A DNA stretch of 54,579 bases from Crocinitomicaceae bacterium. GTDB lineage: Bacteria; Bacteroidota; Bacteroidia; Flavobacteriales_D; Parvicellaceae. This document shows, piece by piece, positions 1 to 54,579 of the stretch. The notes beneath the pieces are model-generated. The model saw nothing but the letters and a program-made list of their open reading frames with translations. It was not told the DNA's origin and searched no databases. The position numbers and the translations under genes were made by a program. The stretch spans positions 1 to 54,579 of the forward strand of contig PBNK01000038.1 of NCBI GenBank assembly GCA_002723085.1. The letters run 5' to 3'. Position 1 is the first letter of the stretch, and the number at the start of each line of letters is the position of its first letter.

Positions 1-2019
1 AAACCAGCTAATTTTAAGCTGGTTTCAAATTTTGCTCCCAATGGTGACCAACCGGAAGCTATCCAATCTTTGTTAAAGGGTATCGCGGAAGACGAAAAAG
101 ATCAGGTGTTACTTGGTGTAACTGGGTCAGGTAAAACTTTTACAATAGCCCATGTTATAGAACAATCTAAAAGACCTACGCTTATTCTAGCACCAAACAA
201 AACTTTAGCAGCCCAATTATTTGGGGAAATGAAAGGATTGTTTCCAGAAAATGCTGTTGAGTATTTTGTTTCTTATTACGATTATTATCAACCTGAGGCA
301 TATTTGCCTATTTCTGATACATACATTGAAAAAGATTTATCCATAAATGACGAAATAGAAAAGCTTCGTTTAAGCGCAACATCTTCTTTATTGTCAGGAA
401 GAAGAGATGTAATAGTTGTTGCATCAGTTTCTTGTATTTATGGAATTGGTAATCCAGTTAATTTTTCAAATGGAATAATTAGAATTCAAGTGGGGCAAGT
501 CATAGCTAGGAATGAATTTTTAAGATTGTTGGTTGATAATTTATACTCTAGAACAACTACTGATTTAGGAAGAGGTACATTTAGGGTAGTTGGAGATACA
601 ATTGATATTCATTTAGCCCATGCTGACTTTGGCGTTAGAATTTCATTTTGGGGAGATGAAATAGAATCTATTCATTTATTGGATGTTATTAATTTGACTG
701 TTTTAGAAGAACAAGATCATTATTTAATTTATCCAGCTAATATTTTTGTTACTGCAAAAGATGATATTAAAAGGTCCATATTTGAGATACAAGATGATTT
801 AATGAATCAAATAGATTTTTTTAAAGAATTAGGAAAACCTTTGGAGTCAAAAAGACTAAAAAATAGGGTAGAGTTTGATTTAGAAATGATAAGAGAATTA
901 GGATACTGTTCAGGTGTTGAAAACTATTCTAGATATTTTGATGACAGGAAGCCCGGCCAAAGACCTTTTTGTTTGTTAGATTATTTTCCAGAAGATTATC
1001 TTATGGTCATTGATGAATCTCATGTTTCTATCCCTCAAATAAGGGCAATGTATGGAGGGGATAGGTCAAGAAAAGTAAATTTAGTAGACTATGGATTTAG
1101 ATTGCCTTCAGCATTAGATAATAGACCTCTTAAATTTGAAGAGTTTGAAACTATGCATAATCAAATTATATATGTAAGTGCTACTCCTGCTGATTATGAA
1201 TTGCAAAAAAGTGAAGGCATTTATGTGGAGCAAATTATAAGACCAACCGGACTATTAGATCCTAAAATAATTATAAAACCAAAATTAAATCAGGTTGATG
1301 ATTTGCTTGATGAAATTTCTTTAGTAGTTGAAAATAATGAAAGGGTATTGGTAACGACTCTTACTAAAAGAATGGCTGAAGAGCTTGATAAGTATTTTGC
1401 AAAAATTGGTGTAAGATCAAGGTATATTCATTCGGATGTGGATACTTTAGAAAGAGTTGAAATTTTAAACGATTTAAGAAAGGGAATATTTGATGTTTTA
1501 ATAGGTGTAAATTTATTAAGGGAAGGGTTAGATTTACCTGAAGTATCGTTAGTGGCTATTTTAGATGCTGATAGTGAAGGGTTCTTGCGTTCTGAAAGAT
1601 CATTGGTTCAAACAGTTGGAAGAGCTGCTAGAAATTTAAATGGTCGCGTGATTATGTATGCAGATAGAGTCACAAATGCAATGCAGAAAACATTAGATGA
1701 AACAAATAGAAGAAGATCTAAACAAGAAAATTACAATAGGTTAAATGGAATAACACCTGTGCAAATACAAAAATCAATTCATGTCGATTTAGTTAGCATT
1801 AAATCAAAATCTGAAAATATTGATGATTTAGTTCAAACTCATAAAAGTATTGTAAATGACCCTAATACTCAATACATGAATCGAGATGAACTTGAAAAAA
1901 CAATTTTAATGGTAAAATCTCATATGGAGAAGGAAGCAAAAAAGGAAAATTTTATGCAAGCAGCTCAATTAAGAGATGAATTATTTCAATTGAAAAAATT
2001 GCTATTAGATAAATTTTAA
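1..2019 (+). CDS. uvrB: UvrABC excision nuclease subunit B (5' partial)
   Basis: UvrB is the DNA-damage verification helicase of bacterial nucleotide excision repair; it takes the lesion from UvrA and recruits UvrC. The reading frame is open from base 1, and the first visible residues (KPANFKLVSNFAPNGDQPEA) already match the UvrB N-terminus, so the start lies just outside the window and about 672 residues are visible. Seen: Walker A GVTGSGKT near visible residue 40, the beta-hairpin segment YYDYYQPEAYLP, a DESH helicase box in VIDESHVSIPQ, helicase motifs V and VI (GVNLLREGLDLPE, QTVGRAARN) and a C-terminal UVR domain for contact with UvrC. An in-frame TTG at 70-72 is not the start, because homology continues upstream. 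The gene ends 1 bp from a convergent gene, with no terminator between them. Confidence 0.97.
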   Translation, partial: KPANFKLVSNFAPNGDQPEAIQSLLKGIAEDEKDQVLLGVTGSGKTFTIAHVIEQSKRPTLILAPNKTLAAQLFGEMKGLFPENAVEYFVSYYDYYQPEAYLPISDTYIEKDLSINDEIEKLRLSATSSLLSGRRDVIVVASVSCIYGIGNPVNFSNGIIRIQVGQVIARNEFLRLLVDNLYSRTTTDLGRGTFRVVGDTIDIHLAHADFGVRISFWGDEIESIHLLDVINLTVLEEQDHYLIYPANIFVTAKDDIKRSIFEIQDDLMNQIDFFKELGKPLESKRLKNRVEFDLEMIRELGYCSGVENYSRYFDDRKPGQRPFCLLDYFPEDYLMVIDESHVSIPQIRAMYGGDRSRKVNLVDYGFRLPSALDNRPLKFEEFETMHNQIIYVSATPADYELQKSEGIYVEQIIRPTGLLDPKIIIKPKLNQVDDLLDEISLVVENNERVLVTTLTKRMAEELDKYFAKIGVRSRYIHSDVDTLERVEILNDLRKGIFDVLIGVNLLREGLDLPEVSLVAILDADSEGFLRSERSLVQTVGRAARNLNGRVIMYADRVTNAMQKTLDETNRRRSKQENYNRLNGITPVQIQKSIHVDLVSIKSKSENIDDLVQTHKSIVNDPNTQYMNRDELEKTILMVKSHMEKEAKKENFMQAAQLRDELFQLKKLLLDKF

Positions 2020-2020
2020 T

Positions 2021-2677
2021 TTATAAATTATTAAAACCAACTGCTACAATTATGGCGTGTTTGGTGAAGTCCCTAACTTGTTCGTTGGTTTCAGGATCAG
2101 TTTTATAAGCTGCCTCACTAGATGGAATTATATAATCAATATATATTTTTTTTAATCTAATTTTTTCAATCAAAGCTGTTTCTTGATCAATAATCTCCTT
2201 TTTTTGTTTCTCATCATAGTTAACAGGAAATTTCTTGGTTTTTAAAAGTTCAATTTTCCCTTCTTTTAATTTTTCAACCATTTCAGTTGTTTCAACAGTA
2301 AATTCTGATCCACTAAAATCAGTTTTCTCATAAAGAAGAATTCTTGACTTAAACTTTTTTTCTTTGTCATAAATTCTTAATGTAATTGGATCTCCTTTAA
2401 CTGCAATAGAGTTAAAAGACAAACGGTATTCCTCGTCCATTACTGTGGCGATTTCAACTTCTTTAATATATGCATATTCTTTATATATAAAGTTTGTAGT
2501 GTTTAAACCATCGTATCTATAAGGCTTTAGAGCGTTTCTACAATTTTTTCTTAATTCTTTGATTTCAGCATAATACTGTTGTTGTTCAGAAAGTTCATTG
2601 TCATTACGTTGAGCATTAATATTAAACAATGCTATAAACATTGTTATTAATAATGAAATAAAAATTTTAGCTTTCAT
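2021..2677 (-). CDS. Exported protein of unknown function (218 aa)
   Basis: I do not recognise this family. The first 22 residues form a signal peptide (MKAKIFISLLITMFIALFNINA) with predicted cleavage after NINA, so the product is probably periplasmic or surface-associated. The mature part is charged and mixed alpha/beta, with a Lys/Glu-rich helical stretch around residues 135-175 and no cysteines apart from one near residue 46. It follows the lipoprotein gene by 11 bp on the same strand, so the two are probably co-transcribed. It converges on uvrB with a 1-bp gap. Codon use resembles its neighbours. Function cannot be inferred beyond an envelope location. Confidence 0.8.
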   Translation of the reverse strand: MKAKIFISLLITMFIALFNINAQRNDNELSEQQQYYAEIKELRKNCRNALKPYRYDGLNTTNFIYKEYAYIKEVEIATVMDEEYRLSFNSIAVKGDPITLRIYDKEKKFKSRILLYEKTDFSGSEFTVETTEMVEKLKEGKIELLKTKKFPVNYDEKQKKEIIDQETALIEKIRLKKIYIDYIIPSSEAAYKTDPETNEQVRDFTKHAIIVAVGFNNL

Positions 2678-2688
2678 TGTATTAATTA

Positions 2689-3588
2689 TTATTTAAGGGT
2701 TATTTCATTTCTAAGTTCTGTAATCATAGATGAAATCTTAACTACTTCTTCATGCTTTAATTCTGTGTCTAAATATTCAATATTTTCACCTGCTTGTTTA
2801 TTTGACCATAAATTGTTGTACTCAGAGACAACATTTTTTATATGTTCTGTCAAATCAGTAATATCATCGTTTTTATCTTTAATATGTTCTAACCCTCTAA
2901 TTAATGAATTAGCAATTGTCATTTGTTCAGAAAGTAAAATGCTTATTTTTTTATCAGCATCACCAACAACAGCATGAGTACCTAAAAACATTCCTTCAAT
3001 CCAGGCTCCAGTAAAATAGATTACATTTAGATCATTAAGACCATTATCTTGGATGTAATCGTCAGTATGAGTTTGAATATAGATAAGTAAATCCATTATG
3101 CTATCTTGGTTTCCAATATTTTCTTCAAATCTGTCTATTAAATTACTAGATTGAAATACAGTTTCTAAACCAATCTTTTTAGATAGATCTTTTATTACTT
3201 TCATGTAATTCCCAGCTTCATCATATTTGTCGTTAGTTACGCAGTAAGCAATGTCAGATGCATAAACACCAAAATTAATAGATTGATGAAAAAGGGTAGT
3301 GTAATTGTTTACGTTTTCAATTTCATTTGTAATTCCATCAACATAACTCATTTCTGCTTTTTGAATTATAGAAGCAATTTGAATTGGTGATGGTGCTATA
3401 AAAGCATAATCTGACTCAGTAGTGTCAAGTTCAATTTCAATAGAATGTGAACTTTCAGAGTCAGAAACTTGGGTTATATCTTTTTCATTCTTATTAGAAG
3501 AGCTTGAGGATGTACATTGAATACATATAAAACTTATAGCTAGAACTCTAACTGATAATTCAGATAATTTTTTTAAGTTGTTTTTCAT
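2689..3588 (-). CDS. Putative lipoprotein of unknown function (299 aa)
   Basis: The N-terminus has a basic stretch, a hydrophobic segment and cysteines at about residues 23 and 26 (ISFICIQC), followed by a serine-rich linker (TSSSSSNKNEKD). This looks like a Bacteroidetes lipoprotein, although glutamine before the second cysteine is unusual for a lipobox and the exact lipidation site is uncertain. The mature region (about 60-299) appears almost wholly helical with many charged residues. A GAWIEGMFLGTHAV segment near residue 195 is typical of helical-bundle envelope proteins. No catalytic motif is visible. A promoter-like element lies in the 42-bp gap upstream, so this gene and the 218-aa gene may form their own two-gene unit downstream of rpoD-gap-HAD. 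Confidence 0.8.
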   Translation of the reverse strand: MKNNLKKLSELSVRVLAISFICIQCTSSSSSNKNEKDITQVSDSESSHSIEIELDTTESDYAFIAPSPIQIASIIQKAEMSYVDGITNEIENVNNYTTLFHQSINFGVYASDIAYCVTNDKYDEAGNYMKVIKDLSKKIGLETVFQSSNLIDRFEENIGNQDSIMDLLIYIQTHTDDYIQDNGLNDLNVIYFTGAWIEGMFLGTHAVVGDADKKISILLSEQMTIANSLIRGLEHIKDKNDDITDLTEHIKNVVSEYNNLWSNKQAGENIEYLDTELKHEEVVKISSMITELRNEITLK

Positions 3589-3608
3589 TTTTTATTAATA
3601 TGATTTGG

Positions 3609-3641
3609 CAAATTTATTAAAATAAAAGAATTATTTTGAAA
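3609..3641 (-). promoter_or_regulatory. Candidate promoter of the lipoprotein/218-aa pair
   Basis: On the minus strand, TTTC (3638-3641), a 21-base spacer and TAAATTTG (3609-3616) resemble the Bacteroidetes consensus TTTG/TTG, 17-23 bases, TAnnTTTG. The -7 box is exact and the -33 box has one mismatch. The implied leader to the ATG at 3588 is about 14 bases. The -33 part lies inside the 3' end of the HAD gene. Confidence 0.45.
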
Positions 3642-4074
3642 GATAGTCATCTTTAAATACTTCAATATTTTTTGGAGCAGTCACTAAATCAGTGAATTTG
3701 CCTCTAAATCTTGTAGCTTTTACTAAATGATTATCTATCCAATGGTAATTTCCTCCCCTTGGTTTTCCCATTAATAATCCATGGTATTTAAAATTATGTT
3801 TTTTTAGCCATCTTTCAGTATAATCTCTATGTTCTTCAGTTCTAGATGTAAAAAAAGTAATTATATGACCTTCATCAAACCATTTGTTTAAAACTTCAAG
3901 AGCATCTAAATAAGGTTCACAAGTTAGCATTCTTTCTGGTTCCTCATTTGGGACATCATCAGTAATTGTCCCGTCAATGTCAATTAAGTAATTTTTGATT
4001 TCTTCAGATAGATCAGGACTGAGCTGGTTTCCTTCTTCATCAACACTAATTTTAAGAGTTTTTTCTTTATTCAT
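3631..4074 (-). CDS. HAD-family hydrolase, small (147 aa)
   Basis: A compact haloacid-dehalogenase-fold protein. HAD motif I is DIDGT at residues 32-36 (D32 nucleophile, D34 acid/base). Motif II is the Thr/Ser of FFTSRTEEH, and a lysine in MGKPRGGNYHW is a plausible motif III. Close homologues in Flavobacteriia are often labelled phosphoheptose isomerase, but the visible motifs are those of a phosphatase-type HAD and not of a SIS-domain isomerase, so I use the family name only. The ATG lies 1 bp after the gap stop codon, indicating tight co-transcription with GAPDH and possible action on a phosphorylated metabolite. The substrate is unknown. Confidence 0.82.
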   Translation of the reverse strand: MNKEKTLKISVDEEGNQLSPDLSEEIKNYLIDIDGTITDDVPNEEPERMLTCEPYLDALEVLNKWFDEGHIITFFTSRTEEHRDYTERWLKKHNFKYHGLLMGKPRGGNYHWIDNHLVKATRFRGKFTDLVTAPKNIEVFKDDYLSK

Positions 4075-4075
4075 T

Positions 4076-5527
4076 TTAGTAGTATATAAGTCTTCTAACT
4101 TTGGTTACATATTTAGCAATTCTGATAACTTGTTTTGTGTATCCAAATTCGTTGTCATACCATGAATATAAAACACAATTTTTGCCATCATCAGATGTTA
4201 AAGTAGCATTACTGTCAAAAACTGCCGCACATGTATTTCCAATAATGTCATTTGAAACTAATTCTTTGCTTATTTCAAATTTTATTTGATTAATTAGGTC
4301 ACCTTTAAGTGCAGCATTTCTAACCAAATTATTAATTTCTTCTACAGAAGAAGCCTTTTTTAAAGTTAGTTTAATAATAGCAAGTGAACCATTGGGTGTA
4401 GGAACTCTAACAGCGTTAGCTGTTAATTTACCTTTTAATGAAGGAATCACTTTGGTTACTGCTTTTCCTGCACCAGTGGAAGTAATAACCATGTTTATTG
4501 CGGCAGACCTTCCTCTTCTAGGTTTCTTATGGAAATTATCTAGTAAGTTTTGATCATTAGTATAAGCATGTACAGTTTCAATATGCCCACTTTCAACTTC
4601 TAAGTTATCTTCTATTACTTTAAGAATTGGAGATATTGCATTTGTTGTACATGATGCTGCGCTAAAAATATTTTCATTTTCAATATCTTGTTCTTTATGA
4701 TTAATTCCATAAACTATGTTTGGAATGCCATTTCCTGGTGCTGTAAGTATTACTTTTGATGTTCCTTTTGATTTTAAATGTCTTCCAAGCGCTTCTCTAT
4801 CCTTAAAAACTCCAGTATTGTCAATTACAAGAGCATTATTAATTCCATATTTAGTATAATCTATATTTTCAGGACTATTGGCTTCAATTAAATTAATAGT
4901 TTGGCCATTAGCTATTATTGCTTTGTTTTCATAGTCTTCACTAATAGAGCCTTTAAAACTTCCATGAACAGAATCATTTCTAAGCAATGCCGCTCTCTTT
5001 TCAATTTGAAAATCATCAACCTTTCTTAAAACTATAGCTCTTAATCTTAATTGTTGTCCTTTTCCTGCAGCTTTAATCAATTCTCTAGCTGCAATTCTTC
5101 CAATTCTTCCAAATCCGTATAAAACAACATCTTGTGGGCTAAATGTATGTTTGTCTTGACCAATAAAATTAACCAACTTGTTATTTAAGAAATCGGATAT
5201 GTTATTAATGTTATTTTTTTCCTCAGAATATTCAAAAGTTAATTTTCCTATATCTAACTTTGAAGGAGCAAGATCCATATTTGAAATTTCTTTAACCAAA
5301 TCATTAACTAATGAAATATCTAATGGTTTTTTTACAACATCCTTTGAGTAATCAAAACAATTCATTAATTCAGAAATGTTTATATTAACTAGATGTTGTC
5401 TAAATAGAACTAATTCTATTCCTTTACCATACATCAAAGATCCAATGCTATTGATTAAATCAACTGCTATTTTTTCTTTATTAACATAGTCATTTAAACT
5501 ATTTTCATATCCATTTTGCAACTTCAT
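4076..5527 (-). CDS. gap: Glyceraldehyde-3-phosphate dehydrogenase, long form
   Basis: Catalyses the reversible oxidation and phosphorylation of glyceraldehyde 3-phosphate in central metabolism. Seen: nucleotide-binding GFGRIGR at residues 138-144, catalytic Cys293 in SAASCTTN, the His319 partner in HAYTNDQ, a late SWYDNEFGY segment, and total length 483. Ordinary GAPDH is about 335 residues; the surplus is an N-terminal extension of about 130 residues, a form I associate with Bacteroidota. After the second beta strand the sequence is AIVLRKVDD. NAD-specific enzymes usually carry an Asp there, so NADP use is possible, by inference only. The gene starts 13 bp after the rpoD stop and ends 1 bp before the HAD gene. 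Confidence 0.95.
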   Translation of the reverse strand: MKLQNGYENSLNDYVNKEKIAVDLINSIGSLMYGKGIELVLFRQHLVNINISELMNCFDYSKDVVKKPLDISLVNDLVKEISNMDLAPSKLDIGKLTFEYSEEKNNINNISDFLNNKLVNFIGQDKHTFSPQDVVLYGFGRIGRIAARELIKAAGKGQQLRLRAIVLRKVDDFQIEKRAALLRNDSVHGSFKGSISEDYENKAIIANGQTINLIEANSPENIDYTKYGINNALVIDNTGVFKDREALGRHLKSKGTSKVILTAPGNGIPNIVYGINHKEQDIENENIFSAASCTTNAISPILKVIEDNLEVESGHIETVHAYTNDQNLLDNFHKKPRRGRSAAINMVITSTGAGKAVTKVIPSLKGKLTANAVRVPTPNGSLAIIKLTLKKASSVEEINNLVRNAALKGDLINQIKFEISKELVSNDIIGNTCAAVFDSNATLTSDDGKNCVLYSWYDNEFGYTKQVIRIAKYVTKVRRLIYY

Positions 5528-5540
5528 TTTTTATATTTTT

Positions 5541-6404
5541 TTAACCTAGGTATGTTTTAAGTAATTTACTTCTTGAGTTTTGTCTTAATCTTCTAATTGC
5601 TTTTTCTTTAATTTGTCTAACTCTTTCTCTTGTTAAATCAAATTTAGCTCCAATTTCTTCCAAAGTTAATCCATGCTGCATTCCAATTCCAAAAAATAAA
5701 CTTATTACGTCTCTTTCTCTATCGCTTAATGTAGACAAAGAACGTTCAATTTCTCGTTGAAGAGATTCATGCATTAATTGAATATCTGCTTTTGGGCTGT
5801 CGTTATTAACCATTACATCAAGTAGTGAATTGTCTTCTCCATCTGTAAATGGAGCATCAACTGATACATGTCTGCCACTTATTTTAAGGGAGTCTTTGAC
5901 TTTATCTTCAGGTAGGTCAAGTACTTTTGCAAGTTCTTCAGCACTTGGTGGTCTTTCAAATTCTTGTTCAAGTTTGGAAAATGCTTTGTTTATTTTATTT
6001 AAAGAACCTACTTGGTTTAATGGAAGTCTAACAATTCTTGATTGTTCGGCTAATGCTTGAAGAACTGATTGCCTAATCCACCACACAGCATAAGAAATGA
6101 ATTTAAATCCTCTTGTTTCATCAAATCTTTGCGCAGCTTTTATTAATCCTAAATTTCCTTCGTTGATTAAATCGGGTAGCGTTAGTCCTTGATTTTGATA
6201 TTGTTTGGCAACAGAAACTACAAATCTTAAATTTGCTTTGGTTAGTTTTTCTAAAGCTTCTTGGTCTCCTTGTTTTATTCTTTGAGCTAATTCAACTTCT
6301 TGTTCTGCTGTAATTAAATCTTCCCTTCCAATTTCCTGTAAATATTTATCAAGCGATTGACTTTCTCTATTGGTAATGGACTTAGTAATCTTTAATTGAC
6401 GCAT
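5541..6404 (-). CDS. rpoD: RNA polymerase primary sigma factor
   Basis: Housekeeping sigma-70, 287 residues, the short form typical of Bacteroidota that lacks region 1.1 and the large non-conserved insert. Seen: region 1.2 ([20 protein letters not shown]), region 2 core binding ([18 protein letters not shown]), region 2.4 ([17 protein letters not shown]), region 3, and a region 4.2 helix-turn-helix ([20 protein letters not shown]). It would direct transcription from the TAnnTTTG-type promoters noted elsewhere in this window. A promoter of that same form lies about 40 bp upstream of its ATG, suggesting self-sustained expression. It is the first gene of a probable rpoD-gap-HAD operon. Confidence 0.98.
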
Positions 6405-6443
6405 ATTTAATTAGTTGTAATTTGTGAACTAAATTTAAAGGCG

Positions 6444-6475
6444 CAAATGTATGATAATCACCCACTCATGTCAAG
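6444..6475 (-). promoter_or_regulatory. Promoter of rpoD (Bacteroidetes type)
   Basis: Minus-strand CTTG (6472-6475), a 20-base spacer and TACATTTG (6444-6451). The -7 box fits TAnnTTTG exactly and the -33 box supplies TTG. Predicted start of transcription is near 6437, leaving a leader of about 33 bases to the ATG at 6404. Confidence 0.65.
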
Positions 6476-6645
6476 TCATTTTAAATTTATTATGATTTCA
6501 AAAACCATTCGCTTTTTTTTACTTAATATCCTGTAAATCAGATTTTTATGTCTGTTTGTTATTCTTTTTTTTAATTAAATATTTAAATGTTGAAAACTAT
6601 TTAAGTTAACTTGGTAATTAAAACTTAAATACAATTTAATATTTA

Positions 6646-7536
6646 TCAATAAATAGCGTATGTATTCACTTGTGCACCACCAAATATTCCAAAACCGTTG
6701 TTTATATTACTATATACTTGAACAGGTTGTGCAAATGGGTTTCCTGAAGCACTTTCATATACCTGATAGCTTTTACTAAAAAGGTAGGTAGGTTCTGTTA
6801 TATTATATAGAAATAAGGTTATATGATCTATTTCTAATTTGTCATCCTTGTCAAACTCCTTAACAATGTTGTCTATTTGAATTTCAATAGTTTTTTCTTC
6901 ACCGTTAAAAGAGTTGTCTGTGAATAAGCCTTGCTCAACTGGTCCACCACCATAATTTTCAAAAACAGGATCTTCCAGAATCATAGATGCTGGAAATTCA
7001 AAGTATTCCATATTTCCAAAGTCATCTTCATATAAAAGACCAACTTCTATTTCTATACGGTAAAAATTTTGGAAGTTTATTGGGTCTGTGAAGGTAATTG
7101 ATATGTCCATTCTTTCATTATCTCCTATGTTAGATGATGAAGTGTCAACTTTTGAAATATTAATGGAGTCAGGCAACTGATCTTCCGCACTAATATTTAT
7201 ATAATTTGGTGCGTCTACTTCTATTTTATAAATTTGACCTGCTTCGGGATATGTATTCCCATAATAAAATCCCAAGGAGTCATGATCAAGCACCTCAATT
7301 AAATTATTCTGATTGTCTAAAATAAGCACAGAAGCATCCTCTATATTTGAAAGTGTACCAGTATCAATTACACTTAAACTACTGCTTATATGAACTTCCC
7401 AAGGACTATTACTTTGAAATAAAGAGTTAACAACTATTTTTGGTTGAGTAACTTCACCAGTAAATGGAATCACTTTTTCACATGAAAATAGAATTGGAAC
7501 TAAAAAAATAATAAGTATTAATTGTATGTGTTTCAT
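6646..7536 (-). CDS. DUF4249 family lipoprotein
   Basis: A lipoprotein of about 296 residues, with a signal peptide ending in the lipobox ILFSC. The C-terminal segment NPFAQPVQVYSNINNGFGIF matches the conserved end of the DUF4249 family. These proteins are encoded beside TonB-dependent receptors in Bacteroidota and are thought to act as surface partners, by analogy with SusD; the ligand is unknown. An upstream TTG at 7542 would add two residues, but the ATG at 7536 gives the usual signal-peptide start (MKHIQLIL) and sits 2 bp after the receptor's TGA, so I choose it. No terminator is obvious downstream. Confidence 0.88.
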   Translation of the reverse strand: MKHIQLILIIFLVPILFSCEKVIPFTGEVTQPKIVVNSLFQSNSPWEVHISSSLSVIDTGTLSNIEDASVLILDNQNNLIEVLDHDSLGFYYGNTYPEAGQIYKIEVDAPNYINISAEDQLPDSINISKVDTSSSNIGDNERMDISITFTDPINFQNFYRIEIEVGLLYEDDFGNMEYFEFPASMILEDPVFENYGGGPVEQGLFTDNSFNGEEKTIEIQIDNIVKEFDKDDKLEIDHITLFLYNITEPTYLFSKSYQVYESASGNPFAQPVQVYSNINNGFGIFGGAQVNTYAIY

Positions 7537-7538
7537 GC

Positions 7539-9935
7539 TCAAAATTTAAATGCGTAATTAAAGGATGGAATTAATGGGAATAAGCTATATTGTGAAAGTT
7601 GAGGATTTCCATTTTCATTTCTAGTAAACTCAAGATAAAATGGATTTTGCCTGCTGTATGCATTATAGACTCCTAAACTAAACGTTCGTTCTCCCCATTT
7701 CTTTTCTTTTCTAAAGTTTATTGAAAAGTCTAGTCTATGATAAGCTGGCATTCGGTAATTATTTCTCCCTTCAATATGTTCAATTCCAGAATAGTCATTT
7801 ATATTAAAATCGGCAATATTTGGGACTTGAGTATCAAATAATGAAACATACCTTTCTTGTCCAAGGGTTACCGCGTTGCCAGTCCCATATACCCATACAA
7901 TACCTATATTTATGTTGTCATTTAATTCATGTGTTAACGCTATGCCAATATCATGTCTTCTGTCGTATCTATATGGAAATTGATTTCCAAAATTTATAGA
8001 GTCAAATTGTCGATTTGACCATGAAAGTGTGTACCCAATCCAACCAGTTGTTTTGCCCACTTTTTTTTCAATAAGAAATTCACCACCATAGGACCATCCT
8101 CTTCCAGCGTATATTTTTGTTTGCCAATCCTGATCGGTATTAAAAAAAGAAGCACCATCTTTATATTCAATTAGGTTTTCCATTGTTTTATAATACCCTT
8201 CAACTGATAATTCAAATTTGTTTAAAAAAGTTTTTGCAATACCAGCTGCAAATTGGTTCGAGTATTGTGGTTTAACTAGCTCTGTTGCAGGAAGCCATAA
8301 ATCAGTAGGCAATCCAATACCTGAATTGGTTAGTAAATGTAAAAATTGAGCCATTGAGGCATAACTTGCTTTTAAAGATGTATTTTCAGTCAAAAGATAC
8401 CTAATGCTAAATCTAGGTTGAAGAGAAGGATACCTTACATTACCGACTAAAAATTGAGTGTAATGAAGACCAATATTACCTTTTGTTTTAGAGCTTAACT
8501 TGAACTCATCTTCAATATACCCTGCAATTTCATGAGCATAATGAATTTGAGAACCAAAAGTAGTGTCAATTGCTGAATTGCCATTGGTTAAACTAAATTG
8601 ATTGACTCCAGGAGTAAAGGTGTGATAGATGTCTCCTATGCCAAATTTTATTAAATGATTAGGATTTAACATGTAATCGAAATCTATTTTTCCAGACCAA
8701 TCTTCAATTCCAGAAGTATAAGCAAATGAAAAACCACTATTTGTTGTAACTCCATTTGTTGTGCTAGCTGAGTTATTATCAGCACCAATTAAAAAGTCAT
8801 ATTTACTGTATCTTAATGTGGTATTCATGAAAATTTTATTAGAAACCATATGGTTCCATCTTAATGCACTAATTATATTCCCCCATCTCAATTGGGCTTG
8901 AGTATTTTCTGTAATGTTTGTAGTGTCTTCAATGTATGAATCTGAATTGTCTAAATAGGCTCTATCTCTTCCCATATAATGACTAAAGTATAGACGATCT
9001 TTATCAGAAAATTTATGATTTAATTTTGCATTTACATCATAAAAGTAATAACCACCAGAGGTGTTGCTATTGTTTTCACCGGGTTTATTATTTCTATTTT
9101 GAGAAATTTTTATGAATGGTTGTGCTAGTATGTCAATGTAAGTTCTTCTTGCAGATATTAAAAAAGAGGTTTTATCTTTTATAATTGGCCCTTCAAGTGT
9201 AAGTTTTGAAGATATTAAACCGATTGCTCCCTCACCATGAAATTCTTTCATGTTGCCTTCTTTCATTTTTATATCAATAACAGATGATAATCTTCCTCCA
9301 TATCTTGATGGGAATCCTCCCTTAACTAGTTTAGTAGAATGTATAGCATCAGCATTGAATACTGAGAAAAAACCAAATAGGTGAGAGGCGTTATAAACAG
9401 GAACTCCATCCAATAAAATTAAATTTTGATCCGGACCACCACCTCTTACATATAATCCTGATGTTCCTTCACTTCCTGTCTGAACTCCAGGAAGCAATTG
9501 AATGGTTTTCATAATGTCTTTTTCACCAAAAAGAGCAGGCAATGCTTTAACCTTTTCCATGGAAAGATCAATTGTACTCATTTCAGCTTTTAAATGAACT
9601 TGTTCTTCTTTGTTAGAAAGAATTTCTACTTCTTCCAGAATCTGATTTGATAGTTTAACGTTTAAAGATACGTTTGCATAAGGCTTTAGTTCTATAATTT
9701 TAGTTTTAAATCCAATGTAGCTGACTCTTAATTTCACAGAATCTTCAGGAATAGTTAAGCTGTAAAAACCGTAATCATTTGAAGCTGTCCCTTTATTTGA
9801 ATTTAAATCAAAAATTGATGCGCCTATTAGTTTTTCACCAGTTTCTAATTCTTCAATATAACCACTTATTGTTATGTTTTTTTGAGCATTTATAACAAAG
9901 GGTAAAGTGAGAAATCCTATTATTAGATATTTCAT
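7539..9935 (-). CDS. TonB-dependent receptor with carboxypeptidase-like N-terminal domain
   Basis: Outer-membrane active-transport receptor of 798 residues. Order: signal peptide (cleavage near INA, residue 17), a carboxypeptidase-regulatory-like beta-sandwich (about 20-110; ISGYIEELETGEKLIGASI), plug domain (about 120-230; LPGVQTGSEGTSGLYVRGG, DGVPVYNASHLFGFFSVFN) and a 22-strand-type barrel ending in an aromatic residue (FNYAFKF). It forms a two-gene unit with the DUF4249 lipoprotein, 2 bp downstream. The pair probably imports a polymer or chelate using TonB energy. The sequence does not reveal the substrate, and there is no adjacent hydrolase, sigma/anti-sigma pair or transporter. Confidence 0.93.
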   Translation of the reverse strand: MKYLIIGFLTLPFVINAQKNITISGYIEELETGEKLIGASIFDLNSNKGTASNDYGFYSLTIPEDSVKLRVSYIGFKTKIIELKPYANVSLNVKLSNQILEEVEILSNKEEQVHLKAEMSTIDLSMEKVKALPALFGEKDIMKTIQLLPGVQTGSEGTSGLYVRGGGPDQNLILLDGVPVYNASHLFGFFSVFNADAIHSTKLVKGGFPSRYGGRLSSVIDIKMKEGNMKEFHGEGAIGLISSKLTLEGPIIKDKTSFLISARRTYIDILAQPFIKISQNRNNKPGENNSNTSGGYYFYDVNAKLNHKFSDKDRLYFSHYMGRDRAYLDNSDSYIEDTTNITENTQAQLRWGNIISALRWNHMVSNKIFMNTTLRYSKYDFLIGADNNSASTTNGVTTNSGFSFAYTSGIEDWSGKIDFDYMLNPNHLIKFGIGDIYHTFTPGVNQFSLTNGNSAIDTTFGSQIHYAHEIAGYIEDEFKLSSKTKGNIGLHYTQFLVGNVRYPSLQPRFSIRYLLTENTSLKASYASMAQFLHLLTNSGIGLPTDLWLPATELVKPQYSNQFAAGIAKTFLNKFELSVEGYYKTMENLIEYKDGASFFNTDQDWQTKIYAGRGWSYGGEFLIEKKVGKTTGWIGYTLSWSNRQFDSINFGNQFPYRYDRRHDIGIALTHELNDNINIGIVWVYGTGNAVTLGQERYVSLFDTQVPNIADFNINDYSGIEHIEGRNNYRMPAYHRLDFSINFRKEKKWGERTFSLGVYNAYSRQNPFYLEFTRNENGNPQLSQYSLFPLIPSFNYAFKF

Positions 9936-10009
9936 TAATAATATTTTAAAGTTTTAGGAATTAGATATTTTCTTGGACAAAAGGTTTGTTCTAAAACTCG
10001 TTTAATTTT

Positions 10010-10414
10010 TTAAGGCTGTGGTCCAGAGTTTGGATCATTTAAATCATCAATTTCTGAAGGCATAACTATCCCTTCACTAACAGTACTATTGTTACAATCA
10101 AAAGTGTATTCATAATGTAATATTTGTGAGCCTTCTTCACCAAAACAATTTCCATCGGAACATATTATTTTAGTAGCAATATTGTCACATGCCCCGTCTC
10201 CAAAGTCAATAAGTGCTATAGTTTGACAATCTTTTACATATTTTACTTTTCCACTAATAATACAATTACAATCTTCACTGTATACTATTTCTTCATAAAT
10301 GAATTTATTCATTCCTTGAAGATCTTCGCATTTGTAAATTCCTTGAAGATTTTTTCCTTTAGTGCAGCTAGAGATTAATATAAAACTGAAAATAAACAAC
10401 ACTAAATTTTTCAT
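10010..10414 (-). CDS. Small cysteine-rich lipoprotein (134 aa)
   Basis: Unknown family. The signal peptide ends in a clear lipobox (LISSC), then a mature part of about 117 residues with several additional cysteines (YKCEDL, EDCNCI, KDCQT, GACDN, IICSDGNC, FDCNN). Such spacing suggests disulfides in a periplasmic or surface beta domain. The C-terminus is acidic and Pro/Gly-rich (DDLNDPNSGPQP). It lies upstream of the TonB receptor on the same strand with a 74-bp gap, so co-transcription is possible but unproven. Its ATG overlaps the stop of a possible 59-codon ORF by ATGA. Confidence 0.78.
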   Translation of the reverse strand: MKNLVLFIFSFILISSCTKGKNLQGIYKCEDLQGMNKFIYEEIVYSEDCNCIISGKVKYVKDCQTIALIDFGDGACDNIATKIICSDGNCFGEEGSQILHYEYTFDCNNSTVSEGIVMPSEIDDLNDPNSGPQP

Positions 10415-10590
10415 GATTTATTTTTTAGTAGTAAATATAGGAAAGTTTGCAAACTTCTTTGAGAATAGATATTAATTAATTCAAGATGTACACCCCTAAA
10501 ATTAAAATAATCAACTTCTTTATTAGCCATAATTACATTAGCTATGTTAGGGTAATTTTTTGAAAATTCAGTAAGTTTTATGCTTTTCAT
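10411..10590 (-). CDS. Possible small protein, 59 aa, overlapping the lipoprotein start
   Basis: An ATG at 10588-10590 opens a 59-codon frame ending in a TGA (10411-10413) that shares an ATGA overlap with the lipoprotein gene. The product starts MKSIKLTEFSKNYPNIANVI. It has no signal peptide and a hydrophobic C-terminal stretch (LQTFLYLLL). The overlap suggests translational coupling, and the residue composition is less Lys/Asn/Ile-dominated than random AT-rich translation. A 59-codon frame can, however, occur by chance here, no homologue is recognised and no promoter was found. It could also be a remnant. Confidence 0.3.
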   Translation of the reverse strand: MKSIKLTEFSKNYPNIANVIMANKEVDYFNFRGVHLELINIYSQRSLQTFLYLLLKNKS

Positions 10591-10825
10591 TTGAATAATA
10601 AAATGTTGTTTATTTATAAGACGTTTTTTTAATTAAATTGTTGTGAAAGAGGTTAAATATATTTTTAATAAATCTTTTTTTTCTTTCTAAAACCCTAATA
10701 ATTAATCCATTACTAAAATAAATTTTGTAACTCAAATAAATAAAATGCGTAGACAGTTGTCCGATTAGTGTAAAATAATGTGTGTTATAACATGTTTTCA
10801 ATTTTATTAATTAAAAGGGCAACAA
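10415..10825. other. 411-bp intergenic stretch
   Basis: Lies between the Cys-rich lipoprotein (minus) and the DUF6089 gene (plus). The left half holds the possible 59-codon ORF. The right half (10591-10825) is AT-rich with no exact TAnnTTTG box on either strand and no convincing hairpin; a short palindrome GTTATAAC occurs near 10784. A promoter for the DUF6089 gene must lie here but I cannot identify it. Confidence 0.5.
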
Positions 10826-12004
10826 ATGAAAAATAAGTTTAAAATAGGGAAGCTGTTTTTGATTTTAGCTATTGTGAGTTTTTCGTCAAATATATTATCA
10901 CAGACGAGAGCGTACTATAATAAATACGAATATCGAAAAAAAAGACACGAGATTAATTTTGGTGGTGGTTTTACTAATTGTTTAACTGATTTGGGGGGGT
11001 CTGATATGACTCTTGTTGAAATCAATGAAAAAGATAGATATCGTATTTTTAGATCTGTATATGATCTTGATGTTTCAAAAAGTAAATATGTATTGAATTT
11101 TGCTTATTTATATCATATGAAAAGTAGGCTTAATTTTAGGGCTAATGTTGCATTAGCAAATATTTCAGGGGATGACTCTAAAACTCAAGAATTTTATAGA
11201 AACAATAGAAATTTAAACTTTACTACATATATATTTGAATCTTCTGCAATTCTAGAATTCTACCTTACGTTGCCAACTACAGGTACAAAATATAACCTTA
11301 GAAATATTGCAGGCCAACGTTTGGCACCTAGGTTTTTTCAACAATTAGGGTTATATGTTTTTTCTGGAATTGGTGGTTTTTATTATAACCCAACGGCAAT
11401 TAACAATCTAACATATAATAATAGTAATTATTGGAACACGAATTTTTCACCAGTTAATACTCAAAGAACAGTAAGTTTAAGAGAACTTCATACTGAAGGC
11501 CAAGGTATGCCAGGTGATCCTGCTGGTTTTCCAGCTGGTCAGACGTATTCAACTGTAGCACTGTGTATTCCAATGGGGTTTGGAATAGAAAAAGCGTTTA
11601 ACAGCAATACCGGTTTAAAAATAGAAGCAGGCTATAGGTATACAACAACAGATTATTTGGATGATGTAAGTACAAATTATTATGATAAAGATGCAATTTT
11701 AGCCACTTATGGTGCAACTGCAGCAACCATGTCGGGAACTAATTCTGGGAATTTATGGAATTACATAGGGTATGATGACCCAACTTTATGGCCAGAAGAC
11801 GCTAATTCTTACATAGCACAAGGACCAAGGGCTTATCAAGTGGATAAATCATATACTGAAGAAGGTTACCAAAGAGGTAATCCAAATAATAAGGATGTAT
11901 ACATGTTTGCAACATTATCTTTTTACAGAAAATTTAGAAGTAATCCAAAAGCATACAGTACAATCTTAAGACATCAAAAACGAAAAATTAAAGCTTCTTT
12001 TTAA
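10826..12004 (+). CDS. DUF6089-like outer-membrane beta-barrel protein
   Basis: 392 residues with a signal peptide (cleavage near ILSQ, residue 26). The mature N-terminus (KRHEINFGGGFTNCLTDLGG) and the strand NISGDDSKTQEFYRNNRNLN match the DUF6089 pattern of Bacteroidota outer-membrane proteins: an HEI...GG opening, then a GDD...RN motif before the next strands. Alternating aromatic strands throughout support a small barrel. A 120-residue region rich in Tyr, Asn and Gly (about 185-310) looks like long extracellular loops. It is apparently monocistronic. Its stop overlaps the convergent CotH stop through a shared TTAA. No function beyond outer-membrane location is supported. Confidence 0.8.
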   Translation: MKNKFKIGKLFLILAIVSFSSNILSQTRAYYNKYEYRKKRHEINFGGGFTNCLTDLGGSDMTLVEINEKDRYRIFRSVYDLDVSKSKYVLNFAYLYHMKSRLNFRANVALANISGDDSKTQEFYRNNRNLNFTTYIFESSAILEFYLTLPTTGTKYNLRNIAGQRLAPRFFQQLGLYVFSGIGGFYYNPTAINNLTYNNSNYWNTNFSPVNTQRTVSLRELHTEGQGMPGDPAGFPAGQTYSTVALCIPMGFGIEKAFNSNTGLKIEAGYRYTTTDYLDDVSTNYYDKDAILATYGATAATMSGTNSGNLWNYIGYDDPTLWPEDANSYIAQGPRAYQVDKSYTEEGYQRGNPNNKDVYMFATLSFYRKFRSNPKAYSTILRHQKRKIKASF

Positions 12005-13359
12005 TTATTTCTGGCGTATTCTAATTGACTTTTTAATTCAATGATAGCATCTTCCCAATTTTGTAGTTTAAGAGCATCATCATGATTTTGTTCAGCTTGT
12101 ATTGTAGCATTTCTAATTTGGTTTGCCCATTGATCTATTAAAGAGTTAACAGTTTGTTCAGACATAGGACCATTTATTAATGAATCTTTTAATTGCTGGT
12201 ATTTAATAGTGTATTTTGCTATTCCAGCTGTTATTCTATCACATGCTGCTGATTTCTGATATATTCCCCAAGATCCATATTCAAAGGGTTGACAATTATT
12301 TGTGGTGTCTCCCCATATATCTGCAATTGGGGTTACTGGATTAGCATTTGTCATAATATTTTCAAAAGCATTATCTAAATCCCAAGGAATTAAATGTACA
12401 TTGTTTGTAGAGGGGTTTTCATACCAAAAAAAGTTATGTGGTTCACATCCACCCCAATTACAATACCAGTGAAATGGTCCATCATCATTTCTTATAGTTC
12501 TGTCTACTACTGCTAGTGCAATGGTTTGGTTTAGATTCATATTATTATCAACAACTGTTTGAATTTCAGCATCATTAGCATTTAAAATATTTTCTGCAAA
12601 ACTTTTTATAATGTAATTGTTAACTCCTGCTTGCTTATTAGTGACAAGTCCTTCATAAAATTTTCGGTCCGATTGAACAGTATTGTCGCTATTTAATGGC
12701 CATACTTCTTTATATAGATTACCAGACCCATCAGAAAAATGATAATTTGTAAATTGTTCGTCTATTTGTTCTACTAAAGAAAATAATCCGATATAAACTC
12801 CATTAATATATAATTTAGCATGTATACATCTTGGTGCTGGGACACCCATTTCTTTAAACAACCAATATCCTAATCTATCGTGTAATTGAGAATCATCAAG
12901 ATTCATAGAGTGAATTTGTAATGTTTTTTGATTGTAAAAGGTTGAATTATAACCTTTCCAATCAATTTTAAATTTCATAGATAGTTTAGTCGCTGTTTTA
13001 AATCCTGATGGGTTGCTCCAGTCGTTTCCACTTACTCCTCCAACAAATGCACCAACTGAACCCTTATATCTTATTCCGATAGGGCTAATGGTTTCTCCAT
13101 TACATGTTAAACTTCCTTCTACATATTCTTCAGCAGCAGGGTCTGAATCAATGTATTCTAAAGCTCCAACTGGAAGGTTGATTTCAAAAATAGGTAGCTT
13201 ATTTTGATCAAAAAGAGAATCAGATGGTTGAATAAGGTAGTTTTCATTTCCATTTGGAATTACAATTTCAACACCTGATGAGGTTAATCCATCTATTTTA
13301 TTACATGAGTATAAAAACAAAATGAATAAAACACATATGGAATAAATTTTAGTCATCAT
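12001..13359 (-). CDS. CotH kinase family lipoprotein
   Basis: 452 residues with a signal peptide ending in LYSC (lipid-anchored). The body matches the CotH atypical protein-kinase family: RYKGSVGAF near the N-lobe, LYINGVYIGLFSLVEQID with a conserved glutamate, a central Trp/Cys-rich FHWYCNWGGCEPHNFFWYEN, and the metal/catalytic LIPWDLDNAFE. Characterised CotH proteins phosphorylate spore-coat proteins; in Gram-negative bacteria the substrate is unknown, and an exported kinase needs an external source of ATP. It overlaps the upstream DUF2490 gene by 8-11 bp depending on which of two tandem ATGs is used, so the two are probably translationally coupled. Confidence 0.87.
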   Translation of the reverse strand: MMTKIYSICVLFILFLYSCNKIDGLTSSGVEIVIPNGNENYLIQPSDSLFDQNKLPIFEINLPVGALEYIDSDPAAEEYVEGSLTCNGETISPIGIRYKGSVGAFVGGVSGNDWSNPSGFKTATKLSMKFKIDWKGYNSTFYNQKTLQIHSMNLDDSQLHDRLGYWLFKEMGVPAPRCIHAKLYINGVYIGLFSLVEQIDEQFTNYHFSDGSGNLYKEVWPLNSDNTVQSDRKFYEGLVTNKQAGVNNYIIKSFAENILNANDAEIQTVVDNNMNLNQTIALAVVDRTIRNDDGPFHWYCNWGGCEPHNFFWYENPSTNNVHLIPWDLDNAFENIMTNANPVTPIADIWGDTTNNCQPFEYGSWGIYQKSAACDRITAGIAKYTIKYQQLKDSLINGPMSEQTVNSLIDQWANQIRNATIQAEQNHDDALKLQNWEDAIIELKSQLEYARNN

Positions 13360-14092
13360 TGTTTTTATTTAAATAATTCTTTGTGTAGTGTTTTTTCGAG
13401 TAATTATATTTAATTCCAAACACATGCATTATTTCAGGGTTCCATTGTTTGTATTGTTTTTCAAACATGTATTTAAAAGTTATGTATTGATTTTTATTTA
13501 TTTTTTTCTTGGTACCTATTGAAATTCGGTATCTGTTATATTGATCAGAAGGATGATGAATACTTCTTAAGAAAAATTCAATTCCAACTTTTGGATCTAA
13601 TTTCCAATTTTTAATGTTATACGATAACACTGTTTTTATTCGCCAGTATTTTCTAAGTTCCCCAACATATTTATTGGTGTTTTTAAATGTTTCTCTTCTT
13701 CTTTGAGATTGAATTTTATACTCAATTTTAAAACGATTGTTATTCCCTAAATTATGTTTTAAAATCCAGTAGAAATTATATCTGTTATATTTTGCTAAAC
13801 CCTCTTCAAAATTGATGTTTCTTAGAATATACCTGTAACTTATTCCCCAATATAAAGATTTAGATATTTTTTCTTCAATTTGAAATTCAGTAAAATTTCT
13901 TTCAATACTTCCATTATCAAAATCAATTCTTAATTGATTTTCTAAATTAAATTTCCAATGATTGTTAAGTTTTAAAGAAATATTTCCACTTAACCAGTTT
14001 TCAGCACCTATTTCAGGCATTCTCTGGCTAATGGAAATAAAAGAAAGCCCAATAAAAAATAATAGTATTGTAAGCGTTTTAGTTTTTCTAAT
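13349..14092 (-). CDS. DUF2490 outer-membrane protein with non-canonical start
   Basis: Aromatic/charged alternating strands (NFTEFQIEEKISKSLYWGIS, YRYILRNINFEEGL, FKIEYKIQSQRRRE) fit the DUF2490 outer-membrane barrel family. The first ATG is at 14020, but the frame continues upstream and encodes a textbook signal peptide (RKTKTLTILLFFIGLSFISI, then SQRMPEIG). Translating from 14020 would lose export. Between the in-frame TAA at 14105-14107 and the signal sequence there is no ATG, GTG or TTG. The best start is ATT at 14092 (alternatively ATT at 14098), giving about 247 residues. A TATATTTG box upstream supports a start here. It is coupled to the CotH gene. A mutated start or sequence error is the alternative. 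Confidence 0.75.
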   Translation of the reverse strand: MRKTKTLTILLFFIGLSFISISQRMPEIGAENWLSGNISLKLNNHWKFNLENQLRIDFDNGSIERNFTEFQIEEKISKSLYWGISYRYILRNINFEEGLAKYNRYNFYWILKHNLGNNNRFKIEYKIQSQRRRETFKNTNKYVGELRKYWRIKTVLSYNIKNWKLDPKVGIEFFLRSIHHPSDQYNRYRISIGTKKKINKNQYITFKYMFEKQYKQWNPEIMHVFGIKYNYSKKHYTKNYLNKNNDD

Positions 14093-14115
14093 TGAAATTA
14101 AATTTTAATTATAAT

Positions 14116-14123
14116 CAAATATA
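14116..14123 (-). promoter_or_regulatory. -7 box upstream of DUF2490-CotH
   Basis: TATATTTG on the minus strand fits TAnnTTTG exactly. The nearest TTG is 26 bases upstream, longer than usual. Transcription would begin near 14109, only about 15-20 bases before the proposed ATT start and well upstream of the ATG at 14020. Confidence 0.4.
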
Positions 14124-14176
14124 ACCATCTTAAATTACATTAAGATACTCAACATTTATTTGAATTTTTATGAAAT

Positions 14177-15673
14177 TTATAATCCAAAACCAAAGTAACC
14201 TTTAGTCCCATCTGTATAAACTCCTTCAATTAAAATGCCTCCTTTTTTATATTTTAAAAAGTTTATTAGTTGTTTTTTAGAAGAGACGGGTCGTTTATCA
14301 ATATGTGTTATAATAAATCCAGTCTTCAACCCTGCATCTTTAAATTTTCCATTTTCTAAAGATTGAATTTTAACCCCAAAATTTAGTCTTAATTTTTCTT
14401 TTGTTTTATCATCAACATCTATAAATAGAGCTCCGTGAACAATTGATTCTTTTTCTAATTGATGTTTATTTATGATGTCCGTATTTCCACTTTCATTTCT
14501 TAACTCAACACTTATTAATTGATTTTCGCCATCTCTGCTAATGATTAAATTTACTATATCGCCAGGCTTGAATTTTCCGATTTGTTCTTGAAGTTCAGGT
14601 ACATCATTAACCTCAGTATTTTCAACTTTAAGAATGATGTCGTTTACTTTTATTCCTGCATCAACTGCAGCTCCACCTGAAGCTAATCCAGCTACAAGAA
14701 CACCTTTTGTATCTGCTAATTTTAATTCATTCATTACATCTTGAGTTACGTCTTGAATAACAACTCCAATGAATGCTCTTTGAACCATCCCGTAATTTTT
14801 CAAATCATTAACTACTTTTAAAGCAATGTTTGAAGGAATTGCAAATGAATAACCTGAATAAGAACCTGTTTTTGATGCTATTGCAGTATTTATACCAATA
14901 AGTTTACCTTCAGGATCAACTAAAGCCCCTCCACTATTTCCAGGGTTAACAGCAGCATCTGTTTGAATAAATGATTCTAAAGGAAATATATTTTCATTGC
15001 TATTGCCTTTCAAAATATTTATATTTCTAGCTTTAGCGCTTACTATTCCAGCTGTTACAGTTGAAGTTAGGTTGAATGGATTGCCTACGGCTAATACCCA
15101 ATCTCCTAGATGTACATCATCAGAATTTCCAAATGAGGTAAAAGGTAAATTATTTTCATCTATTTTTAATAAAGCCAGATCTGTGCTTGGATCTGTTCCA
15201 ATTAAATTGGCATTTAATTCTCTACCATCATTTAGAGTTATGCTGATTTTATCAGCATCGTCAATAACATGATTATTAGTAACAATGTATCCATCTTCCG
15301 AAATTATAACTCCAGATCCTGTAGCAATTTGAGACCTTAAACCTCTACTCCCACCAGGTCCCCAAAAAAAATCCATCAAAGGGTCAGAATTGTAAGTTTG
15401 AGAATATTCGCTAATAATGTGAACTACTGAATTTACCGTTTTTTCAGCTGCTTTTGTAAAATCCATCTCTTTAGGAACAATGGTATTTAAATTTGAATTC
15501 ACAACTTTAAAATCTTCTTCATTAATTTCTTTTACCTGAATATTTTGTTGAATATCTTGCACTTCGCTTTTGTTGATTATTTTTGAAGTGTTATTGAAAA
15601 AAAAGTGAGAAAATAATATAGATATTGTTGCACCTAGAAAGGCAGATAATGTTAAGGATAGCTTATTTTTCAT
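14177..15673 (-). CDS. degP: Do-family periplasmic serine protease (DegP/HtrA-like)
   Basis: Envelope protein-quality-control protease, 498 residues. An N-terminal hydrophobic segment (about 5-27) serves as signal or anchor. The trypsin-like domain carries an intact triad: His135 in TNNHVID, Asp165 in STDLALLKI, Ser247 in GNSGGALV. Two PDZ domains follow, roughly 295-395 (GVLVAGLASGGAAVDAGIKV) and 415-498 (KFKDAGLKTGFIITHIDKRP). Length and architecture agree with DegP/DegQ. It is probably transcribed alone, divergently from dapF across an 85-bp gap in which I find no exact promoter box. Discrimination between DegP, DegQ and DegS subtypes is not possible from motifs alone. Confidence 0.93.
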   Translation of the reverse strand: MKNKLSLTLSAFLGATISILFSHFFFNNTSKIINKSEVQDIQQNIQVKEINEEDFKVVNSNLNTIVPKEMDFTKAAEKTVNSVVHIISEYSQTYNSDPLMDFFWGPGGSRGLRSQIATGSGVIISEDGYIVTNNHVIDDADKISITLNDGRELNANLIGTDPSTDLALLKIDENNLPFTSFGNSDDVHLGDWVLAVGNPFNLTSTVTAGIVSAKARNINILKGNSNENIFPLESFIQTDAAVNPGNSGGALVDPEGKLIGINTAIASKTGSYSGYSFAIPSNIALKVVNDLKNYGMVQRAFIGVVIQDVTQDVMNELKLADTKGVLVAGLASGGAAVDAGIKVNDIILKVENTEVNDVPELQEQIGKFKPGDIVNLIISRDGENQLISVELRNESGNTDIINKHQLEKESIVHGALFIDVDDKTKEKLRLNFGVKIQSLENGKFKDAGLKTGFIITHIDKRPVSSKKQLINFLKYKKGGILIEGVYTDGTKGYFGFGL

Positions 15674-15758
15674 GACTTTTGTTTTTTTAAAATTAACGGA
15701 GATTTTTTTTTAATTGTGTTATTGTCGTGTTAAATATTGTTAAGTAAAACTTTATAGT

Positions 15759-16535
15759 ATGATTACAAATTTTTATAAATATCAGGGTACAGGAAATGAC
15801 TTTATAATAATAGATTCAAGAAATATAAATTTTGATGTTTCAGAAAATGTCATAAAAAAAATATCTGATAGAAAATTTGGTATTGGTAGTGATGGAGTTA
15901 TAATTATTAAAAACCATATTGAATTTCATTTTGAGATGCAATTTTATAATCCAGATGGATCAAAAAGTTTTTGTGGAAACGGAAGCAGATGTGCAGTTTT
16001 ATTTTCATATCACATGGGAATATCTCCGAGAAAATGTAGTTTTTTAACGAATGATGGTGTTCATCAAGCAGAAGTTTTGGACGATAAAAATGTAAAAATA
16101 AATATTATTGGGCCTGTTAAAATAAAAGAACTTTCCTCAATAGATTATGAGTTAAATACTGGGTCTCCTCACTACATTAAGTTTGTTGATGACGTAGATG
16201 TTGATGATTTTGTTACTAAAAGCCAACTTATTAGGAATAATAATGTTTACAAACACAAAGGAATTAATGTAAATTTTGTTTCTGATAAACAAAATGATAT
16301 TTATATTAGAACTTATGAAAGAGGAGTTGAAAATGAAACCCTTTCATGTGGTTCTGGAGTAACAGCAGCAGCCATTGCTTATGGATTTAAAAATGGTTTA
16401 GACTCAGGTGAAATTGTTGTTTTTACAAAAGGTGGTGATTTAACGGTAAGCTTTGATAGAACCAATGAAGTTTTTGAAAATATCTTTTTAACTGGCCCTG
16501 CAAAATTTGTTTTTAGAGGAGAAATTGATTTATGA
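15759..16535 (+). CDS. dapF: Diaminopimelate epimerase
   Basis: Converts LL- to meso-diaminopimelate for lysine and peptidoglycan synthesis. Both catalytic cysteines are present: Cys72 in SFCGNGSRC and Cys197 in ETLSCGSGVTAAA. The N-terminal YQGTGNDFIIID and the YNPDGS segment are also characteristic. At 258 residues it is at the usual size. It is the first gene of an apparent three-gene operon: its TGA overlaps the next ATG (ATGA at 16532-16535). Confidence 0.96.
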   Translation: MITNFYKYQGTGNDFIIIDSRNINFDVSENVIKKISDRKFGIGSDGVIIIKNHIEFHFEMQFYNPDGSKSFCGNGSRCAVLFSYHMGISPRKCSFLTNDGVHQAEVLDDKNVKINIIGPVKIKELSSIDYELNTGSPHYIKFVDDVDVDDFVTKSQLIRNNNVYKHKGINVNFVSDKQNDIYIRTYERGVENETLSCGSGVTAAAIAYGFKNGLDSGEIVVFTKGGDLTVSFDRTNEVFENIFLTGPAKFVFRGEIDL

Positions 16536-17047
16536 AAACTAGAGTAGGACTGATTACAGACTCCATTTTTAACTTGGATTTTAATAAGATTAATGGCCTG
16601 CTGTTGACAGATGCAGAAAAGGTTCCACCTCACATTGGGTTAGTTTGTAATGGGTTTTATTATTCTGCAACAGCTAATGGAACTATATTGGATCGAAAAA
16701 TGAGTTCTGTTTTAGAAGTTATTACTAAAAAAAAGAAAAAAGTTTTACTTGCCTTATTTAATTTTAAAATAGAAAAAGATGTTTTAAGAAATACATTTAT
16801 TGAATATGGCCCATTAATTAATGGTAAAACATGTCTTCATCCTGCTAGGATTTGTATTGAAAAAAGTACTGGACTTTCATTTAATGTAAACTTTGTTTTT
16901 GAGTTGTTGCCTTTAATGTATAATGAAAAGTTAATAAGTAATTATTGCCATTTTTTATTAGATGATTATTTAGATTATGGATATTACCAACTTACCACTT
17001 ATTCTAAAAATGATATTATGGAATGTATAGACAGATTAAAAAGATAA
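16532..17047 (+). CDS. Protein of unknown function between dapF and a GNAT gene (171 aa)
   Basis: Cytoplasmic by appearance: no signal peptide or membrane segment. The beginning (KTRVGLITDSIFNLDFNKIN) and the middle (HIGLVCNGFYYSATANGTIL, GKTCLHPARICIEKSTGLSF) show alternating beta/alpha character, with three or four scattered cysteines but no motif I recognise. Coupled to dapF by a 4-bp ATGA overlap and followed 1 bp later by an acetyltransferase gene. Context points to a small-molecule or cell-wall related role, but that is guilt by association only. Confidence 0.75.
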   Translation: MKTRVGLITDSIFNLDFNKINGLLLTDAEKVPPHIGLVCNGFYYSATANGTILDRKMSSVLEVITKKKKKVLLALFNFKIEKDVLRNTFIEYGPLINGKTCLHPARICIEKSTGLSFNVNFVFELLPLMYNEKLISNYCHFLLDDYLDYGYYQLTTYSKNDIMECIDRLKR

Positions 17048-17048
17048 A

Positions 17049-17546
17049 ATGGCATCAATTGAACTATATCCTCCAACAAATGCAGATTTAAATAAACTAA
17101 TAGATTGGGAAAACGATTTAGATAATTCTGAATTTACAGATTTTCCTGTATTTTATTCTAAAGACCAACTGCAAGAATTTATTCATTCCTCTCATGATCT
17201 TCTTATGAATAATCAAATAAGATATATGATTAAACTTAAGGGAGAGTCTATTGGGTGTATTGATGTGTTTGAACATGATTTGGTTAATTCTAGGGCTGGT
17301 GTTGGAATATTTATAGATGAAAAATGGCGTAAAAAAGGTTTTGCTTTTGAAGCTTTAGAAAGTCTAAAACATATAGTTTCTTCACAATTTCAATTGAATC
17401 AGTTGTATGCTACAATATATTCCTCAAATGAAAAAAGCTTAAACTTATTTATTAAAGCAGGGTTTGAAATAAATGGAAAAAGAAAAAAGTGGGTAAGAAA
17501 ACAAGAAGAGTTTGAAGATGTGCATTTTTTACAATGTTTTATTTAG
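17049..17546 (+). CDS. GNAT-family N-acetyltransferase
   Basis: 165 residues in the GNAT fold. The acetyl-CoA-binding motif A is seen as GVGIFIDEKWRKKGFAFEAL (about 93-112), followed by the beta-alpha-beta end typical of RimJ/RimL-like enzymes (LYATIYSSNEKSLNLFIKAG, then FEINGKRKKWV). Substrate unknown; the RimJ/L-like end suggests an amino-group acceptor on a protein, peptide or small molecule. Third gene of the dapF unit, 1 bp after the preceding stop. No terminator follows. Confidence 0.88.
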   Translation: MASIELYPPTNADLNKLIDWENDLDNSEFTDFPVFYSKDQLQEFIHSSHDLLMNNQIRYMIKLKGESIGCIDVFEHDLVNSRAGVGIFIDEKWRKKGFAFEALESLKHIVSSQFQLNQLYATIYSSNEKSLNLFIKAGFEINGKRKKWVRKQEEFEDVHFLQCFI

Positions 17547-17639
17547 TTTATAAAGTTCAATAAAGCATAATTATTTGTTATTCGACTTTAAAATTGTTAT
17601 TGTTGTTACTTAGTCCTAAATATTATCAATTTATGAATT

Positions 17640-18959
17640 ATGCTTAAGAATTTACTAACGTTTTTTTGTTTTGTTTTTTGTTTTAATCTTTTTGCTCAAA
17701 CTCCGACAATTAAATTTGAAGAATACACTTTACCCAATGGTTTAAAAGTTATTTTACATGAAAATCATACAACCCCTATTGTAGCGGTTTCAGTTATGTA
17801 CCATGTGGGTTCAAAAAATGAAAAACCGAATAGAACTGGATTTGCTCATTTCTTTGAACATCTACTTTTTGAAGGTTCAAAACACATTAAAAGAGGAGAA
17901 TTTTTTAAATACATTGAGAATGCCGGAGGAAAGAATAATGCAAATACAACTAATGATAGAACGTTTTATTATGAAGTTTTACCTTCCAATCAATTAGAAT
18001 TAGGGTTGTGGTTAGAGTCTGAAAGATTATTACATGCTAATATTAATCAAGATGGAGTGGATACCCAAAATGAGGTAGTAAAAGAGGAAAAGAGATTAAG
18101 AGTTGATAATCAACCTTATGGCAGCTTTTTTGCTGAGATAAATAAAAGAGCATTTAAAGAGCACCCTTATAAATGGACTACTATTGGAGAAATGGAGCAT
18201 TTAGATGCAGCTACTTTAGATGAGTTTATTGATTTTTATCACAAGTTTTATGTCCCTGAAAATGCGATTCTTTCTATTGCAGGTGATATTGATGTTGCTT
18301 ATACTAAACAGATGATATCATCTTATTTTGGAACTATACCCAGAGGAAAAGGTGATATTGAAAAAGTATCAATTGTTGAACCACCTTTAGGTGGTGAAAT
18401 AAGAGATACTATTTACGATGATATTCAGTTGCCAGGAGTTATGATGGCCTATAGAGCACCTAAACAAGGAGATGAAGATTTTTATGCAATTGAAATGATG
18501 TCTAAAATTTTATCTGACGGTGAAAGTTCAAGATTAAATAAAACCTGTGTTGAAAAATCTCAATCTGCTATGTATTGTGGATCTTTTCCATACGCTTCAG
18601 AAGATCCTGGCTTATCGTTTGTTTACAGCATAGCAAATAGTGGGGTTGATCCTTTAGATTTAGAGTTAGAAATAAACAAAGAATTAAAGCTCCTTCAAAC
18701 CACACTTGTTAGTGAGAAAGAGATGCAAAAAATAAGAAATATGATAGAAAATGATTTTGTTGGAAATTTTACATCTATGATTGGAATTGCAGAAAACTTA
18801 GCGAATTATAAAATGTATTTTGGTGATGCTAATTTAATTAACACTGAACTTAACAGGTATCTTAAAGTAACTAGAGAAGACATTATGAGAGTTGCAAACG
18901 ATTATTTTAAACCATCAAACAGAGTAATTCTTTATTATTTACCAAATGAAAAAGGTTAG
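17640..18959 (+). CDS. M16-family zinc peptidase, catalytic subunit
   Basis: 439 residues with a signal peptide (cleavage near LFAQ, residue 20). It carries the inverted zinc motif HFFEH (His70, Glu73, His74) within GFAHFFEHLLFEGS, and a candidate third ligand about 76 residues later in NEVVKEEKR. This is the active half of a two-protein M16 protease: the next gene encodes a partner without the zinc motif. Such periplasmic pairs degrade or process peptides in the envelope. The gene pair overlaps or nearly abuts, depending on the partner's start. The upstream 93 bp hold no exact promoter box. Confidence 0.93.
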   Translation: MLKNLLTFFCFVFCFNLFAQTPTIKFEEYTLPNGLKVILHENHTTPIVAVSVMYHVGSKNEKPNRTGFAHFFEHLLFEGSKHIKRGEFFKYIENAGGKNNANTTNDRTFYYEVLPSNQLELGLWLESERLLHANINQDGVDTQNEVVKEEKRLRVDNQPYGSFFAEINKRAFKEHPYKWTTIGEMEHLDAATLDEFIDFYHKFYVPENAILSIAGDIDVAYTKQMISSYFGTIPRGKGDIEKVSIVEPPLGGEIRDTIYDDIQLPGVMMAYRAPKQGDEDFYAIEMMSKILSDGESSRLNKTCVEKSQSAMYCGSFPYASEDPGLSFVYSIANSGVDPLDLELEINKELKLLQTTLVSEKEMQKIRNMIENDFVGNFTSMIGIAENLANYKMYFGDANLINTELNRYLKVTREDIMRVANDYFKPSNRVILYYLPNEKG

Positions 18960-18975
18960 AAATTTATTAAAAAAT

Positions 18976-21108
18976 ATGAAAAAACAACTTTTAAATATAC
19001 CATTAGGATTATTCTTAATTTGTTTACCTTTTATTTCTTATTCTCAAGAAGAAATTGATAGGTCAATTGCTCCTAAAGCAAAAGATGCTCCTAAAGTTAA
19101 TTTTGGAAAACCTCAAAGTTTTGAACTTGAAAATGGATTAAAAGTATTTTTGGTTGAGAATCACCAACTTCCTACTGTTTCAATGAGTTTAACTGTAGAT
19201 ATGGATCCAGTTCTTGAAAAAGGACATGTTGGATTATCTTCTATGATGGGTGATATGATGAGTGCAGGCACCACAACAAAAACTAAATCTCAAATTGATG
19301 AAGCTATTGATTTTGTAGGGGCTTCTTTTGTTACCTATTCTTCTGGTTTTTATTTCAGTTCCTTATCTAAACACACTTCAAGTGTTTTAGAAATTGCAAG
19401 CGATGTTTTATTGAATCCTGTCTTTCCTGAAGACGAACTTGAAAAGAAAAAGAAAAGACAACTTTCGGGTTTAAAAAGTTTAAAAACAAATCCAAGCGCC
19501 ATTGCATCAAGAGTTGAAAAAGTGTTGAAATATGGTAAAAATCATCCATATGGAGAGGTTGAAAAAATTGAGGATATAAATAATATTAGTACTGATTTGT
19601 GTAGAGAGTACTATGAAACTTATTTCAGACCAAATATTTCTTATTTAATAATTGTAGGAGATATTGACTTAGAAAAATCTAAATCTTTATGTGAACAATA
19701 TTTTGGGTCCTGGCTTAAAAAAGATGTACCTCAACATGATTATGATTTTCCTGATGTTCCAAATGGAGTTAATGTTGCATTTGTAAATAAACCTGGGGCA
19801 GTTCAATCTGTTATTAGTGTTTTCTACCCTATAGATTTTAAGCCAGGAGCAGAAGACAACCCTCAAGTTAGTGTTATGGCAAATATATTTGGTGGTGCAT
19901 TTTCAAGTTATTTGAATGCTAATTTAAGAGAAGATAAAGGTTACACTTATGGTGCAAGGGGATATGTAAGGTCCAATAAAATTGTTGGATCTTTTAAAGC
20001 TGGAGCTAGTGTGAGAAATGAAGTTACTGATAGTTCTATTGTGCAAATCTTACATGAGATGAATAGAATTAGTGAAGAAAATGTAAGCGATGTTGATTTA
20101 GAAAGAATTAAAAATAACATGATTGGTAATTTTGCTCTCTCTATGGAAAATCAACAAACCATAGCCAGACAAGCATTGAACATTGAAAGGTATAATCTAC
20201 CTTCTACATATTATTCAGATTATTTAGCAGCAGTTCAAAAAGTTGATCAGTCTTTAGTACTTAGTGCAGCAAAAAAATACATAAACCCTTCAAATTGTTA
20301 TGTGCTTGTAGTGGGCAATAAAGATGTAGCTTCTAAATTAAAAAGATTTGATTCAGACGGTGAAATAGATTTTTATGATATTAATGGAGAACTTGTTGAT
20401 ATGCCTCAAAAAACAATTCCTGAGTCTTTAACAGCAGATAAAGTAGTTCAAGATTATGTGTTAGCGGTTACTCAAAAAGAAACTATTGAAGAAGCAGAAG
20501 AGGTATACAATAACATTAAGAGTTATAAAAAAGAAGTTACTGCTTCAGTTGAATTTAGTGGACAATCTATGACTATGCAAGTAATTGAGTTATTTAAAGC
20601 TCCTTATTGTTTTCGTACTGAGATGAGTGCCAATGGAATGGTGGTACAAAAGGAAATTACCAATAAGAAAAAAGGAGGGACTTATAATATGCAAATGGGC
20701 AGTACTTCTTTTTCAAAAAAAGAACTAAAGTCTGTTCATTCTAGACATAAAATGAATAAGGATTTAATTTATAAAGAAATAGGACATTCTATAAAATTAG
20801 TAGGTGTCGAAAAGGTAGCTGGTGAAGATTGTTATGTTATTGAAAGAGTAAACAAAGAAGGAGTAAAATCTACTGAATTTTATTCAATTAAGTCTAAGTT
20901 GAAATTACAATTAATAAGTTCTGAAGAATCGCCAGAAGGCAAAATTATTACAAGAACTATGCAGTATTCTGATTACAATGAATTTGGAGGAGTTTTGTTT
21001 CCAACCATTACAGCCATGAGCATTTCAAATCAATTTTTAGAAATGAACCTAAAAAGTATGGAAGTAAATGTTGAAATTGATGATGATAAATTTGAATGGA
21101 ATGAGTAA
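18976..21108 (+). CDS. M16-family peptidase partner subunit, zinc motif absent
   Basis: About 710 residues. I take the ATG at 18976 because it begins a typical signal peptide (MKKQLLNIPLGLFLICLPFI, then SYSQ). An ATG at 18946 would add ten residues and overlap the previous gene by 14 bp. The position of HxxEH is replaced (GHVGLSSMMGDMMSAG), whereas the substrate-binding Arg/Tyr segment LREDKGYTYGARGY is kept, the hallmark of the non-catalytic partner of M16 pairs. After the two M16 repeats (to about residue 440) there is an additional C-terminal domain of about 220 residues (KKEVTASVEFSGQSMTMQVI onwards) resembling an LolA/outer-membrane lipoprotein-sorting-like beta domain. Confidence 0.88.
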   Translation: MKKQLLNIPLGLFLICLPFISYSQEEIDRSIAPKAKDAPKVNFGKPQSFELENGLKVFLVENHQLPTVSMSLTVDMDPVLEKGHVGLSSMMGDMMSAGTTTKTKSQIDEAIDFVGASFVTYSSGFYFSSLSKHTSSVLEIASDVLLNPVFPEDELEKKKKRQLSGLKSLKTNPSAIASRVEKVLKYGKNHPYGEVEKIEDINNISTDLCREYYETYFRPNISYLIIVGDIDLEKSKSLCEQYFGSWLKKDVPQHDYDFPDVPNGVNVAFVNKPGAVQSVISVFYPIDFKPGAEDNPQVSVMANIFGGAFSSYLNANLREDKGYTYGARGYVRSNKIVGSFKAGASVRNEVTDSSIVQILHEMNRISEENVSDVDLERIKNNMIGNFALSMENQQTIARQALNIERYNLPSTYYSDYLAAVQKVDQSLVLSAAKKYINPSNCYVLVVGNKDVASKLKRFDSDGEIDFYDINGELVDMPQKTIPESLTADKVVQDYVLAVTQKETIEEAEEVYNNIKSYKKEVTASVEFSGQSMTMQVIELFKAPYCFRTEMSANGMVVQKEITNKKKGGTYNMQMGSTSFSKKELKSVHSRHKMNKDLIYKEIGHSIKLVGVEKVAGEDCYVIERVNKEGVKSTEFYSIKSKLKLQLISSEESPEGKIITRTMQYSDYNEFGGVLFPTITAMSISNQFLEMNLKSMEVNVEIDDDKFEWNE

Positions 21109-21114
21109 TTGAAT

Positions 21115-22851
21115 TTATCTACTTCTTTTATTACCCTTATCTCTAGACCTTCCTTTTGACCAATCTTTAGATTTGTTTCTTGACCTATCTCTTCCTCTAT
21201 CCCTTGACCTACCTCTAGATCTGTCTCTTCCACCAGATCTTCCTCTTTTCTTTTTATCTTTTGAAGCTATTTCCACAACAAAAGATTTCCCATCAAAATC
21301 TTGTCCTTTCATGCCGTTTAATACATTTTCTGTAAAGGCATTATCTACTTCAAAAAATGAAAAATCATTGCTTAAATCAAGTTCCCCTATTGATGATGAA
21401 TCTATATTAGCATGGGTACATATTAATCTTAAAAGACCTCCTTTATTTAGTCCTTTATTATAGCCTAAGTTGATAAAAAATCTTTCTTGATCTTCATTAG
21501 ATTTGTAACTCTTCTTTCCAGAAGAATCATTATTGTCAAGATTTCTTGAGTTTTCATAATAGTCTAGCAATTGATTAAATTCATTGCTAACAAATCTTTT
21601 AATAAGTTCTTCTTTAGTGTATTTACTTAGGGTCTTAGATATAGCTGGAATGAAGTCAGCAATTTCCGTTTCATTAATGGTAACGGTTTTAATTTTTTCA
21701 ATGTAGGAAATAAGTTGCTGTTCACAAACTTCTTTACCAGATGGTAATGATTCTTTATTGAATTCAACTTTAATATGCCTCTCTATTTGATTTATTCTAC
21801 TTTGTTCTTTACCTGTTACTATAGCTATAGATGTTCCTTCTTTTCCAGCTCTTGCTGTTCTTCCACTTCTGTGCGTATAGCTTTCAACATCATCGGGGAG
21901 GTGATAATTAATGACATGTGTAATGTCATTTACATCTATTCCTCTTGCAGCTACATCTGTTGCAACAAGAATTTGTAAAGTTTTATCTCTAAACTTTCTC
22001 ATGGTTTTATCTCGTTGGTCTTGAGATAAATCACCATGAATTGGAGCAGCATTATACCCTTCTTTAAGAAGCTTATCAGCAATTTCTTGAGTTACTCTTC
22101 TAGTTCTACAAAAAATAAGTCCATAAATTGAAGGGTGAAAATCTAAAATTCTTTTTACAGCTAAATAGCGATCTCTGTCTTTAACTGAATAGTAAACGTG
22201 CTTAATGTTTTCAGCACCAATATTTTTTCCTCCAACTGTAACTTCAATTGGATTAGTCATATATGACTTAGCAATTTTTTCTACTTGTTTTGGCATTGTA
22301 GCAGAAAACAACCACGTTACTTTGTCGTCTGGAGTATCCCTTAATATGTCGTCAATGTCTTCCTTGAAACCCATGTTTAACATTTCATCGGCTTCATCTA
22401 AAGCAACATAATTCACTTGGTTAATTTTAACCATCTTTCTTCTCATTAAATCCATCAATCTACCAGGTGTGGCTACAATAATTTGTGCTCCAGCTCTAAT
22501 CTCCTTAGATTGTTTATCCATACTGGCTCCACCATAAATGGTAGCAATTTTTATCCCAGACATGAACTTAGAAAAATTCTTAAAATCATTAGAAATTTGA
22601 ACGCATAACTCTCTTGTAGGAGCGATAACTAAACCTTGAACAGTTTTATCTTTTGGATTAATCTTATGAATCATAGGTAACCCAAATGCAGCAGTTTTAC
22701 CTGTTCCTGTTTGAGCTAATCCAACTAAATCTTTTTTCTCCTCTAAAAGTTGAGGTATTGTTGCTTCTTGAATTGAAGTTGGTTCTGTAAATCCAAGTGC
22801 ATCTACACCCTTTAGAAGGTCAGGATTAAGTTTAAGGTCTGAAAAATTCAT
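21115..22851 (-). CDS. deaD: DEAD-box RNA helicase with DbpA-like domain and RS/RG-rich tail
   Basis: ATP-dependent RNA helicase of 578 residues, probably acting in ribosome assembly, cold adaptation or RNA turnover. Seen in order: Q motif (GFTEPTSIQEATIPQ), motif I AQTGTGKT, PTRELC, TPGRLMD, DEADEML, SATMP, and motif VI HRSGRTARAG. An RNA-recognition domain of the DbpA type follows at about 455-530 (INLGYNKGLNKGGLLRLICT). The last 45 residues are an arginine/serine-rich low-complexity tail (GRDRSRGRSRDRGRDRSRNK), likely disordered and RNA-binding. It ends 6 bp from the convergent M16 gene. Its promoter would lie in the 54 bp between rnpB and the ATG, unless it reads through from rnpB. Confidence 0.94.
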   Translation of the reverse strand: MNFSDLKLNPDLLKGVDALGFTEPTSIQEATIPQLLEEKKDLVGLAQTGTGKTAAFGLPMIHKINPKDKTVQGLVIAPTRELCVQISNDFKNFSKFMSGIKIATIYGGASMDKQSKEIRAGAQIIVATPGRLMDLMRRKMVKINQVNYVALDEADEMLNMGFKEDIDDILRDTPDDKVTWLFSATMPKQVEKIAKSYMTNPIEVTVGGKNIGAENIKHVYYSVKDRDRYLAVKRILDFHPSIYGLIFCRTRRVTQEIADKLLKEGYNAAPIHGDLSQDQRDKTMRKFRDKTLQILVATDVAARGIDVNDITHVINYHLPDDVESYTHRSGRTARAGKEGTSIAIVTGKEQSRINQIERHIKVEFNKESLPSGKEVCEQQLISYIEKIKTVTINETEIADFIPAISKTLSKYTKEELIKRFVSNEFNQLLDYYENSRNLDNNDSSGKKSYKSNEDQERFFINLGYNKGLNKGGLLRLICTHANIDSSSIGELDLSNDFSFFEVDNAFTENVLNGMKGQDFDGKSFVVEIASKDKKKRGRSGGRDRSRGRSRDRGRDRSRNKSKDWSKGRSRDKGNKRSR

Positions 22852-22897
22852 TTTCTATAATTTCCGCGAAGGTAAACTATTAAATCAACTTTATAAG

Positions 22898-22913
22898 AAA
22901 AAAAAGTCAAACC
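22898..22913 (-). terminator. T-run after rnpB helix P1
   Basis: GGTTTGAC followed by eight Ts on the minus strand. Together with the complementary 5' end of the RNA (P1) this can act as an intrinsic terminator that also defines the 3' end of RNase P RNA. Confidence 0.45.
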
Positions 22914-23245
22914 TGTAAGCCGGATTCTGTCGAGGCTCATCATTTATCTAGGCTAATCATCACTAATTAGCTCGAACGACCTACCCTCCAGGTTAAGCGA
23001 GCAACCTTTCAACAAAAGTAACCCTGGTTTATTTGGTCTTTCAGCGCATGAGGTTTACCTTGCTACTAATGTCACCATTAGCACGGTGAGCTCTTACCTC
23101 ACCTTTTCACCTTTACCATAATTAAATGGAAGTTTATTTCTGTGGCACTATCTGTATTTACATTGTAAATCCTTCCCGTTAGGAAGCATGCTGCCCTATG
23201 CTGTCCGGACTTTCCTCTTGTAAACAAGCGATGAACCGGTTTGAC
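22906..23245 (-). ncRNA. rnpB: RNase P RNA (class A)
   Basis: Catalytic RNA that matures tRNA 5' ends. On the minus strand the conserved 5' core reads AGAGGAAAGTCCGGACAGC, followed by ATAGGGCAG. The 3' end carries the universally conserved GACAGAATCCGGCTTACAG. The two ends pair as helix P1: GTCAAACC at 23238-23245 with GGTTTGAC at 22906-22913. Length about 340 nt is normal. The P1 3' strand is followed by a run of Ts, so it can double as the terminator. A TAATTTTG -7 box ends 7 bp before the predicted 5' end. Confidence 0.97.
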
Positions 23246-23252
23246 TTTTTTG

Positions 23253-23260
23253 CAAAATTA
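23253..23260 (-). promoter_or_regulatory. -7 box of the rnpB promoter
   Basis: TAATTTTG (minus strand) fits TAnnTTTG. It ends 7 bp before the predicted 5' end of RNase P RNA, the right distance for a transcription start. No TTG/TTTG occurs 17-23 bases upstream, so the -33 contact is weak or absent. Confidence 0.5.
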
Positions 23261-23316
23261 AACTAATTCAATTTAATTATTATAATAATTAAAATTAATT
23301 GCTCTTTTTTTAAATT

Positions 23317-24441
23317 CTAAGGAATCAAAATCTGGGTAGAAATTGCACGATGATCCGATAATTCTTCTTCATGTGTTGTGAAATTATAAGAATTTAGATT
23401 TTTATCATGCCAAATGTAGTCTATTCTAAGACCTGGAATATTCCCAACATATGTGCCTCCAATCCCATTTCCTGAAACAACAAAAGCGTCTTTATAATAT
23501 TTATCAAATTGGTGATATGCGAATGAAATTGGAGTGTCGTTAATATCGCTACATATTATTTTAGTATGAGGCGAAAGATTAATAATTGGTATTAACTCTT
23601 TAATTTGAGTAGACCTTTTTTTGAATCCTAAATGTAATCTTTTTAATATTTTTTGGTCAGGTTTTTTTTGATGTGGCCAAAATGGGCTACCTTTTCCACC
23701 AATTACATTATAATCAGAATAATTAAAACGAATTGAACCAAGGTGGGTATTGTAAATTCTTATTGTATCTTGATTAATCTTAATATCTGACCACATGCAT
23801 TGGTTCGATTTATCGTTACTGAATTTATAATTATCTTTATGAATGATTGGGTATTTACTAAATGTGGCTAATCCGAAATATTGACCTTTATTTTTAGTTG
23901 AAAAACTTTCATGGTAATGGTTCATTTCTAATTCTTCAATAATCATTTCTCTTGTAATAAAATCATTTGATGAATTAAAGTAATATTCTTGAAAACAAAT
24001 CACATCTGGATTAACAGCTTTAATTTGTTTAATAATTGCTTTTTTTGTTTCCTTATTTGATGTCCAGTTGTACAAATCAAAAAGTCTTACATTGTAACTC
24101 ATAATTTTTATTTCTTTTTTATCCTTTACAATAGGATTATAATTAAAAGAAAATTGAAAAAATCGGCTATGGTGATAAAACCCACTTATTATCAATAAAA
24201 GGGATGGAAGGAAAAAAAGATTTTTTTTAATTAGCCAATAACTGCAAAGTAAAATATTTACAATTAATAAAATAGGATAGAAGAGGCCTGTAAAAGCAAT
24301 CCATGTGGTACGAGTTGGATCAGACAAATAAGCAAAGTAGGAGAAAAATAATAGAAAATTAAAAGCTAAGGTGATGTAAGCAATAACCTTATTTTTCCAA
24401 TTTAATTTTTTAACAATTGATTTAAATATTTTTACTGGCAT
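23317..24441 (-). CDS. Membrane-anchored endonuclease/exonuclease/phosphatase-family protein
   Basis: About 374 residues. The first 100 contain three hydrophobic helices (IAYITLAFNFLLFFSYFAYL; the stretch before WLIKK; FFLPSLLLIISGF), then an EEP-fold catalytic domain: IMSYNVRLFD, DVICFQEYYF (the metal-binding glutamate), RIYNTHLGSIRF, ICSDINDTP and the terminal SDHRAI with catalytic Asp/His. The domain faces nucleic-acid, phosphoinositide or other phosphodiester substrates; the actual substrate is unknown. I prefer ATG at 24441 over a TTG at 24444; it overlaps the upstream rhomboid gene by 20 bp. Last gene of the mutL-rhomboid-rhomboid-EEP run. Confidence 0.87.
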   Translation of the reverse strand: MPVKIFKSIVKKLNWKNKVIAYITLAFNFLLFFSYFAYLSDPTRTTWIAFTGLFYPILLIVNILLCSYWLIKKNLFFLPSLLLIISGFYHHSRFFQFSFNYNPIVKDKKEIKIMSYNVRLFDLYNWTSNKETKKAIIKQIKAVNPDVICFQEYYFNSSNDFITREMIIEELEMNHYHESFSTKNKGQYFGLATFSKYPIIHKDNYKFSNDKSNQCMWSDIKINQDTIRIYNTHLGSIRFNYSDYNVIGGKGSPFWPHQKKPDQKILKRLHLGFKKRSTQIKELIPIINLSPHTKIICSDINDTPISFAYHQFDKYYKDAFVVSGNGIGGTYVGNIPGLRIDYIWHDKNLNSYNFTTHEEELSDHRAISTQILIP

Positions 24442-25327
24442 CAAATAAATAGTCTTTTTCTTCTTTGCTTAAGCTTTCGTATCCTGAATCTTTTATTTTA
24501 TCTAAGATAGCATCAACTTTTTTTTGTCTGTTATTTTTGTCTTCGTTGTAATTGTAGTCGGATTTTGTCCTTTTTGGTGTGGTTTTTTTACCTTTTGAAT
24601 AAACTATTTTTATTTTATTTCTTTTAAAAATACCTTTTAAAAATGACATCCATTTATCAAATCTTTTTGAAAAATCTTTTCCTTTTTTGAAATTGGCAAT
24701 AAAAATATAACCCCATAATGCTCCCCCTAAGTGAGCAAAATGAGCTACATTGTCTTGATTAGATAGTCTTAAGAAATCCAATAATATATATACCAGCGCA
24801 ATAGCTATTAATTTAATCTTAAAAGTTCCAAATAAATAAACTTCTCTATTTGGGTTATAAAATGCAATAGCACTAAAAATTGCCATTACAGAAGCAGATG
24901 CCCCTAATACTACAGGATAGCCATTACTGCTTAACAATGGGAATAAATTAGTTGCAATTATTTGAATTAGGGCACCAAAAATACCTCCTACAATATAAGT
25001 ACTAAGCATTTTTTTTGGACCTAAGCTGTCTTCAAATAATCGGCCTACAAAAAATAAAATAATCATATTCCAAAAGAGATGGCCAAAATTATGATGAAGA
25101 AACATGTACGAAATAATTCCCCATGGGTGAGTAAACAGCTCATATGGTTCAGTATAAAGTATTAATACATTTTTGAAAGTATCTATTTGCCACGTATTCC
25201 ATAGCATAAGTTTGAATAGTGTAGTAAAGAGACCAAAGAATATGAAAATGCCGACATTTATATATATTAATTTAATATACATTCCTCCTTGCTTAAATTG
25301 ATATTTTAACTGTTCTAGTAAATTCAT
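24422..25327 (-). CDS. Rhomboid intramembrane serine protease with DUF6576-like tail
   Basis: 301 residues, six or more membrane helices. Catalytic Ser144 lies in LGASASVMA and His199 in NVAHFAHLGGALWGY, so the dyad appears intact. HHNFGHLFWNM provides the conserved rhomboid helix-2 histidine/asparagine region. After the last helix there is a basic cytoplasmic stretch and a C-terminal module (KVDAILDKIKDSGYESLSKE) of the kind attached to Bacteroidota rhomboids. It lies directly after the shorter rhomboid gene with no gap and shares the NVAHFAHLGGAL segment with it, suggesting an old tandem duplication. Substrates unknown. Confidence 0.92.
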   Translation of the reverse strand: MNLLEQLKYQFKQGGMYIKLIYINVGIFIFFGLFTTLFKLMLWNTWQIDTFKNVLILYTEPYELFTHPWGIISYMFLHHNFGHLFWNMIILFFVGRLFEDSLGPKKMLSTYIVGGIFGALIQIIATNLFPLLSSNGYPVVLGASASVMAIFSAIAFYNPNREVYLFGTFKIKLIAIALVYILLDFLRLSNQDNVAHFAHLGGALWGYIFIANFKKGKDFSKRFDKWMSFLKGIFKRNKIKIVYSKGKKTTPKRTKSDYNYNEDKNNRQKKVDAILDKIKDSGYESLSKEEKDYLFDASKNI

Positions 25328-26035
25328 TTAAAAAAAGCTGTTTCTATTCTTATTCCAATACAATACTAATAAAATGCCAATAAGTGCTCCTCCTAAATGC
25401 GCAAAATGTGCAACATTATCATTAGGATTGTTAGCCACCCCAAGATACAATTCAATAGCAGCGTAGCCAATTACAAAATATTTAGCTTTTATTGGTATTG
25501 GAGGGAACAGAAGCATTAATTCAGTATTTGGAAATAAATATCCAAATGCAGCAAGCAATCCAAATACAGCTCCAGATGCACCCATCATTGGAATATGATA
25601 CATTCCAACAAACTCGTTGTAAGTTGGGTTGTAATATTGAACAGGACCATTCTGAATAAGTTGTACAACAATGTCATCAGGCAATGATGATTCAAGAGAA
25701 ATAAGCCTGATATAATTTACTGTAAGATGTAAAAATGCAGCTCCGATTGCTGTTATAAAATAGTAAGTTAAAAACCTTTTAGGACCCCAAATTTTTTCAA
25801 GTTGTGATCCAAAAATGACCAAAGCAAACATATTGAAAAAAATATGCGGAATGTTAGCATGCATAAAAAAGTGAGTAGCCAATTGCCATGGTTTAAAAAA
25901 GTCTGATGAAATTGGATATAATGAAAAATAATAATCAAATGTTGAAATCATGTTTTGAGCCACAAAAAACAAAAGATTTATGATCAATAAATTTTTGACC
26001 ACATCGGGCATATTTTTAAACAATTGACCAAACAT
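25328..26035 (-). CDS. Rhomboid intramembrane serine protease (235 aa)
   Basis: Compact six-helix rhomboid. Catalytic Ser154 lies in MMGASGAVFG and the helix-6 His213 in VAHFAHLGGALIG; THFFMHANIPHIFFNMFAL matches the conserved helix-2 segment. The ATG shares one base with the mutL stop (TAATG at 26033-26037), indicating translational coupling. The downstream rhomboid begins immediately after this gene's stop. Unlike that paralogue, it has no cytoplasmic tail. Confidence 0.93.
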   Translation of the reverse strand: MFGQLFKNMPDVVKNLLIINLLFFVAQNMISTFDYYFSLYPISSDFFKPWQLATHFFMHANIPHIFFNMFALVIFGSQLEKIWGPKRFLTYYFITAIGAAFLHLTVNYIRLISLESSLPDDIVVQLIQNGPVQYYNPTYNEFVGMYHIPMMGASGAVFGLLAAFGYLFPNTELMLLFPPIPIKAKYFVIGYAAIELYLGVANNPNDNVAHFAHLGGALIGILLVLYWNKNRNSFF

Positions 26036-27837
26036 TAATTAAATTTTTGAAAAATTTCATCTTCAGAAATCTCACTTATTATATAATGTCCATGAGCATT
26101 AATAGAAGGCGATTTACATGAAAATAAACAATCCATTAAATGAGTCATTTCTTGATTATTAAGTTTTTTTAATCTGCTTAAAGCATAACCTTTGGAAATG
26201 TTCCATGCTAGGCTTTGAAAAGGTTTTTCAAATTGATTATTTTCATTTTTAATATCTTCAATACAAGATTCAATAAATCCTTTAGGGTCTTTTAATTCCA
26301 TACCTGTTGGTAGACCATTTAGAACTATAGTATTATTCCCAAAATCACTTATATCAACACCTAAATCAGTCAATTCATTAATTATTTCCATGCAAATTAC
26401 ATGATCACCTTCAGATAAGGTGATTTGTTCAGGAAATATTAATTTTTGTGAAGAGGTTTTTTTGTTTTCATAATTATCAATTAAAGTTTCAAAATGTATT
26501 TGTTGGTGAGCCCTGAAAATATCAATTAATAACAATCCTGTTTTTTTTGAAGTAACAATATATCTTGATTTGTATTGAAAACATGAAATTGAATTTGATA
26601 GATTATTTTCAGCAGATTCTTCAAGATTTAAATCTCCTTGTTCAAGTTCATTATTATTTTCAATTTTATCAAATTCGTTTTGAAAATTATCTCTTAAAAA
26701 ATGAATATTTTCTTCAATGTTTTTTTTATTCTCATTGGTTTTAAAAGGATTGTAATACGGGTCAACTTTGATTTTTGGTTCGTATACTTTTGTAGCATCA
26801 GAAATAGGAGGGACGTTGAACGAAGTTTCTTGTTCGAAATCCAATGTTGGTGAAACGTTGTATTTGCCCAAAGAGTTTTTAATGCATGATTGAACTATGG
26901 TATAAATTGCTCTTTCGTCATCAAATTTTATTTCGGTTTTAGTTGGGTGAATATTAATATCAATAGACTCTGTTGGTACTTCTAAATAAATAAAGTACGA
27001 TGGGAATTGATCTTTGCTAATTAAATCTTTAAAAGCCTGATTAATTGCGTAATTTATTGATGAGTTTTTTATAAATCTATTGTTTACAAATAAAAACTGC
27101 TCTCCTCTTGTTCTTTTTGAAAATTCTGGTTTAACAACAAATCCAGATATATTACTGATTGTAGTTTTTTCTTCAATGGGGACTAAACGTTCATTAAATT
27201 TTTTCCCCATTAAATTAACTATTCGTTGTCTTCTATTTGAAATTGGTAGGTCAAAAACAACATGACCATTATTATGCATAGAAAAATGAATTTCAGGATG
27301 TGCTAGTGCAATTCGTTGAAATTCGTCTATAATGTGTTTAGTTTCTACTGCATTTGATTTAAGAAAATTTCTTCTTGCAGGGATGTTGTAAAAAAGGTTT
27401 TTCATTGAAAAACTTGTGCCTTTTTTTGTAGCAACGGGTTCTGTACTTTTTATTTCTGAACCTTCAATAATAATTTTAAGACCTATATCTTCTTTTGTTG
27501 TTCTTGTTTTAAGTTCAACATGAGATACAGCGGCAATGCTTGATAAAGCTTCTCCGCGAAACCCTTTAGAACTAATTTTAAATAAATCTTCAGCTTTCGC
27601 AATTTTAGATGTAGCATGTCTTAAAAAACACATTTCAGCGTCATCTTTATTCATGCCCGTGCCATCATCAATAACCTGTATTAATGTTCTTCCGGCATCT
27701 TTAATAATTAGCTGAATTAAACTAGATTTTGCATCAACAGCATTTTCTAAAAGTTCTTTGACCGCAGATGACGGTCTTTGGATAACCTCGCCTGCAGCAA
27801 TCTGGTTGGCTACATTGTCAGGTAATAACTGAATCAT
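26035..27837 (-). CDS. mutL: DNA mismatch repair protein MutL
   Basis: 600-residue GHKL ATPase that links mismatch recognition by MutS to strand removal. Seen: motif I KELLENAVDA, motif II DDGTGM, motif III TSKI...KGFRGEALSSI and the NIPARRNFLKS loop. The linker (about 330-420) is acidic and low-complexity. At the position of the endonuclease motif DQHA(X)2E(X)4E the protein has LLIDIFRAHQQIHFE (Asp439, Ile440, Phe441), so the Gln-His pair is lost. The end (SCKSPSINAHGHY) retains a divergent C-terminal motif. It may therefore be a non-nicking MutL, by inference. It follows the small membrane protein by 10 bp and overlaps the rhomboid gene by one base. Confidence 0.96.
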   Translation of the reverse strand: MIQLLPDNVANQIAAGEVIQRPSSAVKELLENAVDAKSSLIQLIIKDAGRTLIQVIDDGTGMNKDDAEMCFLRHATSKIAKAEDLFKISSKGFRGEALSSIAAVSHVELKTRTTKEDIGLKIIIEGSEIKSTEPVATKKGTSFSMKNLFYNIPARRNFLKSNAVETKHIIDEFQRIALAHPEIHFSMHNNGHVVFDLPISNRRQRIVNLMGKKFNERLVPIEEKTTISNISGFVVKPEFSKRTRGEQFLFVNNRFIKNSSINYAINQAFKDLISKDQFPSYFIYLEVPTESIDINIHPTKTEIKFDDERAIYTIVQSCIKNSLGKYNVSPTLDFEQETSFNVPPISDATKVYEPKIKVDPYYNPFKTNENKKNIEENIHFLRDNFQNEFDKIENNNELEQGDLNLEESAENNLSNSISCFQYKSRYIVTSKKTGLLLIDIFRAHQQIHFETLIDNYENKKTSSQKLIFPEQITLSEGDHVICMEIINELTDLGVDISDFGNNTIVLNGLPTGMELKDPKGFIESCIEDIKNENNQFEKPFQSLAWNISKGYALSRLKKLNNQEMTHLMDCLFSCKSPSINAHGHYIISEISEDEIFQKFN

Positions 27838-27847
27838 TTAGGCAATA

Positions 27848-28168
27848 CTATTTTTTTGATTGGGTAAGATATTCAAGTAATTCATCAAGTTCATCATAAA
27901 GAAAGAAAAAACCTGCAATTAATAATACAAAAATAACAATCAATCTAGTATTTTCCCAAGATAAAAACCCTATTGGTTTATTTTCTTGTCTTCTGTTAAA
28001 TGAGTTTTTAATTCTGTCAGAGTAATTACTGTCCATTTCATTTTCTAGCTCTTTTTTTCTTTTTTCAATTCTTTCTTTATCCTCGTCATAGTATCTAGCT
28101 GAAAATTCAAATCTTTTATGAGTGGGAAGTTTAAAAAACCTAGATTTAAAAAATGATTTTTGTGACAT
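27848..28168 (-). CDS. Small single-pass membrane protein (106 aa)
   Basis: The N-terminal 70 residues are highly charged and soluble (RFFKLPTHKRFEFSARYYDE). A single transmembrane helix follows at about 76-92 (LIVIFVLLIAGFFFLYDELD) and a short acidic C-terminus. Small proteins of this type occur beside mutL in Bacteroidota and are sometimes mislabelled as a riboflavin synthase subunit; nothing here supports that enzymatic name. Located 10 bp upstream of mutL on the same strand. Function unknown. Confidence 0.78.
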   Translation of the reverse strand: MSQKSFFKSRFFKLPTHKRFEFSARYYDEDKERIEKRKKELENEMDSNYSDRIKNSFNRRQENKPIGFLSWENTRLIVIFVLLIAGFFFLYDELDELLEYLTQSKK

Positions 28169-28203
28169 GATGTAAAGTTAATTTATTAGAAATGATGATG
28201 CAA

Positions 28204-28923
28204 CTAAAAAATAGTATAAAAATTTTTAGTTATTTCTTTGTATTCTTTTGTGTAATCGTGTCTTTCATTATTCTCAATAATTAAATGACTTATTATACAA
28301 TCTGTTTTTGTCTTTGAAAATTCTAAAAGTAAACGATGGCTATTTTTATGTGCTTTAGGTTTTACATAACATTTTTTGGTTAAATGAAGATTACATTTTG
28401 ATGATGATAAAATACATTTTTCTCCTTCTTTAACTGGTAGTATGATAGATGTTTTCCCATTTTCAGATAAGTATTTTAAAGAAAAATTCATTATGTCTAA
28501 ATAGCTTAAAAATTCAGTATGTCTTGCTTTTTTTCTTTCATTATTTTCTGGAGATAGACTGTTTATGAAAAAAGGTGGATTTGAAATTATATGGTCATAT
28601 TTTTTTATTGGAATGAATTTTTTTAGGTTGCATTCATATAGTTGAATTCTTTTTTCCCAAGGACAATTATTAATGTTATTTTGGGCGTCAATACAAGCCT
28701 GATGAGATATTTCAATGGCATCTACAAATGCCTTTTTATTTTTCTGACATTGCATTATGGCTATTACTCCAGTTCCAGTTCCAATATCAATTATATTTTT
28801 TGATTTGTAGGTGTTTGCCCATGCTCCCAATAGAATTCCATCAGTTCCAATTTTCATTGCGGCATTATTTTGATGAATTGAAAATTGTTTGAATTGAAAC
28901 GGTTTGTATGATTTTTCAACCAT
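28204..28923 (-). CDS. trmN6: tRNA1(Val) adenine-37 N6-methyltransferase (TrmN6/YfiC-like)
   Basis: 239 residues. SAM-binding motif I is IDIGTGTGVIAI and the N6-adenine signature is SNPPFF. The N-terminal block FQFKQFSIHQ...MKIGTDGILLGAW is diagnostic of the YfiC/TrmN6 family, which methylates A37 of tRNA-Val. The C-terminus is slightly divergent. It overlaps rimM by 8 bp, so both are likely translated from one message and connect ribosome maturation with tRNA modification. Confidence 0.9.
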   Translation of the reverse strand: MVEKSYKPFQFKQFSIHQNNAAMKIGTDGILLGAWANTYKSKNIIDIGTGTGVIAIMQCQKNKKAFVDAIEISHQACIDAQNNINNCPWEKRIQLYECNLKKFIPIKKYDHIISNPPFFINSLSPENNERKKARHTEFLSYLDIMNFSLKYLSENGKTSIILPVKEGEKCILSSSKCNLHLTKKCYVKPKAHKNSHRLLLEFSKTKTDCIISHLIIENNERHDYTKEYKEITKNFYTIF

Positions 28924-29443
28924 TTGTATAAAGTTCTATTAATCCTTCTGGGATGTCAATAGTTATTTCTTTTTTCTTTTTATTGATTTTAATTAATGTT
29001 TTTTCATTGAAAGGAATTAATACTTCTTTCCCTTCAACTGTTGTTTGAATAATGGTATTATTTGGTATTTCTATAATTTCTTCAATTGAACCAATAAATT
29101 CTTTTTTGCTATTGTAAATTTTAAAATCAATAACATCACGGTTGAAAAATTGATTTTCGTCAAGTTCAGGAACCTTAGATGTGGGAATATACACCTCTTT
29201 TTTGATGAGTCTATCACATTTTTCTAAATCAATATTTTTTAATGATAAAACCAATTGGTCTTCTTTTAATTTTTTAATGTTTTCAATAATAAATGGAGTG
29301 TTTACGCCATTCTGCTTAATCCATATGTTTTTTATTGAGTGATAGTATGATGGATGGTCAGTATCTATATATAACACAACGTTGCCTTTGTATCCGTGTT
29401 TTTTTGATATATAACCTATTAAGAAGAATTGATTGGGATTCAT
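28916..29443 (-). CDS. rimM: Ribosome maturation factor RimM
   Basis: Assists 30S head assembly by contacting uS19. 175 residues with an N-terminal beta-barrel (FLIGYISKKHGYKGNVVLYI) and a C-terminal PRC-barrel (FNRDVIDFKIYNSKKEFIGS; PNNTIIQTTVEGKEVLIPF). The ATG at 29441-29443 lies 2 bp after a T-run belonging to a perfect hairpin, so transcription from rpsP into rimM may be attenuated. The rpsP-rimM order is widely conserved. Confidence 0.95.
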   Translation of the reverse strand: MNPNQFFLIGYISKKHGYKGNVVLYIDTDHPSYYHSIKNIWIKQNGVNTPFIIENIKKLKEDQLVLSLKNIDLEKCDRLIKKEVYIPTSKVPELDENQFFNRDVIDFKIYNSKKEFIGSIEEIIEIPNNTIIQTTVEGKEVLIPFNEKTLIKINKKKKEITIDIPEGLIELYTNG

Positions 29444-29445
29444 AT

Positions 29446-29479
29446 AAAAAAAAGCTATGCATGTTTATCATGCATAGCT
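29446..29479 (-). terminator. Perfect hairpin and T-run between rpsP and rimM
   Basis: Minus strand AGCTATGCATG (29469-29479), loop ATAAA, CATGCATAGCT (29453-29463), then Ts from the stem end through 29446. An 11-bp perfect stem with a T-run of seven to eight fits an intrinsic terminator. It sits 2 bp before the rimM ATG, so it may act as a partial terminator that lowers rimM relative to rpsP. Confidence 0.8.
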
Positions 29480-29504
29480 AATATAAGTTTTAATTAAAAG
29501 GATA

Positions 29505-30278
29505 TTATTTTTCTTTAGAATCTTCTTCTGATTTTTCTTCTGCTTTAGGAGCTTCTTCAGTTGCAGTTTCTTCAGTTGCAGCTTCTTCAGTTGCAGTTTC
29601 TTCAGTTGCAGCTTCTTCATTTGCAGCTTCTTCATTTGCAGCTTCTTCAGTTACAGTTTCTTCAGTTGCAACTTCTGCTTTAGGAGCTTCTTCAGTTGCA
29701 GCTTCTGCTTTAGGAGCTTCTTCAGTTACAGTTTCTTCAGTTGCAACTTCAGCTTCTTGAGTTTCTACAGCAGCGGCAGCTTCAGCTTCTTGAGTTTCTG
29801 CAGCAGCGGCAGCTTCAGCTGCTTGTGTTGCTTCAGTAATTATAGCTGCTCTTGCATCGCTTTTCTCTTTTTCAAGAGCAATAGCTTTATCATAGGCTGC
29901 TTTAGCATCTTTTTCTAAAGATTGAACTTTAGATTCAATTTTTTCAGCTTTTTCTTCCAACCATTTATTAAATTTTTCTTCAACTTGAGCTTCAGTTAAA
30001 GCACCTTTTTTAACCCCTTTTAATAAGTGGTTTTTATAAAGAACACCTCTGTAAGAAAGCATTGCTCTTACAGTATCAGTAGGTTGTGCACCAACACTAA
30101 CCCAGTGAAGGGCTCTTTCAAAATTGAATTCAATAGTTGCTGGATTTGTATTTGGATTGTAACTTCCTATTCTTTCGATGTACTTTCCATCTCTAGGAGC
30201 TCTTGCATCTGCAGTTACAATATGGTAAAATGGTTTTCCTTTTTTACCGTGTCTTGCTAATCTAATTTTTGTTGCCAT
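29505..30278 (-). CDS. rpsP: 30S ribosomal protein bS16 with long repetitive acidic tail
   Basis: Residues 1-85 are canonical bS16 ([53 protein letters not shown]), a 30S assembly protein. Residues 86-165 are a charged helix likely to form a coiled coil ([20 protein letters not shown]). From about 165 to 257 the tail is an Ala/Glu/Thr-rich low-complexity array of pentapeptides such as [20 protein letters not shown] and KAEVA. Total 257 residues compares with about 80-90 in most bacteria; some flavobacterial homologues have extended tails. The tail would lie on the ribosome surface and be strongly acidic. First gene of the rpsP-rimM-trmN6 run. Confidence 0.96.
29536..29760 (-). repeat. Array of fifteen 15-bp units in the rpsP tail
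   Basis: Consecutive 15-bp units on the plus strand with consensus GCTTCTTCAGTTGCA and variants GTTTCTTCAGTTGCA, GCTTCTTCATTTGCA and GCTTCTGCTTTAGGA. Each encodes one pentapeptide, so gain or loss of units keeps the frame. The first four units from 29551 are two exact copies of a 30-bp pair. A second, looser duplication with a core of about 33 bp follows at about 29752-29820 (Ala/Glu-rich). Confidence 0.9.
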
Positions 30279-30290
30279 ATTAATAGTTTT

Positions 30291-30313
30291 AAAAGGGTCC
30301 TAAACCCGGTTTT
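30291..30313 (-). promoter_or_regulatory. Hairpin in the rpsP leader
   Basis: Minus strand AAAACC-GGGT-TTAGG-ACCC-TTTT forms two 4-bp stems around a CC bulge, 13 bases before the rpsP ATG. GC-rich bases are rare in this region, so it may be a structured leader, perhaps for autogenous control of bS16. This is weak without comparative data. Confidence 0.3.
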
Positions 30314-30449
30314 AGTTAATTCGGCTGCGAATATCTGATTTTTTATTGAATTTAAAAAATGTTATTTGTTTTTATCTTTCAAATTATACATTTTAAAAAA
30401 TCAAATTAAATGTAATTTGAGAAATATATAGTTTTCTTGTGTATAGCTA

Positions 30450-31562
30450 CTAACCTATTAAGTGTAAAATGTAGCCAAGTCCAGCTCCTCCAAATACTAT
30501 CCATATGCTGCTTACTTTTTTAAAGAAATAAGCAACTATGATGCTTAAAACCATTATTGTACAATACTTCCATTCAAAGAGGTATGTGTAGGAAAGTTTT
30601 AATGTTACAGCGATCATAATTCCTACTGCACCCGCATTAATGAACCCTAAGACGAATGACAATAATTTAGACTTTTTGATGAATGGTATAATTCTAACCA
30701 ATATTCCTACAAATAGAAAAGATGGTAAAAACATACCTAAACTAGCATAAATGGCTCCAATTATTCCCTTTAGTTGATATCCAATAAATGTAGCTGTGGT
30801 TAATACAGGCCCCGGTGTGAATTGACCTACAGCTATTGCATCTAGAAGCTCTTCTTTAGTAAGCCACACTAATCTTTCGACCAATTCAGAATCTACGTAA
30901 GCGATTAAAACATAACCACTTCCATAGAGTATTATAGCTATTTTAACAAAAGCCCAAAATATGGAAGTACTTGATATACTTAGTGTAGCTGGTTTGGTAA
31001 ATAAAAGCAATAAAGGAAAAATAGAATTAATTTTTTTAGTGTTGTTTTTAAAAACATGAAAAATTAAACCTAGTAAAGCTGTCCCAATGATTAAAACAAA
31101 TTCATTTATTCCATAAATGGATAATGTCGCAACTATTAATCCAGCAATAATCAGAGTAGTGTTTTTGAATCCTTTCTTTGATAATTTTATTGTGGCCATT
31201 AGAATAATGCCAATTACTGCAGGTTTAATGCCTAGAAAAATTGGTTCGATATTTGGTAAACTTCCATATTTAACGAAAGCAATGGCGAACAATAATGTGA
31301 TCAACACTGCAGGTAGAATAAACGAAACTCCAGCTAAAACTAAACCTATATACCCACCTCTTACATAACCGCATTGCATGGTCATTTGAGTTGAATTTGG
31401 CCCCGGAATAATGTTTGTAATTCCTATTAAATCAAGAAAGTCTTCATGAGTCATCCACTTTCTTTTTTCAATGATTTCTTTTTCCATCATTGCTATATGA
31501 GCAGCAGGACCACCAAATGCAATGCACCCTAATTTGAAGAATACTGAAATTATTTCAAACAT
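30450..31562 (-). CDS. chrA: Chromate-transporter (CHR) family membrane protein, two-domain
   Basis: 370 residues, about ten membrane helices in two homologous CHR halves. The first has FGGPAAHIAMMEKEIIEKRK and NIIPGPNSTQM, the second AVGQFTPGPVLTTATFIGYQ. Family members export chromate, although for many environmental members the substrate is unproven. Located 9 bp after the DUF6428 gene as the last gene of the Na/Pi-DUF6428-CHR operon. That context argues for an oxyanion substrate, but which one is unknown. Confidence 0.9.
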   Translation of the reverse strand: MFEIISVFFKLGCIAFGGPAAHIAMMEKEIIEKRKWMTHEDFLDLIGITNIIPGPNSTQMTMQCGYVRGGYIGLVLAGVSFILPAVLITLLFAIAFVKYGSLPNIEPIFLGIKPAVIGIILMATIKLSKKGFKNTTLIIAGLIVATLSIYGINEFVLIIGTALLGLIFHVFKNNTKKINSIFPLLLLFTKPATLSISSTSIFWAFVKIAIILYGSGYVLIAYVDSELVERLVWLTKEELLDAIAVGQFTPGPVLTTATFIGYQLKGIIGAIYASLGMFLPSFLFVGILVRIIPFIKKSKLLSFVLGFINAGAVGIMIAVTLKLSYTYLFEWKYCTIMVLSIIVAYFFKKVSSIWIVFGGAGLGYILHLIG

Positions 31563-31571
31563 GAGAATTTT

Positions 31572-32042
31572 TTAACAACAACCGCTTTCAGGAGAACAAC
31601 AAGATGAATTATTTTCTAACTCTGATAAAGAAATTTTTGGTTTTACTTCAACAATTCCACATTTATCTTCTGCAAGGCAGTTAGTTGTTTTAGCTGCCAA
31701 CACAAAACTTTCACCATTCAATAAAACATCGTATTTTCCAATAGTTTCATTTTGATATTCTATTTCAATAGGTAAGTCTTCAATAGAAAGTGTTTTTTCT
31801 GCTAATTCAATTATTTCAATTAGTTTATTTGGTTTTAATCTATGACTAAAATCATTGGCATTCCATAATTGAAGATTTATAATTTTTTCTTCACGAACAG
31901 TTCCTCCACAGTCAATGAATTTTTTAGAAATGCATCCAATTTCTGTAATATGGAAATGCTTAGGAATAATTTTTCCATTTTCTAATTGAAAATTTATTGA
32001 ATTAAGTGAACTAACTATATTCTTAAATTGATGTATTTTCAT
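31572..32042 (-). CDS. DUF6428-like protein with C-terminal double-cysteine motif
   Basis: 156 residues, cytoplasmic. The segment PKHFHITEIGCISKKFIDCG and TVREEKIINLQLW match the DUF6428 pattern. The C-terminus ends in SSCCSPESGCC, a metal/metalloid-binding-like tail, with four more cysteines (IGC, DCGG, TNCLAEDKC). From memory, DUF6428 genes in Bacteroidota often sit with arsenic-resistance genes (arsR, arsC, ACR3), but no such gene is here. It lies between a Na/Pi cotransporter (8-bp gap) and a CHR transporter (9-bp gap), so the three are almost certainly co-transcribed. A metalloid sensing or binding role is an inference. Confidence 0.78.
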   Translation of the reverse strand: MKIHQFKNIVSSLNSINFQLENGKIIPKHFHITEIGCISKKFIDCGGTVREEKIINLQLWNANDFSHRLKPNKLIEIIELAEKTLSIEDLPIEIEYQNETIGKYDVLLNGESFVLAAKTTNCLAEDKCGIVEVKPKISLSELENNSSCCSPESGCC

Positions 32043-32050
32043 AATAAAAT

Positions 32051-34234
32051 TTATATATCTCCTACTACTGCTTCACTAACATTTATAATATGATCTCCTA
32101 CTTTTTCGCATGAAGAGAAAAGATCATTATACATGATTCCAGTTTGGAATTTAAATTCTCCTTTTTCAGCTTGTTCTAGGTATGATTTTCTTAAATTATT
32201 TCGAAGTTGGTTTATTTCTAGTTCTGCTTTTTGAGCATCATCAATTACAATATGTCCGTATTCTGAATTAAGATTTTCATTCATTATTGAAAATGCTTTT
32301 TCAATCTTATCCAGCATGTTGTTTATATTTTCTCTTTGTTCAGGCAAGAAGTAAACTTTATTATCATCTTTTCTTTCAATTGTTTTCGACATTTGATAAT
32401 AAATATCACCAATTCTTTCAAGATCATTGGTAATGCTTAGCATACTTCTAATTTGAGAAGAAGTTTCTGGACTAATTTCTTGCGATGATAACTTATCTAG
32501 AAAACTTGCTACTTCAATTTCAACACGGTCAGTAATTTCCTCATATTTCTTAATTTTATTAAACATTTTATTTCTTGTCTTCTTGTCCTGGTCATTAATT
32601 AATGTTTTAATAAAATCATTCATTCTTGTGGTTACTTGCCCAAATTTTGCTACCTCTTTTTTAGCTTCTAAAATAGCAACTTCAGGTAAAGCAACCCCAC
32701 CAGCAGTTATGTAGTCTAGTTTGAACTCTTCGTCAGCATCTCCTTTTGAATTGACCGTTCTTTCAGCTACTGATACTAAATAGGGTACAAATCCAATTAG
32801 TAATAATACATTAGCAGCATTAAATAGTGTGTGGAATAATGCAATTCCTTCATTAGCAAGACTAGTATCTTCAGGATTAAAGACAACTCCGTGACTTTGT
32901 CCAACTATCCAACCAATTAAATCTAAAAATAATGGTATTACCATTAACATCCATGTAACACCTACAATATTAAAGAGTGAATGTATTCTTGCAGATCTTT
33001 TAGCATGTACATTACCAATCAAAGAAGCCAATTCAGCAGTAATTGTTGTTCCAATATTTTCTCCAAGAACCATTGCACAAGCAACCTCAAAAGGAATGAT
33101 TCCTTTTGAAACCATTGTTAAAGTTAATGCCATAGCTGCACTAGATGATTGTATAACTATAGTAACTAATGCCCCTAAACCTACAAACATTAAATTACTA
33201 AAAAATGGTATGTCTTTGTAATTAACAAAAAATTGTACTAATGCAGAATCTTTATCTAAAGAAGGAACAGCATCTTTTAAGAATTGTAATCCAATAAATA
33301 ATATAGCAAAACCAATAATTGCATTTGCTAAATCTTTTGATCTTCTAAATGACATGAAAAGAAGAGGAGCTCCTAATGCTATTAAAACTAATGCATAACT
33401 TGAAATACTTACTTTAAAACCCAACAATAAAACCAACCATGCTGTAATTGTTGTGCCAATATTAGCACCCATCATGACTCCTGCAGATTGTCTTAAATTA
33501 ATTAATCCAGCATTTACTAAACTTACAGTCATAACCGTTGTAACAGATGATGATTGAACTATGGCAGTAGAGCTAAACCCAGTAAGAACGCCTTTAAAAC
33601 GGTTTGATGTAATTGAACCTAGCATTTTTCTTAGTTTTTCCCCAGCAGTTCTTTGCATTCCATCACTCATGATTTTCATACCAAAAATGAAAAGACCTAA
33701 AGAACCAATTAGTATGAGTAGTTTCATAATACCCCATCCTCTTTTGGTTTTGACCTTAAGTTTATCTGACCAAATGATTTCGGTTGAATCAGCCTTAGGA
33801 TCTTCTCCTTTATTAATAATTCCTAAATAAGCCTCATACTTTTCATTTCCTTGTAAACCTTTAAATTCAAAATTAGTTTCTGTAGCATCAAAAGGTTTAG
33901 AAAATTTCCATTCACTTCCCTCATATCCTTTTTTATTCCTTTTTGAACCAATTTTTGTGTTGTATTTTATAATTAGCTTTTTATCAGAAAGAGCATTAAA
34001 TAATTTATAATCAATACTCCATGATAATTTAAAACCTTCTTCTTTTGATGAAGCACTTAGATTTTTAAATGAACTTTTATCAATTTTTAATTCTTCACTT
34101 TCATCTTCAATTATTTGATTATTAGTAATAGAATTTTCATTTTGATTTGTAGAGTCAATTAATTTAACTGAGTCTTGTGCCAAGACCAAGGTACTTGAGT
34201 AAAGCAAGGATAGGATTAAAGCTATTTTACGCAT
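32051..34234 (-). CDS. Na+/phosphate cotransporter family protein with extracytoplasmic N-terminal domain
   Basis: 727 residues. A signal peptide (MRKIALILSLLYSSTLVLAQ) and a fibronectin-III-like domain (about 50-160; KNLSASSKEEGFKLSWSIDY) precede the membrane part. The two inverted Na/Pi repeats show GLFIFGMKIMSDGMQRTAGE, FSSTAIVQSSSVTTVMTVSL and the second QSSSAAMALT, with paired QSSS motifs and GANIGTT/GENIGTT. A PhoU-like helical domain forms the end (about 540-727). The family takes up inorganic phosphate with sodium and can also admit arsenate. First gene of the operon; an exact -7 box lies 24 bp upstream of its ATG. Confidence 0.93.
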   Translation of the reverse strand: MRKIALILSLLYSSTLVLAQDSVKLIDSTNQNENSITNNQIIEDESEELKIDKSSFKNLSASSKEEGFKLSWSIDYKLFNALSDKKLIIKYNTKIGSKRNKKGYEGSEWKFSKPFDATETNFEFKGLQGNEKYEAYLGIINKGEDPKADSTEIIWSDKLKVKTKRGWGIMKLLILIGSLGLFIFGMKIMSDGMQRTAGEKLRKMLGSITSNRFKGVLTGFSSTAIVQSSSVTTVMTVSLVNAGLINLRQSAGVMMGANIGTTITAWLVLLLGFKVSISSYALVLIALGAPLLFMSFRRSKDLANAIIGFAILFIGLQFLKDAVPSLDKDSALVQFFVNYKDIPFFSNLMFVGLGALVTIVIQSSSAAMALTLTMVSKGIIPFEVACAMVLGENIGTTITAELASLIGNVHAKRSARIHSLFNIVGVTWMLMVIPLFLDLIGWIVGQSHGVVFNPEDTSLANEGIALFHTLFNAANVLLLIGFVPYLVSVAERTVNSKGDADEEFKLDYITAGGVALPEVAILEAKKEVAKFGQVTTRMNDFIKTLINDQDKKTRNKMFNKIKKYEEITDRVEIEVASFLDKLSSQEISPETSSQIRSMLSITNDLERIGDIYYQMSKTIERKDDNKVYFLPEQRENINNMLDKIEKAFSIMNENLNSEYGHIVIDDAQKAELEINQLRNNLRKSYLEQAEKGEFKFQTGIMYNDLFSSCEKVGDHIINVSEAVVGDI

Positions 34235-34257
34235 GACATTTATTTTAAATTTTTGTG

Positions 34258-34265
34258 CAAATCTA
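34258..34265 (-). promoter_or_regulatory. -7 box of the Na/Pi-DUF6428-CHR operon
   Basis: TAGATTTG on the minus strand fits TAnnTTTG. With a start near 34251 the leader would be about 17 bases. At the -33 distance (20-base spacer) only TTTT is found, one mismatch from TTTG. Confidence 0.45.
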
Positions 34266-34418
34266 ACTATCTAATTAAAAGCTTTAAAACCTTTTATTAA
34301 ATATTAATATTAAGTTAACATTGTTTTTTGTTTAACTACTTGAAAATCAACATATAAAATACTTTTTTTAGTTATCAACAGTCTAATTTAAGTGTGAATT
34401 TTATCAATATTAATTAAT

Positions 34419-34470
34419 TGTTAAGATTACATATTTAGTATGTTAAAATAAATATTTTTCCATCTATTTG
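34419..34470 (+). promoter_or_regulatory. Putative porin promoter with 22-bp spaced TGTTAA repeats
   Basis: TGTTAAG (34419-34425) and TGTTAAA (34441-34447) are direct repeats exactly 22 bp apart, two helical turns at the 11-bp spacing used by PhoB-box half-sites. The second occupies the -33 position relative to TCTATTTG (34463-34470), a one-mismatch TAnnTTTG box. The predicted start is near 34477, 11 bp before the porin ATG. This arrangement resembles promoters in which PhoB replaces the -35 contact. It is an inference from spacing only. Confidence 0.35.
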
Positions 34471-34487
34471 CCGAAAATTTTAATACG

Positions 34488-35651
34488 ATGAAAAAATTAT
34501 TTACTCTATTATTTGTTGGTTTTTCAGTAGCTAATTATGCACAGGATATAACTAATACTCGTTTTGGAAAAGGCTTAATTAATGTAATTGCTAAAGATTC
34601 ATCTTGGTCAAGTAAAGTTGCATTTAGGTATCAAACAAGATATGAAGGGCTTTATGATTATTCTGATTCTGCTTATACTGATAGAGCATTTGTAAGAAGA
34701 GCAAGAATTAAGGGAAGTGGTTATGCTTTTAGTCCAAGATTGAAATATAAATTTGAATATGATGTTCATAATGGTTTTGTATTGGATGCTGTTGTTAAAT
34801 GGAACTTTGCTGGAAATTGGACTGTTTGGTTTGGACAAACAAAATTACCTGGAAACATTGAAAGGGTTTTTTCATCTCAGAAATTACAATTGGTTGATAG
34901 ATCACTATTAAATTCTAAATTCACTTTAGATAGAGATGCTGGTGGACAATTAAGACATCATTTTACATTAGGTAATAGATTTTTAGTAAGATCAATTTTT
35001 GCTTTTTCTCAAGGTGAAGGTTTAAACCAAAAACCTCAATCATCAGGTCATGGTTACACAGGAAGAATTGAGTTGTTGCCTTTTGGGAAATTCACAAAAA
35101 AAGGAGATTATTTTGCCTCGGATCTTAAAAGAGAAGAGTCGCCAAAGCTAATGCTTAGTGCTACTTATGATTATAATCAAAAAGCGATGAGAGAAAGAGG
35201 TCAAATGGGTGATTATATTTCAGATAATTTTATTGGAGAATTAAGAGATTTAGAGAGTATTTTCATTGATGCTCATTTTAAACTAAAAGGGTTTTCATTT
35301 TTTGGTGAATATGTAAACAAAGTGACAAGAAATGGTTCAGCTGTTCTTGAAGGAGTTTATGATAATATACTAGGTGAATATACTGCTGTAACTCAGTCAT
35401 ATTATACAGGGAAAGCTATTAATCTTCAAATGGGTTATTTGATGAAAAGCAATTGGGAAGTAGCTGGTAGATTTACTCAAGTAACACCAGAAGCGATTAC
35501 CCTTAATAATAATATAAACCAATATACATTAGGTTTTTCCAGATATGTTGTTGGTCACAATTTAAAAGTACAGGGAGATATTAGCTTAACACAAGAAGAT
35601 ACTAAGGAAAATAAGTTAATGTTTAGATTACAAACAGAATTTAATTTTTAA
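34488..35651 (+). CDS. Phosphate-selective porin O/P family protein
   Basis: 387 residues with a signal peptide (MKKLFTLLFVGFSVANYA, cleavage before QD). The mature part has the porin O/P pattern: RARIKGSGYAFSPRLKYKFE, VKWNFAGNWTVWFGQTKLPG, TLDRDAGGQL and a terminal QTEFNF ending in phenylalanine. The family forms outer-membrane channels for phosphate or polyphosphate. It is divergent from the Na/Pi operon and followed by a strong terminator and then a PhoB-like regulator, consistent with a phosphate-uptake neighbourhood. Anion specificity cannot be read from sequence. Confidence 0.88.
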   Translation: MKKLFTLLFVGFSVANYAQDITNTRFGKGLINVIAKDSSWSSKVAFRYQTRYEGLYDYSDSAYTDRAFVRRARIKGSGYAFSPRLKYKFEYDVHNGFVLDAVVKWNFAGNWTVWFGQTKLPGNIERVFSSQKLQLVDRSLLNSKFTLDRDAGGQLRHHFTLGNRFLVRSIFAFSQGEGLNQKPQSSGHGYTGRIELLPFGKFTKKGDYFASDLKREESPKLMLSATYDYNQKAMRERGQMGDYISDNFIGELRDLESIFIDAHFKLKGFSFFGEYVNKVTRNGSAVLEGVYDNILGEYTAVTQSYYTGKAINLQMGYLMKSNWEVAGRFTQVTPEAITLNNNINQYTLGFSRYVVGHNLKVQGDISLTQEDTKENKLMFRLQTEFNF

Positions 35652-35672
35652 TAATACATTAATATTTAATTT

Positions 35673-35700
35673 AAAAGGCCTTTTGAAAGGCCTTTTTTTT
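35673..35700 (+). terminator. Intrinsic terminator after the porin gene
   Basis: AAAAGGCC (35673-35680), an 8-base loop, GGCCTTTT (35689-35696), then further Ts to 35700. Located 22 bp after the porin stop, it separates the porin from the response-regulator gene. Confidence 0.85.
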
Positions 35701-35739
35701 GCTAAAATATTAACTTAGTTGTTGATTAAAAAAATTCAG

Positions 35740-36432
35740 ATGGACAATACTCAAGAAGAAAAATCTAATCATAAAATTCTACTTGTAGATGATGAACCTG
35801 ACATTGTTGATTTAATTAAATATAATTTAGAAAAGGAAGGTTATGTTGTTTCAACAGCTAGCAATGGGGTTGAATGTCTTTCTGTTGCTAAATCATTTTC
35901 TCCAGATTTAATACTGCTTGATGTTATGATGCCAGAAATGGATGGAATTGAAACTTGTATGCAAATTAGAGAAGATAAAGAGTTAAAAAACACCCTAGTT
36001 GCATTGCTTACTGCAAGGTCAGAAGATTATTCACAAATTGCTGGATTTGAGTCTGGAGCTGATGACTACATAACTAAGCCAATTAAGCCGAGAGTTTTAG
36101 TAAGCAGAATCAAAGCCCTTCTTAGAAGAAAAGAAGTTAAGAATACGACTGAAAAGGTGTCCGATGAACTATCTATAGATGAAGAAAAATATGTGGCCAT
36201 TATTAATGGAGAGGAAAAACTGCTCCCAAAAAAAGAATTTGAATTGTTAGCGCTGCTATTCTCAAAACCTGGTAAAGTTTTCACCAGAGAGGTTATATTA
36301 AATAAAGTTTGGGGAGACGATATTGTAGTTGGAGATCGTACTATTGACGTACACATTAGAAAATTAAGAGAAAAAATAGGAGATTCTTACATCAAAACCG
36401 TTAAAGGCGTAGGCTATAAGTTAAAGATTTAA
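35740..36432 (+). CDS. PhoB/OmpR-family response regulator
   Basis: About 230 residues. Receiver domain 1-120 with acidic pocket VDDEPD, phosphoacceptor Asp in LLDVMMPEMDG, conserved Thr/Ser in LLTARSED and Lys in DYITKPIKPR. The C-terminal winged helix (about 140-230) has the DNA-binding helix VVGDRTIDVHIRKLREKIGD and the end VKGVGYKL. I choose ATG at 35740 because the TTG at 35719 adds only seven residues. No histidine kinase is adjacent in this window. Position next to porin O/P and Na/Pi genes suggests a PhoB role. It overlaps the convergent NUDIX gene by 12 bp at the 3' end. Confidence 0.9.
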   Translation: MDNTQEEKSNHKILLVDDEPDIVDLIKYNLEKEGYVVSTASNGVECLSVAKSFSPDLILLDVMMPEMDGIETCMQIREDKELKNTLVALLTARSEDYSQIAGFESGADDYITKPIKPRVLVSRIKALLRRKEVKNTTEKVSDELSIDEEKYVAIINGEEKLLPKKEFELLALLFSKPGKVFTREVILNKVWGDDIVVGDRTIDVHIRKLREKIGDSYIKTVKGVGYKLKI

Positions 36433-37050
36433 CATTTTTCTGAATTCATTAAGTACAACACTTGTAGCACCCCAAACAATTTTATTGTTTAAATCTAAAT
36501 ATGGGACATCAACTTGAAAACGTTGGCCTTTTGGGCCAAAATTCATTTTTTGTTTTTTAATCAAATCAGGTTTAAATAATTCGTGTAATTTAATTTCAAT
36601 GATGCTTTTTACTTCTCTTTCGTCAGGTTTAAAAGAGGGTTTGAAATCACAATACCCAACAAAAGGGTGAATTAAATAATTGCTTGGAGGAACGTAAACT
36701 TGAGTCAATTCTCCAATGATATTAATTTCATCAATTGGTACTCCAATTTCTTCATTACATTCTCTTAAAGCAGTTTCTTTAATGGTTTCGCCATTTTCAT
36801 TTCTTCCACCAGGAAAAGAGATTTGTTTGCTGTGTGTTCCTTCATATTCTGTTCTTTCTATCAAACAAAAATATATGTCACTTTCACTTGGATATAATAG
36901 AAGCAAAGTACTGGCTATTTTAGGATTGTTTTTCTTTAAGTTTTGTTCAACTTTTTGTCTGTATGGCGCTAATTCTAAATGAGCTTCATAACCTGGAAGA
37001 GGCTGGTTAAATGCGTCATATATTTTATTGATAAGGTTGCTAAAGTTCAA
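36421..37050 (-). CDS. NUDIX hydrolase, CoA-pyrophosphatase type
   Basis: 209 residues. The Nudix box is complete: GGRNENGE, seven residues, RECNEEIGV. The segment ISFPGGR and the position of the box resemble NudL/Nudt7-type coenzyme A diphosphatases, which cleave CoA or related nucleotides. The start is TTG at 37050: an in-frame stop lies 18 bases further upstream, and no ATG occurs before the conserved region. Convergent with the response regulator, sharing 12 bp. Substrate assignment is tentative; the fold is certain. Confidence 0.88.
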   Translation of the reverse strand: MNFSNLINKIYDAFNQPLPGYEAHLELAPYRQKVEQNLKKNNPKIASTLLLLYPSESDIYFCLIERTEYEGTHSKQISFPGGRNENGETIKETALRECNEEIGVPIDEINIIGELTQVYVPPSNYLIHPFVGYCDFKPSFKPDEREVKSIIEIKLHELFKPDLIKKQKMNFGPKGQRFQVDVPYLDLNNKIVWGATSVVLNEFRKMLNL

Positions 37051-37147
37051 ATTGAGGCTATATAATATTCAACAAAATGTAAATATCACTAAATCCGCCA
37101 TTCTTTCACAAATTGTTTTCTAATTTTGAAATAAAAGAAATTGCAAT

Positions 37148-37561
37148 ATGATTGACTTATGGAATTCAAGTGACACTTGGAGGTTAATAATTAACTTAAT
37201 TGGGACTATTTCTATTATAGTTGGTGTATGGGTCATTTTTAGACTTTTTAAACAATTTTTTTTAAGAAAACAAAAGATAAAATTAGAATCACAAGATTTT
37301 GTTAAGTTAATGAATCTTCCTCCCATAATGAATGGGACAAGACAAATAGGATGTATTCTAAGTACTCCGCAAAAAGTTGAAGTATCAGTTTTGGATGAAT
37401 TTGAAAAAAGTGTATTTCCAATTCATAATGGAAACTTAGATGTTGGTGAACATATATTTAAAGTTGATTTTAATCAAATGAAAAATGGACATTATTATTT
37501 ATCTATTTCTACAGAAAAACAAAACATTTTAAGAAAAATAACGGTTAAAAATGAAATGTAA
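37148..37561 (+). CDS. Membrane-anchored protein of unknown function (137 aa)
   Basis: One transmembrane helix at about residues 13-33 (IINLIGTISIIVGVWVIFRL), a basic cytoplasmic-type linker (FFLRKQKIKLES) and a C-terminal beta domain of about 75 residues (VSVLDEFEKSVFPIHNGNLD, GHYYLSISTEKQNILRKITV) that resembles an FlgD/T9SS-type Ig-like module. No family name is certain. A TAATTTTG box at 37121-37128 lies 19 bp upstream of the ATG without a clear -33 partner. It overlaps the next gene by 11 bp. Confidence 0.7.
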   Translation: MIDLWNSSDTWRLIINLIGTISIIVGVWVIFRLFKQFFLRKQKIKLESQDFVKLMNLPPIMNGTRQIGCILSTPQKVEVSVLDEFEKSVFPIHNGNLDVGEHIFKVDFNQMKNGHYYLSISTEKQNILRKITVKNEM

Positions 37562-38177
37562 AATTTCAATATTGCTGTTTTTTTTAATTAGTTCAATAAC
37601 TTCATTTACTCAGAAAAGAGCTCATTATTCTTTAGGTTTAGATGTTAAAATACCTAGAATTATTTCTAATTCTGCATTTAAAACAGTCATGTATTCAATT
37701 GCAGATTTAGATGCAAACTTTAATTATTTAATTACCAAATCATTTTCTGCTGGTTTAGATATTAAATATGCTTATTTTCAAATAAATAATAAGTTTTTTC
37801 AAAACCAAATTAATGGTCAAATAGAATTAAATGGACTTGGGCTTTCCCTTTTTTACATTAATAATACTTCTGACATTACCTATGTTAAATTAGGTTCAAA
37901 AATTGGAGCTTATCAATTATTGGGTTCATTAGGAACTGATCCTCCTCTTTTCAAGGAATATAGTTATTTGATAGAACCTACGTTTGGCGTTTATTTAAAT
38001 AATTCATCTTTTGGATCAGTTGGTTTGCTTTTTTCTTATAGTTTATGGAATTCATCATTTAGACCTGAAATGATTGGAATGACGCAAATATCAGGATTAA
38101 ACTCAAGCAATTTTAATGCTTTAAATAGAGTTTTTTGTGTTGGGTTATCCTATGAAAAAGTATTTGGTTATAAATGA
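37551..38177 (+). CDS. Probable outer-membrane beta-barrel protein (208 aa)
   Basis: Signal peptide (ISILLFFLISSITSF, cleavage near SFTQ) followed by alternating amphipathic strands (GLSLFYINNTSDITYVKLGS; FGSVGLLFSYSLWNSSF; FCVGLSYEKVFGYK). Size and strand count suggest an eight- to ten-strand barrel. It overlaps the preceding membrane-protein gene by 11 bp, so the two may act together across the envelope. It converges on the sterol-desaturase gene with a 10-bp overlap. No known family is recognised. Confidence 0.7.
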   Translation: MKCKISILLFFLISSITSFTQKRAHYSLGLDVKIPRIISNSAFKTVMYSIADLDANFNYLITKSFSAGLDIKYAYFQINNKFFQNQINGQIELNGLGLSLFYINNTSDITYVKLGSKIGAYQLLGSLGTDPPLFKEYSYLIEPTFGVYLNNSSFGSVGLLFSYSLWNSSFRPEMIGMTQISGLNSSNFNALNRVFCVGLSYEKVFGYK

Positions 38178-39055
38178 TCTTTATAAAATTTTTCCCTAAT
38201 GCTTTCTGAGGTTTGGTGATTTCCATCTGGACTCCATCCAGGAGGGTAAAATATAAGTTTAAATTTATTTATCAACCCTTTAGTTTTTTTTATGTCTGAA
38301 AATATATTGGTGTACTCATGACTAGCTATGTATAAAGGATTGTGTGAATTTATATTATTTGTAATGCCATAAACGGGTTTTATGTCATCGTCTTCAGCAA
38401 CAAATGTTCCAAACATTTTGTCCCATATTATAAAAATTCCTGCATGGTTTCTATCCAAATATTTTGCTTGAACTGCATGATGAACCCTGTGATGAGATGG
38501 TGTATTCATAAAAAGCTCTAAAAAACCTAATTTGTAAACTAAATCAGTGTGTTGAAAAAATTGATAAATTAAGCTGATGGCTTGCATCATTATGATGTGT
38601 AAAGGTTCAAACCCTACAATAGGCATCCACATATAAAACAAAAATTTATAAAAGGGTTCTCCCCAACTTTGTCGAAGGGCAACAGAAAAATTTAATTTTT
38701 GAGAACTGTGATGTTGCACATGTGCTGCCCATAAAATTCTTATATGATGACTCATTCGATGATGCCAATAAAAAGAAAAATCATCTGCAAAAATAAGTAG
38801 TACCCACATCCACCAATTGTTTTCCAAACTAAAAAGCTTGTATTGAAAAAGAAAAGAAAATATGTAGAAGTAAAGTACTTTAGTAAAAATTCCAATTAAT
38901 ACAACTCCCAGCCCCATGCTAATGCATGCAATTGAATCTTTAAGTTCATATAATTTTAATTTTCTTTTTAGATTAATGCCAACTTCAATAGCAATTAATA
39001 ATATAAAAATGGGAATAAAATATACTGTTAAATCTATTTCCTGATTTTCAAACAT
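38168..39055 (-). CDS. Sterol desaturase/fatty-acid hydroxylase family protein
   Basis: 295-residue membrane di-iron enzyme. Histidine clusters are visible in order: HHRMSHH, HVQHH, and HHRVHHA with a later NHAG (residues about 100-215), the eight-His pattern of the superfamily, set among four or five hydrophobic helices. It would hydroxylate or desaturate a lipid; in Bacteroidota the substrate may be a membrane lipid or carotenoid. Last gene on the minus strand after the polysaccharide cluster (41-bp gap), so it may be co-transcribed but is not an obvious polysaccharide enzyme. Confidence 0.88.
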   Translation of the reverse strand: MFENQEIDLTVYFIPIFILLIAIEVGINLKRKLKLYELKDSIACISMGLGVVLIGIFTKVLYFYIFSFLFQYKLFSLENNWWMWVLLIFADDFSFYWHHRMSHHIRILWAAHVQHHSSQKLNFSVALRQSWGEPFYKFLFYMWMPIVGFEPLHIIMMQAISLIYQFFQHTDLVYKLGFLELFMNTPSHHRVHHAVQAKYLDRNHAGIFIIWDKMFGTFVAEDDDIKPVYGITNNINSHNPLYIASHEYTNIFSDIKKTKGLINKFKLIFYPPGWSPDGNHQTSESIREKFYKDHL

Positions 39056-39096
39056 CTTCTAAAAATAAAGGAATACCCTGTATTTTAGAATTTTTG

Positions 39097-39684
39097 TTAA
39101 GATAAAATTCTAAGAAAAGTCTTCCAAATAATGTTTAAATCAGTAAAAAAGCTGTGTTTTTTGACGTATTTAAGGTTTATTTCAAGCTTTTTGGGCATTA
39201 TTTCATTTATGTAAGTTTCTTCCGGATTTGAACTTTCACCGAGTAATTTATTTTCTTCAAAATATTCTAAAGATGCATAATCTGTAATACCAGGTTTTAT
39301 TGAAAGAACTTCTTTTTGTTCTTGGTTGTATAATTCAACATATTTATTCACTTCAGGTCTTGGACCAACAATACTCATTTCTCCTTTTAACACATTTATG
39401 AATTGAGGAAGCTCATCTATTTTATATTTTCTTAGCCGATAACCTACTTTAGTTATTCGATTATCTTTTGAACCAACAGTGAGTTTTCCTTCCGATTCGG
39501 AATTCAATTTCATGGTTCTAAATTTTAAAATTTTGAAAGGGACTAAATTTTTACCAATTCTTTCTTGACTAAAAAAAACTCCACCTTTTGATTCTAATGA
39601 AATGAATATTCCTACAATTATAAAAAGGGGTGAAAAAATAATTAAAACAACAACAGATATTAATAAGTCAAATGCTCTTTTCAT
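39097..39684 (-). CDS. Initiating sugar-phosphate transferase (PglC/WcaJ type)
   Basis: 195 residues: a single N-terminal membrane segment (LLISVVVLIIFSPLFIIVGI) and the bacterial sugar-transferase domain with KSKGGVFF-like ESKGGVFFSQERIGKN, FKILKFRTM, and the catalytic Asp-Glu in DELPQFINVLKGEMSIVGPR, ending KPGITDYAS. The enzyme transfers a sugar 1-phosphate to undecaprenyl phosphate, starting polysaccharide or O-antigen synthesis. The small monotopic form resembles PglC. Coupled to the aminotransferase by a 4-bp ATGA overlap. Confidence 0.93.
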   Translation of the reverse strand: MKRAFDLLISVVVLIIFSPLFIIVGIFISLESKGGVFFSQERIGKNLVPFKILKFRTMKLNSESEGKLTVGSKDNRITKVGYRLRKYKIDELPQFINVLKGEMSIVGPRPEVNKYVELYNQEQKEVLSIKPGITDYASLEYFEENKLLGESSNPEETYINEIMPKKLEINLKYVKKHSFFTDLNIIWKTFLRILS

Positions 39685-40892
39685 TGTATAATACTTTCAA
39701 CAGCATCTTCTACAGCTTTACTTACCTCTTTTATCTGATCATTAGATAAATTAAAGTATACAGGAAGTGATATTTCACAAGCGTAATTACTATATGAATT
39801 AGGATAATCTTCCATTTTATATCCTAAGTTTTTGTAAAAAGTTAACATTGGAAGCGGCAAATAATGAACGTTTACTGCAATTTGTTTTTTACTTATTTGG
39901 TCAATTATTTGGTTTCTTTGTGTTTCTGAACAATTATTAATTCTTAACATGTATAAGTGGTAAGAGGACTTTTTAAATTCTGATTCGTAAACTGGAACTT
40001 TTGCCCATTCTTTTTTAGAAAAAAAGTTGGAGTAAAGATTGAAAATTTCTCTTCTTCTTTTTAATGTTTCGTCATATCTATTTAATTCAACTAAGCCAAT
40101 TGCAGCGTGAATATCAGTCATATTACATTTGAATCCCGCTTGAACAACATCATATTTCCACCCCCCAGCTTTGTTTTTTGTTAAAGCGTCTTTGGATTGT
40201 CCGTGTAAAGAATTGGTTTTAAAGTGTTGCTTGATTTCTTCTTCATTGAAAGAAGAGTTTAAATTAAACGCAACAGCACCACCTTCAGCAGTAGTTAGGT
40301 TTTTCACTGCATGAAAACTAAATGAACTCATATCAGCTTGATTGCCTGTTTTTTGATTTTTATAAGAAGCACCAATAGAATGAGCAGCATCACTAATTAA
40401 AGCAATTCTTCCAATATTTTTTTGAATTTTATTATTTGGTTGAAATTTACTCTTTATGTCTTCTTTGTTTATAAGATTAAAAATTTCATCATAATCTGCA
40501 GGATAACCAGCAATGTCTACAGCAATTATTGCTTTAGTTTTAGATGTTATTGCGTTTTTTATGGCATTAACATTTATGTTAAAGTCAGAATCATTTACGT
40601 CCACCATAATGGGTTTGGCACCAGTTTGTATAACAACATTAGCTGTAGCACAATAGGTGTAAGCAGGAACAATAACTTCATCACCTTCATTTATTCCTAA
40701 CCAGTTTAATATCAATTTTAAACCAGCAGTAGCAGAATTAAGGCATACCACATGATTAACACCAATGTATTTGGCAAGTTTTGTTTCAAACAGCTGTGTT
40801 TTTGGACCAGTAGTAATCCACCCAGATAGCAGGGCTTCTGTTACCTCTTTTACAGTTTTTTCGTCAATTCTTGGTGGTGAAAATGGTATCAT
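39681..40892 (-). CDS. DegT/DnrJ/EryC1/StrS-family aminotransferase
   Basis: 403-residue PLP-dependent sugar aminotransferase. The PLP Lys197 is seen in FSFHAVKNLTTAEGG; ISDAAHSIGA carries the cofactor-contacting Asp, and VPAYTYCATANV and LNSATAGL line the active site. The enzyme aminates a nucleotide-linked 4-keto sugar such as UDP-4-keto-6-deoxy-GlcNAc, in the manner of PglE or PseC. A cognate dehydratase is not present in this locus, so the keto-sugar must come from elsewhere. Upstream of the sugar transferase by overlap. Confidence 0.93.
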   Translation of the reverse strand: MIPFSPPRIDEKTVKEVTEALLSGWITTGPKTQLFETKLAKYIGVNHVVCLNSATAGLKLILNWLGINEGDEVIVPAYTYCATANVVIQTGAKPIMVDVNDSDFNINVNAIKNAITSKTKAIIAVDIAGYPADYDEIFNLINKEDIKSKFQPNNKIQKNIGRIALISDAAHSIGASYKNQKTGNQADMSSFSFHAVKNLTTAEGGAVAFNLNSSFNEEEIKQHFKTNSLHGQSKDALTKNKAGGWKYDVVQAGFKCNMTDIHAAIGLVELNRYDETLKRRREIFNLYSNFFSKKEWAKVPVYESEFKKSSYHLYMLRINNCSETQRNQIIDQISKKQIAVNVHYLPLPMLTFYKNLGYKMEDYPNSYSNYACEISLPVYFNLSNDQIKEVSKAVEDAVESIIQ

Positions 40893-40920
40893 AAGTTAAC
40901 TGCAAATTTAGAACAAAACC

Positions 40921-42186
40921 TTACAATTCTTCTTTTTTAACAGCTTTGTTCAAGAAGAAATAGGCTAAAATTATTGATAGTACATAGAAAATGCTTTGAA
41001 CAATAGTTACAAAATATAAGGTTTGAATTTTACAATTGAATATATAATGCCCCCCATATAAAGCAAATAAAACTAGGGTTAAGTGAAACAAATCAAAAAA
41101 GAAAATTTCCTTTTGTTTTCCTAATCTTATAAATACATAAGATAGGGAAGAAGCCAAAAACATAATCGCCATCCAAGGGCTAATAATTTTAATAATTTTC
41201 ATTAATCCAATCCATTTTATTCCGAGAACAGAGGTAACTAATGAAGAAGGAGTAAGCATAAGAATTATCCATCCTATTAGGGTTAATATGAATAATCTTT
41301 TTAACCAAAAAACGTATGACTTCAAAAGTTTTTTTGATTCATTAATTTGTGCAATTTCATTATAATAAACTTGTGAAAATGAGGAAGCAAAAAGCATAAC
41401 TACTAACCCAAGGTATTGAATAGCTGCTGCTGTTAGACCAGTAAACTCTTCACCATAAAAGCTAGTAAAAGCCATTAATATTATAAAGTTTATTGAATTT
41501 CCAACAAAAATTCCTGGAGAAGTAAAATAGATGAATTTTTTATGTTTTTTAATTAAATCTTTTTCAACCTTTTTATCTCTTTGGTTCCATTTAAATTTTT
41601 TGTAGAAATTTTTAAAATAATTTATATCGCCTGAAATTAAACCCATAATTCTTCCAATAATTAGACCCACAAAGTTAAATTCTAGAATTCCAGTTATGAT
41701 TTGTGTAATGCTTCCAAAAACACTATGAATTACTTTGGATGAACTTATTGTGATAAATGATTTTGCTCTTGTGAAAAAAGGTTGTAAAATTTGAATTAAT
41801 CCATTTCCAAAAATGGCTAAAGGCATTAGCAAAAGTAAAATCCATTCATGCTGAAAAACTTCAATTTCTTTAAAATAGTATATGCTAAATATTGCACCAC
41901 CAATTAATGAAATTATAAAACATAGTCTTGTACATATCCTTAATAAAGAGATTGCTTTGTCTTCTTCTCTTTCTAATATTAAACCGCTCTCAAGCCTTAA
42001 TGCGCTTATGCTGCTAAAAATAGCTACGTATTCAAAAAATAACCTAAATGGAGCATATTCTTCAGGGCTATAAAAAAAACGTTGAAGTATTATTAGAGCG
42101 CCAATTGAAATTAACTGAGCAAGAGATGAGCCTGAAAACAAAGTCATTACATTCTTTAAAAAATGATATGTGTCTTTTTTTATCAA
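40921..42186 (-). CDS. Lipid-linked oligosaccharide flippase (Wzx-like)
   Basis: 421 residues, about twelve to fourteen hydrophobic helices, opening with the MATE/PST-type segment MTLFSGSSLAQLISIGALII. The family moves undecaprenyl-linked repeat units across the inner membrane. The start is TTG at 42186, overlapping the TGA of the upstream ligase gene; the next ATG (residue 14) would remove charged residues before the first helix. I prefer TTG, with moderate certainty. Position within the locus supports a Wzx role. Confidence 0.88.
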   Translation of the reverse strand: MIKKDTYHFLKNVMTLFSGSSLAQLISIGALIILQRFFYSPEEYAPFRLFFEYVAIFSSISALRLESGLILEREEDKAISLLRICTRLCFIISLIGGAIFSIYYFKEIEVFQHEWILLLLMPLAIFGNGLIQILQPFFTRAKSFITISSSKVIHSVFGSITQIITGILEFNFVGLIIGRIMGLISGDINYFKNFYKKFKWNQRDKKVEKDLIKKHKKFIYFTSPGIFVGNSINFIILMAFTSFYGEEFTGLTAAAIQYLGLVVMLFASSFSQVYYNEIAQINESKKLLKSYVFWLKRLFILTLIGWIILMLTPSSLVTSVLGIKWIGLMKIIKIISPWMAIMFLASSLSYVFIRLGKQKEIFFFDLFHLTLVLFALYGGHYIFNCKIQTLYFVTIVQSIFYVLSIILAYFFLNKAVKKEEL

Positions 42187-43421
42187 ATTACTTTGTGTTT
42201 TTTATCTATCCAATTATAAAAAAATAAGGTATTAAAAAAAGCAAAGAAAACTATTCCACTTTGCGTTTCTAAAATAGATTCTGTCATAAAATTTATGATC
42301 ATAATAATAAGAAATAATGTATACAGGTAGTATTTGTCATTAAAACTGATGAATAACATGATTATTGTGAAAAACACTAAAAAGCTTAGCCCAATAATTC
42401 CATGGTCTAATAGGTATTGAAGGTATTGGTTATGAGTATTTGTATTATCCTCTTTTAAAGAATCATATCCTTTTAAGTCATAAATTTTATTTAATTCATT
42501 TTTTCCTAATCCTGTACCTAAACCAAATAACCAATTTTGCTTAATTAATACAGTTGAAGATTCCCATGCTTTTTTTCTTGTGCTTGTAGATGATGTAGAG
42601 TTGGACTGTTGGTTTGCATAAACAGTATTATTTATCATTTCATCGAATCTGATTTTTAAGGAGGGACTAACATTTACTATGGTAACCAGTAGGGCAATGA
42701 TAGCAAATCCTATTAGTAAATGTTTTTTAGTAAAAAATTGCTTTTTTATTAAAATGATAATGAAGGTACTATTTATTAAAAAATTACTTATCCAACCTGT
42801 TCTTGATGATGCCAGTACAATAAATAGGGTAAATGCAATAATTAATGTCCATGACCATTTTTTTTCGAATTGATAGTAGGGAGATATTATATTTAGATAA
42901 AGTATTCCAATAGCAAAATTCAAATACATTGAGAAATAGCTTGGATGATGAAAATAAGAAAGTTCTCTATAGAAAAAATGGGTAGTATTATTAGTATCTA
43001 AAAAGTTATATAACGCATATAGCAAACAAATTGAAACTGAAATGCAGCATCCTATTAAAAATACTCTTATAAGTTCATAAATGAAATCTTTTTTTAGTTC
43101 AAATCCAAGAAATATGAAAATTGGAAACAACAATAGAGACAGTTTAATTATTAGAGGTTCCTCCCAATTTTCCCATGATCCATTTAAAATAATTAATATA
43201 ATTAGTTGAATAAATGGAATTATCCATAATAGAGTTAAGGAGAGTTTAATCCAACTTTTCTTGTTTGAAAATGCAGTATACTTTCCTGTTATAAGAACTA
43301 CTAACGTTATAATGCCTAGTATAATCCTCATGCTTGTTTTCTCAAGTGGAATTAGTAAAGCTGTTACTAATAAAAGTATTTGAGTTAGATTATATTTAGA
43401 AATTATATTCTTTAAAAACAT
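42183..43421 (-). CDS. O-antigen ligase/polymerase family protein
   Basis: 412 residues, about eleven membrane helices. The Wzy_C-type signature is seen in the large periplasmic loop and following helix: LGTGLGKNELNKI, then NTHNQYLQYLLDHGIIGLSF, with an Arg in the STRKKAWESS segment. The family includes WaaL O-antigen ligases and some polymerases. Because a second polymerase-like gene (45765-46961) is present, this one may be the ligase or polymerase of the locus; sequence alone does not decide. Overlaps the flippase start by 4 bp. Confidence 0.88.
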   Translation of the reverse strand: MFLKNIISKYNLTQILLLVTALLIPLEKTSMRIILGIITLVVLITGKYTAFSNKKSWIKLSLTLLWIIPFIQLIILIILNGSWENWEEPLIIKLSLLLFPIFIFLGFELKKDFIYELIRVFLIGCCISVSICLLYALYNFLDTNNTTHFFYRELSYFHHPSYFSMYLNFAIGILYLNIISPYYQFEKKWSWTLIIAFTLFIVLASSRTGWISNFLINSTFIIILIKKQFFTKKHLLIGFAIIALLVTIVNVSPSLKIRFDEMINNTVYANQQSNSTSSTSTRKKAWESSTVLIKQNWLFGLGTGLGKNELNKIYDLKGYDSLKEDNTNTHNQYLQYLLDHGIIGLSFLVFFTIIMLFISFNDKYYLYTLFLIIMIINFMTESILETQSGIVFFAFFNTLFFYNWIDKKHKVI

Positions 43422-43444
43422 ATTATCATTTATAGATAATCTTA

Positions 43445-44677
43445 TTAATTTTTAAGGCTAATTAGTTCATCATAAAAATTGTTAGCTAAAATATCTCTAT
43501 CAAAGTGAGATTTTGCAAACTTTCTACCGCTTTCTCCAAATTGCTTTTTTAGTTCAGGTTTAGCAATTAATTTATTTATGCACGAAACCAGATCATCTAC
43601 ATTCTCTGGTTCAAAATGCAATCCACATTTGCCTTTCTCAATAAATAACTCTTTTGCTTCTCCATTTACCCCTAAAATTATTGGCTTTTCCATGGCTAAG
43701 TTTTCAAAAATTTTTGATGGAATTGCACCTTCAAAAAGCGGTAATTTTTTCAAGGGAATTATAGAAGCATCAATTGAGGAGATGACTTCTCCAATTTTTG
43801 TCTTTTTTACCGGATCAAGAAAATGGAAATTCTCTATTTTATAAGTTTCTTTTAAAGCCATTAACTTTTCCTTTTCTGGTCCAGCTCCCATTAAGATAAA
43901 ATGAATGTTTTTTTGACCTTTAAAAGATTTAGAAGCCTCAATAATAATTTCTAAACCTTGTGCATGACCCAAAATTCCACCATAAAAAAATAATATGTCT
44001 TGTTGAGTAAACCCATTTTCTACTCTCCATTTTTGATTTTTATTGTCGGGTTTAAATAATTCTGAGTCAACACCATTAGGTAGCCAGTATACATTTTTAT
44101 TGGGAAATCTATCTTTTATATTTTTAACAATTCCTTGAGTTTGTCCAGTTATAAGTGCTGATTTTTTATAAAAAAACTCTTCAAGATATGTGGCCATTTT
44201 CAAAAGAAATTTGTTGTTGACAATGCCCAGTTTTTCAGCACTTTCTGGCCATAAGTCCGAAACATTGAAAATTAATTTAGCCTTTTTTGATTTACTTATT
44301 AAATAAGCAGAAATGCCTAAAAATAGGGGAGGTGATTCACATAAAATAAAATCAAAATTACCTTCAAGTTTTTTTCTGTTTTTGTAAGAAGACCATACAA
44401 AAGAAAAGTAATTTTTTAATCTGGATACAATACTTGTGTTTTTTGAAACATAAATACTTGAACGATAAACTTTAAGGTTATCCATTTCTTCATAATGGTG
44501 TTTTAAACCTTTGTAATCATCTTGAACCTCCATGTTTGGATAATTAGGCATCGCAGTTAATATTGAAACGTCAATACCTTTTTTTTGAAGACGAACCGCC
44601 AGTTCAAATAAACGATTTTGTGGTGCCCCTATTTCAGGTGGAAAATATTGACTTAATATGAGAAGCTTTAGTTTCAT
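43445..44677 (-). CDS. Glycosyltransferase family 4 (WbuB-like)
   Basis: 410 residues, GT-B fold. The N-terminal domain opens with LILSQYFPPEIGAPQNRLFE, characteristic of the WbuB/WcaI group. The C-terminal donor domain has FFYGGILGHAQGLEIII and the EX7E-like segment LFEGAIPSKIFENLAMEKPI. It adds a sugar (amino-sugar donors are known in this group) to the growing lipid-linked repeat unit at the inner face of the membrane. Coupled to the upstream glycosyltransferase by a 4-bp ATGA overlap. Confidence 0.92.
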   Translation of the reverse strand: MKLKLLILSQYFPPEIGAPQNRLFELAVRLQKKGIDVSILTAMPNYPNMEVQDDYKGLKHHYEEMDNLKVYRSSIYVSKNTSIVSRLKNYFSFVWSSYKNRKKLEGNFDFILCESPPLFLGISAYLISKSKKAKLIFNVSDLWPESAEKLGIVNNKFLLKMATYLEEFFYKKSALITGQTQGIVKNIKDRFPNKNVYWLPNGVDSELFKPDNKNQKWRVENGFTQQDILFFYGGILGHAQGLEIIIEASKSFKGQKNIHFILMGAGPEKEKLMALKETYKIENFHFLDPVKKTKIGEVISSIDASIIPLKKLPLFEGAIPSKIFENLAMEKPIILGVNGEAKELFIEKGKCGLHFEPENVDDLVSCINKLIAKPELKKQFGESGRKFAKSHFDRDILANNFYDELISLKN

Positions 44678-45762
44678 AGATTGGTATACAACTCTATTAA
44701 TTTTTGTTCTTCAATTTTCCAATTAAAAACATTTGCTATTGCTCTTTTGCCATTTTCACCCATTTCTTTTGCTTCCTTTGGGTTGTTAATCATATTTTCA
44801 ATAGACGTTTTTATATCATTCGAATCTTTAGGGTTTACAGTAATTCCACACTTGTGCTCGTCAATTATTTCTTTCCATTTTGAGAAATTAGAGGCAATTA
44901 TTGGTATACCAGATGCCATATATTCAAACATTTTCACGGGTAATGAATCTTTATAGTTTAAAGTTGGGTGTAGTGTTACCATTCCAATGCTAGATTTTTT
45001 ATAAACATTGGATATTTCTGATCGAGATAAAAACCCTAAATAAGATACATTTTTCCATCCCTTTAGTAAATGTAGTTCATTTTCAAGTTTTGGATCTAAA
45101 AACTTTCCAGCTAATAAAAGTTGTATTTGCGTATCTTCAATGGCATTTATAATTTCAACAATTCCTCTTTCTTTTGAAATTCCACCAGAATAAACAATGT
45201 AATTATTTTCGTTAAATATCAATGAATTTTCAAATTCACTAATTATTGGATAGTTGTTTATGTTAATGCTTAAGGCATTTACACTACTAAACCTATTGGA
45301 TATATGTGAAGTAGCTCCAATTATAGCACTCATTTTAGTAGCAGCATAATTTTCATATTTTTCAATTAAGAAGGCTGTAGCTTTTCTAAGAATAGGGTTG
45401 ATCCAATGTTTAGTAAGTATTTGTCTTGGTAAATCTTCATGCGCATCATAAATTACTTTTTTACCTTTTTTTCTAAGCTTCAAACCAATTCTTAAAAGTT
45501 CAGGGTCATGAAAATGATAGATGTCGGCATTGGTTTCAATAGCTAATTTATAGGCAGTTTTACTAAGTTTAAAAATTCTGTAAAATCTATTTTCTTTTAT
45601 TGGTTTTAAACCAATTATTTTCACACCTTCTATTTCTTGATTTTTGACATTAGGAGCTATTAAATTTACAAAGAACCCATGCTTTTGTAAACTACGGCAT
45701 TGCTTATGAAATATCCTTACATCATTTGCTTTATGAACTGTTGTAATATGACAAACTTTCAT
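44674..45762 (-). CDS. Glycosyltransferase family 4 protein
   Basis: 362 residues, GT-B type. N-terminal HITTVHKANDVRIFHKQCRS and YHFHDPELLRIGLKL; donor-side IVYSGGISKERGIVEII and the EX7E-like SLPVKMFEYMASGIPIIASN. It probably extends the polysaccharide repeat unit. Its ATG is 2 bp after the stop of the Wzy-like gene and its TGA overlaps the next glycosyltransferase, so the cluster is tightly packed. Donor and linkage unknown. Confidence 0.92.
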   Translation of the reverse strand: MKVCHITTVHKANDVRIFHKQCRSLQKHGFFVNLIAPNVKNQEIEGVKIIGLKPIKENRFYRIFKLSKTAYKLAIETNADIYHFHDPELLRIGLKLRKKGKKVIYDAHEDLPRQILTKHWINPILRKATAFLIEKYENYAATKMSAIIGATSHISNRFSSVNALSININNYPIISEFENSLIFNENNYIVYSGGISKERGIVEIINAIEDTQIQLLLAGKFLDPKLENELHLLKGWKNVSYLGFLSRSEISNVYKKSSIGMVTLHPTLNYKDSLPVKMFEYMASGIPIIASNFSKWKEIIDEHKCGITVNPKDSNDIKTSIENMINNPKEAKEMGENGKRAIANVFNWKIEEQKLIELYTNL

Positions 45763-45764
45763 TA

Positions 45765-46961
45765 TCAGATATTAAAATCTTCTTTTTTTATAAATAGAAA
45801 ATATAAGATTAGCATCAATGCCCAACCTCCACTAAATAATGCTGTGGTAATTGCTTGTGAACTTAGTAAAAATACGGGGATGGTATTTATAGAAAGTTTA
45901 AGAACAAATCGACCCATAAAAAGCCGTTCAATAAAGATAAATAAGAGTCCTATTGATATTCCGGAAATAATGAACCCTTTCCATCCAAAATTTGCATAAT
46001 CATACATAAAACTAGCAACATTTACATTTCCTTTAATGCCTCTTGCTGCATAATTAGGATACATTAAAGGGTACAATTCCTTTGCATAGTTAGAGTATTC
46101 TTTTTTGGTAATAAACTTTGCAAATCTGTACCCTGATCCATTTAGATAGGGTAGGTCTTTTGGTATATGTTTAAACCATCCTGTTATCGTTTTCCCAGGA
46201 ACAATTAAAATTCTTTTTTCTAATCCAATCAATATAGTTTTTATAGTGCTATTTGATGTTGTAGGTTTAGTTTTTGAATTGATTTTGCTTATTTTTTCAT
46301 TTTCAGTTTCTGATTTACTAATTTCAGGATTTTGTATTAATATTAAAGATAATATTACTGTTGTAATTACTGAGCAATATTTAACAAGAGAAAACCATTT
46401 TAGTTTTAATAATGAATATATAAGCACTGGAGCTAATATCACAATAATGTAACTTTTCTGCATTAAACAAAAAACATAAAATGATCCTAATACAAATAGT
46501 ATCCAATAAAGTTTTTTCTTTTTTAAGATTAATAGAGCTAATAATGTAAAAGGTATCATTCCCTTAATGTTGAAACTTGCTATGTAGTTTACTAATAAAT
46601 TTGATTCAGCAGTAATGCTTCTTCTTAATTGCATCACTTCAGTAATGGTGTTTAATTTTAAAGCACTTATCGCATGAAATTCTCCAAGATATAAAAGGTG
46701 AAGTAAGATGAAAACAACTGAAGTGATAGGTAAAATACTAATCCGATTGTTTAAATTAATTGATTTGAACTTAAAGGGAATTTTAAGTTTTTTTTTAATT
46801 AAAAAATAATAACTAATGCAATAAGTTAGTAAAAAACAAATGTAAAATATTGATAGTTTTTTGATGTAAACAGTTCCACTTGTCTTTATTACACCATAAA
46901 TAAGAACAGCAAAAATAACATGATAAAGAATGACTAGGCTATGTGACTTAAAAAGTTTCAT
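45765..46961 (-). CDS. Wzy-like oligosaccharide repeat-unit polymerase
   Basis: 398 residues with ten to eleven hydrophobic helices and a large external loop. The segment NVNVASFMYDYANFGWKGFI, followed by a helix, matches the conserved N...YxxFGxxG pattern of repeat-unit polymerases, and FHAISALKLNTITEVMQLRR provides the basic loop seen before it. The enzyme would polymerise flipped repeat units in the periplasm. A 74-bp gap separates it from the upstream epimerase. Wzy proteins diverge strongly, so the call rests on topology, the FG segment and cluster context. Confidence 0.78.
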   Translation of the reverse strand: MKLFKSHSLVILYHVIFAVLIYGVIKTSGTVYIKKLSIFYICFLLTYCISYYFLIKKKLKIPFKFKSINLNNRISILPITSVVFILLHLLYLGEFHAISALKLNTITEVMQLRRSITAESNLLVNYIASFNIKGMIPFTLLALLILKKKKLYWILFVLGSFYVFCLMQKSYIIVILAPVLIYSLLKLKWFSLVKYCSVITTVILSLILIQNPEISKSETENEKISKINSKTKPTTSNSTIKTILIGLEKRILIVPGKTITGWFKHIPKDLPYLNGSGYRFAKFITKKEYSNYAKELYPLMYPNYAARGIKGNVNVASFMYDYANFGWKGFIISGISIGLLFIFIERLFMGRFVLKLSINTIPVFLLSSQAITTALFSGGWALMLILYFLFIKKEDFNI

Positions 46962-47035
46962 TTAACTGTTATTTAACTACTTAAATTAGCTAAATCGTTA
47001 ATTTATTGAAATTAATCTAATATATAAGTATTCTA

Positions 47036-48022
47036 TTAATTTGATTTAAAATACTCCCAATACCAGTCTATTGCTGCATCTAACCCAGATTTTACAGAAT
47101 GGCTAGGGTTATAGTTTAATAATTTTTTTGCTTTTTCAATAGAAGCTAATGAATGTTTTACATCACCAACTCTTGAAGGTCCAAAAATAATTTCTACATC
47201 TTTTATTTTTGAATCAAAATTAGAAAGTAAATCTTTCAATTTATTAATCAATTCAATAAGAACAGATTGCTCCCCACATGCTACATTGTAAACCTGATTT
47301 ATTGCTTTAGGATTGGTTGTTGTCGCAGCTAATTGATTAGCTTGGATAACATTGTCAATATAGGTAAAATCTCTTGTCTGTGAGCCATCTCCATGAACTA
47401 CAGGAGATTGGTATTCTTTAAATGCTTTAATGAATTTAGGAATTGCAGCCGCATAAGCACCATTGGGGTCTTGTTTTCTTCCAAACACATTAAAATATCG
47501 AAGGCCAATTATTTCCATATCATATATGTTTGAAAAAACATGCGCATACAATTCATTAACGTATTTTGTTACTGCATAGGGTGATAATGGAAGTCCTATT
47601 TTATCTTCAACTTTTGGAAGTGTTTTAGAATCTCCATATGTTGATGAACTTGCAGCGTAAACAATTCTTTTTACTCTATTTTTTTTTGCAGCATTTAGAA
47701 TGTTTAAAAAACCATTAATGTTTATTTCATTGGTTTTAATAGGGTCTTCAATTGATCTTGGAACCGAACCTAAAGCAGCTTGATGTAGAATAACATCTAT
47801 GTTTTTAGTTGACGCATTGCAACATTCTTCATCTCTAATGTCTCCTTCAATAAGTTCAAAATTTGGATGACCTTGTATATGTGAAATGTTTTCTTTTTTT
47901 CCAGTGATGAAATTATCTAAACACCTAACCTTGTTGTTTTGTTCGATTAAAACTTCACAAATATTGCTACCAATAAAGCCTGCTCCTCCCGTTACTAAAA
48001 CTGATTTGTTTTTTAAAATCAT
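47036..48022 (-). CDS. UDP-GlcNAc/UDP-sugar C4-epimerase (WbpP/TviC-like)
   Basis: 328-residue extended short-chain dehydrogenase. NAD-binding GGAGFIGSN at residues 12-20, the ALGSVPRSIEDP segment typical of UDP-GlcNAc 4-epimerases of the WbpP/TviC group, catalytic Ser/Thr in AASSSTYGDS and Tyr-Lys in SPYAVTKYVNE. It supplies UDP-GalNAc or a related amino-sugar nucleotide for the downstream glycosyltransferases. First gene of the polysaccharide locus, only 8 bp after the rny stop, so transcription may run in from the rny operon. Confidence 0.92.
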   Translation of the reverse strand: MILKNKSVLVTGGAGFIGSNICEVLIEQNNKVRCLDNFITGKKENISHIQGHPNFELIEGDIRDEECCNASTKNIDVILHQAALGSVPRSIEDPIKTNEININGFLNILNAAKKNRVKRIVYAASSSTYGDSKTLPKVEDKIGLPLSPYAVTKYVNELYAHVFSNIYDMEIIGLRYFNVFGRKQDPNGAYAAAIPKFIKAFKEYQSPVVHGDGSQTRDFTYIDNVIQANQLAATTTNPKAINQVYNVACGEQSVLIELINKLKDLLSNFDSKIKDVEIIFGPSRVGDVKHSLASIEKAKKLLNYNPSHSVKSGLDAAIDWYWEYFKSN

Positions 48023-48030
48023 ATTGTAAA

Positions 48031-49572
48031 TTATTTAGCGTATGATATTGCTCTTTTTTCTCTGATAACAGTGATTTTCACCTGTCCAGGATATGTCATT
48101 TCGTTTTGTATTTTTTCAGATATCTCAAAAGCTAATTCATCAGCTCTTTTATCTGCCACTTTTTCACTTTCAACAAATACTCTTAATTCTCTTCCTGCTT
48201 GAATTGCATAAGCTTTTAAAACACCATCATAGCTTAGTGCTGTATTTTCTAAATCTTTAATTCTTTGAATGTAAGATTCTACTCTTTCTCTCCTTGCACC
48301 AGGTCTGGCACCTGAAACAGAATCACAAATTTGAACTATTGGAGAAATTAGATTGTTCATTTCAATTTCATCATGATGTGCACCAATTGCATTACAAACA
48401 TCAGGTTTTTCACCAAATTTTTCAGCCATTTTCATGCCTAAAATTGCATGAGGAAGTTCTGGTTCATCTTCAGGAACTTTCCCAATGTCATGCAGGAGTC
48501 CAGCTCGTTTTGCAACTTTAGGGTTTAAACCAAGTTCTGCCGCAAGGGTAGAACACAAATTGGCTACTTCTCTTGAATGTTGTAGTAAGTTTTGTCCATA
48601 TGAAGATCTGAACTTCATTCGTCCAACCATTTTTATTAATTCAGGGTGTAATCCATGTATTCCTAAATCAATACAAGTACGTTTCCCAACTTCAATGATT
48701 TCATCATCAATAGATTTATTGGTTTTAGCTACGACTTCCTCAATGCGAGCAGGGTGTATTCTTCCATCACTTACCAATTGATGTAAAGCTAACCTAGCAA
48801 TTTCTCTTCTTACAGGGTCAAAACATGACAATATTATAGCTTCGGGTGTATCATCAACAATAATTTCAACTCCTGTAGCAGCTTCAAGTGCCCTAATGTT
48901 TCTTCCCTCTCTTCCAATTATTCTCCCTTTCATATCATCGCTTTCAATATTGAATACAGATACAGCATTTTCAATAGTTTGTTCTGCAGCAATACGCTGA
49001 ATGCTTTGAATTAAAATTTTCTTAGCCTCTTTATTAGCGTTTAATTTGGCTTCATCTTGAATGTCTTTTATATGAGACATAGCTTTTGTTTTAGCCTCAT
49101 CTTTAAGTGTTTCCACAAGTTGATTTCTGGCATCTTCAGCATTATACCCACTAGCTTTTTCAAGAATTTCAATTTGTTTTATTGTTAAGCTTTCTAATTC
49201 TTGTTTTTTTGATTCAATAATTTCAGTTTGCCTATCTAAGTTGGTTTGGAGGTTTGCTGATATTCTTTCAGATTTTTTAACCTCTTCAAACCTTTTTGAT
49301 AAAGCATTTTCTTTTTGTTTATACTTTATCTCTTTTTCTTGCATTTTCCTTTCACGTGTACTAATTATAGTTTCGTGTTTTTCTTTTAATTCAAGAAATT
49401 TTTCTTTGGCTTGAATGATTTTATCTTTTTTAATATTTTCACCTTCTAATGCAGCTTTTTTAATAAGGTTTTTATGTTTGTTTTTGAATGAATAAGATAC
49501 AATTATGAATCCTAAAACTAGTCCAGCAAATAGACCTCCAGAAATGCTTATTATACTTTGTGTTGTTTCCAT
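48031..49572 (-). CDS. rny: Ribonuclease Y
   Basis: Membrane-anchored endoribonuclease that initiates mRNA decay; 513 residues. N-terminal helix ([20 protein letters not shown]), a long coiled coil to about residue 190, a KH domain ([20 protein letters not shown]) and a metal-dependent HD domain ([16 protein letters not shown], with [10 protein letters not shown]). Size and domain order match the family. Located 41 bp after zapA on the same strand. Confidence 0.96.
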
Positions 49573-49613
49573 TTTATCTAGTTTTAAAAGATAAAAATGG
49601 CTTGAAATGGGTG

Positions 49614-49892
49614 TTATTCAGAACTTTTTAATTCTTCATTTAAAGCAACAATAGCATTTTGAAGCTTTTCAAATTCAACAGAATTATTTGTTTTAACTGT
49701 TTGAGAAGCATATTGCAATACCGTCATTGCTAAAAGATCTTGCATGTCTTTAACAGCGTAGTTTTCTTTAAGTTCTTTAATATTGTTATTAATCTCAGAA
49801 ACAGCTTTTCTTATTTGTTCCTCCTCGTTTCTTGAAATTGTTAAAGGATATGACCTCCCACCAATATTTACATTTATTGATAAATCGCTCAT
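49614..49892 (-). CDS. zapA: Cell division protein ZapA
   Basis: About 92 residues. N-terminal beta segment ([20 protein letters not shown]) and long C-terminal helix ([20 protein letters not shown]) match ZapA, which cross-links FtsZ filaments in the division ring. ATG at 49892 is preferred over a TTG one codon upstream. It follows the coiled-coil gene by 8 bp, so the two are co-transcribed. Confidence 0.9.
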
Positions 49893-49900
49893 CAATTTTT

Positions 49901-50194
49901 TTATTTGTTAATAAGTGCAATACACTTATCAATTTCTCTTACCATTTCATTAATCATTAACTTCAGGTCTTTGTTTTTTTCATCGCCTGAACCTTCAATT
50001 TTTTTAGCCAATTTTAACATTTTTATTTTTTCGTTTAAAGAGTCAATCTCGTTTAATAGATTTTTTTTATCATCTTTTATTTGAGCTAATTCTTTCTCAA
50101 GCTGTGTGTTTTTTAAATCAACACTCTCCTTTTTCTTTTGAAGATTTTCAACAAAAGATTTTATTTCCTGAACAGCATTTATTCCTTTATTCAT
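49901..50194 (-). CDS. Small coiled-coil protein upstream of zapA (97 aa)
   Basis: Almost the whole product is a predicted coiled coil (residues about 12-70; VENLQKKKESVDLKNTQLEK, AQIKDDKKNLLNEIDSLNEK), with a short helical end containing MVREIDKCIALIN. No catalytic motif. The place directly upstream of zapA suggests a cell-division partner, perhaps analogous to ZapB, but there is no sequence proof. It has an exact Bacteroidetes-type promoter 21 bp upstream and is the first gene of a run through zapA and rny into the polysaccharide locus. Confidence 0.78.
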   Translation of the reverse strand: MNKGINAVQEIKSFVENLQKKKESVDLKNTQLEKELAQIKDDKKNLLNEIDSLNEKIKMLKLAKKIEGSGDEKNKDLKLMINEMVREIDKCIALINK

Positions 50195-50214
50195 TGAACT
50201 TTAAACTATTAACA

Positions 50215-50245
50215 CAAAGTTAATCGCTAAACTGAATTATTCAAA
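50215..50245 (-). promoter_or_regulatory. Promoter of the coiled-coil/zapA/rny operon
   Basis: Minus strand TTTG (50242-50245), a 19-base spacer and TAACTTTG (50215-50222): an exact match to TTTG-N19-TAnnTTTG. The predicted start near 50208 gives a leader of about 14 bases. This is one of the two best promoters in the window. Confidence 0.75.
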
Positions 50246-50319
50246 TTTAAATACAGTTCACTATAGTTTTTTTTTGTTGGCATCATTTTTTCTATGAGAT
50301 TTGTTAAGATTTATTAATT

Positions 50320-52014
50320 ATGATTTTAAAATTTAAATTTTTCAACTTTTTTCTTATTCCAATTTTTTTAGTTAATGCTCAAAGTAATTTAATTGATACT
50401 TCATTTAGATCTCCTATTGGAATCCCCCTTAATTTATCTGGGGACTTTGGTGAATTACGATCTAATCACTTCCATACAGGGTTGGATATTAAAACAAATG
50501 GGAAAACAAATTATAAAATGTATGCCATACAAGATGGTTTTGTTTCTAGAATAAACATTTCTCATTGGGGTTATGGAAAAGCAATTTATGTAGATCATCC
50601 TAATGGTTATACTAGTGTGTATGCACATTTAAGTAGATTTCCTGAAAAAATAGAAAAAGTAATTAGAGAATATCAATATCAAAAACAAAATGAATCTGTA
50701 ACTTTATTATTAGATAGTTCAAAAATACCAGTTGCTAAATCTGAAGTTATAGCTTATTCAGGCAATACAGGCAGTTCTTCTGGACCCCATTTGCATTTCG
50801 AGATAAGAGAAACTAAATCTGAAAAACCTGTAAACCCTTTGCTTTTTAATTTTGAAGTTCCTGACCATAGGTCGCCATTAATTAGAAACATTAAATTTTA
50901 TCCATTAGATGGAACTACCATTAACAATAAATGTCAACCATCATCATTTAAAGCAATTAAAAATAATGGGGTTTTTATTTTAGATCAGGTCTCAAAAATC
51001 ACATTTTCTGGTCCTTTTGGAGTTGGAGTTGATGTGGTAGATTATTTTGATAATTCTAGTAATAAATGTGGTGTATATTCAATAAAAATGTATTTGGATA
51101 ATCAACTTAAATTCAGTCAAAAAATGGACAAACTTGATTTTTCAACTAATAGGGATATTAATATTCATAAAGACTATATAGAATATCATAATAAAAGGCG
51201 ACATTTTCATAAATCATTTATTCATTACAATAATAAATTAGAAATATATGATACTACTTTAGGAAATGGTGTTGTTCATATAAATGATTCAAATGAGCAT
51301 GAAATTAAATATGTAATTAAGGATTTTGCTGGAAATAAAAGTGTTGCGAAAGTAAAAGTGATTTTAAATCAAAATAATCAAATCTGCTCAGCAGTAACAT
51401 CAAAAGAGTGGTTAAAAGAAGACGCAGAAAATACTATTCAAAAAGAGGGCTTTAAAATTTCATTGCCTTCAAATGCATTGTATGATTCAGTTGCCTTTAA
51501 TTTTCAATGGAAAAATGAAAAAACCCTAAAAATCATGAATAAAAATATTCCGCTTAGGGAAAAATTTATACTTTCTATGAAATTGGGAACTCAAATGGAC
51601 TCCTTATTTGATAAAGCATTTATTGCTGAAATAAATTCAAAAAATAGAGTAATTAACAGAAAAGGTGAATATAAAGAAGGTTGGGTATCATCTCAAATAA
51701 AATCATTTGGAAACTATCAGTTAATGGTAGATACTAAACCTCCAATAATTCAACAATTGTATTTTTCAAAAGAAGAAGCCGTTAGTAAAAAGTTAACATT
51801 TAAAATCACAGATAATTTAAGTGGCTTGCAACATTATAATGTATGGATTGATGATGTTTGGGTGCTGTCTAATTATAGTTTTAGAAACAATCGATTAATT
51901 GTGCCATTTGATAAATATTGTCCAATAAATAATGGAACTCATTCGTGCAGAGTTGAAGCAATTGATGAAAGAAATAATATTTCAGAGTTAAAATTTGAAT
52001 TCACTAAAAAATAA
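50320..52014 (+). CDS. M23-family (LytM-type) metallopeptidase, exported
   Basis: 564 residues with a signal peptide (cleavage near VNAQ, residue 20). The LytM domain lies near the N-terminus with zinc ligands in NHFHTGLDIK and GPHLHFEIRE (about residues 50-165), both intact, so the enzyme is probably an active peptidoglycan endopeptidase. The remaining 380 residues are beta-rich, with Ig-like segments (GVGVDVVDYFDNSSNKCGVY; LTFKITDNLSGLQHYNVWID) that may bind substrate or partners. Divergent from the coiled-coil/zapA operon, which fits a cell-envelope/division neighbourhood. No exact promoter box was found on this strand. Confidence 0.92.
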   Translation: MILKFKFFNFFLIPIFLVNAQSNLIDTSFRSPIGIPLNLSGDFGELRSNHFHTGLDIKTNGKTNYKMYAIQDGFVSRINISHWGYGKAIYVDHPNGYTSVYAHLSRFPEKIEKVIREYQYQKQNESVTLLLDSSKIPVAKSEVIAYSGNTGSSSGPHLHFEIRETKSEKPVNPLLFNFEVPDHRSPLIRNIKFYPLDGTTINNKCQPSSFKAIKNNGVFILDQVSKITFSGPFGVGVDVVDYFDNSSNKCGVYSIKMYLDNQLKFSQKMDKLDFSTNRDINIHKDYIEYHNKRRHFHKSFIHYNNKLEIYDTTLGNGVVHINDSNEHEIKYVIKDFAGNKSVAKVKVILNQNNQICSAVTSKEWLKEDAENTIQKEGFKISLPSNALYDSVAFNFQWKNEKTLKIMNKNIPLREKFILSMKLGTQMDSLFDKAFIAEINSKNRVINRKGEYKEGWVSSQIKSFGNYQLMVDTKPPIIQQLYFSKEEAVSKKLTFKITDNLSGLQHYNVWIDDVWVLSNYSFRNNRLIVPFDKYCPINNGTHSCRVEAIDERNNISELKFEFTKK

Positions 52015-52116
52015 CTTTAATAAAATTGATTACTTTTCAACAATTAGTAATTCAATGTAGTTAGTTTCATTTAATTTTATTTCTTTAGATATAAATTACT
52101 TAACTAAAAAAAATCT

Positions 52117-53451
52117 ATGGCAAAAACCAAAAAGTCAAAAAAAATATTTGTACTAGATACTTCTGTTATTTTACACGATCATAATGCTTTAAATTGCTTT
52201 GAAGAAAACGATGTAGCTATTCCTATTACCATTCTTGAAGAATTAGATAATTTTAAAAAAGGAAACGATACTAAAAATTATGAAGCAAGAGAGTTTATTA
52301 GAATTCTTGATAGATTAAGTAAAGCCTATACGTTACAAGATTGGATCCCAATTAATGGAGAAGGAAAAGGGAAGTTTAAAATTGTGATGGAAAATGAAGA
52401 TTTGAATGACGATGCCGTTTCAATTTTTGGTAACAAAAACGATCACAAAATTTTAAATTCAGCATTGAGTTTGCAAAAAACAGAAAGTGAATCTAAAGTG
52501 ATATTGGTTTCTAAGGATATCAATTTAAGATTAAAGGCTAAAGCATTAAATATTGTTGCACAAGATTTTGAAACTGGCAAAATAGATAGAGAAAGTTCTT
52601 CATATTCTGGTCGCCAAATTCTAGAAGATGTTGAGTCAGATTATATAAATAAGCTATATAAGCAAGGTCATGTAGATGATTTATCAGTTCTTGAAAGTGC
52701 TAAAGTTGCCAATGGGTTTTATATTTTAAAAAATGGAAAAAGTTCAATTTTAAGTTATTTCAATCCATTTGATAATAATTTAGAAAGGGTTGAAAAACAA
52801 TATGTATATGGTGTAAAGCCTAGAAATGCTGAACAAACTTTTGCCTTGCATGCACTTTTAAATCCAGATGTTAAATTGGTAACTTTACAAGGGGTTGCTG
52901 GAACTGGGAAAACATTACTTGCCTTGGCAAGTGCACTGGAGCAACACAATATGTATCAGCAAATTGTTTTAGCAAGACCAATAGTGCCTTTGAGTAATAA
53001 AGATATTGGTTATTTACCTGGAAATGCTGAAGATAAGATTAACCCGTACATGCAGCCTTTATTTGATAACCTTAAGTTTATTAAAAATCAATTTGGAGCT
53101 AATGAGAAAAAGTATAGAAAAATTGAAGAGATGGAAGAAGATGGTAAGCTTAAGATATCAGCTTTGGCTTTTATTAGAGGAAGAAGTTTATCTAATGTGA
53201 TGTTTATTGTAGATGAAGCCCAAAATTTAACCCCTCACGAAATAAAAACCATCATCACAAGAGCTGGTGAAAATACCAAAATTGTTTTCACTGGAGATGT
53301 TTTCCAAATTGATACTCCTTATTTGGATGAAGATAGTAACGGATTATCTTATTTAATTGATAGGCTAAAAGGAAATGAATTATTTGCTCACATTACACTT
53401 GAAAAAGGGGAGCGTTCTGAATTAGCTAATCTTGCAAATGATTTATTGTAA
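52117..53451 (+). CDS. PIN-PhoH fusion protein (PhoH-family ATPase/RNase)
   Basis: 444 residues. N-terminal PIN nuclease domain (FVLDTSVILHDHNALNCFEE, with acidic Asp14; later LNDDAVSIFGN and VILVSKDINLR) followed by a PhoH ATPase domain with Walker A GVAGTGKTLLALA near residue 265 and Walker B MFIVDEAQNLTPHE. The arrangement resembles Bacillus YlaK and PhoH2-type RNA helicase-nucleases. The name PhoH does not imply phosphate control. The stop codon TAA is followed immediately by the next gene's TTG start. Confidence 0.93.
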   Translation: MAKTKKSKKIFVLDTSVILHDHNALNCFEENDVAIPITILEELDNFKKGNDTKNYEAREFIRILDRLSKAYTLQDWIPINGEGKGKFKIVMENEDLNDDAVSIFGNKNDHKILNSALSLQKTESESKVILVSKDINLRLKAKALNIVAQDFETGKIDRESSSYSGRQILEDVESDYINKLYKQGHVDDLSVLESAKVANGFYILKNGKSSILSYFNPFDNNLERVEKQYVYGVKPRNAEQTFALHALLNPDVKLVTLQGVAGTGKTLLALASALEQHNMYQQIVLARPIVPLSNKDIGYLPGNAEDKINPYMQPLFDNLKFIKNQFGANEKKYRKIEEMEEDGKLKISALAFIRGRSLSNVMFIVDEAQNLTPHEIKTIITRAGENTKIVFTGDVFQIDTPYLDEDSNGLSYLIDRLKGNELFAHITLEKGERSELANLANDLL

Positions 53452-54363
53452 TTGATTGATTATAAAAAAGCACGTGAATTTGGAACACTTGAGCTATTAG
53501 CTAAGCAAGTTGTAGAAGGTTTTATAACGGGTCTTCATAAGAGTCCATTTCATGGGTTTTCAGTTGAATTTGCTGAACATAGATTATACAATACTGGGGA
53601 GTCTACAAAACACATTGATTGGAAATTATATGCGCGTTCAGAAAGATTATTTGTAAAAAGGTATGAAGAAGAAACAAATTTAAGGTGTCAAATTGTTATA
53701 GACAGTTCATCTTCTATGAAATTTCCCGCTGACCAACCTTATAATAAGCTAAGTTTTTCTATAGATGCTGCCGCTTCACTTGTGTATTTAATGAGAAAGC
53801 AAAGAGATGCGGTAGGAATAACAGTATTTAATGATGAAATAGAAATTCATACTAAGCCTAAATCATCATTAACCAATCAACGGTTTATTTTATCACAGTT
53901 AGAAAATCATTTAAAAAAAGTTTATTCTGAAAAACAAAAAAAAGGAACTGACATATCATCAGTTATTAAACGTTTAGCAGAAACTTCACATAAGCGTTCT
54001 TTAATTGTTGTTTTCTCAGATTTTTTAGGAATTGATAATGTTGATGAATTGATGAATTCTTTTAAGCATTTAAAACATTATCAGCACGAAATTATTGTTT
54101 TTGATGTATCTCACTTTTCACTTGAAGAAGAATTAAATTTACAAAACAGGCATTACACTTTTGTAGATATGGAAACCGGAGAAAAAATAAAACTTCATCC
54201 TTCTGATTTTAAAGAAAAATATTTAAAAAGTAAGTCAAGCTTTAGGAAGTTGCTTAAAACAAGTTTATTACAACAAAAAATTGAGTATGTATTTGCTGAT
54301 ATTGAAAGAGGATTTGATCAAGTTTTATTGGAATACCTTATTAAGAGAAAAAAAATTATTTAA
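53452..54363 (+). CDS. DUF58 domain protein
   Basis: 303 residues. The segment KSPFHGFSVEFAEHRLYNTG, ESTKHIDWKLYARSERLFVK and YEEETNLR matches the DUF58 family, and IVIDSSSSMKF gives the DxSxS MIDAS-like metal site of the von Willebrand A-type domain. DUF58 proteins commonly work with MoxR AAA ATPases, but no MoxR gene is in this window. The start is TTG directly after the previous stop (TAA then TTG); there is no earlier ATG and the conserved MIDYKKAREFG opening begins there. This suggests re-initiation coupling with the PIN-PhoH gene. Confidence 0.88.
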   Translation: MIDYKKAREFGTLELLAKQVVEGFITGLHKSPFHGFSVEFAEHRLYNTGESTKHIDWKLYARSERLFVKRYEEETNLRCQIVIDSSSSMKFPADQPYNKLSFSIDAAASLVYLMRKQRDAVGITVFNDEIEIHTKPKSSLTNQRFILSQLENHLKKVYSEKQKKGTDISSVIKRLAETSHKRSLIVVFSDFLGIDNVDELMNSFKHLKHYQHEIIVFDVSHFSLEEELNLQNRHYTFVDMETGEKIKLHPSDFKEKYLKSKSSFRKLLKTSLLQQKIEYVFADIERGFDQVLLEYLIKRKKII

Positions 54364-54379
54364 AATTATACAATTATAG

Positions 54380-54409
54380 TTGCACCTATTTTAAAAAAAA
54401 GTAAATTTG
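54380..54409 (+). promoter_or_regulatory. Promoter of tRNA-Asp
   Basis: TTG (54380-54382), a 19-base spacer and TAAATTTG (54402-54409), an exact Bacteroidetes-type promoter. The predicted start near 54415 is about seven bases before the mature tRNA 5' end. Confidence 0.72.
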
Positions 54410-54421
54410 CCATTCCATTTA

Positions 54422-54495
54422 GGACCGGTAGTTCAGTTGGTTAGAATACCTGCCTGTCACGCAGGGGGTCGCGGGTTCGAGTCCCGTCCGGACCG
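54422..54495 (+). tRNA. tRNA-Asp (GTC)
   Basis: Cloverleaf with anticodon GTC in the loop CTGTCAC, D-arm region GTAGTTCAGTTGGTTAGAAT, anticodon stem CCTGC/GCAGG, T-arm GCGGG-TTCGAGT-CCCGT and discriminator G. CCA is not encoded (CAC follows). The acceptor pairs 5' GGACCGG with 3' CCGGACC, which leaves an A3-A70 mismatch; a T at position 3 would restore pairing. The gene has its own promoter and is followed by a terminator. Confidence 0.95.
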
Positions 54496-54507
54496 CACAT
54501 AAAAAAT

Positions 54508-54527
54508 AGTCTATATGGCTGTAGACT
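54508..54527 (+). repeat. Short inverted repeat after tRNA-Asp
   Basis: AGTCTA and TAGACT form a 6-bp stem with an 8-base loop, 12 bp downstream of the tRNA. It could serve as a processing or termination helper before the stronger terminator. Confidence 0.35.
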
Positions 54528-54533
54528 TAGAAG

Positions 54534-54565
54534 AACCTACGATGTATCAATGTCGTAGGTTTTTT
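54534..54565 (+). terminator. Intrinsic terminator downstream of tRNA-Asp
   Basis: AACCTACGA (54534-54542) pairs with TCGTAGGTT (54553-54561) around a 10-base loop, followed by Ts to 54565. A 9-bp perfect stem with a T-run; it ends the tRNA-Asp transcript. Confidence 0.85.
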
Positions 54566-54579
54566 GTTTTAGTAAATAA

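Follow-up and report, generated by a model that had tools for sequence, protein, structure and literature searches.

A DUF2490 gene lacking a canonical start codon ahead of its signal peptide, and candidate near-cognate start codons in the same bacterial family

The window (the whole 54,579-nucleotide stretch of DNA analyzed here) is contig C38 of a 2.43-Mb draft genome that comprises 46 contigs and is 95% complete. Its minus strand carries a DUF2490 gene, located between a protease gene and a cotH gene, with the following features.

14177..15673, minus strand: upstream trypsin/PDZ protease gene (Pfam)
14126..14128, minus strand: in-frame ATG 5′ of the TAA, not useful as a start (context score −1.14)
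14116..14123, minus strand: TAnnTTTG promoter-like box TATATTTG (pattern; 23 and 17 nt ahead of ATT 14092 and ATT 14098, respectively)
14105..14107, minus strand: in-frame TAA, with a TAA in the sister species at an equal codon distance from the mature protein (sequence)
13349..14104, minus strand: DUF2490 frame, from the first codon past the in-frame TAA to its own stop (translation, Pfam, model)
14096..14098, minus strand: ATT, alternative start with a poorer context (0.52, 30th percentile)
14090..14092, minus strand: ATT, proposed start codon (context 5.66, 91st percentile of sister-supported ATG starts)
14024..14092, minus strand: signal peptide IRKTKTLTILLFFIGLSFISISQ (by reading, and by a model helix at residues 2–20 with low local confidence)
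14018..14020, minus strand: ATG, first canonical start, within the conserved mature N-terminus (context 16th percentile)
12001..13359, minus strand: cotH (CotH kinase family, PF08757), with an ATG start and an 11-nt overlap with the DUF2490 end (13349–13359) (Pfam)

The two gene assignments of the original prediction were confirmed by Pfam matches to PF08757 for CotH and to PF10677 for DUF2490 (E 1.1e-12; 48.5 bits, above the gathering cut-off of 29.8; residues 36–218). The in-frame signal peptide that it had placed upstream of ATG 14020 was likewise found, followed by a predicted barrel; cleavage near SQ was assigned by reading rather than by a prediction program. A structure model of the DUF2490 product, based on a 10-sequence alignment, had an N-terminal helix at residues 2–20, where local confidence was 50–60, and 11 strands (mean pLDDT 78.9, pTM 0.72). 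Foldseek searches with this model returned barrels, among them porin-type and mitochondrial ones, at weak scores (best E 7.8e-4, for Omp32; NanC, TM 0.46/0.55). The product is predicted to be an exported outer-membrane β-barrel, Pfam itself stating only that the function is unknown, and a protein with this fold would need to be exported.

On the minus strand, the 5′ codons of the DUF2490 frame are TAA (14107–14105), AAT, TTA (14101–14099), ATT (14098–14096), TCA, and ATT (14092–14090), followed by AGA AAA ACT AAA ACG CTT ACA ATA and, at the end of this stretch, AGC CAG AGA and then ATG 14020; the stop codon is at 13351–13349. Direct reading agreed with the claim that no ATG, GTG, or TTG precedes ATG 14020 and that only ATT 14098 and ATT 14092 are available, and showed that CTG is also absent from the frame between TAA 14107–14105 and ATG 14020. 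A signal peptide that is not preceded by a canonical start is unusual. The presence of an ATT ahead of it is no more than chance (probability of at least one ATT in nine codons of this sequence, 0.34). The promoter-like box named in the original prediction lies at 14123–14116, and its distances of 23 nt and 17 nt from the two ATT codons are both usual for this genome, in which such boxes occur 10–60 nt upstream of 36 of 190 genes compared with 13 of 190 in an antisense control. Folding of the window DUF2490 start region was no better than that of shuffled sequences (−0.3 kcal/mol, z 0.29).

Two in-frame ATG codons flank this region. Translation from ATG 14020 would begin at the first canonical start and give an unexported product, which is highly improbable: this codon, whose context reaches the 16th percentile, lies within the conserved N-terminus of the mature protein (SQRMP.IG.EN), and an outer-membrane barrel is predicted for the product. 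The ATG at 14128–14126, upstream of the TAA, was absent from the original prediction. It shares the reading frame of the signal peptide, and translation could run from it through TAA 14105–14107 by readthrough or if the TAA were erroneous; this is scarcely credible, given that the sister has a TAA at an equal codon distance and starts after it, that the context of ATG 14128 is poor (15th percentile), and that it lies upstream of the promoter-like box. An erroneous TAA joining ATG 14128 to the gene was rejected on the basis of the sister TAA and this poor context. In the sister, a creD gene (PF06123) is located between the protease gene and DUF2490 (window 14104–14177 compared with L032:1560–2970). 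Among nine genomes searched, creD was found only in the sister and was absent from the window genome and the seven others; creD loss as the event that removed the DUF2490 start was thus discarded, because gain in the sister is equally likely and no alignment of the breakpoints was obtained.

DUF2490 relatives were present in 34 of the 60 genomes searched, the window genome included. Matches at E ≤ 1e-20 were restricted to five of the 39 genomes of the family, namely the window genome, its sister G001 (76% amino acid identity), G019 (60%), G033 (59%), and the distant G003 (32%); the sister locus L032 (JAQWRG010000047.1) is the same region as L003 of G001. An ATG precedes the signal peptide in 25 of the 27 loci whose 5′ end was inspected (a count that leaves out L014, L023, L027, and L028), the exceptions being the window gene and L005. 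In particular, DUF2490 starts with ATG in the sister (L003/L032) and in the cousin G019 (L004). The ATT thus lacks conservation, and its reading as a regulatory device kept in the manner of infC is not supported for DUF2490.

The alignment of upstream codons that had been proposed as a check yielded an ATG in relatives: the 5′ end of the sister gene reads TAA CAA ATG TTA TTT GTA, and its ATG aligns ungapped opposite TTA 14101 of the window. Over the first 13 codons, the window and the sister share 16 of 39 bases, which is not significant (permutation 0.22), so that the ancestral start position is unreadable; over the last 14 codons they share 21 of 42, a marginal similarity (permutation 0.03). 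The alternative offered with the original prediction, a recent start-codon mutation, came closer to the alignment, which points to a start-codon change in this lineage, be it a real mutation or a consensus error. In L005, from the G033 draft, which contains Ns, no ATG or GTG precedes the DUF2490 signal peptide and the only TTG falls within the hydrophobic core. A run of 11 A and an N lie nearby. L005 may represent either a sequence error or a second start-less ortholog. Frameshifting or slippage at the DUF2490 start was rejected, as a long A-run is found only in L005 and none in the window.

We scored candidate starts with a context matrix derived from 190 genes of the window genome whose ATG aligned to an ATG in the sister. 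The matrix favors A upstream and directly downstream of the start. Adenines are also favored near the starts of Flavobacterium johnsoniae genes, notably at −3 (PMC6847099); the terms infC, AUU, and non-canonical do not appear in the main text of that paper. The score of ATT 14092 (5.66) exceeded those of 91% of the 190 sister-supported ATG starts and of 99.7% of random ATT/ATC/ATA codons and was close to that of the infC ATC of the same genome (92nd percentile). Of the best near-cognate decoys flanking the true start in 183 genes, 1.1% reached it. The context values favor ATT 14092–14090 over ATT 14098 as the putative DUF2490 start, and the features expected of a start appear to be mostly there at 14092, apart from the G of ATG; its base at −3 is T, as opposed to the favored A. 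However, the AGA codon beside ATT 14092 scored 6.41, above the ATT itself, and TTA 14101 scored about 4.3 (ATG 14020, −0.84; ATG 14128, −1.14), and the matrix therefore points to a neighborhood, not to one codon. Of 189 genes, only 64 had the true start as the best of 29 in-frame codons and 103 had it in the top three, and the true ATG outscored the best decoy in 130 of 183 genes. The context of the sister DUF2490 ATG reached only the 13th percentile.

Constraint on the locus was estimated by NG86, using the window and the sister only. The values were dN 0.176 and dS 0.741 for DUF2490 and dN 0.120 and dS 1.033 for cotH; unique residues numbered 16 in the window and 11 in the sister for DUF2490 (245 columns) and 26 and 32, respectively, for cotH (447 columns). 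The DUF2490 frame is thus under purifying selection, which fits a translated gene, although a very recent loss would look alike. The DUF2490 stop and the cotH start overlap in all four close orthologs (by 11 nt in the window and by 8, 4, and 8 nt in the others), which makes the coupling of the two genes claimed in the original prediction plausible.

These data bear on the possibility that the start codon was recently lost, leaving DUF2490 effectively silent and beginning to decay while cotH is translated independently from its own ATG. The ATG of the sister and G019 speaks for such a loss, as does a TPR gene elsewhere in this draft, which has ATC in place of ATG and is apparently frameshifted as well. 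Conversely, the DUF2490 frame and signal peptide are intact, the window-unique residues show no clear excess (16 compared with 11), and cotH, whose start overlaps DUF2490, is constrained too, a pattern that again would not differ after a very recent loss. On balance, we consider start-codon loss rather unlikely.

Other start-less genes were sought with a secreted-ORF scan that relied on a crude signal-peptide pattern and a home-made ORF score rather than a gene finder and covered 1.23 Mb and 939 likely genes, the window included; one hydropathy scan passed over the DUF2490 gene because of its score cut. The tested stretch contained no canonical start in 13 of 64 signal-peptide-like ORFs, and inspection of these 13 by eye left ten as pattern artefacts and three as real: DUF2490, the TPR gene (L042:793–1614), and a membrane protein gene (L086:1679–3004). 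The latter is a 441-codon frame without a Pfam match at E 0.001, the first 40 codons of which include no canonical start, and the TPR gene has its ATC where the closest sister-genome relative (56%) has ATG. We also observed a TAG in place of a sister Trp codon in an ATP-grasp gene (L042:13494–14189), a stop after 13 codons of an upstream in-frame ATG in a LuxE-like gene (L088:12188–13111), and, at L057:12154–13188, a frame that by eye resembles prfB (release factor 2) and is entered past a stop without a nearby start, a pattern that is presumably the one expected from the known programmed frameshift of prfB.

Upstream conservation was sampled between about half of the window genome and part of the sister. 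In 37 of 227 sister-paired genes, alignment extended at least seven residues upstream of the first start, by eye mostly owing to conserved leaders or overlaps; the clear start-less cases among the 227 pairs were DUF2490, in the window genome only, and a GDSL-lipase-like gene, in both. When 212 sister proteins were tested, 23 alignments contained in-frame stops, mostly in leaders by eye, and one was frameshift-like. Accidents in starts and frames thus occur in this draft, and DUF2490 could be one of them. In line with this, the draft could carry a one-base consensus error at 14090 or nearby, with the true genome having a canonical start: ATT differs from ATG by a single base and its start context is otherwise normal, and the 46-contig assembly holds other single-base interruptions, such as the ATP-grasp TAG. 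Considering that the DUF2490 ORF contains no internal lesion and that interruptions among the 212 tested proteins were few by eye, such an error has a fairly low probability.

The start codon of E. coli infC, which encodes IF3, is AUU and serves autoregulation. In Streptomyces and Staphylococcus aureus, infC starts with ATC (PMC5472188) and AUA (PMC13009471), respectively. We read infC in six genomes (loci L034–L039): the window genome (G000), G001, G019, G033, G003, and G051, which belongs to another family of the order. In all six, the stretch from the upstream stop to the conserved N-terminus of IF3 contains no canonical start, and the start by reading is ATC in four genomes, ATT in one, and ATA in one. 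The infC-style initiation at ATT invoked in the original prediction is thus plausible in that the organism's own infC lacks a canonical start, whereas a conserved regulatory role is not supported for DUF2490.

Two further genes of the window genome lack a canonical start.

L089:17959–19065 (G000:C41:17959–19062): fatty-acid desaturase (PF00487); orthologs L171–L176 and L189–L197 (Pfam)
L097:13791–15257: GDSL-lipase-like gene; sister ortholog L165:9348–10814 (PF13472, 33.6 bits against a cut-off of 32.9)

In 13 of 16 desaturase orthologs, no canonical start is present from codon −30 to codon −11 relative to the LRKRVN motif, as far back as the upstream stop, and codon −19 in these 13 is ATC (11) or ATT (2). 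The G031 ortholog, cut by a contig end, has ATG at −19, and two g9 orthologs have ATG at −17. Among the 12 distant desaturases with a readable motif, ATG is at −19 in eight and at −17 in four; three further distant loci have no readable motif and are outside the 12. The desaturase copy directly upstream in the window genome is one of the eight with ATG at −19. An additional GTG is found at −3 in L172, within the conserved body, and no desaturase match was present in the sister draft, which is 73% complete. In the window genome, the ATT at codon −24 has a better context than the ATC at −19 (3.54 compared with 2.12), and the start position of this gene may therefore have shifted. No report of a near-cognate start of a bacterial desaturase was found in the open-licence literature.

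The GDSL-lipase-like gene has no canonical start in its first 26 codons in the window genome and 22 in the sister, and ATT AAA is found at codon 5 in both. Its frame overlaps the upstream gene by 34 nt, and the overlap alone may conserve those codons; a near-cognate start in both species is suggested less surely than for infC and the desaturase. Together, these results support the notion that near-cognate initiation is practiced in this bacterial family, but its use by DUF2490 is not thereby shown, and the desaturase is a stronger result and lead than DUF2490.

For DUF2490 itself, we consider it about an even chance that the gene is live and carries a lineage-specific ATT in the start position, most likely at 14092–14090, with weak AUU initiation. 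The promoter box and an A-rich start context lie in their normal places. Initiator tRNA would accept the AUU as a near-cognate start with a fraction of the efficiency of AUG, the Met-initiated pre-protein would be exported, and ribosomes finishing DUF2490 would feed cotH, so that both products would be made at a low level. IF3 penalizes AUU, as established for infC, and DUF2490 output might accordingly follow IF3 activity.

Like infC, DUF2490 has no canonical start and an ATH codon in the start position, and the infC ATC of its own genome has a context similar to that of ATT 14092; the near-cognate start of DUF2490 is not conserved, however, whereas infC has one in every one of the six genomes. 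E. coli pcnB reportedly has an AUU start, demonstrated by experiment. It resembles DUF2490 as an ordinary gene limited by such a start and differs in function, the DUF2490 start being predicted from sequence. In S. aureus, near-cognate starts outside the initiation-factor genes include those of cvfC1 (AUU) and of ccpN and citZ (AUA), and in poor medium the reporter output from AUU/AUA starts was about 10% of that from AUG, with ccpN reaching up to 30% in rich medium (PMC13009471). Extended Shine-Dalgarno motifs are conserved in both cvfC1 and ccpN (PMC13009471), whereas none was seen by reading before ATT 14092. In Listeria monocytogenes, mutation of the rsbW ATG to ATA or ATT lowered but did not abolish the protein on Western blots; for ATT, fluorescence was undetectable (PMC13068326). 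This case also involves a one-base ATG-to-ATT change in one lineage, but the rsbW mutants were laboratory-selected and tested (PMC13068326), whereas the DUF2490 ATT, natural or an error, is known from sequence. The S. aureus output and the reduced Listeria protein suggest, but do not show, that DUF2490 is expressed at a low level, as we infer. In Streptomyces, sigR has a GTC start that is repressed by IF3 and is coupled to rsrA, which parallels the non-canonical start on the first gene of an overlapping pair seen here; the sigR start is conserved across Streptomyces and was tested with IF3 mutants (PMC5472188), neither of which applies to DUF2490.

A broader and decidedly speculative reading is that a small, IF3-tuned set of genes in the family has AUC/AUU starts that are selected and tie envelope and lipid genes to initiation stringency, comprising infC, the desaturase, the GDSL-lipase-like gene, and, in this lineage, DUF2490–cotH; the desaturase would be the conserved core of this set. 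Gene finders usually accept only ATG, GTG, and TTG, and such genes would therefore be truncated in databases and lose their signal peptide. The gain from DUF2490 alone is modest. Shine-Dalgarno pairing is rarely used in this phylum; provided that AUU/AUC starts are in use there and in some cases conserved, they would offer a natural test of how weak starts are selected without Shine-Dalgarno help, for which the desaturase, with its ATG-started copy directly upstream in the window genome, would provide a built-in control.
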